A stretch of DNA of 28,914 bases from a virus. The DNA lies in IMG/VR virus record IMGVR_UViG_3300028394_000251, positions 1-28,914 of that record. One strand, given 5' to 3'. The position numbers and the translations under genes are program-made. The notes beneath the pieces were generated by a model. That model worked only from the letters and a program-made list of their open reading frames with translations. It was not told where the DNA came from and ran no database searches. This document shows positions 1-28,914 of the stretch, one piece after another. Positions within the stretch are counted from its first letter, which is position 1, and every line of letters begins with the position of its first letter.

Positions 1-846
1 CTGGTCGACGATCGTCAGAACTGTGTAGTCACCGCTCAACGCCCAGTCAAGCCCTGCGACATATGTTGTGTTGGCTGCTGGCACATCCAGACGCTTCGCA
101 CGAATCGCAGAATGCACACCGCGAAATACGCCGCCTGAATCATCCACAAATTCGGCCATCCACTCCTGCCGGAATGTTTTGTCGCTTACTGATTCGCGCG
201 CGCGCTCGAACGCCTCTTTGATTTGCGGAGATGGGTTATGGCTAGTCGGCGCCTGGAACGAAGACATGCGATCGCTCATCGCCTTGCCACGAATCCATTC
301 TCGGTAAAACCAATTGCGGCCGTGTGGTGTAGAGATCAGAAGCGCAGTGCCTGCACGATCTGCAAGCGTTGGCTGGATTGCATCTGTCCATGCTTCCTCA
401 GACACGCGCGATGCTTCGTCAATGATCACCAGGTCAAATGCCATGCCGCGGATGCTGTCCGGGTTGTCTGCGCTGTATACAGACAGACTGCCGCCAGATG
501 GGAAGATAATCTCACGCTCAGAGCGTCGCACAGTAAGATGATTTGCAACAGGCGCAATAGCTTTCTCAGCAGATCGCCATAGCGGTCTGCTGTTGCGGTA
601 TGTCGGAGCTATCCATGCGACATGCCCGCCCATATCAGCGCAAGTCAGAGCATAGACCGATGCCATGAATGATTTACCCCACCGGCGCCCCATCGCCACT
701 ATTTTTGTCCTCGACGGGTGGCTGATAATTTTCAATTGATCGGGCCGTAATGCTGGCAATGGCAGCTCGGTGATCGAAGACAGTTGTACGCTGTTCGATT
801 GCACCGCCATCCCGCCCTGTGATTTCCGTTTGCGTGCGCTCGACAT
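1..846 (-). CDS. terL: Terminase large subunit, 3' end cut by window edge
   Basis: ATPase-nuclease of the DNA packaging motor, acting at the portal of the empty prohead. The visible 282 residues show the motor domain in order: an adenine-binding-like N-terminal segment (LRPDQ near residue 34), Walker A GRRWGKS at about 53-59, Walker B LVIIDEAS, coupling motif LLISTPHGRN, and the start of the RNase H-like nuclease domain (GLDWALSGDYT, with the first acidic residue). The reading frame is still open at base 1, so the rest of the nuclease is missing. ATG at 846 is chosen because AAAGGA lies 8 nt upstream; ATG at 810 is possible. From 846 the gene shares 173 nt with terS in another frame, an unusually long overlap. 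Confidence in function is very high; the start is less certain. Confidence 0.95.
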   Translation of the reverse strand, partial: MSSARKRKSQGGMAVQSNSVQLSSITELPLPALRPDQLKIISHPSRTKIVAMGRRWGKSFMASVYALTCADMGGHVAWIAPTYRNSRPLWRSAEKAIAPVANHLTVRRSEREIIFPSGGSLSVYSADNPDSIRGMAFDLVIIDEASRVSEEAWTDAIQPTLADRAGTALLISTPHGRNWFYREWIRGKAMSDRMSSFQAPTSHNPSPQIKEAFERARESVSDKTFRQEWMAEFVDDSGGVFRGVHSAIRAKRLDVPAANTTYVAGLDWALSGDYTVLTIVDQ

Positions 847-1120
847 ATCCGCGATCCTTTGCCTGAGTCTTCAACGTGAAGCATACGGCCCACGCTTCAC
901 CATTGAGCACAGCTCGATTGAGCGAAGACTCAGCGTTGTCACACATCGATTGACGCGCGTCGTGAACGACCTGCTTTAGTTTCTCGGAGCGCTTAATCAG
1001 CATGTCTACCCACGCGCGACTTACGCCGAGGCTTCGCGCCGCAGCTGATACGTTCCCTGTCCTCGCAATGAGAGCGGCTTCAACTTGTTTTGTTGTGATT
1101 CTCGGCTTACGTCCTGCCAT
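674..1120 (-). CDS. Terminase small subunit-like HTH protein
   Basis: 148 residues, encoded just before terL. The N-terminus carries a helix-turn-helix (NVSAAARSLGVSRAWVDMLI, about residues 24-43), followed by a helical segment and the pattern RGYVERTQTEITGRDGG, which is usual near the C-terminal end of phage small terminases. Such proteins recognise the packaging start on concatemeric DNA and load TerL. ATG at 1120 follows ACAGG by 7 nt; an in-frame TTG lies at 1135. The last 57 or so codons overlap the start of terL. The Pro/Asp-rich tail after residue 110 has no recognisable motif and may be constrained mainly by the TerL frame. The TerS call rests on position, HTH and size, not on a strong family motif. 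Confidence 0.8.
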   Translation of the reverse strand: MAGRKPRITTKQVEAALIARTGNVSAAARSLGVSRAWVDMLIKRSEKLKQVVHDARQSMCDNAESSLNRAVLNGEAWAVCFTLKTQAKDRGYVERTQTEITGRDGGAIEQRTTVFDHRAAIASITARSIENYQPPVEDKNSGDGAPVG

Positions 1121-1175
1121 TTTTATACCTGTCAATTATGCGTATTGAGTGCGCGCCATTTTTTACCTGTACACT
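1113..1175 (-). repeat. Duplicated translation-initiation region before terS
   Basis: On the minus strand, ACAGGTAAAAAATGGC (about 1174-1157) is repeated almost exactly as ACAGGTATAAAAATGGC (about 1134-1118). The second copy starts terS. The first starts a 7-codon ORF (MARTQYA, ATG at 1159, TAA at 1138-1136) in the same frame as terS but separated from it by the stop. It may be a leader peptide or decayed duplicate of the terS start. Confidence 0.6.
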
Positions 1176-1581
1176 ATTTTCTATCCGATCTCAAAAGATC
1201 CGTATTTTTTTTTATCTCGGCAATCAGTTTCTTTTGTTTTCTAGTGTTACCCCTAACAAGTTTATTGAGCGGCTTGGACGTTTGTATGGCTTCGCGCTTC
1301 AACTGTCTTGCAAATCTATATTGCGAATTAAGGGCAAGACGGTCATTGAGAATGCCTTCTGCTCTGCGAAATTTTGCGCTTGATTCCCTGAGCTTTTCTT
1401 CCGCTACACGAATCTCCGATGAAAGCCCGTTGATCTCTCCTTTTTGCCTGTTTATTGAGCTTGTAATTTCGCTTTCACTTAGCGCGGCACCGCGTTTTGA
1501 TCCACCACCAGTCGACTTTGAGTTGACGCGCGCCTTGTCCCCACCGCTTACGCGTCCACCTGACGATCCACCCCTACCCAT
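1174..1581 (-). CDS. Small basic Gly/Ser-rich coiled-coil protein, unknown function
   Basis: 135 residues, family not recognised. Residues 1-40 are Gly/Ser/Lys-rich and low complexity (GRGGSSGGRVSGG). Residues about 45-95 form a predicted coiled coil (SEITSSINRQKGEINGLSSEIRVAEEKL), and the C-terminus is strongly basic (RGNTRKQKKLIAEIKKN). ATG at 1581 is chosen over upstream in-frame starts because GGGAGGT lies 6 nt before it; it overlaps the stop of the ParB-DUF4417 gene by 8 nt (ATGGGTAG). The position directly before terS and the basic charge would suit a DNA-binding packaging accessory or a scaffold-like factor, but that is inference. Confidence 0.75.
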   Translation of the reverse strand: MGRGGSSGGRVSGGDKARVNSKSTGGGSKRGAALSESEITSSINRQKGEINGLSSEIRVAEEKLRESSAKFRRAEGILNDRLALNSQYRFARQLKREAIQTSKPLNKLVRGNTRKQKKLIAEIKKNTDLLRSDRK

Positions 1582-2668
1582 CTTTGTACCTCCCTTCGAT
1601 GACGTGCGCTTCCTGCGGAACGTGCACCCATCCATTAATGCGACATGCCTCATGTGTAGCTTTGCCGCCACCAATCACGACAAACACGACTGGCTTTCCG
1701 TCCGCGTGTTCACATGCAATTTTATAGTCTTCTTCGAGCAGCTCAAAGCGCGTGTCGTAACCGCGCGTGGCATAGTGCGTCCATCCACGAGGGACACCAA
1801 GCAGATTGATATTCCTGAATTCAGGTTCAACGTTCAGGTCAACGAACACTGCCACACCGTACTGCTGCACCCAGCGCGAAATCCACCGCTTGCGGTAAAT
1901 GCCCCATAGCGCAAAGGCGCGTGGCGTCATGTTGCCTGTTGATACGTTTGGTTCGCAGATAGCTTTACACTGCGACATGACGATTTTCTCTGGCGTCTCC
2001 CAGATTGTTTCGAACCGCTCATCGTTCGTGTAAAAGTGCAAAGTGCCGCCATTAAACGAACCGCGTGCAGAACGTCCCCATCGTTCACAAGGCATTGGAA
2101 GTCCTGCAAGCGGAGCCTGCGGAAGCAGCATTGGAATTCCCCATTCGTTGTCCGACGGAAACACCATGTCAAACGCTTTGTCTGGAAGCGGAATTATTTC
2201 GCCATCTACTTTTTCCAATTCTTCGTCAAGCAAAAGCCCATTATGTTTTGCCAAATCTGACATCAGATTTTGCAGTGCTTCATTGTCGGTTCTTACTGCG
2301 TGAAGCAGGGCGTCGAGCTGCGCCTTGTCAGTAGCCGCCATAGAGCTAATTGGGTCGATGGTTGCAAGAATCTTGGCTTCTTCATCTTCCGTCAGCTCAA
2401 CCTCAACGAATGGAACAGGAGTCTCATCACCCAGCTTCAACGCTTCTTCAATGCGCGCATGCCCGTCAACAACGTGCCCGGTAGTTCGGTTGACGATGAC
2501 AGACTGTACCCAGCCAACTTCATCTAGAACGCCAGTAAGTGCCTGTCGCTGCGCCTTCGGGTGAATACGCCAGTTAGAAGGGTTGGCCATGTATTGCCCT
2601 GCCGCCTGCTCGCCATGGCTGACGATTCGGTTGCGCCACGGAGCAGTCTGCTCGCGCTTCTTGCTCAC
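1574..2668 (-). CDS. ParB-type N-terminal domain fused to DUF4417-like domain
   Basis: 364 residues. Residues about 20-125 match the ParB/Srx-like fold seen in phage ParB-domain proteins: NPSNWRIHPKAQRQAL, then the VVDGHARIEEAL signature that replaces the usual GxRR loop, and an acidic ELTEDEEAKILATIDP helix. After a linker, from about residue 175, the sequence follows the DUF4417 pattern: WGIPMLLPQ, LHFYTNDERFETIWETPEK, MTPRAFALWGIYRKRW, YGVAVFVDLN, then a VFVVIGGGK strand. ParB-like phage proteins often sit near terminase and methylase genes; DUF4417 has no established function. GTG at 2668 overlaps the previous stop as GTGA and has GGAGG about 6 nt upstream; the open frame continues further upstream but without a better start. 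Fusion of these domains is uncommon in my experience. Confidence 0.8.
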   Translation of the reverse strand: MSKKREQTAPWRNRIVSHGEQAAGQYMANPSNWRIHPKAQRQALTGVLDEVGWVQSVIVNRTTGHVVDGHARIEEALKLGDETPVPFVEVELTEDEEAKILATIDPISSMAATDKAQLDALLHAVRTDNEALQNLMSDLAKHNGLLLDEELEKVDGEIIPLPDKAFDMVFPSDNEWGIPMLLPQAPLAGLPMPCERWGRSARGSFNGGTLHFYTNDERFETIWETPEKIVMSQCKAICEPNVSTGNMTPRAFALWGIYRKRWISRWVQQYGVAVFVDLNVEPEFRNINLLGVPRGWTHYATRGYDTRFELLEEDYKIACEHADGKPVVFVVIGGGKATHEACRINGWVHVPQEAHVIEGRYKDG

Positions 2669-3057
2669 GCGTCCTCCGTCATAGCCACGAACCGCCCGGG
2701 GTCTGGCGGAAGGTGCGGCGGATTCGTGCCGGAGATCCCGTTCGCCCACAGCATGCGCCACACGCCGCTTCCGTTGTCCTGCGCCACCTGAACGGCGCAC
2801 TTCGCCAGCCGGTCATACATGTTCGGCTCAAAGTCCACCAGAATGCGAAGGTCGCGCGCGCGCGCGGCTCTGAATACATTCTGAAAGTCCTGCGAGTCGA
2901 AGGCCGGCTTCAGGCCGGCGTCCATGACGTACGAATCGAAGGCCAGCCGCGGGTCGGTGATGCCGATGAATTTGTAGTGCGAGCAAACGTCCTCGATCGG
3001 CATCTCTTGGACGATTTGCGAGAACCGCGCCGCAATCTTCTTTTTGCCGCCGCTCAT
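2665..3057 (-). CDS. Hypothetical protein in packaging operon
   Basis: 130 residues, not recognised. A Lys-rich start (SGGKKKIAARFSQIVQ) is followed by a mixed alpha/beta region (RDLRILVDFEP; MYDRLAKCAVQVAQDNG) and a Pro-rich end (GTNPPHLPPDP). No signal peptide, membrane segment or metal-binding cluster is visible. ATG at 3057 shares its A with the stop of the lysin gene (TGATG), and the gene ends in a GTGA overlap with the ParB-DUF4417 gene, so it is translationally coupled on both sides. An upstream in-frame start would lie deep inside the lysin gene and is rejected. Confidence 0.75.
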   Translation of the reverse strand: MSGGKKKIAARFSQIVQEMPIEDVCSHYKFIGITDPRLAFDSYVMDAGLKPAFDSQDFQNVFRAARARDLRILVDFEPNMYDRLAKCAVQVAQDNGSGVWRMLWANGISGTNPPHLPPDPGRFVAMTEDA

Positions 3058-4685
3058 CACGCGCGCCTGCCTTGCCAAAAGTCTGTCAGGATGCCGAGAT
3101 AGCGCGCGACGTTGTATCCCTGCCAATTGGAGTGGCTACCCAATTGGAAGATGCACGCGCCGTCAAGCACAACAGGAAGGCTGCGTCGATACTCCAGCCA
3201 CCACGAGCACCAGCGCGCAAACTGATCGTCGGAGTAGCCAGCCCATGGGAAACCACCTGCGCCAGCTTCGACGCCAGTTTCGCCGCTTGTGTGGATCACG
3301 CGCTTGTCGCCTCCGCACTGTATCCAGAAAGATGAATCGCGTCCTTCGAACCATTTCGGATCATATGGCGTGTGTTTGTCAAAATGTCCGGGATGATCTA
3401 AAAACCGCTTGTATCGCGTATACAGGTGCCAGCCAATTTTTATTCGGCCTGTGTTCTGCACTGCGAAAGCGTAGTACGTTTCTTTGAACGCCTGCACGAT
3501 CTCTGGAGTTTCGGTGTCCGGCGTGCCGTGGCTGAACTCTCCAATGACGATTTTGCGCGACGGGTTCTTCGCCCACACGTTCTGCGCGAACGCCTTCTCG
3601 TACTCGAACCGCCGCCTCATCTCGTCAGGCGAGCCATATCCGATCCAGTCTCCCTCGTTTGCGCAGGTCGTCCACATGTTGCCTGGTATGTCTTTCAGCT
3701 CAGAGCCTGCGTGATCAGCCAGGAATTTAGGGTCAGGCGCGTTCTGAAACCAAAAGCGCGCCATGATGCGAGCATCTGGATACTGACGCGCTGCTGCGGC
3801 TGCGCCCATCAGGTTATCCATGAATAGCACGCTGCGACAGCCTCGCGCGAGTGCATCCATGCCTGCGTTGCCATCGTTCAGGCAGTTCACACCGAGCAGG
3901 TACTTGGCGTGCTTCCAATCGCTCACTGGCGGCACAACAGGCTGTGGAACGACGGGCTGTGGAACTACTGGCGTCGTCGTCGTGATCCACTGCCATCCAT
4001 CAGCGCGTACGTAGCCATCTCCGACACGGACATTGCCAGCAGTGACGCTAATACGCCCCCACTGCATCTTGTCGAGTCCCTGAACCATTGACAACACCTC
4101 GAACTCTGCGCCTGATTGCAGCACATATCCAGTTGCGGTGGAGGATGAAACACCAGGTGCCGATCTCACGTTCCACGAGCTGCTGCCTATTCGAGCGCGT
4201 CCCGATGTCTGTGGCATAGATGATTCTCCTTTCAACGTAACTCTGCATGGTGTGATGGACGACCAGCGCTGCGTGTTGCGTTCCGCATTGTCCAGCACAT
4301 ATTTGCTGCTCGTCATATTCGCGCCACCGTTACCATGGAACAGCGGGTCGTGATACGTGGTGTCTGACAGACGAACGATCCAATGCCCGAAGTCTCCGTT
4401 TGCCTGGTAGCGATGCTGCAAACTCCGGTAGTCCACCAGGGCGATATACGGGTATTCAGCGCTGGTCGTCGTGCGCAGCTGGATACCGACGTAATCACCC
4501 ATCGCAAGCAAATCGCGCTGCGTGGTGCCATCCTGTGGCGGATCAAAGCGCATCGATAGCTCAGTCACAGTTGCGCCGTTGGCTATTTCTGGCTTCGACG
4601 ATCCGCACAGCATCGCGATACACGCAGGCCCGCAGTCATTACCGCGCGGAGCGTTGTCGAGCTGATTGACATAGGGCACGTTCAT
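3057..4685 (-). CDS. Modular lysin: C39-like peptidase, SH3 and glycosidase-like domains
   Basis: 542 residues in three modules. Residues 1-150 form a C39/papain-like cysteine peptidase: VPYVNQLDN opening, Cys18 in NDCGPAC, His101 in GHWIVRL and Asp113 in YHDPLF give a complete triad. Residues about 160-235 resemble a bacterial SH3 wall-binding domain (WNVRSAPGV; GYVRADGWQW). A PVVPQPVVPQPVVPP linker leads to a C-terminal region of about 285 residues with a TIM-barrel glycosidase pattern, including two candidate catalytic glutamates in CANEGDW and GEFSHG. It probably cleaves host peptidoglycan at both peptide and sugar bonds. No signal peptide, so export would need the holin-like proteins encoded upstream. 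ATG at 4685 has AGGAGG 7 nt before it and an ATGA overlap with the methylase. A virion-associated wall hydrolase is the alternative. Confidence 0.85.
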   Translation of the reverse strand: MNVPYVNQLDNAPRGNDCGPACIAMLCGSSKPEIANGATVTELSMRFDPPQDGTTQRDLLAMGDYVGIQLRTTTSAEYPYIALVDYRSLQHRYQANGDFGHWIVRLSDTTYHDPLFHGNGGANMTSSKYVLDNAERNTQRWSSITPCRVTLKGESSMPQTSGRARIGSSSWNVRSAPGVSSSTATGYVLQSGAEFEVLSMVQGLDKMQWGRISVTAGNVRVGDGYVRADGWQWITTTTPVVPQPVVPQPVVPPVSDWKHAKYLLGVNCLNDGNAGMDALARGCRSVLFMDNLMGAAAAARQYPDARIMARFWFQNAPDPKFLADHAGSELKDIPGNMWTTCANEGDWIGYGSPDEMRRRFEYEKAFAQNVWAKNPSRKIVIGEFSHGTPDTETPEIVQAFKETYYAFAVQNTGRIKIGWHLYTRYKRFLDHPGHFDKHTPYDPKWFEGRDSSFWIQCGGDKRVIHTSGETGVEAGAGGFPWAGYSDDQFARWCSWWLEYRRSLPVVLDGACIFQLGSHSNWQGYNVARYLGILTDFWQGRRA

Positions 4686-5968
4686 ACAAATGCCTCCTGC
4701 GTAGCGCGCTCTCGCGTCCAATGCTCCAGCCGCGCGCGTGCGATTCGCGCGTAGTCAGCTTCGCGCTCCACGCCGACGACGGTGTGCCATCCTGCGAGCG
4801 CGGCTCCGATGCACTCCGATCCACTGCCAGCGAATGGAACGAGGATCCTCGATTCGACGTGCTGAGGTGGAAGAATCAGCGCTGCGAGATATTGCGTGAG
4901 CGCGAGAGGCTTTACCGTCGGATGGTAATTGGCCCTTGGGATTGTCGGAGGCAGCCCAGCCTCAGCGCGCTTCCGGGAGCCTTCTCCGTATTGATTCCCG
5001 GGCTTCGTTGAGTCACGACCGCTCGTCTCGTCAACGTTACCGACACTAGCGACGCGAACCTCAAATCCATCCATCCCCTCTTCTCTCTCGCGCTTCCCAG
5101 CCTTCGCGCAGTAGAAGAATCGCGCGGCGTCTCCGAGGACTTCCGCCGTCTCATCGCTGCCGTCGTAGATGATGTTCGCTGGCCAGCGGCCAAGTAATTC
5201 TAAAGGGTGATATGTATTCCCGCCGACGCGACTTTCCTTGCCAATTGATACACTCTGAATTGCTTTTCCGTTTGCGCGGGAATTCGCAAAACCAGTAGCA
5301 GCAGCAGCAGCATCAGCATCAGCCTTATTTGCCCAGCTCACCCTCGCCCCGTCGATGTTCAAAGCGCCAGTGCCGTGCTCCAACGCATTCTGCGCCACGG
5401 TGCCTTCGAGCGGGTTCCTCGCGACGATGACAGGCTCCCACGCAGGCTTCAGCGCTGTGCCGTAGCCCTGCCATGCGCGAGCAGCGTCTGTAGCAGGCTC
5501 TCCCCCAGCTACCTCATGGTACCCGAGCAGTCTCGACTTCTCGATCCACGGATATGAAACCATATTGCCCGAAAAAGTGCCGGATTTTTCTGCTCTCGGC
5601 TTCATCCGTATTGTTTCCCGTTCCGCCCCAGCCTCTCGGTCAATCGCCTTGCTCACGTCGTGAGACTTCGGGAATCCTGTGCCGTAGAGCCACCCGAGCG
5701 TATCGCGAATTTCGAAGCCTGCGTCCTCGATGGCTACCGCGATCCTGTGGAAAGTCCTGGTGCCACCGAACGCCAGCAGATGCGCGCCGGGTGCGAGGAG
5801 CGATCGAATTGCAAGCCACGTCTCAGCGCGAAACGACACGCCGCGCGAATCCCACGACTTGTTCATGAACCCCAGCTCATACGGAGGATCGCAGAGCACG
5901 GCGTGAAATTTCGGCCCGTGATAGTGCGCTGCGAAGCGCATGATGTCGCCGTTCACGATTCGATGCAT
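4682..5968 (-). CDS. DNA adenine-N6 or cytosine-N4 methyltransferase, beta class
   Basis: 428 residues; transfers a methyl group from S-adenosylmethionine to an exocyclic amino group in DNA. Motif IV (DPPYELGFMNKSWD) is near the N-terminus and the SAM-binding motif I (PFAGSGSECIGAALAGW) near the C-terminus, the order that defines the beta class. HPTVKP, typical of the class, precedes motif I. The middle (about residues 150-330) would hold the target recognition domain. DPPY fits either N6A or N4C. No restriction enzyme is nearby, so it looks like an orphan protective methylase. It sits between the holin-like genes and the lysin, starting at a TGATG junction with AAGGA upstream. Confidence 0.92.
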   Translation of the reverse strand: MHRIVNGDIMRFAAHYHGPKFHAVLCDPPYELGFMNKSWDSRGVSFRAETWLAIRSLLAPGAHLLAFGGTRTFHRIAVAIEDAGFEIRDTLGWLYGTGFPKSHDVSKAIDREAGAERETIRMKPRAEKSGTFSGNMVSYPWIEKSRLLGYHEVAGGEPATDAARAWQGYGTALKPAWEPVIVARNPLEGTVAQNALEHGTGALNIDGARVSWANKADADAAAAATGFANSRANGKAIQSVSIGKESRVGGNTYHPLELLGRWPANIIYDGSDETAEVLGDAARFFYCAKAGKREREEGMDGFEVRVASVGNVDETSGRDSTKPGNQYGEGSRKRAEAGLPPTIPRANYHPTVKPLALTQYLAALILPPQHVESRILVPFAGSGSECIGAALAGWHTVVGVEREADYARIARARLEHWTRERATQEAFV

Positions 5969-6198
5969 CAGTCGTCCTTCCGTAGACGATCGATTTCGCG
6001 CACGAGAGAGTCGAGCTGGCTGGAAATGCGCATGATTGTTTGCGACAGGTCGTCCAGCTTCGCCAGCACTTTTTCTTCGCGCGCCATCAGTCGCTCCTCA
6101 CGCTTGTTGCTCGTGATGAGCGTGTACATGAGCAGCGTGGCGAACATCGCAGGGATGCCGCCATTCGTCAAAAGCTGAATGATGGAAGGATCACCCAT
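5968..6198 (-). CDS. BhlA/UviB-like holin-associated membrane protein
   Basis: 76 residues. One N-terminal membrane segment (GIPAMFATLLMYTLITS, about residues 11-27) is followed by a charged coiled coil (KREERLMAREEKVLAKLDDL then SQLDSLVREIDRLRKDD). This matches the BhlA/UviB type of small phage membrane proteins linked to holin activity. The start at 6198 gives an 8-nt overlap (ATGGGTGA) with the preceding membrane gene; a longer form from 6225 is possible. It would act in the host inner membrane, probably with the neighbouring 99-residue protein, to release the lysin. Confidence 0.8.
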   Translation of the reverse strand: MGDPSIIQLLTNGGIPAMFATLLMYTLITSNKREERLMAREEKVLAKLDDLSQTIMRISSQLDSLVREIDRLRKDD

Positions 6199-6490
6199 TA
6201 TTGACCAGCTCTTTTGCTGAACCATGCGTAATCTGCTGGATCAGAATTGATACACCGGTGATGACGATCTGGATGTAAGGAGAATATGCTTGCAGCGCTT
6301 CCGGGTGTGCGCTGAACGAATCATGCGCTGCCATCGCACATACTGCGATCAGGATAGCGATCGTCATTGCAATCGACTGCTTGCCATTTGGCGAAAGATT
6401 CTGGAAGCCTGAAAGGCGCTCCAGCACGAATGCAGATACCACACTAACGCCAGCTCCACTCAGCCACACCAGAATTCCGATAATGTCCAT
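6191..6490 (-). CDS. Holin-like membrane protein
   Basis: 99 residues with three hydrophobic stretches: about 3-24 (IIGILVWLSGAGVSVVSAFV), 40-56 (IAMTIAILIAVCAMAA) and 73-88 (IQIVITGVSILIQQIT). Short polar loops and a charged C-terminus fit a phage holin. It is the first gene of the leftward lysis-packaging operon, with GGAGGGG just before ATG 6490, and overlaps the BhlA-like gene by 8 nt. The exact holin family is not recognised. Confidence 0.75.
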   Translation of the reverse strand: MDIIGILVWLSGAGVSVVSAFVLERLSGFQNLSPNGKQSIAMTIAILIAVCAMAAHDSFSAHPEALQAYSPYIQIVITGVSILIQQITHGSAKELVNNG

Positions 6491-6535
6491 ATCCCCTCCA
6501 ATTCGCAGCTTTTGCCGCCGTCAACAATTAGAGGC

Positions 6536-6565
6536 ATTATGCACTAGAAATATGTAGTGTGTGGA
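6536..6565 (-). promoter_or_regulatory. Candidate promoter for the lysis-packaging operon
   Basis: On the minus strand TCCACA (6565-6560) and CATAAT (6541-6536) are separated by 18 bp, each a partial match to sigma-70 boxes. The site lies just after the terminator of the upstream operon and about 46 nt before the holin gene. The -35 match is weak, so this is a candidate only. Confidence 0.35.
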
Positions 6566-6602
6566 AAAAGAGAACAGCCCACACCAGGAGGGATGTGGGC
6601 TG
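6561..6602 (-). terminator. Rho-independent terminator of the replication operon
   Basis: A perfect 9-bp stem CAGCCCACA/TGTGGGCTG (arms 6575-6583 and 6594-6602) with a 10-nt loop is followed on the minus strand by TTCTCTTTTT. It lies downstream of the VRR-NUC gene and would end leftward transcription of the replication operon before the lysis genes. Confidence 0.85.
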
Positions 6603-6650
6603 CGCGCTCAGCAAGCGCATTTACAAGGAACCGACAAAGAAAACACACAC

Positions 6651-6682
6651 TAACAACAAACGACAAGCTAACAACAAACGAC
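6651..6682. repeat. 14-bp direct repeat in the intergenic gap
   Basis: TAACAACAAACGAC occurs at 6651-6664 and 6669-6682, an 18-bp period. It lies in the gap between the VRR-NUC stop and the terminator. No function is evident. Confidence 0.6.
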
Positions 6683-6721
6683 CGCCTTACGAACGGGATT
6701 GTAACACCATCGCCGCCAATG

Positions 6722-7075
6722 TCAATACAGATCGTAGTTCATGGTTACGATTCCTGCTTTGGTTTCATGCTTTTGAAGGAACAACGCGAATTTATCTGAG
6801 TCGTCAAACAGTGCATATGTAAGTGTGATTGCTGCATGATCGTCGATCTCAGCAGAAAACACGATCTGCGAGTAGCGCACTCTCCCTCCTGGTCGTTTGC
6901 ACTCAATCAGCAGCGTGTGCCCAGACTTGAAAGCGATTACGTCGGGGATACCGATCAGATCGCCAGTGACTGCGTTACGCTGGCTGATCTCACGCACCAT
7001 CCATCCATGCCAGCGCAGGCGATGGACGATGGCATCCTGCACATCGCGCTCAGAAATCCGTAATGGATTTTTCAT
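6722..7075 (-). CDS. VRR-NUC domain nuclease
   Basis: 117 residues, about the size of a stand-alone phage VRR-NUC protein of the PD-(D/E)XK superfamily. N-terminal SERDVQDAIVHRLRWHGW carries the first acidic residue; GIPDVIAF supplies the catalytic Asp and LLIECKRPGG the E-x-K pair, followed by the helix RYSQIVFSAEI. Phage VRR-NUC proteins process branched DNA and are thought to resolve recombination or replication intermediates. ATG at 7075 shares its A with the SSB stop (TGATG). It is the last gene of the replication operon before the terminator. Confidence 0.9.
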   Translation of the reverse strand: MKNPLRISERDVQDAIVHRLRWHGWMVREISQRNAVTGDLIGIPDVIAFKSGHTLLIECKRPGGRVRYSQIVFSAEIDDHAAITLTYALFDDSDKFALFLQKHETKAGIVTMNYDLY

Positions 7076-7476
7076 CAAAATGGAACGTCTTCAGTCGATG
7101 ACTGATTGCCGCCTTGACTTGCAGCTGGTGATTCGTTCGCAGAAAGAAACTTCACGGTGTTTGCGATGATCTCGAACGACGTGCCAGATTTCCCAGCCTT
7201 GTCCACAAAAATCTTCGGCCCGCCAGTTGCTGCGTCAACGCCCATGCGACCTTCTACGAACACCATCTTACCCTTGGCGAGGTATGTATTGCACGCCTCA
7301 GCCTGCTTGCCGAAGATGGTAACGCGGAACCACGTCGTTTCCTTGACGCGTTCAGTGCCCTTCATGAACGATCTGTCAGTGGCGATACTGAATGATGTTA
7401 CCGGGTCACCGTTGGCCATGTAGCGCATCTCAGGATCGCGTCCAAGTCGTCCGATTACAGTAATGCTCTGATACAT
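7075..7476 (-). CDS. ssb: Single-stranded DNA-binding protein
   Basis: 133 residues. The N-terminal OB fold is clear (SITVIGRLGRDPEMRYM; VTSFSIATDR; ETTWFRVTIFGKQAE; KGKMVFVEGRM). After a short Ser/Gln/Gly linker it ends in the acidic tip STEDVPF, the conserved C-terminal peptide by which SSBs recruit replication and repair proteins. It coats single-stranded DNA during replication and recombination. AGGAG lies 5 nt before ATG 7476. Its 23-nt initiation region is almost identical to that of the next upstream gene. Confidence 0.97.
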   Translation of the reverse strand: MYQSITVIGRLGRDPEMRYMANGDPVTSFSIATDRSFMKGTERVKETTWFRVTIFGKQAEACNTYLAKGKMVFVEGRMGVDAATGGPKIFVDKAGKSGTSFEIIANTVKFLSANESPAASQGGNQSSTEDVPF

Positions 7477-7831
7477 GTGTTCTCCTAGATGGAAGCGTCC
7501 ACGTTGCGCGAGCGCGTCGCTTCATACACGCCCTTGATGAATTCATCGATTCGAGCGAGCATGCTGAAGCCGTCGCGCATGTCACGCACCTTGCCAGTCA
7601 AGCCCTCTGCTCGCAACCGACGGTAAATCGTCGAGCGCGACACGCCCTGCGCCTGCGCCATGTCGTCGGCATTTCCGCCGTGCTGTTTCGCCAGTGCAAG
7701 CAGCGCCTCGGATTCTGGCGTGCGTGACGCTGTGCGCCAGGCTTCCTGCGCGGCGCGAAACTCGGCCCGCAGCGCGGACAGATGCGCAGAATCAACGGAT
7801 ACGATTTGCTGATACATTTGTTCTCCTAGAT
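7468..7831 (-). repeat. Paired 23-nt translation-initiation repeats (7468-7490 and 7809-7831)
   Basis: The stop codon, Shine-Dalgarno, spacer and first three codons before ssb (7468-7490) and before the HTH gene (7809-7831) are identical over 23 nt except for one base. Each reads ATC-TAG-GAGAACAN-ATG-TAT-CAG on the minus strand, with the upstream gene's TAG built into the Shine-Dalgarno. Both proteins therefore start MYQ. Confidence 0.85.
7485..7817 (-). CDS. Helix-turn-helix protein, possible regulator
   Basis: 110 residues. A central HTH of resolvase/Fis-like type is visible at about residues 46-70 (HGGNADDMAQAQGVSRSTIY then RRLRAEGL). The N-terminus is an amphipathic helix (HLSALRAEFRAAQEAW) and the C-terminus is helical. 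A DNA-binding role is likely; the target is unknown. The gene sits between dCTP deaminase and ssb and begins with AGGAG 5 nt before ATG 7817. A regulator or a replication accessory are both possible. Confidence 0.8.
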   Translation of the reverse strand: MYQQIVSVDSAHLSALRAEFRAAQEAWRTASRTPESEALLALAKQHGGNADDMAQAQGVSRSTIYRRLRAEGLTGKVRDMRDGFSMLARIDEFIKGVYEATRSRNVDASI

Positions 7832-8404
7832 TAGAGCGGTCACCGGTGAATCCTGCTGATCCTGATATTTGCCGCCACGATCCGCGTATGTCGTTTTCGG
7901 ACGCTGGTCGAGGGGCATGAACACAAGCTGCGCGATTCCTTCTTCGGTGTAGACGCGAATTGGCAGCTGTCCAACGTTGCTGAGTTCAAGCGTGATGTGC
8001 CCACGCCACCCAGCTTCGATCGGCGTCGCGTTGACAAGCAGTCCGCAGCGCGCATACGTTGACTTTCCGATGCATAGCGCCATCACGTCGTCTGGCATGT
8101 CGATGTGTTCGAGCGTGGCGCCGAGCACGCATTCACCAGGTCGCAACTCAAAGAATCGTTTGTGGGGATCGAAGGTAAACACGTCGTCCCATTGCTTTTC
8201 ATCTTGAAATTTAGGATCAATGGTTGCCTTGCCGAAAAAACTTTGCGCCTTGAACTGGCGCGCCAAACGAACGTCATAGCCATTGCACGATGTGCCGTAG
8301 CTGATTACTTTTTTGAATGTTTCATCGATGCGCACCTGCTGCGCCAGGAATGGCGTAATGCGTTCGCTCATTCTTTCTATAATTGTTTTGTCAGACCAGA
8401 CCAT
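7826..8404 (-). CDS. dcd: dCTP deaminase
   Basis: 192 residues, the usual size of Dcd. Deaminates dCTP to dUTP, feeding dTTP synthesis. Diagnostic stretches are the trimer-forming CIGKSTYARCGLLVNATP, the active-site segment IEAGWRGHITLELSN with the catalytic Glu, and the C-terminal lid GIAQLVFMPLDQRPKTTYADRGGKYQDQ. The usual I-D-P-G before the catalytic strand is I-E-A-G here. ATG at 8404 has GGGG just upstream and overlaps the zinc-ribbon gene by 14 nt; the frame is open further upstream but that part lies in the other gene and lacks family similarity. A bifunctional dCTP deaminase/dUTPase cannot be excluded. Confidence 0.92.
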   Translation of the reverse strand: MVWSDKTIIERMSERITPFLAQQVRIDETFKKVISYGTSCNGYDVRLARQFKAQSFFGKATIDPKFQDEKQWDDVFTFDPHKRFFELRPGECVLGATLEHIDMPDDVMALCIGKSTYARCGLLVNATPIEAGWRGHITLELSNVGQLPIRVYTEEGIAQLVFMPLDQRPKTTYADRGGKYQDQQDSPVTALI

Positions 8405-9758
8405 ATTCCCCCTGAAGTTTTTTTTCATCTTTGGCGGCTTGACGTTTTGCGCGCAAATGATTTGCAGCACGTTCTCTGGTTTCAGCAAGGCCGCGTTCGT
8501 AATAACCAATTCCCATACGCTTTGAGATTTCCTTGATTATATTTTCTGTCCTGATGATTTTGCTGACAGGAATTTTGATTTTTTGTTTTTCAATCTCGAT
8601 TGTTGCGATGCCGTTGCTGATCTGCGTAATGCATCCAGCATCGCTGGTTTCGATCAGGCGCTCATTGCCATCAATGACCATGTATCGAGCGCTCATTACG
8701 ATTACGCGCGCGCCGACATCGCACAGCTCAGTAATAGTTTTGACGCGCAAGCGATGCAGTATGTAATCTCTGCATTCTTCGCTGCAGCAGTCTGAGATGG
8801 CGGCAGTGCGCTCGATCTCAATTCTACAGGCTTTGCACTTGATTGTTTTTGAAATCTTGATCGCAGGTTGCGGTGGTGGCACTGGTGCCAGCGATGACAC
8901 AACGATTAACTTGCGCTGATCAGCGCGCATCAACCTCACCCGGTTAACTTCGCGTTTTCTGTAACATTCCCGCGAACATACAGATATGTTTGATTTCTCA
9001 CTTGCCAAAAATTTATTTTGGCAGACCGTGCATTCGCGGTCTACCATGTTTTTTTTCTGACGCTTCAGCCGAAGATTTCGCGCGTCAGAACATTGAGCTG
9101 AACATGTCATCGTCAGCGGATGCCGCTTTTTAAACTCCTTCTGGCACTCGCTGCAATGCGTCACAAAAGCCACGAATTTGCTTAGCCGAAGTTTTTCGTA
9201 CGATTGTTTTTTTAGCCTGTAGGTGTGCATTTTTGCGCATTCTGCGCTACATGTGACCTGGTAATGATCGGTCACGTACTCAGATTCGCAGACCTTGCAA
9301 ATGCGCGTTTTCATTTGTTGGCTGTGCGTGGCGGCGTCTTCCTCGTTTGCTTTGCGTATCTCAGCTGCGCGCTCTCTATCCGCGTAGATGGCTGCCCTTG
9401 TACACGCAGCACAGCGTATCTGGTGGACGTGATTCCGCTTAAAGCCATTCCCGCACACTGGACAGGCTGGAAGAGGCTTAGTGGCCTTGGTTTGCGTTTT
9501 CAAGCAGTCTCTGCACTGCGTCTGATACTGATTGCTGCGCAGGAATGCCTTGCTGCACTGCGCGCACGCGATTGCGCGCGCCTTGAATTTTGCCAGCTGC
9601 TTGGCGTATGTGTCTTTCAGCAGATGGTGGCGCGCTGCCTCGACTTGCTTTTCGCGGGTGCTGCTGCATGCAGCCGAGCAGCACAGTTGCCGAGAATTCC
9701 GCGGAACGAAATTTGTTTCGCAGATGATGCAGCGTTTCGCAAAAAATACCTGGCGCAT
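8391..9758 (-). CDS. Tandem zinc-ribbon protein, seven Cys4 modules
   Basis: 455 residues with seven CxxC-x(12-14)-CxxC/CxxxC modules at about residues 10-31, 65-85, 99-119, 154-174, 202-223, 243-265 and 308-329. Each has the pattern C-x2-C-x3-[F/Y/I]-x(8-10)-C-S-x2-C known from single zinc ribbons of many phage proteins. Basic, helical linkers of 14-42 residues separate them. A Cys-poor C-terminal region (about 335-455) has beta strands (DVGARVIVMSARYMVIDG; NGIATIEIEKQKIKIPVS), possibly SH3-like, then a basic helix. It probably binds nucleic acid, but no family for the whole protein is known to me. ATG 9758 lies in a TGATG overlap with a 44-residue zinc-ribbon gene, with AAGGGGG upstream. 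Confidence 0.85.
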   Translation of the reverse strand: MRQVFFAKRCIICETNFVPRNSRQLCCSAACSSTREKQVEAARHHLLKDTYAKQLAKFKARAIACAQCSKAFLRSNQYQTQCRDCLKTQTKATKPLPACPVCGNGFKRNHVHQIRCAACTRAAIYADRERAAEIRKANEEDAATHSQQMKTRICKVCESEYVTDHYQVTCSAECAKMHTYRLKKQSYEKLRLSKFVAFVTHCSECQKEFKKRHPLTMTCSAQCSDARNLRLKRQKKNMVDRECTVCQNKFLASEKSNISVCSRECYRKREVNRVRLMRADQRKLIVVSSLAPVPPPQPAIKISKTIKCKACRIEIERTAAISDCCSEECRDYILHRLRVKTITELCDVGARVIVMSARYMVIDGNERLIETSDAGCITQISNGIATIEIEKQKIKIPVSKIIRTENIIKEISKRMGIGYYERGLAETRERAANHLRAKRQAAKDEKKLQGEYGLV

Positions 9759-9892
9759 CAGAAGCCCCCTTCGTCGTATCTGATCAGGTTCTGCGCCGAA
9801 TAATGTTTCCTGCGGCATTCGGCGCTGCAAGTTTTTTGGTTCTTCGCGTATTTGTTTGGCTCAAACTGGCTTCCGCAAATAATGCAATTCAT
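9758..9892 (-). CDS. 44-residue single zinc-ribbon protein
   Basis: A short gene encoding one C-x2-C-x14-CSAEC zinc ribbon (CIICGSQFEPN ... KTCSAECRRK), the same module found seven times in the next gene. It ends in the acidic tail RYDEGGF. Its ATG overlaps the stop of the ORF overprinted on the C5 methylase (ATGA), and its stop overlaps the start of the large zinc-ribbon gene (TGATG). GGAG lies about 8 nt upstream. The tight coupling on both sides and the intact cysteine pattern show it is a real gene. Confidence 0.8.
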   Translation of the reverse strand: MNCIICGSQFEPNKYAKNQKTCSAECRRKHYSAQNLIRYDEGGF

Positions 9893-10785
9893 AGTTCATT
9901 CTCCGCCGAGAATGCGCCATGCAAGCGCCGCCACTGCTGGAACTTGTCCGTTGCCAATGGCCTTAAGTCTGTCCACTCGAGCGGCCATCCCATGAGCCAC
10001 TCTACCCACGTCGGGTTCAGCTGCCCACCATTGCCGGCTCCCATCATTCGCGCTTCCTCGATCGTCGTTGCTTCCTTCAGCTTCTGCCATGCTCCCGATC
10101 CTCCGCACATGCCTTTCGTGCGCGGCGTTGGCCAGTGCACTTCCGCTCCCAAGTTCGGCGACTTTCGATTGCCGGATTTTGCTGTGTCCTTCCAGTCGCG
10201 CGCCATCGGCGTCGGCCACATCCGTACTGCCGTTGCCAGGCCATCCACGCGATTCACTGAGTCGTTCGCTACGGGCGTTTGCCGCAATCCAGATTCTGTC
10301 GCGTCGGTGCGGCGCGCCAACGTCGATTGCTCCGAGCACTCCCCATCGCGCATCAAACCCCATCGAGGCCAGGTCTCCGAGTACTCGTCCGAGCCCTCTA
10401 GCAGTGAGCATTGGCGAGTTCTCCACGAGGACGTATCGCGGTCGAACTTCACGAATGATCCGGGCCATCTCCACCCAGAGTCCTGATTTGCCGCCATCGA
10501 TGCCTGCTCCTCGTCCTGCTGCACTGATGTCCTGACATGGAAACCCTCCCGATACGACATCAACAATTCCTCGCCACGGTCGGCCGTCAAATGTACAAAC
10601 GTCATCCCAAATCGGGAAAGGCGGGAGTAGGCCGTCGTTTTGTCGCTGCACAAGCACCCCCGCTGCGTAGGCGTCTCGCTCGACTGCGCAGACTGTGTGC
10701 CATCCGAGCAGATGCCCTCCGAGGATTCCACCACCTGCTCCCGCGAAGAGAGCAAGCTCATTAACGCATTGCTTATGATCCACAT
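9889..10785 (-). CDS. Overprinted gene inside the C5 methylase (Dcm-overlapping phage protein)
   Basis: 298 codons without a stop, same strand, different frame, covering the whole C5 methylase gene. I recognise features seen in separately annotated phage proteins: FGMTFVHLTADRGEELL, YREGFHVRTS, a SSWRTRQCSLLEG block, SETWPRWGLMRDGE, two WPTP motifs and NPTWVEWLMGWP...WTDLRPL. The ATG at 10785 shares one AAGGAG with the methylase GTG at 10783 (ATGTG), and its TGA overlaps the ATG of the next gene as ATGA. These junctions, and a chance of order one in a million for so long an open frame in neutral sequence, support translation. Function unknown; no catalytic motif recognised. The alternative is that similarity to known proteins only reflects the conserved methylase read in a shifted frame. 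Confidence 0.6.
   Translation of the reverse strand: MWIISNALMSLLSSREQVVESSEGICSDGTQSAQSSETPTQRGCLCSDKTTAYSRLSRFGMTFVHLTADRGEELLMSYREGFHVRTSVQQDEEQASMAANQDSGWRWPGSFVKFDRDTSSWRTRQCSLLEGSDEYSETWPRWGLMRDGECSEQSTLARRTDATESGLRQTPVANDSVNRVDGLATAVRMWPTPMARDWKDTAKSGNRKSPNLGAEVHWPTPRTKGMCGGSGAWQKLKEATTIEEARMMGAGNGGQLNPTWVEWLMGWPLEWTDLRPLATDKFQQWRRLHGAFSAENEL
9896..10783 (-). CDS. DNA cytosine-5 methyltransferase
   Basis: 295 residues. Methylates C5 of cytosine in a specific DNA site using SAM. Motif I ELALFAGAGGGILGG is at the N-terminus; the catalytic Cys is in GGFPCQDISAAGRG; motif VI is ENSPMLTARG (ENS in place of the usual ENV); motif VIII APHRRDRIWIAA; and motifs IX-X close the protein with VDRLKAIGNGQVPAVAALAW. 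The stretch between VIII and IX, the target recognition domain, is short (about 85 residues). GTG 10783 is chosen because AAGGAG lies 6 nt upstream; longer in-frame starts lack a Shine-Dalgarno. No cognate restriction enzyme is present, suggesting protection from host restriction. Another long ORF is read from the same DNA in a second frame. Confidence 0.93.
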   Translation of the reverse strand: MDHKQCVNELALFAGAGGGILGGHLLGWHTVCAVERDAYAAGVLVQRQNDGLLPPFPIWDDVCTFDGRPWRGIVDVVSGGFPCQDISAAGRGAGIDGGKSGLWVEMARIIREVRPRYVLVENSPMLTARGLGRVLGDLASMGFDARWGVLGAIDVGAPHRRDRIWIAANARSERLSESRGWPGNGSTDVADADGARLEGHSKIRQSKVAELGSGSALANAAHERHVRRIGSMAEAEGSNDDRGSANDGSRQWWAAEPDVGRVAHGMAARVDRLKAIGNGQVPAVAALAWRILGGE

Positions 10786-10878
10786 TTTTCTCCTTCAACT
10801 CAACAAACCCCCGCGTCCGGCTCTTGCATGAGCCGCTCAATGGTCATATCGGCGCGCACTGCGGGATCAACCAAGGGA
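10784..10878. other. 95-bp gap with small hairpin before the methylase RBS
   Basis: Between the loader-like gene and the methylase. On the minus strand a CGGCTC-ATGCAA-GAGCCG hairpin (about 10837-10820) precedes the AAGGAG site. A 15-codon ORF covers it but has no Shine-Dalgarno. No promoter is evident. Confidence 0.4.
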
Positions 10879-11490
10879 TCAGAAGCCCCCTTCGTCGTCA
10901 GCATCATCGCGCGGTGCCTGTAGTCGAGCGCGGTCGATGGAAAGTTTCTGAGCAAGATCGGAAATAAATCCGCGGACTGCAGGTGTCATTGCGGACAGAT
11001 CGTCACGCCTGGTCTGGATCGCGTTATACATGTTGCGCCATTGAGCGCGCATCGTATCCATCCTTTCAAGCGGTTCGTTGCAGATTGTTTGCCAGCCAAA
11101 TGCCTGGATGCCCATCATCGTAATATCGACGATACGCGTCGGGAGCTTTTCGGCAAGATATTTTCTGCGCTCTGCTTCAGTTGAATCGCGCCCACGTGCT
11201 GCGGCCAGCATCAGCACGATTCCAAAAACTTCATTGGGATCCACATCACCACCCTCAGAGTATCGTGTGATGGAAGCAGCCTGTTTGCGGATCGCAGCAA
11301 TCGATGGGAAAAAATCACTCTCCGCGATGAGCTGATCCACAGCAGCTGTCAACAAATCTTCGTCGATGTCGTTAAGCGCATTCGCGTATGTCTGATTTCG
11401 AAGTTTGAGCACTCCGTCATCAGCTTTGATCTGGTGTCCCCAGATGGCATACATTTTTGCGAGTTGCAGTTTTGTGTTTTCGATTGTCAT
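10879..11490 (-). CDS. Helicase-loader-like replication protein
   Basis: 203 residues. The N-terminal half (KMYAIWGHQIKADDGVLKLR; LLTAAVDQLIAESDFFPSIA; AIRKQA) resembles the G39P/loader-type proteins of phages, in which a helical domain with a FFPS(I)xxI signature delivers DnaB-type helicase to the origin complex. It directly follows the O-like initiator gene, the position of lambda P. No helicase gene is visible, so it would recruit the host enzyme. The C-terminus ends in an acidic DDADDEGGF tail recalling SSB tips. ATG 11490 has AAGGAC 8 nt upstream. Confidence 0.7.
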   Translation of the reverse strand: MTIENTKLQLAKMYAIWGHQIKADDGVLKLRNQTYANALNDIDEDLLTAAVDQLIAESDFFPSIAAIRKQAASITRYSEGGDVDPNEVFGIVLMLAAARGRDSTEAERRKYLAEKLPTRIVDITMMGIQAFGWQTICNEPLERMDTMRAQWRNMYNAIQTRRDDLSAMTPAVRGFISDLAQKLSIDRARLQAPRDDADDEGGF

Positions 11491-11501
11491 TTTGTATGTC
11501 C

Positions 11502-12437
11502 TTAAAAATCCAAGCTTGCGTTGATCTTTTCGATGCTGATTGTATTTCGTTCAGACGCGCGCGGTGGCGACATCGTCGCGTATCCCTGGCGGAACTTTCC
11601 CCATGAATCAAAAACATCATGTAGTGTCGGAGGCTGGCCCTTTTGTCCGCGCCAGTCAGATGTCTTCCACCAATCCAAAAATGCTACCAGGTCTGCACCA
11701 CTCGCCTCAGCGTGAGCAATGCGAAGCTGTGTTGCTGCTTTGACGATCGCTCCGGCTTTGAGTTTTGTGTCCAGCACACATATCTGTGCCAGAGCATAGA
11801 AAATTTCTTTCTGGCGTTGTTCTTCGTGTTCGCTCAATTTTGTTTTGCGCGCGCGCTCAGGGCGTTTAGATTTTTTCTCTGCTGGAGCGGCTGTAATGGA
11901 TTCGACGTTCGCATTTTCTGGAATCTGCTGCTCGTCGTGTGAATTTGAAACTTCGATTTTTTGCGTTTGATTTGCCTCGACGCTTGCGTCCGAGGAAATT
12001 TCTTTCCTTTCTTTTGTTGTTTTCTTTCCTTTCTTTTGTGTGTATTGCTGCGATACCATCTCTGGTATTGCTGCGATACTAGGGGGGTATTGCTGTAATA
12101 CCATCTCTGGTATTGCTGCGATACTAGCATCACCCGGTATTGCTGCGATACCAGCATCTAGCGACGGCTCATAGACCGAGACGTTGCCGCGCTTGTAGTG
12201 TTTGATCCACTGATGAGCTGCGGCATCCCGAATCCCTTTGATGACGTTTGCGCGCGTCATGCCCGTCATCTCTTCGAACTGCGACAAACTGATCACGTCA
12301 TGCGGCTTGTGCCATCCGACGGTCTGACGCAGGACGGCGAATACAATTTTCAGCTCAGCGTATCCCATGTGCTGCATGGCCTGGTCGAGCAGGACGTTGG
12401 GCACGCGCGTGAAGCACTGCCCGTCCTCATTCAGCAT
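11502..12437 (-). CDS. Lambda O-like replication initiator with internal origin
   Basis: About 311 residues. The N-terminal winged-helix domain follows the phage replication protein O pattern: CFTRVPNVLLDQAM, AELKIVFAVLRQTVGWHK, DVISLSQFEEMTGMTRANVI, then a YKRGNVSVYEP wing. Residues about 110-155 are encoded by iteron DNA repeats, followed by a Lys/Glu-rich low-complexity linker and a C-terminal helical domain (KAGAIVKAATQLR; FLDWWKTSDWRG) likely to contact the loader. It binds the origin inside its own gene, as in lambdoid phages. Start is uncertain: ATG 12437 or 12446, both overlapping the XRE gene; 12437 has a GGGATGGG stretch about 8 nt upstream. Confidence 0.85.
   Translation of the reverse strand: MLNEDGQCFTRVPNVLLDQAMQHMGYAELKIVFAVLRQTVGWHKPHDVISLSQFEEMTGMTRANVIKGIRDAAAHQWIKHYKRGNVSVYEPSLDAGIAAIPGDASIAAIPEMVLQQYPPSIAAIPEMVSQQYTQKKGKKTTKERKEISSDASVEANQTQKIEVSNSHDEQQIPENANVESITAAPAEKKSKRPERARKTKLSEHEEQRQKEIFYALAQICVLDTKLKAGAIVKAATQLRIAHAEASGADLVAFLDWWKTSDWRGQKGQPPTLHDVFDSWGKFRQGYATMSPPRASERNTISIEKINASLDF
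11999..12151. other. Replication origin: five 15-bp iterons plus pyrimidine-rich repeats
   Basis: GTATTGCTGCGATAC, itself an imperfect palindrome, occurs at 12042-12056, 12065-12079, 12087-12101 (two mismatches), 12110-12124 and 12137-12151. Start-to-start spacing is 23, 22, 23 and 27 bp, close to two helical turns, so protein would bind one face. Beside them an identical 19-bp C/T tract (11999-12017 and 12021-12039, period 22 bp) is AT-rich and would serve as the unwinding element. The iterons are read in two frames of the initiator (IAAIP three times, QQY twice), which shows selection on DNA, not protein. The layout matches lambda ori within gene O. Confidence 0.85.
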
Positions 12438-12678
12438 CACGCCCATCCCGTGGCAGATTACCAGTTCGCGTTCGATCGATCGCGGTGACTGCCTCAATCT
12501 GGTCTACGTGCAGCGCGTCGATCAGGCGGGCGAAGAGCCATAGTGGAGGTGTGTGTCCGCCTGTTTCGATGCGCGCGATCGTCACCTGGTTGACATCGAC
12601 TTTTCTGGCAAGGCCATTTTGCGACCACTTCAAAAGTTTGCGGTGGGCGCGGAATAATGCGCCGATTTGTGTTTGCAT
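12427..12678 (-). CDS. XRE/Cro-type HTH regulator
   Basis: 83 residues. A five-helix XRE domain is clear at about residues 5-62: IGALFRAHRKLLKWSQNGLA, then the recognition segment VDVNQVTIARIETGG and PPLWLFARLIDAL. It should bind operators as a dimer and may control the divergent promoters next to it, like Cro or a short repressor. No oligomerisation or peptidase domain is present. It is the first gene of the leftward replication operon. The predicted transcript starts at the A of ATG 12678, so the mRNA would be leaderless; a GAGG lies only 2 nt before the ATG, too close to be a normal RBS. Confidence 0.92.
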   Translation of the reverse strand: MQTQIGALFRAHRKLLKWSQNGLARKVDVNQVTIARIETGGHTPPLWLFARLIDALHVDQIEAVTAIDRTRTGNLPRDGRDAE

Positions 12679-12684
12679 TTCCTC

Positions 12685-12713
12685 ATTATATAGTATGTGT
12701 CAAGAGATGAAAA
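12685..12713 (-). promoter_or_regulatory. Leftward promoter of the replication operon, apparently leaderless
   Basis: Minus strand: perfect -10 TATAAT at 12690-12685, with TTTTCA at 12713-12708 (four of six -35 bases), spacer 17 bp. Six nt separate the -10 from ATG 12678, placing +1 on the A of the start codon. Confidence 0.7.
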
Positions 12714-12729
12714 AAATTGGGTATTGACA
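12698..12729. promoter_or_regulatory. Candidate operator: TGTCAA/TTGACA inverted repeat between promoters
   Basis: TGTCAA (12698-12703) and TTGACA (12724-12729) form an inverted repeat with centres 26 bp apart. One half lies in the spacer of the leftward promoter, the other is the -35 of the rightward one. A dimer, perhaps the XRE protein, could use it; six-base arms are weak evidence. Confidence 0.3.
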
Positions 12730-12753
12730 TGAATTTTATATTCGTGCTATGAT
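12724..12753 (+). promoter_or_regulatory. Rightward early promoter, extended -10, apparently leaderless
   Basis: Perfect -35 TTGACA (12724-12729), 18-bp spacer, TGC extension (12745-12747) and -10 TATGAT (12748-12753, five of six). Six nt then precede ATG 12760, again putting +1 on the start codon. No Shine-Dalgarno is present before that ATG. Confidence 0.8.
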
Positions 12754-12759
12754 CTGTCC

Positions 12760-13002
12760 ATGACAAGGGAACAGGCAAACACCAAGGCAGCTGCACTGGC
12801 CAGCGCGTATGCGCACCGCGACATTACGTGGGCGGAGTTGCGCGAAGGGCTGCTCGCCATCTACGGCGAGATTCGATTTTCCCGCGTGATGCTGACGCGA
12901 TGTGGGGTCAGCGCCACCGAAGCAGAGCGCATCCGTGCGCAGCAGTATCAGCTCGCGCGCGACCAGCACTGGGACACGATCCCCGTGCAGGAGCCAGCAT
13001 GA
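12760..13002 (+). CDS. Hypothetical early protein, leaderless
   Basis: 80 residues, first gene of the rightward early operon; family not recognised. It looks wholly helical: AAALASAYAHRDITWAELRE, GLLAIYGEIRFSRVML, then VSATEAERIRAQQYQLARD, with a mild resemblance to a winged or HTH fold (ITWAELREGL). The start codon coincides with the predicted transcription start and has no RBS, so translation should be leaderless. As the first early product it may be a regulator or a host-takeover protein, but nothing in the sequence proves this. It overlaps the next gene by ATGA. Confidence 0.8.
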   Translation: MTREQANTKAAALASAYAHRDITWAELREGLLAIYGEIRFSRVMLTRCGVSATEAERIRAQQYQLARDQHWDTIPVQEPA

Positions 13003-13139
13003 GCCTGCGCGACATCATCGTATTCGTCGTACTCACCACGCTGTTTTTCTCAGCTGTGGTGTGGGCGAATCAGGATCAGGGCGACGACGCAGCTTACGCG
13101 CGCCACATGACTTGCATGATCCAGAAATCGTGCAAATAA
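12999..13139 (+). CDS. 46-residue single-pass membrane or secreted protein
   Basis: Starts with MSLRD and a hydrophobic stretch IIVFVVLTTLFFSAVVWA (residues 6-23), followed by an acidic, soluble tail (NQDQGDDAAYARH) with two cysteines in MTCMIQKSC. The hydrophobic segment could be a signal anchor or a signal peptide cut after VWA, leaving a small Cys-pair peptide outside the membrane. GGAG lies 6 nt before ATG 12999, which overlaps the previous stop as ATGA. Confidence 0.7.
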   Translation: MSLRDIIVFVVLTTLFFSAVVWANQDQGDDAAYARHMTCMIQKSCK

Positions 13140-13151
13140 TCGGAGACAATT

Positions 13152-13454
13152 ATGAACAACAACGACTGGAGATGGATTGACGGAGGCGATGAGCAGGACA
13201 ATCTGCGCGATACGGTCATGACTAACATGACCGATGTCACCATTGCAGAGGATGGCGAGGAGGTGGGCGTGCTGACCGCGCAGCGCCTGGTCAACGAGCT
13301 GGACACGGCATACGCGACAGCGATCGAGAGCATCGCGGCGGCCTTGAATGACAATGTGATCAGCTGGGAAATGTATTCCGAGATTTACACGATCGTCAGC
13401 GATTACCTCAACACCACACGCAAGCAGCTGATGCGCATTATTTCGCGCGACTAA
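13152..13454 (+). CDS. Hypothetical acidic early protein
   Basis: 100 residues, family not recognised. The N-terminal third is Asn/Asp/Glu-rich (NNNDWRWIDGGDEQDN); the rest is predicted helical (AQRLVNELDTAYATAIESIA; MYSEIYTIVSDYLNTTRKQL). GGAG precedes ATG 13152 by 7 nt. It lies just upstream of the ERF gene, so it may belong with recombination, but it has no visible motif. Confidence 0.75.
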   Translation: MNNNDWRWIDGGDEQDNLRDTVMTNMTDVTIAEDGEEVGVLTAQRLVNELDTAYATAIESIAAALNDNVISWEMYSEIYTIVSDYLNTTRKQLMRIISRD

Positions 13455-13487
13455 TTTTTTGAGACACACAAATGGAGCAAATGATTT

Positions 13488-14195
13488 ATGAAGCAGAGTG
13501 AACAGATCGACCAGCTTGCATCCGCGCTCAGCGAACTGCAGAGCCGCATGCGCACTGTAAACAAGAGCGCCAGCAACCCGTTTTTCAAAAGCAAATACAC
13601 ACCGCTGGAAGACGTGGTGGACAGCATCCGCCCGCATTTGCTGGAGCTGGGGCTGTCGTTTTCGCAGGGCGGCACGTTGTATGACGCATGGGATCAAAAG
13701 GGAGACGGACTGCGTATGGCGTCCCGGCTGGTGCTGGCAACCCGCATTATGCACAAAAGTGGTCAGTGGATTGAAAATTATTTCCCATTGGATGCCGTTC
13801 CAGATAAGAACGGTGTAGTAACTCCGCAGGCATGGGGATCGGCTTCCAGTTACGCTCGTAGATATGGCCTACAAGCCACGCTGGGCATCACTACAGGCGA
13901 TGTAGACGATGATGGCAATGCAGCCAGCGGGCACGAAATTACACCGCAGATCGCGGAAGCGAAGCCGTTCGTGGCGTCGACGCCGCAGGTCACCGCAGTC
14001 GCCGATTGGAAGGCGGACATGATCGAACTCGGCACGCGAGCGAAACGTGCATCGGCCATCATGACGCCGGAGGAGCAGCAGATTGCCAGTGCTGCACTCG
14101 ACATGGCGCGCGAAGTGCTGAAGCGCAACGGACTCAGCACGCAGAAAGAGCGCGACGCGGCAACGAACGCCCTGAAACAGGCGCTGGGCGAATAG
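13488..14195 (+). CDS. erf: ERF-family single-strand annealing protein
   Basis: 235 residues. The N-terminal 150 residues follow the ERF superfamily: ALSELQSRMRTVNKSASNPF, FFKSKYTPLEDVVDSIRPHL, LGLSFSQG, a hydrophobic strand with WIENYFPLDA and the QAWGSASSYARRYGLQATLG helix, then GDVDDDG. ERF proteins form rings that anneal complementary strands in phage recombination and genome circularisation. The C-terminal part (about 165-235) is helical and variable, as usual. GGAG is upstream of ATG 13488. A nuclease fusion gene further along the operon could supply the resected strands. Confidence 0.93.
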   Translation: MKQSEQIDQLASALSELQSRMRTVNKSASNPFFKSKYTPLEDVVDSIRPHLLELGLSFSQGGTLYDAWDQKGDGLRMASRLVLATRIMHKSGQWIENYFPLDAVPDKNGVVTPQAWGSASSYARRYGLQATLGITTGDVDDDGNAASGHEITPQIAEAKPFVASTPQVTAVADWKADMIELGTRAKRASAIMTPEEQQIASAALDMAREVLKRNGLSTQKERDAATNALKQALGE

Positions 14196-14206
14196 ACATG
14201 CCATCA

Positions 14207-14229
14207 GCCCGGCGTCGCACTCGCCGGGC
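14207..14229 (+). promoter_or_regulatory. Intercistronic hairpin A, loop TCGCACT
   Basis: Perfect 8-bp stem GCCCGGCG/CGCCGGGC with 7-nt loop TCGCACT, ending 4 nt before the GGAG of the gene at 14245. No U-tract follows, so it is not an intrinsic terminator. Its loop is the exact reverse complement of the loop of hairpin B. Confidence 0.75.
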
Positions 14230-14244
14230 ACCTGGAGAACACAA

Positions 14245-14478
14245 ATGGAAATCACAACTAACGAAGACAAGCCGGTCATGCGCAGCTACCATCCCGAGGA
14301 TCACGCCGACAACGAGTCGGCGCTCCGTGCCATGCTGCATGTCATCGTCGGAGTGGCGATGCAGGAGCGTCTCGGCATTCCGCTGAGCGCTGCGCAACGC
14401 GAAGACCTGAAAGGCATTGCGCGTGACATGGCTCCGTGGACGCAGACCAGCAACATGCTTACTGATCTAGCGCGGTGA
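14245..14478 (+). CDS. Hypothetical protein
   Basis: 77 residues, not recognised. The first 25 are polar (TTNEDKPVMRSYHPEDHADN); the remainder is a run of helices (SALRAMLHVIVGVAMQERLG, AQREDLKGIARDMA). No cysteine clusters or membrane segment. GGAG precedes ATG 14245 by 7 nt, right after a strong hairpin, and a second such hairpin follows the gene. Confidence 0.7.
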   Translation: MEITTNEDKPVMRSYHPEDHADNESALRAMLHVIVGVAMQERLGIPLSAAQREDLKGIARDMAPWTQTSNMLTDLAR

Positions 14479-14504
14479 AACTCGGCGACTAACACACTAG
14501 CTCA

Positions 14505-14527
14505 GCCCTGCGAGTGCGACGCAGGGC
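14505..14527 (+). promoter_or_regulatory. Intercistronic hairpin B, loop AGTGCGA
   Basis: Perfect 8-bp stem GCCCTGCG/CGCAGGGC with 7-nt loop AGTGCGA, ending 5 nt before the GGAG of the gene at 14541. No U-tract follows. Same stem length, loop length and distance to the RBS as hairpin A, with a complementary loop. Confidence 0.75.
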
Positions 14528-14540
14528 ATTCAGGAGACAC

Positions 14541-14903
14541 ATGAAAATCTACACGATCCAGAACACCGAAAGCGGAGTCGCGTATCCCGGAGCAGGTAAG
14601 CTCTGGATCACGGAAGATGCCGCCATCGATTGGCTTATGCGCTTCTTCGTTGAGCAGCGCGGACAGTCAGGTCTTTCACGCGATCAGTTCGTGGCTGCGA
14701 TGCGCGCAGGCGTCACGTATGAATACACGCAGCCGCTCGACCTGGTGGACGACATCAGCGCAAACGCGATTCCAGAATTGCTGTACGTGCGAATTGACTG
14801 GGTGTGGGGAGACGCTGAAACAGACAGCGCCTTCTACACTGCGGTCAGTGCGCAGGTATTGCCCGATGAAATGCACCGCGATGAGTGGACGGTGCAGCAG
14901 TGA
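14541..14903 (+). CDS. Hypothetical protein
   Basis: 120 residues, not recognised. Begins MKIYTIQNTESGVAYPGAG, a beta-rich start, followed by a helical middle (EDAAIDWLMRFFVEQRGQSG; SRDQFVAAMRAGV) and an acidic, aromatic end (YVRIDWVWGDAETDSAFYTA). GGAG 4 nt before ATG 14541 decides the start; the frame is open further upstream through the hairpin but without an RBS. It overlaps the nuclease gene by GTGA. Confidence 0.75.
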   Translation: MKIYTIQNTESGVAYPGAGKLWITEDAAIDWLMRFFVEQRGQSGLSRDQFVAAMRAGVTYEYTQPLDLVDDISANAIPELLYVRIDWVWGDAETDSAFYTAVSAQVLPDEMHRDEWTVQQ

Positions 14904-15796
14904 CGGAATACATGACGGGAAATCTGCGTGAATACGCAATGGTCGAAATGTGCGATATCACCGAGAATCTTCTCGACGAAACTATGATCTGCTTTGACGG
15001 CGTGGTCACAAAAGTCGATCCAGAGAAAAAAAATAAAAGAGGATCACAACGGTTTGTTGAAATCTCGAACGGTGATTGTACGGTTCAGCTTTTAGTTTTC
15101 CAAAATCGTTTTCGTGACTGCAAATTAGCATTTGCCGCCAACAATCAAGTGCGCGTTTTTGGAAAAATTAGGGGCTGGAACAATACCGGAAAATTGCGCA
15201 AGATTCTTGGGGACTCAGTAGGCCCAAACGAAAACAAAATCGAGGTTATCGCAGCAAAAAAATGGAACGGTCTTACTCCGCCGGAAATTTTGTTCCTGCG
15301 CACGCAGCGCGTCGCTGATTCAAATTTCATATTGTGTCAGGTGCCAGTTGGCAACTATATTGCTGATTTTGTCGTGTACCGACGTGACGATCTATCACCT
15401 GTAATCGTGATCGAGATCGATGGTGATTCGCACATCACAAATCGCATCAATGACGCAATACGAGACAGAGAAATTAAAGAAATACTTGGCGTCGATGTTT
15501 GCCACATCACCGCCGCGCAAGTCTACGAAGACGATCGCAAAAAAAGAATTTCGCAAAAAATGGATCACCGCATGAATAACGAGATCGACGACATCATTGT
15601 AAAAATCAATCGAGCTGCCGATGTGCAGCCGGGTGAATCGAAAGAGCAGATCATGACGCGCATCGCTTCCATGTCGGCGCTGGTCAACGAAGCGAAGCAG
15701 CACGGACGCGGTGCGCGTATGCGCGCTCAGCAGCTGCGCGAACAACACATCGGGAAATTGCGCAGTGCACTCAAGGGGATCATCGATGAAAAATAA
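14900..15796 (+). CDS. OB-fold and DUF559-type nuclease fusion
   Basis: 298 residues. Residues about 20-95 look like an OB fold (CFDGVVTKVDPEKK; QRFVEISNGDCTVQLLVFQN; NQVRVFGKIRGW). Residues about 115-225 match the DUF559/Vsr-like branch of the PD-(D/E)XK superfamily: TPPEILFLRTQ, YIADFVVYR with the catalytic Asp, VIVIEIDGDSH with the E-x-D pair and conserved His, and a Rx(8-10)LGVDV strand. The C-terminus is helical and basic. It could bind single strands through the OB fold and cut or resect DNA, and lies in the same operon as ERF. GTG 14900 overlaps the previous stop as GTGA; ATG 14912 is an alternative. The region is visibly more AT-rich than its neighbours, a hint of recent acquisition. 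Confidence 0.8.
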   Translation: MTEYMTGNLREYAMVEMCDITENLLDETMICFDGVVTKVDPEKKNKRGSQRFVEISNGDCTVQLLVFQNRFRDCKLAFAANNQVRVFGKIRGWNNTGKLRKILGDSVGPNENKIEVIAAKKWNGLTPPEILFLRTQRVADSNFILCQVPVGNYIADFVVYRRDDLSPVIVIEIDGDSHITNRINDAIRDREIKEILGVDVCHITAAQVYEDDRKKRISQKMDHRMNNEIDDIIVKINRAADVQPGESKEQIMTRIASMSALVNEAKQHGRGARMRAQQLREQHIGKLRSALKGIIDEK

Positions 15797-16016
15797 TTCA
15801 CTGGCCGACGAAATCAGAAACATCGCAAAACACACAAACCGAGATACGGTTGAAACGCTTCGGGCGAAGCTCCAGCAGATCGAGGCGATCGACAACGACG
15901 AACGTCTGCGCTACCAGGTGGATGCAGATACTCGCAGCGTGCTCGTGCGATCGCAGGCGCATCTGCGCACGCGCATCTATCGCGTGATCATCAATGCGCG
16001 CGGTGAATGGTGGTAG
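15786..16016 (+). CDS. Hypothetical helical protein
   Basis: 76 residues, not recognised. Two amphipathic helices are evident (LADEIRNIAKHTNRDTVETL; RAKLQQIEAIDNDERLRY), then a basic end (HLRTRIYRVIINARGEWW). ATG 15786 has AAGGGG about 8 nt upstream and overlaps the nuclease gene by 11 nt. Confidence 0.65.
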   Translation: MKNNSLADEIRNIAKHTNRDTVETLRAKLQQIEAIDNDERLRYQVDADTRSVLVRSQAHLRTRIYRVIINARGEWW

Positions 16017-16255
16017 ACATTGCAGACCTGGAAATTTATTTCGAAAAAATGAAAAGGGCGTTTGGCGCGCCACCGACAGATGAGCCAGTGCCGACGCACT
16101 ATCACCAGGCATGGTATCGCGCTACATACGGCGAGTACATCCCGCAGTGGTGCGTAGTATGCAAAAAAGATTTTGTTGCGCTGGATCAAAATTTGACGTG
16201 CAGCAAACATTGCGCTGATCAGCGCGCATTGATTTACCGGAAACAAAAAAAATGA
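16007..16255 (+). CDS. Small protein with one zinc ribbon
   Basis: 82 residues. The C-terminal half holds CVVCKKDF, ten intervening residues, then TCSKHC: the same C-x2-C-x3-F...CS-x2-C ribbon repeated in the large protein at 8391-9758 and in the 44-residue protein. The N-terminus is helical (IADLEIYFEKMKRAFG), followed by an aromatic segment (HYHQAWYRATYGEYIPQW). It probably binds zinc and perhaps nucleic acid or a partner protein. It overlaps the neighbours on both sides. Confidence 0.75.
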   Translation: MVVDIADLEIYFEKMKRAFGAPPTDEPVPTHYHQAWYRATYGEYIPQWCVVCKKDFVALDQNLTCSKHCADQRALIYRKQKK

Positions 16256-16332
16256 AATTACATCATGCCCTCATCCTGTCAGTCATCGCCTGGTGCTGTA
16301 TCGCATGGGCGATCATCGCGGTGCTGCGATGA
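16252..16332 (+). CDS. 26-residue single-pass membrane protein
   Basis: A very short gene, MKLHHALILSVIAWCCIAWA followed by IIAVLR, that is almost all one membrane helix with a basic end on each side. Its ATG overlaps the previous stop as ATGA and its TGA overlaps the next ATG as ATGA, so it is coupled to both neighbours. That arrangement and the uniform hydrophobicity support expression. Function unknown; tiny phage membrane proteins often modulate lysis or superinfection. Confidence 0.65.
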   Translation: MKLHHALILSVIAWCCIAWAIIAVLR

Positions 16333-16568
16333 CCGACGAAAATGAATACGCGGTCGTCAGCTACGATCCGCTCAAAATCATGTCCACATACCACAGCGTG
16401 ATCACCGCGATGCGTGTGGCAGCGCGCAGATACCACACGCAGTCCTGCGGTGTCATGCGCGTGCTGCGTGACGACATGGGCTACGCCCTGGGCGTCATCG
16501 AGCTTACGTCGGCTGAGCAGCGGGAGATTTTGTCTGCGACTGATGAGATTGTGCAGATCATCGACTAA
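16329..16568 (+). CDS. Hypothetical protein
   Basis: 79 residues, not recognised. An acidic start (TDENEYAVVSYDP) is followed by a helix with several His and Arg (HSVITAMRVAARRYHTQSCG) and an acidic helical end (SAEQREILSATDEIVQIID). The start is fixed by the ATGA overlap with the 26-residue gene. A TATAAT lies just after its stop. Confidence 0.65.
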   Translation: MTDENEYAVVSYDPLKIMSTYHSVITAMRVAARRYHTQSCGVMRVLRDDMGYALGVIELTSAEQREILSATDEIVQIID

Positions 16569-16576
16569 GGTATAAT
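16549..16576 (+). promoter_or_regulatory. Promoter candidate for the structured RNA
   Basis: Perfect -10 TATAAT at 16571-16576, immediately after a stop codon. The best -35 is TTGTGC (16549-16554, three of six), spacer 16 bp. The -10 is convincing and the -35 weak; activation by a regulator is possible. Confidence 0.5.
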
Positions 16577-16582
16577 GCGCGC

Positions 16583-16655
16583 GTGGGCCAGTCCCCGAAT
16601 TAAAAACACGGGCGTTCAGCTGCTGCATATCGACTGGGATATGCAGCTTTTTTTT
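16583..16655 (+). ncRNA. Candidate 73-nt structured RNA or attenuator leader
   Basis: Runs from the expected start of the TATAAT promoter to the end of a strong terminator. Elements in order: CCAGUC (16588-16593), a CCCG/CGGG stem (16594-16597 with 16609-16612) closing an A-rich 11-nt loop, then a 10-bp terminator stem. The terminator loop GACUGG (16632-16637) is exactly complementary to CCAGUC, so a long-range pseudoknot can form. The U-tract ends 5 nt before the ATG of a secreted protein, so the element is either a free small RNA or a leader that controls read-through into that gene. I do not recognise a known RNA family. Confidence 0.55.
16622..16655 (+). terminator. Strong rho-independent terminator
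   Basis: Stem GCTGCATATC/GATATGCAGC (16622-16631 and 16638-16647), 10 perfect pairs with loop GACTGG, followed by eight Ts (16648-16655). Confidence 0.93.
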
Positions 16656-16660
16656 GCCTC

Positions 16661-17026
16661 ATGATCATCACGACCGTCATCACCCTGGTGCTCAGCATCA
16701 GCGCCTACACACCAGGTGCCAACGCGATCAGCGGAGGCTCTGTCATGGCCGACGGACGCGCGCCACATATAGGCGCGTACGCGTGTCCTAGGGCGATCCC
16801 CCTGGGATGGCGCGTAATCCTGCATGGTGCAGCGCAGGCGCGCGCTATGGCGCTGGGGCTGCCATATACGGGCATATGCGCGGACAGGCTGGCTGCGCGC
16901 TACCAGGTCGGTCACCTCGACATATGCCTACCACGCGGATATGCGCGCATGACGGACGCGCAGCGCCTGCGCCTGGCGTATCGGTGGGGGCGGATCAGTG
17001 GAGTCGTGGCATTCAGCGCGCCATGA
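16661..17026 (+). CDS. Secreted 3D/RlpA-like small protein
   Basis: 121 residues. An N-terminal hydrophobic stretch (IITTVITLVLSISAYTPGAN) looks like a signal peptide with a possible cut near residue 22. The mature part resembles the 3D/double-psi barrel family: HIGAYACPRAIPLGWRVILH, then CADRLAARYQVGHLDICLPR with the conserved Asp-x-Cys, and an AYRWGRI end. Such domains occur in cell-wall binding or cleaving proteins. The ATG follows a terminator U-tract by 5 nt and has no Shine-Dalgarno, so expression probably needs read-through. Alternatively it could be translated from an unseen promoter with a non-canonical start. Family assignment is moderate. Confidence 0.65.
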   Translation: MIITTVITLVLSISAYTPGANAISGGSVMADGRAPHIGAYACPRAIPLGWRVILHGAAQARAMALGLPYTGICADRLAARYQVGHLDICLPRGYARMTDAQRLRLAYRWGRISGVVAFSAP

Positions 17027-17074
17027 TGTCATAGCCTTGCGCCAAATGTCATACGAAACATGTGACATATGACA
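17027..17074. promoter_or_regulatory. Three-site operator cluster TGTCATA
   Basis: TGTCATA occurs at 17027-17033 and 17047-17053, and inverted (TATGACA) at 17068-17074. Centres are 20-21 bp apart, two helical turns. They lie just upstream of the promoter for the gene at 17138, and could bind an activator or repressor not identified here. Confidence 0.5.
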
Positions 17075-17076
17075 CA

Positions 17077-17103
17077 TTAAGTCGATAGCAGTAGTGCTAT
17101 ACT
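17077..17103 (+). promoter_or_regulatory. Extended -10 promoter for 17138-17568 genes
   Basis: TGC (17095-17097) directly precedes TATACT (17098-17103, five of six). No good -35 is present (TTAAGT at 17077 is poor), which fits an extended -10 promoter or one needing an activator at the upstream operators. The GGA-rich RBS follows at 17120-17131. Confidence 0.6.
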
Positions 17104-17137
17104 TCAATGGTCAGCCAGAAAGGAAAAAAGGAAAATC

Positions 17138-17365
17138 ATGAACAACAACACCTACACCTACACGCAGATCGCCAACGTCGAAATTTACGAAAATAACGTC
17201 TGGGCAACGGACGCGCGCTACGCTAAGGGAGGCTGGGAGACCGGCGCAGCGCTGAGCAACGACGAAGACGCGTCCGATGCGATCTACGCGGAGATTGAGG
17301 AAGCGCTCGAAGCAGGCCAGCTGTCTGGCCAGGTCGGCGGATACACCTGGGAGGTGGCAGCATGA
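17138..17365 (+). CDS. Hypothetical acidic protein
   Basis: 75 residues, not recognised. A Thr/Tyr-rich start (NNNTYTYTQIANVEIYENNV) suggests beta strands; the second half is acidic and helical (DASDAIYAEIEEALEAGQL). Two GGA-rich Shine-Dalgarno-like runs precede ATG 17138. First gene behind its own promoter, coupled by ATGA to the next. Confidence 0.75.
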   Translation: MNNNTYTYTQIANVEIYENNVWATDARYAKGGWETGAALSNDEDASDAIYAEIEEALEAGQLSGQVGGYTWEVAA

Positions 17366-17568
17366 GCCTCATCAACTCGGTGTGGATCAGGATCGGACGC
17401 GCAGACGTAGCGCGTCACCAGGGTGATCATGCCCTGATGGATCAGGAGCTCGACGCAGCGCGAGAGTTGCTGACCTGCGTCGACATGACGCGCTGCGTCA
17501 ACCGCGACTTCGTCGATTACGTCAATCGTTTTTTGGCGCGGTACGTGGCGCGCCACCAGGAAGCCTAG
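17362..17568 (+). CDS. Hypothetical protein
   Basis: 68 residues, not recognised. Mostly helical with many Arg, Asp and His (RIGRADVARHQGDHALMDQE; LDAARELL), two cysteines in TCVDMTRC, and a C-terminal helix (FVDYVNRFLARYVARHQEA). GGAGGT 6 nt before ATG 17362. It ends just before a terminator. Confidence 0.7.
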   Translation: MSLINSVWIRIGRADVARHQGDHALMDQELDAARELLTCVDMTRCVNRDFVDYVNRFLARYVARHQEA

Positions 17569-17571
17569 TGC

Positions 17572-17608
17572 CAGCAGCCCGCTCAATCGAGTGGGCTGTT
17601 TGCTTTTT
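17572..17608 (+). terminator. Rho-independent terminator, copy 1 of a 36-bp repeat
   Basis: Stem AGCCCGCTC/GAGTGGGCT (17576-17584 and 17589-17597, one G-U pair), loop AATC, tail GTTTGCTTTTT. Nearly identical to the terminator at 18146-18181. Confidence 0.93.
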
Positions 17609-17618
17609 CAAAAAAATC

Positions 17619-18125
17619 ATGAACACGCACACACACATCAGCATCCTAACGCATAAGCGCAGCATGACTACTCTCATGCGTAATGGATTGTTCGTCGATA
17701 TCCCGGTGCTGGGCACCACCGATGATGCGCACGTGATGGCGATCATCACACGCGAAATTGCCTGCGCAGTGCTCAGCGGTGACCTCACCGCCACTACCGA
17801 GGACGGAAAGATCGTCACCATCGCGTATCGCGTCAACGCGGAATCCCAGCTGCGACGCTATGCGGTCGTCGAGCTGGACGTGCAGCAGCCGGATGGAAGC
17901 ATCGATGATGATGTCCTGGCACGCGGCACATACTGGATCGACGACCGAGGCAGCGATCCTGTGGTGTGGGATGCACCTCGCAAGGCAGCGCTGCTACCGC
18001 AGGTCATCCGTGAGGATGCGTCACTGATGCTGTGGTGGATGTGGCAGTACCAGCATGACGAGATGACGACTGGAGGTGGCATCTATCAGTTCCGCTGGGA
18101 CGACGCGATCGAAGCGCCGATGTAA
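17619..18125 (+). CDS. Hypothetical protein flanked by duplicate terminators (moron-like)
   Basis: About 168 residues from ATG 17619, or 153 from ATG 17664, where the conserved-looking protein begins (MTTLMRNGLFVDIPVLG). Not recognised. The body is mixed alpha/beta with acidic stretches (TATTEDGKIVTIAYRV; VVELDVQQPDGSIDDDVL) and many Trp and Met near the end (LMLWWMWQYQHDEMTTGG). No Shine-Dalgarno is evident before either start and no clear promoter was found, so control is unknown. Both sides carry the same 36-bp terminator, the arrangement of phage moron genes, which are often expressed independently of the lytic programme. Confidence 0.65.
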   Translation: MNTHTHISILTHKRSMTTLMRNGLFVDIPVLGTTDDAHVMAIITREIACAVLSGDLTATTEDGKIVTIAYRVNAESQLRRYAVVELDVQQPDGSIDDDVLARGTYWIDDRGSDPVVWDAPRKAALLPQVIREDASLMLWWMWQYQHDEMTTGGGIYQFRWDDAIEAPM

Positions 18126-18145
18126 TCGCGCGATCCACCAGGCAG

Positions 18146-18181
18146 CAGCAGCCCGCTCAATCGAGCGGGCTGTTTGCTTTT
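18146..18181 (+). terminator. Rho-independent terminator, copy 2 of a 36-bp repeat
   Basis: Stem AGCCCGCTC/GAGCGGGCT (18150-18158 and 18163-18171), loop AATC, tail GTTTGCTTTT. It ends rightward transcription just before the converging tail genes. It differs from copy 1 at one base in 36. Confidence 0.93.
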
Positions 18182-18196
18182 CCACGTCGCGTCACG

Positions 18197-18739
18197 TCAC
18201 GTCCAATAAAATCCAGAGAGCCAAAAATTAAGTGCAGTCGTCGTTCCTGCAGTCGTCGTACTAATAATGGTGCCGGCTGCAGTACTGGAGTACGAATAAA
18301 GATTACAGTATGCAGATCCCGGATTCGTGATCGCGATGCTTGGCCATGCAGTCGCACCAAAACCGCTGTTGGAGAAAAAGCTTAGGATGTTGTGCGAATT
18401 ACCTGTTGCTGATGTTGTGACAGGTAAATTTACGCGGAAATCACCACTGCCGCCACTACGTGCAGACACTTCGCAGCGTGCGCTCACATAAATCATTGAG
18501 CCGAACCTTGCATAGAATCCTTTGTTGCTCGACGAATACGTAATGCTCGTTGGTGCAGTCGTCGAATATGTAAGCTCAGGTGACCATGTAGTAACACGCC
18601 GCGTTGATGCGTCACCCAACAGTGTTTCGATCGCCACAACAGCATCCTGCAAATTATTTACATGCGTTGCGTCGATCGTGTCGACGTTGTTAACTTTCGC
18701 GGTGTAGCTGTCTAGAGTTGTTGGAAAAGTAGTTGCCAT
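18197..18739 (-). CDS. Tail fibre-like protein
   Basis: 180 residues. The N-terminus (FPTTLDSYTAKVNNVDTIDA, then HVNNLQDAVVAIETLLG) is a phage appendage attachment segment found at the start of many tail-fibre or virion-decorating proteins. The rest is Ser/Thr/Gly-rich and beta-type (TYSTTAPTSITYSSSNKGF), usual for trimeric fibres that contact the host surface. GGAG lies 6 nt before ATG 18739. It is the last gene of the leftward structural operon. Confidence 0.75.
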   Translation of the reverse strand: MATTFPTTLDSYTAKVNNVDTIDATHVNNLQDAVVAIETLLGDASTRRVTTWSPELTYSTTAPTSITYSSSNKGFYARFGSMIYVSARCEVSARSGGSGDFRVNLPVTTSATGNSHNILSFFSNSGFGATAWPSIAITNPGSAYCNLYSYSSTAAGTIISTTTAGTTTALNFWLSGFYWT

Positions 18740-18748
18740 AGTTGCTCC

Positions 18749-21109
18749 TTATACCGCTATCGGCTGAATCGTCACGCGGGACAAAAGTTGAGCGAACACG
18801 GTGCCGCGATTCGTCGTGCATGTGAATACGATCGTGTGCGAACCTCGGAATTCTGTATTCTTGATTTGCGAAATGATGTTTGCCGAGAATACACCTGGCC
18901 CAGTCGCTGATGTTCCTAATGTGCTTCCACTCCCGGACAGTTTCGTGATTCCCGAAACTGTCATGCCATCGACGGTAATCGTGACCACTGGAGAAACGCT
19001 GTCAGTGTTGACCCCGTAAGTCAGGTTATGCGTGTGATTAGTGGTCGTTACATCGTGAGTGTGCGCCGAGATTGAAACCGTATGACTATGCGCCGCCACC
19101 GTGACGGTGTGATCATGCGCCGGGATGGAAACCGTATGACTATGCGCCGCCACCGTTACATCGTGATCATGCGCCGGGATGGAAACCGTATGACTATGCG
19201 CCGGGATGGAAACCGTATGACTATGCGCCGCCACCGTGACGGTGTGACTGTGATTTCCAATAACTACGTCATGTGTGTGAGCTGATTCGGTTGCCGTAAA
19301 CACAGTCCTATCGGCTCCGCTGTTTGCCCAAAGCGTTGGCGGCGTTGTGCCAGTGTCAACATATATTGCGTACACAGGGAGAGTCGCTGTATTTTTGACG
19401 GTGATTGCATGCTGATGCCCAAGCCCGGCCTGACTGCCAACAGTGGCAGATCCGGAGCTTGAACTAGTAGGCGTAGCTGCTGCAAGGGTGCTGCTGGTAG
19501 GCGTAGATGCTGCAAGGGTGCTGCTGGTAGGCGTAGATGCTGCAAGGGTGCTGCTGGTAGGCGTAGCTGCTGCAAGGGTGCTGCTGGTAGGCGTAGATGC
19601 TGCAAGGGTGCTGCTGGTAGGCGTAGATGCTGCAAGGGTGCTGCTGGTAGGCGTAGCTGCTGCAAGGGTGCTGCTGGTAGGCGTAGACGATCCACCAGAA
19701 CTGCTTGATACGGTCTGTGCACCGCCAGCAGCTGCACTAGTGGCAAATGTGCGCAGCGGAGAAAGTTCAAACTCCAGCGACATCTGATTTACTTCCAGCA
19801 CCTCGGAGCCGATCGTGAACGCGAACGATGCCGTAGTCGTTCCCGCGCTGTCCAGCGGCATCGTCGGAGACGCCTTGGAGTAGTACGTCTGCGTCGGCTG
19901 CGTGCGCAGCTTCAGTGTCTGCACGTCTGCGAGGATGTCATACAGAATCTCCGTGTTGCCGACAATCGCGTCACCGTTCGCGCTGATGTTGAGCGACACC
20001 GTGGAGTTCGCACTATCGTCGAAGTCTCGGTTGATGCGCGTGACGAAAAAATTATTCGCCACGTTCAGCCATCCGACGCGCCCATTCTCCAGTTCCGCCA
20101 CTCCGTTGTAAACGATGCGCACGAGATCGCCGACGCGTAACGATGCTGGCACTTCGACGGCTGAGAGCGTGTAGGCGTCGTTCTCTGAATTATATCTTTG
20201 AAGATAAGCCGTGGCGATGTCATACAGCGCATTTGCCGCGTTCGTCAAATCCGCCGCGCTGTTGCTGATCGGGCGAATTTCGTTCCACGCGACCACGCGA
20301 TCCACGCGCCCATACGACGCGACTGATGCTGCATCCTCCAGCCAGTACGCCGCCACTCCTCCGCCCACTACGCCGCTCTCCACTGTATACGGCGTCGTGC
20401 GACTGCTGTAGCGCAGGTCAAGCTTCGTTTCTCCAATTCCCGCACCGACTGGATACACGCGATTCACCACGTCCGAACCTGCGCGCGTGCGGGTGATTTG
20501 CATAATCAACGCCTGCGTTGTCGGCAACCCTTCAAGCACCATCGTCGGAGAAACAAACGTCACGACTGGCGTAGTGCTCGTGAACTTCCCGAAAAGAATC
20601 GATGTATCAGTCTCCCGCCGAAACCATCCACGTACATAGGTGCGCAGATAGTTCAGGATGCGAAGGTAGTTTTCCCCTTCGACGCTGAATGTAATTGGGT
20701 CGGTGATGGTCTCGCCTTCGTAGCTCGCGCTCCATGTCGGAGAGAAGTCATCCAACAAATCAGTCAACACGGTGCTTAGCGCGGCGTTGTTGAAATTCCT
20801 GCGGAACCCTGCCACACGCTCAGCAATCCGGATTAGCGAATCGCGGCACACGATAGATATGTTCTTTGCCGCCGCGTCCACCGTGCTGTCATAGTGCGTG
20901 TATTCCCCCAGATATCCTAGTTCGTCGTTGTAAATCTGGTAGCGGTTGCCACGCGCCAACCCACGCTGCGCAGCAATCGCCGCGGGAATCGTGATCGTCG
21001 CCTCGCCGACCTGATTAATCATGTCGCTGACCGACAGGCCAAGCACTTCAGTGATTGGCGGCCCGCTCTTCAGGCCATCCGAAGACAGGATATCAATGCG
21101 AAAGCTCAT
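18749..21109 (-). CDS. Large tail protein (Gp37-like) with Thr/Ser and HxH repeats
   Basis: 786 residues. The N-terminal 370 or so resemble siphovirus tail proteins of the ReqiPepy6 Gp37-like group: GEATITIPAAI, a YNDELGYLGEYTHYD strand pair, AALSTVLTDLLDDFSP and EVPASLRVGDLVRIVYNG. Then come TPTSSTLAA[A/S] decapeptide repeats, followed by ten HxH units in 9-residue periods (HSHTVSIPA, HDHDVTVAA and variants). HxH arrays are known to bind metal along the axis of fibre trimers, as in T4 short fibres. The end is beta-type. It probably forms tail-tip hub and fibre in one chain. ATG 21109 overlaps the distal tail gene as ATGA. Confidence 0.8.
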   Translation of the reverse strand: MSFRIDILSSDGLKSGPPITEVLGLSVSDMINQVGEATITIPAAIAAQRGLARGNRYQIYNDELGYLGEYTHYDSTVDAAAKNISIVCRDSLIRIAERVAGFRRNFNNAALSTVLTDLLDDFSPTWSASYEGETITDPITFSVEGENYLRILNYLRTYVRGWFRRETDTSILFGKFTSTTPVVTFVSPTMVLEGLPTTQALIMQITRTRAGSDVVNRVYPVGAGIGETKLDLRYSSRTTPYTVESGVVGGGVAAYWLEDAASVASYGRVDRVVAWNEIRPISNSAADLTNAANALYDIATAYLQRYNSENDAYTLSAVEVPASLRVGDLVRIVYNGVAELENGRVGWLNVANNFFVTRINRDFDDSANSTVSLNISANGDAIVGNTEILYDILADVQTLKLRTQPTQTYYSKASPTMPLDSAGTTTASFAFTIGSEVLEVNQMSLEFELSPLRTFATSAAAGGAQTVSSSSGGSSTPTSSTLAAATPTSSTLAASTPTSSTLAASTPTSSTLAAATPTSSTLAASTPTSSTLAASTPTSSTLAAATPTSSSSGSATVGSQAGLGHQHAITVKNTATLPVYAIYVDTGTTPPTLWANSGADRTVFTATESAHTHDVVIGNHSHTVTVAAHSHTVSIPAHSHTVSIPAHDHDVTVAAHSHTVSIPAHDHTVTVAAHSHTVSISAHTHDVTTTNHTHNLTYGVNTDSVSPVVTITVDGMTVSGITKLSGSGSTLGTSATGPGVFSANIISQIKNTEFRGSHTIVFTCTTNRGTVFAQLLSRVTIQPIAV
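19019..19290 (-). repeat. HxH repeat: about ten 27-bp units
   Basis: Inside the large tail gene, a 27-bp unit codes for nine residues with HxH at its start. Ten HxH motifs are visible, with two alternating unit types (SIPA and TVAA endings). The DNA is conserved enough to show recent duplication. Confidence 0.85.
19471..19680 (-). repeat. Seven perfect 30-bp tandem repeats with 90-bp higher order
   Basis: Units at 19471, 19501, 19531, 19561, 19591, 19621 and 19651 are identical except one base at unit position 7, which reads c,a,a,c,a,a,c. That base changes Ala to Ser in the encoded TPTSSTLAA[A/S]. The regular c-a-a order implies amplification of a 90-bp trimer. Confidence 0.93.
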
Positions 21110-21906
21110 ACGTATGCACCTCGATGCACTATTGTGCAATTCACGTTCTCAGAAAACAAAAAGCGATTAACGCCTGGGTAAAGGTAGCCAAGCGTGGTCT
21201 GCGTATCTGGCAACGTGATATTCGCGTATGCATCAACGCCGTTGAGCGTCACCGCGTTAGTTCGAAAGTCAATCATGAGCGTTGACCCGGACTCTTTTGA
21301 CGCACTATACGTAATCGTTTGCGTGCCTGTCGAATTATATACGTTATTGCCGTATTTCGGGACGGCGTACGTCGATTCGCTGTTACGCCCTATGCGGATT
21401 ACCAACGACGATGCAATGGCGGACGTAATGTACAACGTCACCCAAGACGAACGTGCGTTACCTGCGTTCGTGATCGACGCAGAGCTTGTCGAAGACAATA
21501 CCGTCGTCGTATCGGTCAGCGCGTACCAATACGGGCGGCATGAAAACCGCATGGTGTACGGGTCGCGGTTTTGCAGCTGCCAGTGAAGCGGCGTCTGCTG
21601 AGAATCAATAGCTGTGAGCTTCGCCCACGCCATCAGGTCGGTGCCGGTTCGCGTCTTTGCCTTGAGCCATCCAGATCGTCCAAGCCGCTGGAACAATGCG
21701 CGTGCGTTGACGTTTCCGTCACGGTCTAAAAATGTCGCGCTGTATTCTGTCTGAATCAACGGGGATTGCATCCCGTCAAGGTCGTACATGCCATCGCCGA
21801 GTATCCTCGCCATCGACGGCGTCACCGCACGGTTGATAGATATTTGATTCTCGCCGAAGGTGCCTCCGATCGAAACGCCGTCGAACTCCGTAATGTATCC
21901 GATCAT
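21106..21906 (-). CDS. Distal tail-like protein
   Basis: 266 residues. Position between tape measure and tail-tip gene, length and pattern (IGYITEFDGVSIGG; RALFQRLGRSGWLKAKTRTG; MRFSCRPYWYALTD; a late beta-galectin-like stretch around SLVIRIGRNSE) fit siphovirus distal tail (Dit-like) proteins, which join the tube to the baseplate. ATG 21906 is preferred over GTG 21912 because GAGG lies 5 nt upstream. Confidence 0.75.
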   Translation of the reverse strand: MIGYITEFDGVSIGGTFGENQISINRAVTPSMARILGDGMYDLDGMQSPLIQTEYSATFLDRDGNVNARALFQRLGRSGWLKAKTRTGTDLMAWAKLTAIDSQQTPLHWQLQNRDPYTMRFSCRPYWYALTDTTTVLSSTSSASITNAGNARSSWVTLYITSAIASSLVIRIGRNSESTYAVPKYGNNVYNSTGTQTITYSASKESGSTLMIDFRTNAVTLNGVDAYANITLPDTQTTLGYLYPGVNRFLFSENVNCTIVHRGAYV

Positions 21907-21908
21907 CG

Positions 21909-23942
21909 TCACCTCACGATGGCAAAGCCTGCACGCTGCAAGCCAGCCACAACGCCGCGCTCAGCCGTGGCAGCATCACCGCCGTAGACATTCACAGTAA
22001 TGTAAGCATTCGTCCCGCTCCCTGTATTTGATCCTCTTCCACCTCGAGATGCAAAGTCCGGAATCGTGATCGGAAGCTGTCCTATGAACGGCGCTATAGT
22101 ATTCCAGTACTGTGCTGCAGTGCGAATCGTCTGCATGATCGCATCCTTAATTTCGTTGAACTTTAGGATGGTGTCATCCTTAAATTCCTGGAAGAGCGCC
22201 GATGCGCGATTTCGAATCGTGTTTACCCAGTACTCGACTGTGTTGTAGATGTTACTCCATGCGGTCGTAAAATATTCTTCCACGCCTCTGAGGATTCCAT
22301 CGATCGACGTGCCGGAGGCTTTGAGCCGGTCGTCAATAATTGCGACAACGTCTTCAATTAACCCCTTAACCGTTTTGTAGATTCGCGTCCAGATGCTGAG
22401 GAACATGTCACGCAGCGCAACGAGCGCACCATCGACGTCGCCATTCAACAGGCTCAGCGTTACGTTCACAATCGTCTTCAGGATGTCAAGCGCGTTTCCT
22501 ACGACGAGCGAGATCGCCGCCCAAGCGATCGCGAACGCCAGCCTCAGCGCATCCATCGTGTCATCGACGAGGCGCTTGATCGTTGGCATGGCAATCTCGA
22601 TCAGGCGCACCACAATAGCCACTGTCGTGTTGATGACGTCGCTTATAGTCATCCACGTCTCGCGAACGAAAGAAAGGATTTCGTCGCCGTACTCATTCCA
22701 CAGCTGAGCTATCGTCGACAACACCGTGTCGATGATGTCGCCAATATCTTTCATGACGCCGTTGATAGTTTTGCTCATCGATGAAAAATCATCTGACGTA
22801 TTTTTTCCAACGTCGGCAAAAATATCGATCATGAAATCGATCACCGGCTTCAGGACATTTTCGAAGACAAATTTTATTGAGCCGAACACGGTGCTGATGA
22901 CAGCCTGAATCGTCGGCCAGTTTTCAGAAACCCAATTCACTACGGTCTTCAGCCCTTCGATGAGAGGCGGGATGTTGTCCTTTGCAAACGCGATGAACGC
23001 CTCGATCACCGGCCCGATGCCAGCCGCGACTTTCGGCAGATACTCAGCAGCCAGCTGGTTGAGCGTGTCCAGGAACGGCAGGATAGCCGGCATCAGCGTG
23101 TTGCCTATCATGACGCTCATGCCTTCGAGCCGCATTTGCATCTCTGCGGATTTTTTTCCAAACTCGACTGAGTTAGCGACGCCCTCGTCGCCGATGAGAA
23201 GGCCAAACTCCTTCGCTTTTTTGCCTGCGGCATCCAGACCGCCATTCGCGAGAGCGGCCATCGTGTCGCCCAAGTCTTTTCCGCTGCGCCCGAACAGCTC
23301 GGTCATGATGCTCGTCTTCTCTAAACCGTCGGGCATCTTCGCGATGACGTTCGCTGTGTTTTCGATGATGGCCGATGCAGGGAGCATCTCGCCTTTCGCG
23401 TTTTTGTAGCTGATGCCCAGCGACTGCATGAGCTTCGCCGTGTCGCTCGCCTTGCCGTTGTTGTCTTCCAAACCGCGCGTCAATTTGACCATTTGGCCGG
23501 TGACAGCATCCACGTTTCCGCCGACTCCGCGGATCGCAACAGTCAGCGCTGCCGATTCGTTTGCCGTTGTGCCAAGGACGTCTCCAAGCCCGTCGAGCGT
23601 GCCAGCCCATACGTTCGCGTCGTTGACCGTCTTGATCGCGGCAGCGCCAATCGCCGCAATCGCAGCACCTGCGGCAGCAGCTGCACCAGCGACAGCGCCA
23701 GCAACTACCTTCGCCGCGGAGCCGAGGCCCTTAAGTTTGTCGGAAAAAGAATCCGCGTCTTTTGCGCTGTCCTTCGCGGACTTCCCAAAATCATCGGTCT
23801 CCTTCGCTGCTTTGTCTGTGGATTTCCTGACGCCGTCCATCGCGTCGTCCACGCCGCCCGATGATTTGATGACATCGTCAAGGACGCTCGTCATCTCATC
23901 GCGCGCGCGAAGCACTACGTCGATTGGAATTTCATTTGCCAT
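21909..23942 (-). CDS. Tape measure protein
   Basis: 677 residues; its length sets tail length and it enters the cell with the DNA. N-terminal helical region (VLRARDEMTSVLDDVIKSSG), an Ala/Gly-rich hydrophobic stretch (KVVAGAVAGAAAAAGAAIAA), then the conserved phage tape measure domain (SLGISYKNAKGEMLPASAII, GLEKTSIMTELFGRSGKDLG, DTMAALANGG). The middle and end are long helices with membrane-like segments (LRLAFAIAWAAISLVVGNAL). ATG 23942 has GGAGG 4 nt upstream and overlaps the frameshifted chaperone by 11 nt. At about 0.15 nm per residue it would give a tail near 100 nm. Confidence 0.95.
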   Translation of the reverse strand: MANEIPIDVVLRARDEMTSVLDDVIKSSGGVDDAMDGVRKSTDKAAKETDDFGKSAKDSAKDADSFSDKLKGLGSAAKVVAGAVAGAAAAAGAAIAAIGAAAIKTVNDANVWAGTLDGLGDVLGTTANESAALTVAIRGVGGNVDAVTGQMVKLTRGLEDNNGKASDTAKLMQSLGISYKNAKGEMLPASAIIENTANVIAKMPDGLEKTSIMTELFGRSGKDLGDTMAALANGGLDAAGKKAKEFGLLIGDEGVANSVEFGKKSAEMQMRLEGMSVMIGNTLMPAILPFLDTLNQLAAEYLPKVAAGIGPVIEAFIAFAKDNIPPLIEGLKTVVNWVSENWPTIQAVISTVFGSIKFVFENVLKPVIDFMIDIFADVGKNTSDDFSSMSKTINGVMKDIGDIIDTVLSTIAQLWNEYGDEILSFVRETWMTISDVINTTVAIVVRLIEIAMPTIKRLVDDTMDALRLAFAIAWAAISLVVGNALDILKTIVNVTLSLLNGDVDGALVALRDMFLSIWTRIYKTVKGLIEDVVAIIDDRLKASGTSIDGILRGVEEYFTTAWSNIYNTVEYWVNTIRNRASALFQEFKDDTILKFNEIKDAIMQTIRTAAQYWNTIAPFIGQLPITIPDFASRGGRGSNTGSGTNAYITVNVYGGDAATAERGVVAGLQRAGFAIVR

Positions 23943-24323
23943 TCTGCCTCCTTTTAACTTCGCCCTCTGCGCCCAGGATTGTCAGGTGCCGCGCCACCGT
24001 CATTGCGTCTGGAAGTGGCCATGTGTGATAGACCTCACGCACAAGCCACAGATCCATCATCTCCGGAGGCATCTTGTCGCCTACCCAGAGATGCGCTTTT
24101 ACGCGCTCGTCAAGGGCACGGCCATTACTTTTGGGTTGACTGCTTCCGCGTACGCCTTCACAAATTCCTGCACGGCTTCAGTGACTTTCAGCGCCGGAAT
24201 TGCTCGCTTGCCGCCAAGCACGCAGCGTCCCATCATGTCGAAAAGCTGTGAACTGCTGACCTCCCCCGAGGCCAGCAGCGCAACATCTTCGAGCGTAAGA
24301 TCGTCGAAGCTCCACGTCCACAT
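23932..24323 (-). CDS. Tail assembly chaperone GT, -1 frameshift product
   Basis: 130 residues made by slipping back one base at C-CCA-AAA (24135-24129), late in the G frame. After 65 zero-frame codons the product continues SNGRALDERVKAHLWVGDKM and ends in VKRRQNGK, with TGA at 23934-23932 overlapping the tape measure start. The T part would bind the tape measure or major tail protein while G coats the tape measure during tail assembly, as in lambda. Confidence 0.88.
24099..24323 (-). CDS. Tail assembly chaperone G, zero-frame product
   Basis: 74 residues (MWTWSFDDLTLEDVALLASG ... VPLTSA). Typical place and size for gpG, between the major tail protein and tape measure genes. Ends at TAA 24101-24099, about 30 nt past the slippery site. 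Starts 2 nt after the preceding stop. Confidence 0.88.
   Translation of the reverse strand: MWTWSFDDLTLEDVALLASGEVSSSQLFDMMGRCVLGGKRAIPALKVTEAVQEFVKAYAEAVNPKVMAVPLTSA
24129..24135 (-). promoter_or_regulatory. Slippery heptamer CCCAAAA for -1 frameshifting
   Basis: In the zero frame it reads C-CCA-AAA, the X-XXY-YYZ form, ahead of the G stop. The -1 frame is open for 65 codons beyond it. Confidence 0.88.
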
Positions 24324-24325
24324 AT

Positions 24326-24757
24326 TTAGCTCACAGCGGTCTGAGTCACGAACGGAGTTTCGATGACGACTTCGGGCATGATCGCCGCTGCGCCATCTTC
24401 GCCAACAGGCCACACAGGAGACTTCACGTAGCCAGCATCGCTTGTAAAACGATACTGACCGGTCGTGCCTCCACGCGGTGCCCAGCGCACATACAGCGGT
24501 GTGCGATTGACAAATGCACTGTTGGCGAGGCCCCATGCTCCACTCGTCGTCTCAGCGTACATCGAGCGGATTGTGATTGTTCCAATCGAGTAGCCGCCAA
24601 CGGTCTGTGTTTTCTTTGAATCACTGAATAGCGGCGTCGCTTCCGTTTCAAGATCGAAGCCACTCATCGCAACGCTGTTCGCTTCGCTGCTGATGTTCAC
24701 CCAGGTCGAAGAGTCAGTGCTGAACTCGACCTTGCAATTTTTCATTGTGTAAGCCAT
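24326..24757 (-). CDS. Major tail protein
   Basis: 143 residues. A beta-rich protein of tail-tube type (CKVEFSTDSSTWVNISSEAN; GGYSIGTITIRSMYAE; PLYVRWAPRGGTTGQYRFTS) immediately before the G/GT chaperone genes, the standard place of the tube subunit. A C-terminal VVIETPFVTQTAVS strand closes the fold. ATG 24757 lies 2 nt from the previous stop. Confidence 0.8.
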   Translation of the reverse strand: MAYTMKNCKVEFSTDSSTWVNISSEANSVAMSGFDLETEATPLFSDSKKTQTVGGYSIGTITIRSMYAETTSGAWGLANSAFVNRTPLYVRWAPRGGTTGQYRFTSDAGYVKSPVWPVGEDGAAAIMPEVVIETPFVTQTAVS

Positions 24758-24759
24758 TA

Positions 24760-25194
24760 TCAAACATCCTCCATCACTGATACGCCAGCGCGCACGGTGA
24801 AAATTGCTTGCTGATCCCACTCGATCAGCCCGCTGCTAATATTATTTACTTGGGTAAAAACGCACGCGCCGCCTAACTGTGTGTCATCGTCGATGGCATC
24901 GAGCAATGATTGAGCAATCGCGCGTCCGCTAATATCCTCATCTTTGATCTGGCCAGTAGCACAAATCAACACCACAACGTCGAAAGTGTGAGTCCTGCGC
25001 ATGGCATTTCGCAATGACTTACTTCCGACGACGCTGCTAAAAACTTGCGAAGCTGGTTCAGTGTTCGTCCACTTGACGACGATCGCAGGCATTCGCTGAG
25101 GCGCAGTATTTGGCATTCCCGAATACTTCATCTTCGCCCCCACGCCAGTAGCGAGCACATCTCGCAGGGCATCATGACAGGTGGTGATGCTCAT
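24760..25194 (-). CDS. Tail terminator/minor tail protein-like
   Basis: 144 residues. Placed before the tail tube gene and after the connector gene, as tail terminators are. The sequence has an N-terminal helix (CHDALRDVLATGVG), strands with AIVVKWTNTEP, THTFDVVVLICATG, and a helix ISGRAIAQSLLDAIDDD, a common layout for that family. The assignment is mainly positional. It overlaps the upstream gene by ATGA. Confidence 0.65.
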   Translation of the reverse strand: MSITTCHDALRDVLATGVGAKMKYSGMPNTAPQRMPAIVVKWTNTEPASQVFSSVVGSKSLRNAMRRTHTFDVVVLICATGQIKDEDISGRAIAQSLLDAIDDDTQLGGACVFTQVNNISSGLIEWDQQAIFTVRAGVSVMEDV

Positions 25195-25802
25195 TTGACT
25201 GACCGCCGCCGATAACGATCAAATACAAGGCGAACGTCAGCAGGGTAGCTGTCGCTCTGCTGCATCAGATCAGTATCTGCAATATTCGTTGCGCCTGTTT
25301 GATTTCGCTTTGTCCAGTACCAGTACGCTACTCGCATCGCGCAGCGCACGATATCTGTCGGTGCCGCCTGCATGTAACCGAAGCGCCCTACTACTGTGAT
25401 GCGTCCATCTGTCGAGAAAGTCCAGTCGAAGGATTCCTTGAGCTTGATTGCAAAGTAGCTGCCGCGATATGAATTCTGCTCAGTCACTGATACGTTCATC
25501 GGGAGCAGAAAGTACGACGTGTTTGCGACGGCAATGCCATCACCATTCGTGATGCTGATGACGCTTACGAGATCGTCGCTGAGATACAGCGTCTTGTCAT
25601 CGATGTCATCTTCGGTGTAGTAGTGCGTGTGATTATTGTCGCCCTGGCCAAACGTGCGGCCAGTTTGAGAATAAATCTCTGCGTCAGCCTGGTCGAGGAA
25701 GCTCTGGAGCACGGTATCTTCCGCGCCTGAATACGCAGTCTGAATGCCGCCAGTCATCTCCGAGATGTACGACTTGAATAGTGCAAGCGTTGCGTAGCTC
25801 AT
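25191..25802 (-). CDS. Head-tail connector-like protein
   Basis: 203 residues. The start SYATLALFKSYISEMTGG, then DTVLQSFLDQADAEIYSQTG with R-T-F-G, is the helical opening of gp6-type phage head-tail adaptors. A beta region (TLYLSDDLVSVISITNGDGI) follows, then a C-terminal helical part (IVRCAMRVAYWYWTKRN; VRLVFDRYRR). It should form a ring between portal and tail. GGAG 6 nt before ATG 25802. Confidence 0.78.
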   Translation of the reverse strand: MSYATLALFKSYISEMTGGIQTAYSGAEDTVLQSFLDQADAEIYSQTGRTFGQGDNNHTHYYTEDDIDDKTLYLSDDLVSVISITNGDGIAVANTSYFLLPMNVSVTEQNSYRGSYFAIKLKESFDWTFSTDGRITVVGRFGYMQAAPTDIVRCAMRVAYWYWTKRNQTGATNIADTDLMQQSDSYPADVRLVFDRYRRRSVK

Positions 25803-26533
25803 TATTTCTCCAGGTCTCCATCTCGCGGAAGTTTGAAGCCAAGCACTTCATATTTTTTCTCAAATGCATCCTGGTCTTTCATTCCTTGCTCAAGCTCGTT
25901 AAACCAGTCGTTCTCAGTGATCGTCATCTCGCCAAGATGAGGAGTGATCATCGATGTGTCGCACCAGTGAGCGATGCCAGCCTTGCGACAGGTGAGCCCG
26001 AAGTTCCAGTCTTCGCTTGTGCGGATTTCGTGATCCATCCCGTCCTTGTAGCTAAAGCGAAACCATGGCCACTGGAAACCAGCTTCAGCAAGCTTTCGCA
26101 GCGCGCTGCGTCGGATCGCAATAGCGCCTGTTCCAACGATGTCGCATTGCACCATCGATCCATCAAATGAGGTGGCAACATCAGCATTGCCGCCTTCATT
26201 CAAAAAATAAAAGCATGGATCATGTGGAGCACTGCGACGAAATGCAAGCGCGCCAACTACCTCGTGCTCAACGTCGCACTTGCTCATCAAATGCGGAACG
26301 ATATGTGCTGGGTGTGTGTGATCGTTGTCGAGCATCACCAGCACGTCATCATCATCCGTAAAATTATTCCAGAAGATTTTGCACGCTTTATTTCGCGCGT
26401 CGTCGATCGCGCAGTACGCCATGTTGATCCGCTTCACGCCGTGATGGTGCGCATGAATCGAAACATCCAGCAGCGCAGTGACTGCGTGCGCATTCACGTA
26501 GCGCTCCATTGGGGAAAACCATAATGCCTTCAT
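25802..26533 (-). CDS. GT-A fold glycosyltransferase-like protein
   Basis: 243 residues. VLVMLDNDHTHPAHIVPHLM carries a D-x-D metal/nucleotide-sugar motif after a helix ARNKACKIFWNNF; the second half has GTGAIAIRRSALRKLAEAG and EDWNFGLTCRKAGI, the acceptor-side motif order of family-2-like enzymes. It would transfer a sugar from an activated donor. It lies between the capsid gene and the connector gene with a TAATG overlap, inside a virion operon. Possible targets are the capsid, tail or host surface; none is proven. Confidence 0.75.
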   Translation of the reverse strand: MKALWFSPMERYVNAHAVTALLDVSIHAHHHGVKRINMAYCAIDDARNKACKIFWNNFTDDDDVLVMLDNDHTHPAHIVPHLMSKCDVEHEVVGALAFRRSAPHDPCFYFLNEGGNADVATSFDGSMVQCDIVGTGAIAIRRSALRKLAEAGFQWPWFRFSYKDGMDHEIRTSEDWNFGLTCRKAGIAHWCDTSMITPHLGEMTITENDWFNELEQGMKDQDAFEKKYEVLGFKLPRDGDLEK

Positions 26534-27186
26534 CAAATCACTTCCTGAAAATCGTTGGGGAATCCATGCGCTTCCCTCATGCGCAAAATAGCCTCGTCGT
26601 ATTTTTGCGCGTAAATTGCGCTTGAATACGTTTGGTCAAGTTTCGATTTCCCCCACGCCCAGTGCCGATGTTCAGCGATGGCGTGTTCAGCGTAGGCAAA
26701 TTCATTGGCATTTTTTGCCCGCAGTGATGCTTCCTCGTCAACGCCCCATGAGCGGTAATGCGGGATAGCCATCACGCCGCCATGATGATGAACAATGAAA
26801 TCTTTCGTCATCATGTAATGTGTGCTGAGGTGACTTCCGTCGGTCTGCCCATCATTGATGCCGATGAATCCACAGCCCGTTGTCTGCTGCACACGCAGCG
26901 CTTCATTGTGCCAGTCGTCATGCATCCACAGGTCGTCCGCACCAAGCACGTATGCGTCATAGCTCGGATGACACTCCAGGCCGTAATTCCATTTTTGGAC
27001 TGCTGTCATTCTCGGAGTAACTTCTACAAACATCACACGGTTCTCAAAAATCAAGTCGCCAAAATCGTCGATGCAATCTTCGGTGACGATGACTGCATCA
27101 GCCGATGAAGTAGCGAGCAGACGATGCGTGCACAGCACCGCCTGCTCGACTCTAGACCACGTGGGGATTATTACCGCGGTCTTCAT
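26533..27186 (-). CDS. Family-2-like glycosyltransferase
   Basis: 217 residues. Begins MKTAVIIPTWSRVEQAVLCT, the Rossmann-like start of GT2 enzymes; AYVLGADDLWMHDDW gives the D-D-x-x motif. The rest holds an acceptor-side segment (VMAIPHYRSWGVDEEASL) and a His-rich stretch (AEHAIAEHRHWAWGKSKL). It forms a pair with the next gene (TGATG junction) and directly follows the capsid gene by 5 nt, with no strong Shine-Dalgarno, so coupled translation is likely. Confidence 0.72.
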   Translation of the reverse strand: MKTAVIIPTWSRVEQAVLCTHRLLATSSADAVIVTEDCIDDFGDLIFENRVMFVEVTPRMTAVQKWNYGLECHPSYDAYVLGADDLWMHDDWHNEALRVQQTTGCGFIGINDGQTDGSHLSTHYMMTKDFIVHHHGGVMAIPHYRSWGVDEEASLRAKNANEFAYAEHAIAEHRHWAWGKSKLDQTYSSAIYAQKYDEAILRMREAHGFPNDFQEVI

Positions 27187-27191
27187 GATTA

Positions 27192-28914
27192 CTACGCAGT
27201 CTTCAGATACTTAATCGCGCTGCTGAGCATGACGTGCGAGTCCATGCGCTTGTACCAGCGGAAACCAATCTGGCCAATGTCTGCATAGCGTTCGTTCAAA
27301 CGCACAAACGAAAGGCCGCCGAAGTCAGCGATCCAGAAGTACGACATGTCACCGAAGGCAATAACCTTCTTGCCTGTAGCGATCGTGTCAACAGTGCTCA
27401 GCGTGTACACCGGGCGACCGAGGATCGTGTCGGGCTGCCCCTGCGCAAGACCTGGCTGCCAGAGATACGCACCGGTCGTCGAGGATTCGCGGAACTTGCG
27501 AATGACCTTCAGCGTAGCGTCGTTCATCACCCATACTGCGCGCTGACGATACTCGGAAGAAAGCGAATGATACGTATCGATGATTTCATCTGCCGTAATC
27601 GCATTGGTCGCAGCAGCAGTGATACCCACAGTGCCGCCAACCATCACACCCTGTGGCGCACTTGAACCTGTGCCAGTACCGAAGGCTGTATTCTCAGCCT
27701 TCACAAAACGATTCACCGCATCAGGCGCAAGGATCATGTTAAAAATGTCCAAGCGTGAATCGCTCAGCAGTTCATCGGTGGCAAGCGAAACTGCTGTGTA
27801 CTTGTAAGGGATGAACTCGACTTCACCGATCGTCGGATACTCTTCCGAGAAGCTGGTGGATTCAGCCTTGATGATGGCGGCCGTAGTGGCATTCGTCATC
27901 GTAGGAACGCGGAAGCTGTTCGTGCCATTGATGCTCAGCACACGCGCACCAGCAGTACGAAGGATTGATGCTTCGTTGATCGAGGTAACAAGATCATTGC
28001 TGTAACCGCGCGGGACAAGGTATCCACCATCCGCAGCAGTCCCCTCGTTCGCCGCCTTAATTGCAGACGCATCACCGAAGCGCATGTACTGCTCGAACGC
28101 CTTAATAGCACTTTCGTTCTTCGCTTCCGCGGATTCAGCACCTTTTCCAGTGTTGACAGAGAACGAAGGACGCTGCGTCTCAACGAAACGCTTTTCGAGA
28201 TCAGCAATCTGCGCCTTCACCGCGCTAAGCTCGTCGTTCTTTTCGACCTTGACTTCTTCTACTTTGTTCTCTTCCATTTTTGTTTCACTCTTTGCCGCCG
28301 ATGTTCCATCATAAATAATGGAATCATTAGGCTGCACTTGTTCTGTTTGAATATCTTGCGAATCGATCTGATTCAGCATTTCGTCAAGTGATGCCTTCAT
28401 TGCAAGCAGTCGTTCACGATTTTTATAATTGAACGTCTTGCCTGCTTTGAGCGCTTCATCTTCGCCCGATGCTTCAATTTCGATTTCTTCAAAAAGCGCC
28501 TTGGCTGCTGCCATTGCAACCGCGCGCTGGTTGATTGCTGTGCTGGCTGTCTCTGCGTCCATCAGTGATAGCGCGAAGATTGGCCAGGAGGAAACCCTAC
28601 CTGGTTTCCCAACGATGCCAGTCGGTCGCACCAGGTGCGCACTGGAATCAGACGACGCACGAGCAAGGCCTGCCTTTGCTGCGTCGTAGACTGCCTGCGC
28701 TTTATCATGCGCAGCATTGAGCGTGACCTTGAACATGTGACCAGCGTCTGTGACGCCGCTGTAAACAGCAGTGCCCAAACGCTGCACTGACTTGGCGGCA
28801 CGTTCAGCGAATCCATGGTAGTAGAGCGCTGGCACTTCATCGCCTACGCTCAGCCCGATGTCTGTATTCGCGTCGAATGACTGACCTTGACGATCAGATC
28901 CGAATGGGAGGCCG
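27192..28914 (-). CDS. Prohead protease-major capsid protein fusion, N-terminus cut by window edge
   Basis: 573 visible residues, open at the right edge. Residues before about 150 follow the HK97 prohead protease pattern: DIGLSVGDEVPALYYHGF with a likely catalytic His, QRLGTAVYSGVTDAGHMFKV, KAGLARASSDSSAHLVRP with candidate Ser, and SSWPIFALSLMD. A charged coiled-coil scaffold-like delta region follows (VEEVKVEKNDELSAVKAQIA). From about residue 290 the HK97 capsid fold begins (GGYLVPRGYSNDLVTSINEA; SFRVPTMTNATTAAI; EYPTIGEVEFIPYKYTAVSL; GTGTGSSAPQGVM; FRWYKRMDSHVML). Both functions are thus in one frame with no stop between them; a separate capsid start at an internal Met (MKASLDEML or MEENK) cannot be excluded. 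Confidence 0.9.
   Translation of the reverse strand, partial: GLPFGSDRQGQSFDANTDIGLSVGDEVPALYYHGFAERAAKSVQRLGTAVYSGVTDAGHMFKVTLNAAHDKAQAVYDAAKAGLARASSDSSAHLVRPTGIVGKPGRVSSWPIFALSLMDAETASTAINQRAVAMAAAKALFEEIEIEASGEDEALKAGKTFNYKNRERLLAMKASLDEMLNQIDSQDIQTEQVQPNDSIIYDGTSAAKSETKMEENKVEEVKVEKNDELSAVKAQIADLEKRFVETQRPSFSVNTGKGAESAEAKNESAIKAFEQYMRFGDASAIKAANEGTAADGGYLVPRGYSNDLVTSINEASILRTAGARVLSINGTNSFRVPTMTNATTAAIIKAESTSFSEEYPTIGEVEFIPYKYTAVSLATDELLSDSRLDIFNMILAPDAVNRFVKAENTAFGTGTGSSAPQGVMVGGTVGITAAATNAITADEIIDTYHSLSSEYRQRAVWVMNDATLKVIRKFRESSTTGAYLWQPGLAQGQPDTILGRPVYTLSTVDTIATGKKVIAFGDMSYFWIADFGGLSFVRLNERYADIGQIGFRWYKRMDSHVMLSSAIKYLKTA

Follow-up and report, generated by a model that had tools for sequence, protein, structure and literature searches.

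Two long open reading frames lie almost exactly on top of one another on the minus strand of a 28,914-base virus record (the window), raising the question of whether both are genes and, if so, what the second encodes. The original prediction proposed a full-length dual-coding pair of 295 and 298 codons covering the same ~890 bp in different frames, in which one frame is a C5 methylase and the other an independent second gene, perhaps representing a protein family born by overprinting. Both frames are indeed present. Here, we combine profile searches, structure prediction, comparison of relatives and tests of selection on each frame, and find that the overlap is genuine and that both frames are under selection. 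The two products, which we call alpha and beta (ORF2), are very probably parts of one putative C5-cytosine methyltransferase.

Layout of the locus

Read from its GTG, alpha is entirely contained in beta, one frame apart, with a shared stretch of about 890 bases (Table 1); an in-frame TTG upstream, at 10840, is a possible alternative start for alpha and would extend it to 9896-10840. As originally noticed, both starts sit in ATGTG (10785-10781) behind a single Shine-Dalgarno sequence common to the two, AAGGAG at 10795-10790, with start codons 2 nt apart in the window and 2-4 nt apart overall. The observation that the beta stop overlaps the next start also proved accurate: the TGA at 9891-9889 and the ATG at 9892-9890 of a 44-codon CxxC ORF form an ATGA, which suggests translational coupling.

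The record also encodes a capsid protein, a tape measure protein, an SSB, an O-like replication protein, a dCTP deaminase and, at 4685-5968 on the minus strand, a second DNA methylase of N4/N6 type (PF01555, 7.5e-12), so that DNA modification genes of two kinds are present in this phage. Just after the alpha/beta pair, 8394-9830 of the minus strand encodes a protein with many CxxC knuckles and a weak HNH endonuclease profile match (phrog_1271, 5e-16).

Table 1 Features of the alpha/beta locus in the window.
Feature	Position	Strand	Remarks
Alpha, C5-cytosine methyltransferase large domain	9896..10783	-	295 codons + TGA, GTG start
Beta (ORF2)	9889..10785	-	298 codons + TGA, ATG start, +1 frame relative to alpha
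Shine-Dalgarno AAGGAG	10790..10795	-	4 nt 5' of beta ATG, 6 nt 5' of alpha GTG
44-codon CxxC (zinc-finger-like) ORF	9758..9892	-	ATG at 9892-9890 overlaps beta stop
Family-wide beta start ATG	10759..10761	-	Falls in the Asn-Glu codons of alpha (aATGAG); residue 9 of window beta
Alpha motif I FAGAGGG (SAM binding)	10727..10747	-	
Alpha motif IV GGFPCQDIS	10523..10549	-	Catalytic Cys invariant
Alpha motif VI ENSP	10412..10423	-	Glu-Asn invariant
Alpha motif VIII region GAPHRRDRIW	10289..10318	-	
Alpha middle segment facing beta cassettes and motif IX	9980..10279	-	Mostly poorly conserved, predicted disordered
Alpha motif X RVDRLKAIGNGQVP	9938..9979	-	
Beta block SETWPRWGLMRDGE	10339..10380	-	Alpha 135-170: third-base identity 0.68 (expected 0.32)
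Beta WPTP cassettes, putative target-recognition region	10087..10245	-	Two here, 0-4 in relatives
Beta motif IX QLNPTWVEWLMGWPLEWTDL	9964..10023	-	Conserved, supplies motif missing from alpha

Complementary motif content of the two frames

Alpha matches PF00145 (1e-28) and phrog_363 (2e-69), which bears out its identification as a C5 methylase, but its PF00145 match covers only profile positions 5-168 of 324. Motifs I-VIII and X are present and motif IX is absent; the complete set of motifs I-X in a single chain, a feature of monomeric PF00145 enzymes, is not found in the window. The catalytic PC, EN, RxR and GN are kept across 61 alphas. In an AlphaFold model of alpha, the large domain and the motif X helix are confident and the middle (residues 187-256) is disordered (pLDDT <50); the best PDB match of the model is M.HhaI (E 4e-15). 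One structure prediction used an alignment whose rows came from the window, viral contigs and genome contigs only.

The blocks recognized at the outset in the second frame do belong to a real phage protein family, as beta matches phrog_1008 (5.6e-28) over residues 50-274; the profile search found no Pfam family for it. The core of motif IX, LNPTWVEWLMGWP, lies in the C-terminal half of beta. Modeled alone, beta gave no confident AlphaFold fold (mean pLDDT 59, pTM 0.24) and its model no Foldseek match, so that its identity as a small domain rests on sequence. Cassette number can be high: the beta of one relative (L226, 2878-4392) has at least five tandem PTP cassettes of ~30-45 residues, which suggests modular gain and loss.

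The +1 frame is kept open across relatives

We next asked how the second frame fares in relatives. A tblastn search with beta returned 127 phage records, all below 60% identity, and alpha/beta relatives with both frames intact are spread across phages, bacteria and archaea. At every locus where both could be placed, a methylase has the N-terminal and middle part of beta in its +1 frame. Searches of phage, plasmid, viral and genome sequences yielded no free-standing ORF2 homologue, and no locus with beta and without alpha; only the C-terminal part of ORF2 occurs elsewhere, in frame within single-chain enzymes.

Stop codons in the +1 frame are depleted far beyond chance across relatives, and the proposal of a full-length dual-coding pair is supported. 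By synonymous-codon permutation, the window gene alone has 0 against 3.2 expected (p ~0.01), and 131 non-redundant loci have 229 against 813 expected, while the +2 frame of the same loci shows no depletion (2335 versus 1899 expected). Nearly all of these +1 stops fall at the two ends, with interior stops in just 6 of the 131 loci. Over alpha motifs I-VI, 209 non-redundant loci contain 30 +1 stops against 507 expected, all 30 before about codon 60, and the frame is wholly open there in 195 of the 209, compared with 15.4 expected. Part of the loci were chosen by ORF2 similarity, which biases them towards open frames; among 49 non-redundant loci chosen by alpha similarity, 48 are open and one has an interior stop, so that within this set homologous methylases with a broken second frame, which would have spoken against dual coding, number only one. 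In bacterial loci L193, L204, L206 and L208 the alpha frame is stopped and the beta frame open, which could reflect decay or assembly error. An Escherichia coli PCP07014 prophage copy (L262, 3001-3762), annotated by PGAP as a pseudogene with an internal stop, has both frames broken at about the same place.

The start of beta is preserved as well. Its ATG lies four bases past the alpha start codon in 119 of 131 loci, and the overlapping Asn-Glu codons read AAT-GAR in 197 of 198, whereas at other Asn positions AAC outnumbers AAT (432:249).

Selection acts on both frames

To locate this selection, we computed four-fold third-base identity within pairs below 55% alpha identity. Synonymous sites proved near-frozen under the conserved ORF2 blocks, with identities of 0.934 against 0.310 expected in the motif IX block and 0.682 against 0.318 in the SETWPRWG block; N-terminal alpha blocks of the same pairs gave 0.39-0.50 against 0.31-0.32. 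Mean third-base conservation across the first 185 codons of alpha did not rise above the level of single-chain relatives, so sequence constraint on the N-terminal half of beta is weak. The dCTP deaminase control for synonymous sites comprised two loci only.

In the motif IX block, base entropies at the three alpha codon positions were 0.63 (H1), 0.17 (H2) and 0.18 (H3), such that the first position of alpha behaves like the third position of beta. Codon periodicity there tracks beta, whose entropy is 0.27 bits against 0.60 for alpha. The WPTP blocks point in the same direction (beta 1.80 versus alpha 2.63; beta 1.98 versus alpha 2.55), and over most of the alpha middle segment entropy is lower in the beta frame than in the alpha frame. 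Together, the block-wise third-base and entropy results indicate that the C-terminal half of beta is strongly constrained as a protein and that its N-terminal half is mainly kept open.

We rejected an RNA or DNA element as the source of the synonymous constraint: the motif IX block has fixed second and third alpha positions but freely varying first ones. A spurious ORF was likewise rejected on account of the +1 stop depletion, the near-frozen synonymous sites and the greater conservation of beta in its own blocks.

Single-chain relatives and frame arrangements

In C5 methyltransferases, the recognition domain lies between motifs VIII and IX. A profile of the beta C-terminal half matches single-chain actinophage enzymes in frame (L290, 2.7e-13; L271, 8.4e-11), with hhalign values of 97.7-98.4%, and L271 covers PF00145 positions 1-314 of 324, whereas the alpha match ends at 168. 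At the residue level, alignment of the single-chain motif IX block with M.HhaI is colinear, though not significant on its own. This in-frame homology means that beta carries motif IX and the region between motifs VIII and IX, and it led us to reject beta as an unrelated overprinted protein. The idea of an independent second gene is not supported, since the C-terminal half is homologous to the variable region and motif IX of single-chain enzymes. Birth by overprinting survives in part: it holds for the beta N-terminal half and the alpha middle, and fails for the beta C-terminal half, which has in-frame single-chain homologues.

A census of frames placed motif IX in +1 and motif X in frame 0 at 257 loci. 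Single-chain enzymes, L271 among them, have both motifs in frame 0, and both are in +1 at L219, L226, L244 and L248. At these four loci the alpha frame ends soon after motif VIII, and the cassettes, IX and X are all in +1, resembling M.AquI with a long nested N-terminus. A possible third arrangement, with IX and X in the alpha frame and PTP cassettes in an open +1 frame, occurs in L259 (Gordonia phage CheeseTouch gp88) and L264-L270. In Mycobacterium phage Seabastian (L257), three frames share the methylase motifs, and the annotation shows two methylase genes (75/76).

Discussion

Because the C-terminal half of beta is homologous to the variable region and motif IX of single-chain enzymes, beta most plausibly completes the enzyme to which alpha belongs, and the pair very probably constitutes one putative two-polypeptide C5-cytosine methyltransferase. 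Alpha would supply the large domain for SAM binding and catalysis (motifs I-VIII and helix X). Beta, read in the +1 frame of the same mRNA from a start 2-4 nt away, would supply small-domain parts, namely the putative recognition cassettes and motif IX. We infer that beta is translated and that the two chains assemble into one enzyme split along the domain boundary. Probably the starting point was one chain, and frame changes on either side of the recognition region and motif IX may have put these into +1; a second start would then have kept this segment alive. Two newly overprinted stretches would have resulted, the beta N-terminal half, selected mainly for openness, and the disordered alpha middle.

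Other explanations account for some of these observations. Programmed frameshifting or slippage from alpha into +1 would join motifs I-VIII to the recognition region and IX in one fused chain that needs no separate start, and at L219, L226, L244 and L248, where alpha ends soon after VIII and IX and X lie in +1, one shift would restore a full chain. We nevertheless consider this route improbable, as it leaves unexplained both the scarcity of +1 stops 5' of any shift site (30 versus 507 expected) and the AAT-GAR pair that keeps the beta ATG in 197 of 198 loci, and the fusion in the window would be without motif X, which is in frame 0. Still less probable is a separate protein with an independent function, such as a regulator or anti-restriction factor unrelated to methylation. 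The restriction of recognizable homology to the C-terminal half of beta, together with its lack of a Pfam family, is compatible with such a protein, but that half matches in-frame methyltransferase segments, beta has precisely the motif missing from alpha, and it was never seen without alpha at any locus that our searches covered. Hardly credible, finally, is an untranslated ORF2 that arises from conserved alpha sequence together with codon bias. Similarity in the wrong frame is to be anticipated over conserved stretches of alpha, and single-chain relatives are also similar in +1 over motifs VI-VIII, yet stop depletion is limited to +1, synonymous sites are frozen under beta motifs, the motif IX and WPTP blocks are more conserved in beta than in alpha, and the same segment is found in frame elsewhere.

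A single enzyme made of two nested polypeptides, the reading we favor, has partial precedents. The small subunit (beta, ~176 aa) of M.EcoHK31I (YGGCCR), a two-polypeptide C5 enzyme, is read from an alternative frame within the large gene. Its larger subunit contains motifs I-VIII and X and its smaller subunit motif IX, while M.AquI (CYCGRG), also a C5 enzyme in two chains, has motif X together with IX in the small subunit (PMC3404938). By this published motif description, the partition in the window is like that of M.EcoHK31I. The putative small-subunit frame of the window likewise lies inside the large gene. The window differs in that beta extends over the whole of alpha (starts 2-4 nt apart); in having conserved cassettes in beta and a predicted disordered alpha middle, where the recognition domain of M.EcoHK31I is predicted in alpha; and in being phage-encoded, with no restriction enzyme visible. 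Unlike in M.AquI, motif X of the window is in alpha; IX and X occur together in the second frame at the four loci named above. The single-chain actinophage enzymes L271 and L290 have LLPTP-type cassettes, IX and X homologous to the C-termini of window beta and alpha, but there these elements share a single frame and chain. Paenibacillus phage Diva gp50, annotated as 'g49 internal gene', DNA methyltransferase, is another +1-frame gene that carries motif IX and is nested in a cytosine methyltransferase gene (gp49), although its beta begins ~60 codons into alpha. Our literature search found no description of the alpha/beta family as a nested gene; as far as we searched, the near-complete overlap, the spread over phages, bacteria and archaea, the location of the cassettes in beta and the set of frame arrangements appear to be new.

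A broader scenario, which we put forward tentatively and at slightly less than even confidence, is that these enzymes form a large family that converts repeatedly between one chain and a nested two-chain form as cassettes, IX and X shift frames, that nesting locks the catalytic and specificity subunits together, and that the cassettes are exchangeable recognition modules varying in number. On our main reading the cassettes would act as recognition modules, and the enzyme would likely serve to methylate phage DNA against host restriction.

Overlaps of ~290 codons on one strand, in which both frames visibly experience selection, are rare. Because single-chain members and intermediates are available for comparison with the nested form, one can test how dual coding arose and what it costs. 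For this family, database entries for either frame alone would describe only part of the enzyme, and alpha expressed alone from such phages may give no activity.

Follow-up and report, generated by a model that had tools for sequence, protein, structure and literature searches.

What does the short segment between the ORF at 16293-16568 and the gene at 16661-17026 do? The segment lies in a virus record of 28,914 bases that is classed as linear (hereafter the window, meaning the whole stretch of DNA that was analysed), and it packs a promoter-like box, a leader and a terminator-like hairpin against a start codon. With a probability of about 0.5, we read 16571-16661 as a promoter-proximal-terminator gate, which by analogy would work like pR'-tR' of lambda and phage 21 or like the AlpA-controlled alpB promoter.

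Sequence elements upstream of the start codon at 16661

All parts of the element lie on the plus strand. A TATAAT box (-10, 16571-16576) starts two bases past the stop codon of ORF 16293-16568 and is preceded, across a 16-bp spacer, by a weak -35-like hexamer, TTGTGC (16549-16554). Because of this weak -35, the site was unlisted by a consensus promoter scan. From the position of the -10 box, a self-terminating RNA of ~73 nt is predicted (16583-16655). It would contain CCAGUC (CCAGTC in the DNA, 16588-16593), which is complementary to the terminator loop, and a small hairpin seen in the sequence and by folding, CCCG-(11 nt)-CGGG (16594-16612, with CCCG at 16594-16597 and CGGG at 16609-16612). 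The terminator scan placed an intrinsic terminator at 16622-16655. Its 10-bp stem, GCTGCATATC/GATATGCAGC (16622-16647), has five G-C pairs and encloses the 6-nt loop GACTGG (16632-16637), and an unbroken tail of eight T's, TTTTTTTT, follows (16648-16655). Five bases separate this tail from the ATG at 16661, and an upstream Shine-Dalgarno (SD) sequence is absent. The original prediction gave TATAAT, CCAGUC, the CCCG/CGGG stem and the 10-bp terminator with correct coordinates and letters. It also rightly described the loop GACUGG as the exact reverse complement of CCAGUC, the U-tract as ending 5 nt ahead of the start codon and the gene as lacking an RBS.

Perfect TATAAT hexamers occur three times on the plus strand of the window and seven times on both strands. 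Within a scan of the 52 nt that lead up to the stem, the chance of a -10 box of such quality is p ~0.006; when the box is scored jointly with the -35, p is 0.005 if 46 nt are scanned and 0.020 if 131 nt are. The folding energy has a z-score of -2.1 relative to shuffles. Across the window, Rfam 15 gave no matches at the curated score, and its weak matches near E 1 (isrK and sX12; best of four, E 0.96) were taken as chance. A DNA search of the region among phage records gave no match.

The downstream gene and its relatives

The SD-less gene at 16661-17026 (plus) encodes a 121-aa protein, and the start at 16661 is backed by an alignment of eight homologues. None of the eight members of this protein family (8/8) matched Pfam. 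In a structure search, the AlphaFold model of the protein (mean pLDDT 78) retrieved phage 3D-domain proteins (best E 6.4e-5), followed by weaker hits to an expansin and to MltA-type lytic transglycosylases (E 0.006 to 0.06). Based on the model, the protein is predicted to have a 3D/MltA-like fold of cell-wall type. Searches against the sequences of solved structures gave nothing significant, and tblastn against phage records found no match. The description of the protein as secreted is unsupported, because the first beta strand of the predicted structure (residues 4-14) takes the position of a signal peptide.

Relatives of this 3D protein are encoded on nine viral contigs, the same nine when the eight-row alignment served as query, and none were found among genome contigs. 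On eight of the nine, the gene adjoins the upstream ORF or overlaps it, and the promoter-terminator element is absent. Two of these eight are duplicates around the gene; on the other six, the gap to the upstream ORF is -7, +2, -7, -4, -7 and -7 nt. The ninth contig (L133) has a different terminator, with a T tract ending two bases ahead of the ATG, and no good -10 box. Since most relatives are coupled to the upstream ORF, the window carries an inserted element here. The missing RBS is explained only in part, by this abutting or overlapping arrangement in relatives together with SD-less starts just past terminators, which are common in the phage group. Searches for relatives via the upstream 79-aa gene and the 168-aa gene at 17619-18125 found none, and the Erf protein led to four weak ones.

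Two features were seen beside the 3D gene. Zinc-finger-like small proteins are encoded just before or near it in the window (16007-16255), L131 (5738-6007) and L002 (3-170), and that of L131 adds a Fis-like helix-turn-helix (HTH_8, E 0.0022, below cut-off). Behind the gene, a AGCAGTNGTGCT inverted repeat lies in a promoter-like region (window 17075-17110) and is kept in the relative L002 (525-550).

Gate-like leaders and terminators across the phage group

We use the term gate for a layout recognised from sequence only: a promoter-like sequence, a leader under ~200 nt, a terminator-like hairpin and a gene on the same strand, all of which the window element has. In the records of eight relatives, found through the 3D gene, one such module is present in ten sequence-related copies in four phages, with up to three copies per phage. 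It runs in the order -10 box, A+C-rich leader, AACCGC-NNNN-GCGGC, terminator, TTTTTTGTTTTC and start codon. Type A copies precede a 760-aa protease-capsid protein (phrog_207, phrog_807) and type B copies the major tail protein (phrog_4971, 5.5e-30). Type C copies precede a 100-aa membrane-like protein, the first gene of a holin/lysin/terminase operon. The -10 hexamer begins 23-26 nt ahead of AACCGC in seven of the ten copies; in the remaining three, all type C, it is weak or lies much further upstream. The window -10 begins 23 nt ahead of the CCCG stem, and the CCGC-NNNN-GCGG of the relatives stands at a -10 distance similar to that of the window's CCCG/CGGG hairpin.

Of the nine terminator pairs predicted from the alignment of the ten copies, one shows a compensated change and eight show none. 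The predicted consensus fold leaves out the small CCGC/GCGG hairpin, which overlaps the 5' arm of the terminator. A T tract borders the stem in the relatives' copies, those with an SD included. Compared with the repeat model R1, window positions 16622-16655 scored 11.3 bits (E 4.3) at model positions 27-57, the terminator part only, and judged by sequence the window element is not a member of the relatives' repeat family. Among phage records, the repeat itself had only three weak partial matches, and the membrane-like protein behind gate C had none. One exact match to the 21-base repeat pattern, in a Loktanella MAG, was rejected, having by eye no comparable T tract or hairpin. In phage G006, a gate that differs in sequence (L162 16720, minus) precedes a gene weakly matching a protease (XkdF), and L160 carries a gate-like leader ahead of a DNA methyltransferase gene, with a membrane-protein gene further along.

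The window has an equivalent gate on its minus strand, located by sequence and scans at 6725-6574, with a strong promoter sequence, TTGACA-16-TACAAT (6725-6698), a leader of ~90 nt and a terminator at 6603-6574. The first gene past it (6191-6490, minus) encodes a 99-aa membrane-like protein with 52-64% identity (tblastn) to the membrane-like protein of the relatives, and a homologue is likewise first past the gate in L156, L158, L163 and L169. Behind it on the same strand come the gene for a BhlA-type holin (5968-6225; PF10960, 26.3 bits, cut-off 22.6) and, at a greater distance, that for a peptidase C39-like protein, a candidate lysin (3057-4721; PF03412, 23.5 bits, cut-off 22). At the lysis operon, the layout is thus kept and the leader sequence is not. 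Given this lysis-operon gate, the element at 16571-16661 would be the second gate of the phage, placed before a cell-wall-type gene. A separate observation concerns the terminator loops at 6603-6574 of the window (minus) and near 4636 of L160 (minus), both of which contain CCUCCU, the anti-Shine-Dalgarno sequence; in the window, this loop could pair with the GGAGGGG of the gene past the gate (ATG 6490).

At fixed thresholds, the window and 13 loci of relatives contain 26 strong terminators. An ATG of a frame of at least 60 codons follows within 40 nt in 16 of the 26, compared with 18% at random places, and nine of these 16 starts have no SD. A -10 box (p<0.05) is present in the 52 nt before the stem in 10 of the 26, with 1.3 expected and the window element included at 0.006, and in 12 of the 26 when 112 nt are scanned; these terminator counts are not independent, because orthologues are among the 26.

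Some further arrangements were seen in the window. Two near-identical terminators lie at 17573-17600 and 18147-18174 (plus), the former a few bases past the stop at 17568 and ending 18 bases before the SD-less ATG at 17619. Near 14200-14245 and 14505-14542 (plus), G+C-rich hairpins with no T tract immediately precede the SD of the gene that follows. The divergent genes at 12760 (plus) and 12678 (minus) have their ATG ~7 bases past a -10 box, as if leaderless.

Loop pairing, competing readings and known systems

The original prediction saw in the element the design of an attenuator, riboswitch or small RNA, with the pairing of the terminator loop to the 5' end at its centre. CCAGTC is present in 1.1% of shuffled leaders. 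Among 24 hairpins with 6-nt loops, drawn from the loci compared and counting the window twice (as the window and as L001), 0.345 loop-leader complements were expected and only the window matched. The chance of such a complement is about 1% per hairpin, before allowing for other features that a reader might notice. In each of ten other gates of the phage group, at most 2-4 consecutive nt of the loop are complementary to the leader, and none of nine related records contains a homologous RNA. Likewise, none of 20 viral contigs matching CCAGTCCCCG-CGGG-GACTGG has a hairpin around GACTGG. The pattern CCAGTC-GACTGG-T6 was found in at least 119 stretches of viral contigs. Among those listed, a filter for stems of at least six pairs left the window and two loci (stems of six and seven pairs), which appear unrelated to the window element and were set aside. 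We dropped the pseudoknot or riboswitch as the main reading, as comparative support is wanting, and the match between loop and 5' end is most likely fortuitous, or at best adds some stability to this RNA alone. The layout part of the predicted design held up, as relatives repeat promoter, leader, terminator and start before lysis, capsid and tail genes. The pairing as a working part found no support, given the 2-4 nt of the ten gates and the lack of the element at this gene in relatives.

A free phage small RNA, in which the 73-nt transcript acts in trans with its loop or 5' end as seed and the pairing keeps it closed and stable, would fit a promoter and strong terminator that bracket a short, stably folded RNA. 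The 6-bp pairing is also energetically feasible (-8.0 kcal/mol as a bare duplex). We nevertheless consider this improbable in view of the empty Rfam search, the nine related records and the viral contigs described above. Regulation in cis is very unlikely. Here, termination would be altered by the CCAGUC-loop pairing, or by a leaderless GUG GGC CAG UCC CCG AAU UAA peptide translated from the predicted +1. The exact 6-nt complement, the GTG at the predicted start site (16583) and the two leaderless-looking genes at 12760 (plus) and 12678 (minus) speak for it. Against it stand the ~1% chance of the match and its absence from the ten other gates, and, as pairing and terminator stem are not in competition, no switch is evident.

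Two readings do without the leader pairing. In one, the hairpin is a plain operon terminator that ends the upstream unit, the TATAAT is there by chance and polymerase that leaks through reads the 3D gene. This fits a stem lying 53 nt past the upstream stop codon (16568), as well as the weak -35 and other terminators between a stop and a start that lack a good -10 (L156 2142, minus; L163 9052; L167 14308, minus; L169 14048). It fits less well with the p ~0.006 for a -10 of this quality within 52 nt of the stem and with a spacing from -10 to small hairpin near that of the relatives' gates, and we regard it as unlikely, if a serious contender. In the other, the stem is a 5'-UTR hairpin that protects the mRNA, the U tract recruits the ribosome and termination is incidental. 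SD-less starts right past U tracts do recur (9/16), the protease-capsid gene included, and hairpins free of a T tract precede starts with an SD near 14200 and 14500 of the window, as well as the membrane-protein gene in L160. Yet eight T's after a 10-bp stem form a textbook terminator, and the relatives' copies keep their T tract by the stem even with an SD, which makes this reading hardly credible.

Under the gate reading, host RNA polymerase would start near 16583, make the ~73-nt RNA and halt at the intrinsic terminator, which ends five bases short of the 3D gene. Expression of the gene would then depend on a factor of phage or host, or on a changed elongation complex, that lets the polymerase through at the proper stage. 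Promoter firing, termination and antitermination are all three steps that we infer. The ten copies in relatives, the -10 spacing, the terminator statistics, the window's lysis gate, the L162 gate and the 3D/MltA-like fold argue for a gate. Arguing against it are the lack of membership in the relatives' repeats, the poor conservation at the 3D gene (eight of nine contigs without a gate), the weak -35 and the three of ten copies with a distant or weak -10. The Q-type antiterminator families PF06530 and PF03589 had no match at E<=1 in any of the nine records, most of which are possibly fragments. By eye, neither a Q-binding element between -35 and -10 nor an early pause element was recognised. 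We tentatively suggest, as a possibility on the unlikely side, that lysis, capsid and tail genes are run via several gates opened together by an antiterminator of a family not yet known. One of several candidates is the protein with a Fis-like helix-turn-helix and a zinc finger that some relatives encode next to the 3D gene (L131 5738-6007).

We recognised no description of this arrangement for this phage group in the open literature, for the terms searched. Few systems of processive antitermination at promoter-proximal terminators are known in detail. If the reading is true, several gates per genome, capsid and tail included, would offer naturally occurring targets for deducing the new antiterminator and the sequence that it recognises. 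They would be relevant, too, to the translation of SD-less genes right past a terminator U tract.

The lambda late gate pR'-tR' produces the lambda 6S RNA as its short terminated RNA. The likeness lies in a promoter and a short terminated RNA followed by lysis genes: in the phage group, the operon past gate C opens with holin/lysin-type genes and extends to the terminase. Unlike the lambdoid system, the group has several gates in one phage, some of them ahead of capsid and tail genes; its terminator is close to the start codon, and no Q family was found in the nine records. In the account of PMC6606751, Q depends on a -10-like pause element as well as on a site within the late promoter. The passages of PMC7969949 on AlpA of Pseudomonas aeruginosa describe one regulator acting at the alpB and PA0807 promoters, where intrinsic terminators directly precede the first genes; alpBCDE are lysis genes. 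By layout, as those passages give it, the gate resembles these promoters in its terminator immediately upstream of the first gene. Cluster K mycobacteriophages carry repeated intergenic SAS/ESAS elements with a promoter and an inverted repeat just before start codons. The relevant sections of PMC3203893 and PMC11373665 discuss the ESAS inverted repeats as possible regulator sites and treat the terminator as a separate feature, whereas in the phage group the inverted repeat itself carries the T tract. By analogy, the arrangement would work most like lambdoid pR'-tR' and AlpA, and as a repeated start element it most resembles SAS/ESAS; these are likenesses, not membership in any of the three systems.

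A transcript of phage HK022 begins with hairpins, the put RNAs. Two group-C leaders are similar in folding a long hairpin before the terminator; they differ in having no put sequence, and antitermination in the group is putative. These extra hairpins, between which no shared sequence was seen by eye, lie between promoter and terminator at 7060-6966 of L163 (minus) and 12170-12102 of L169 (minus).
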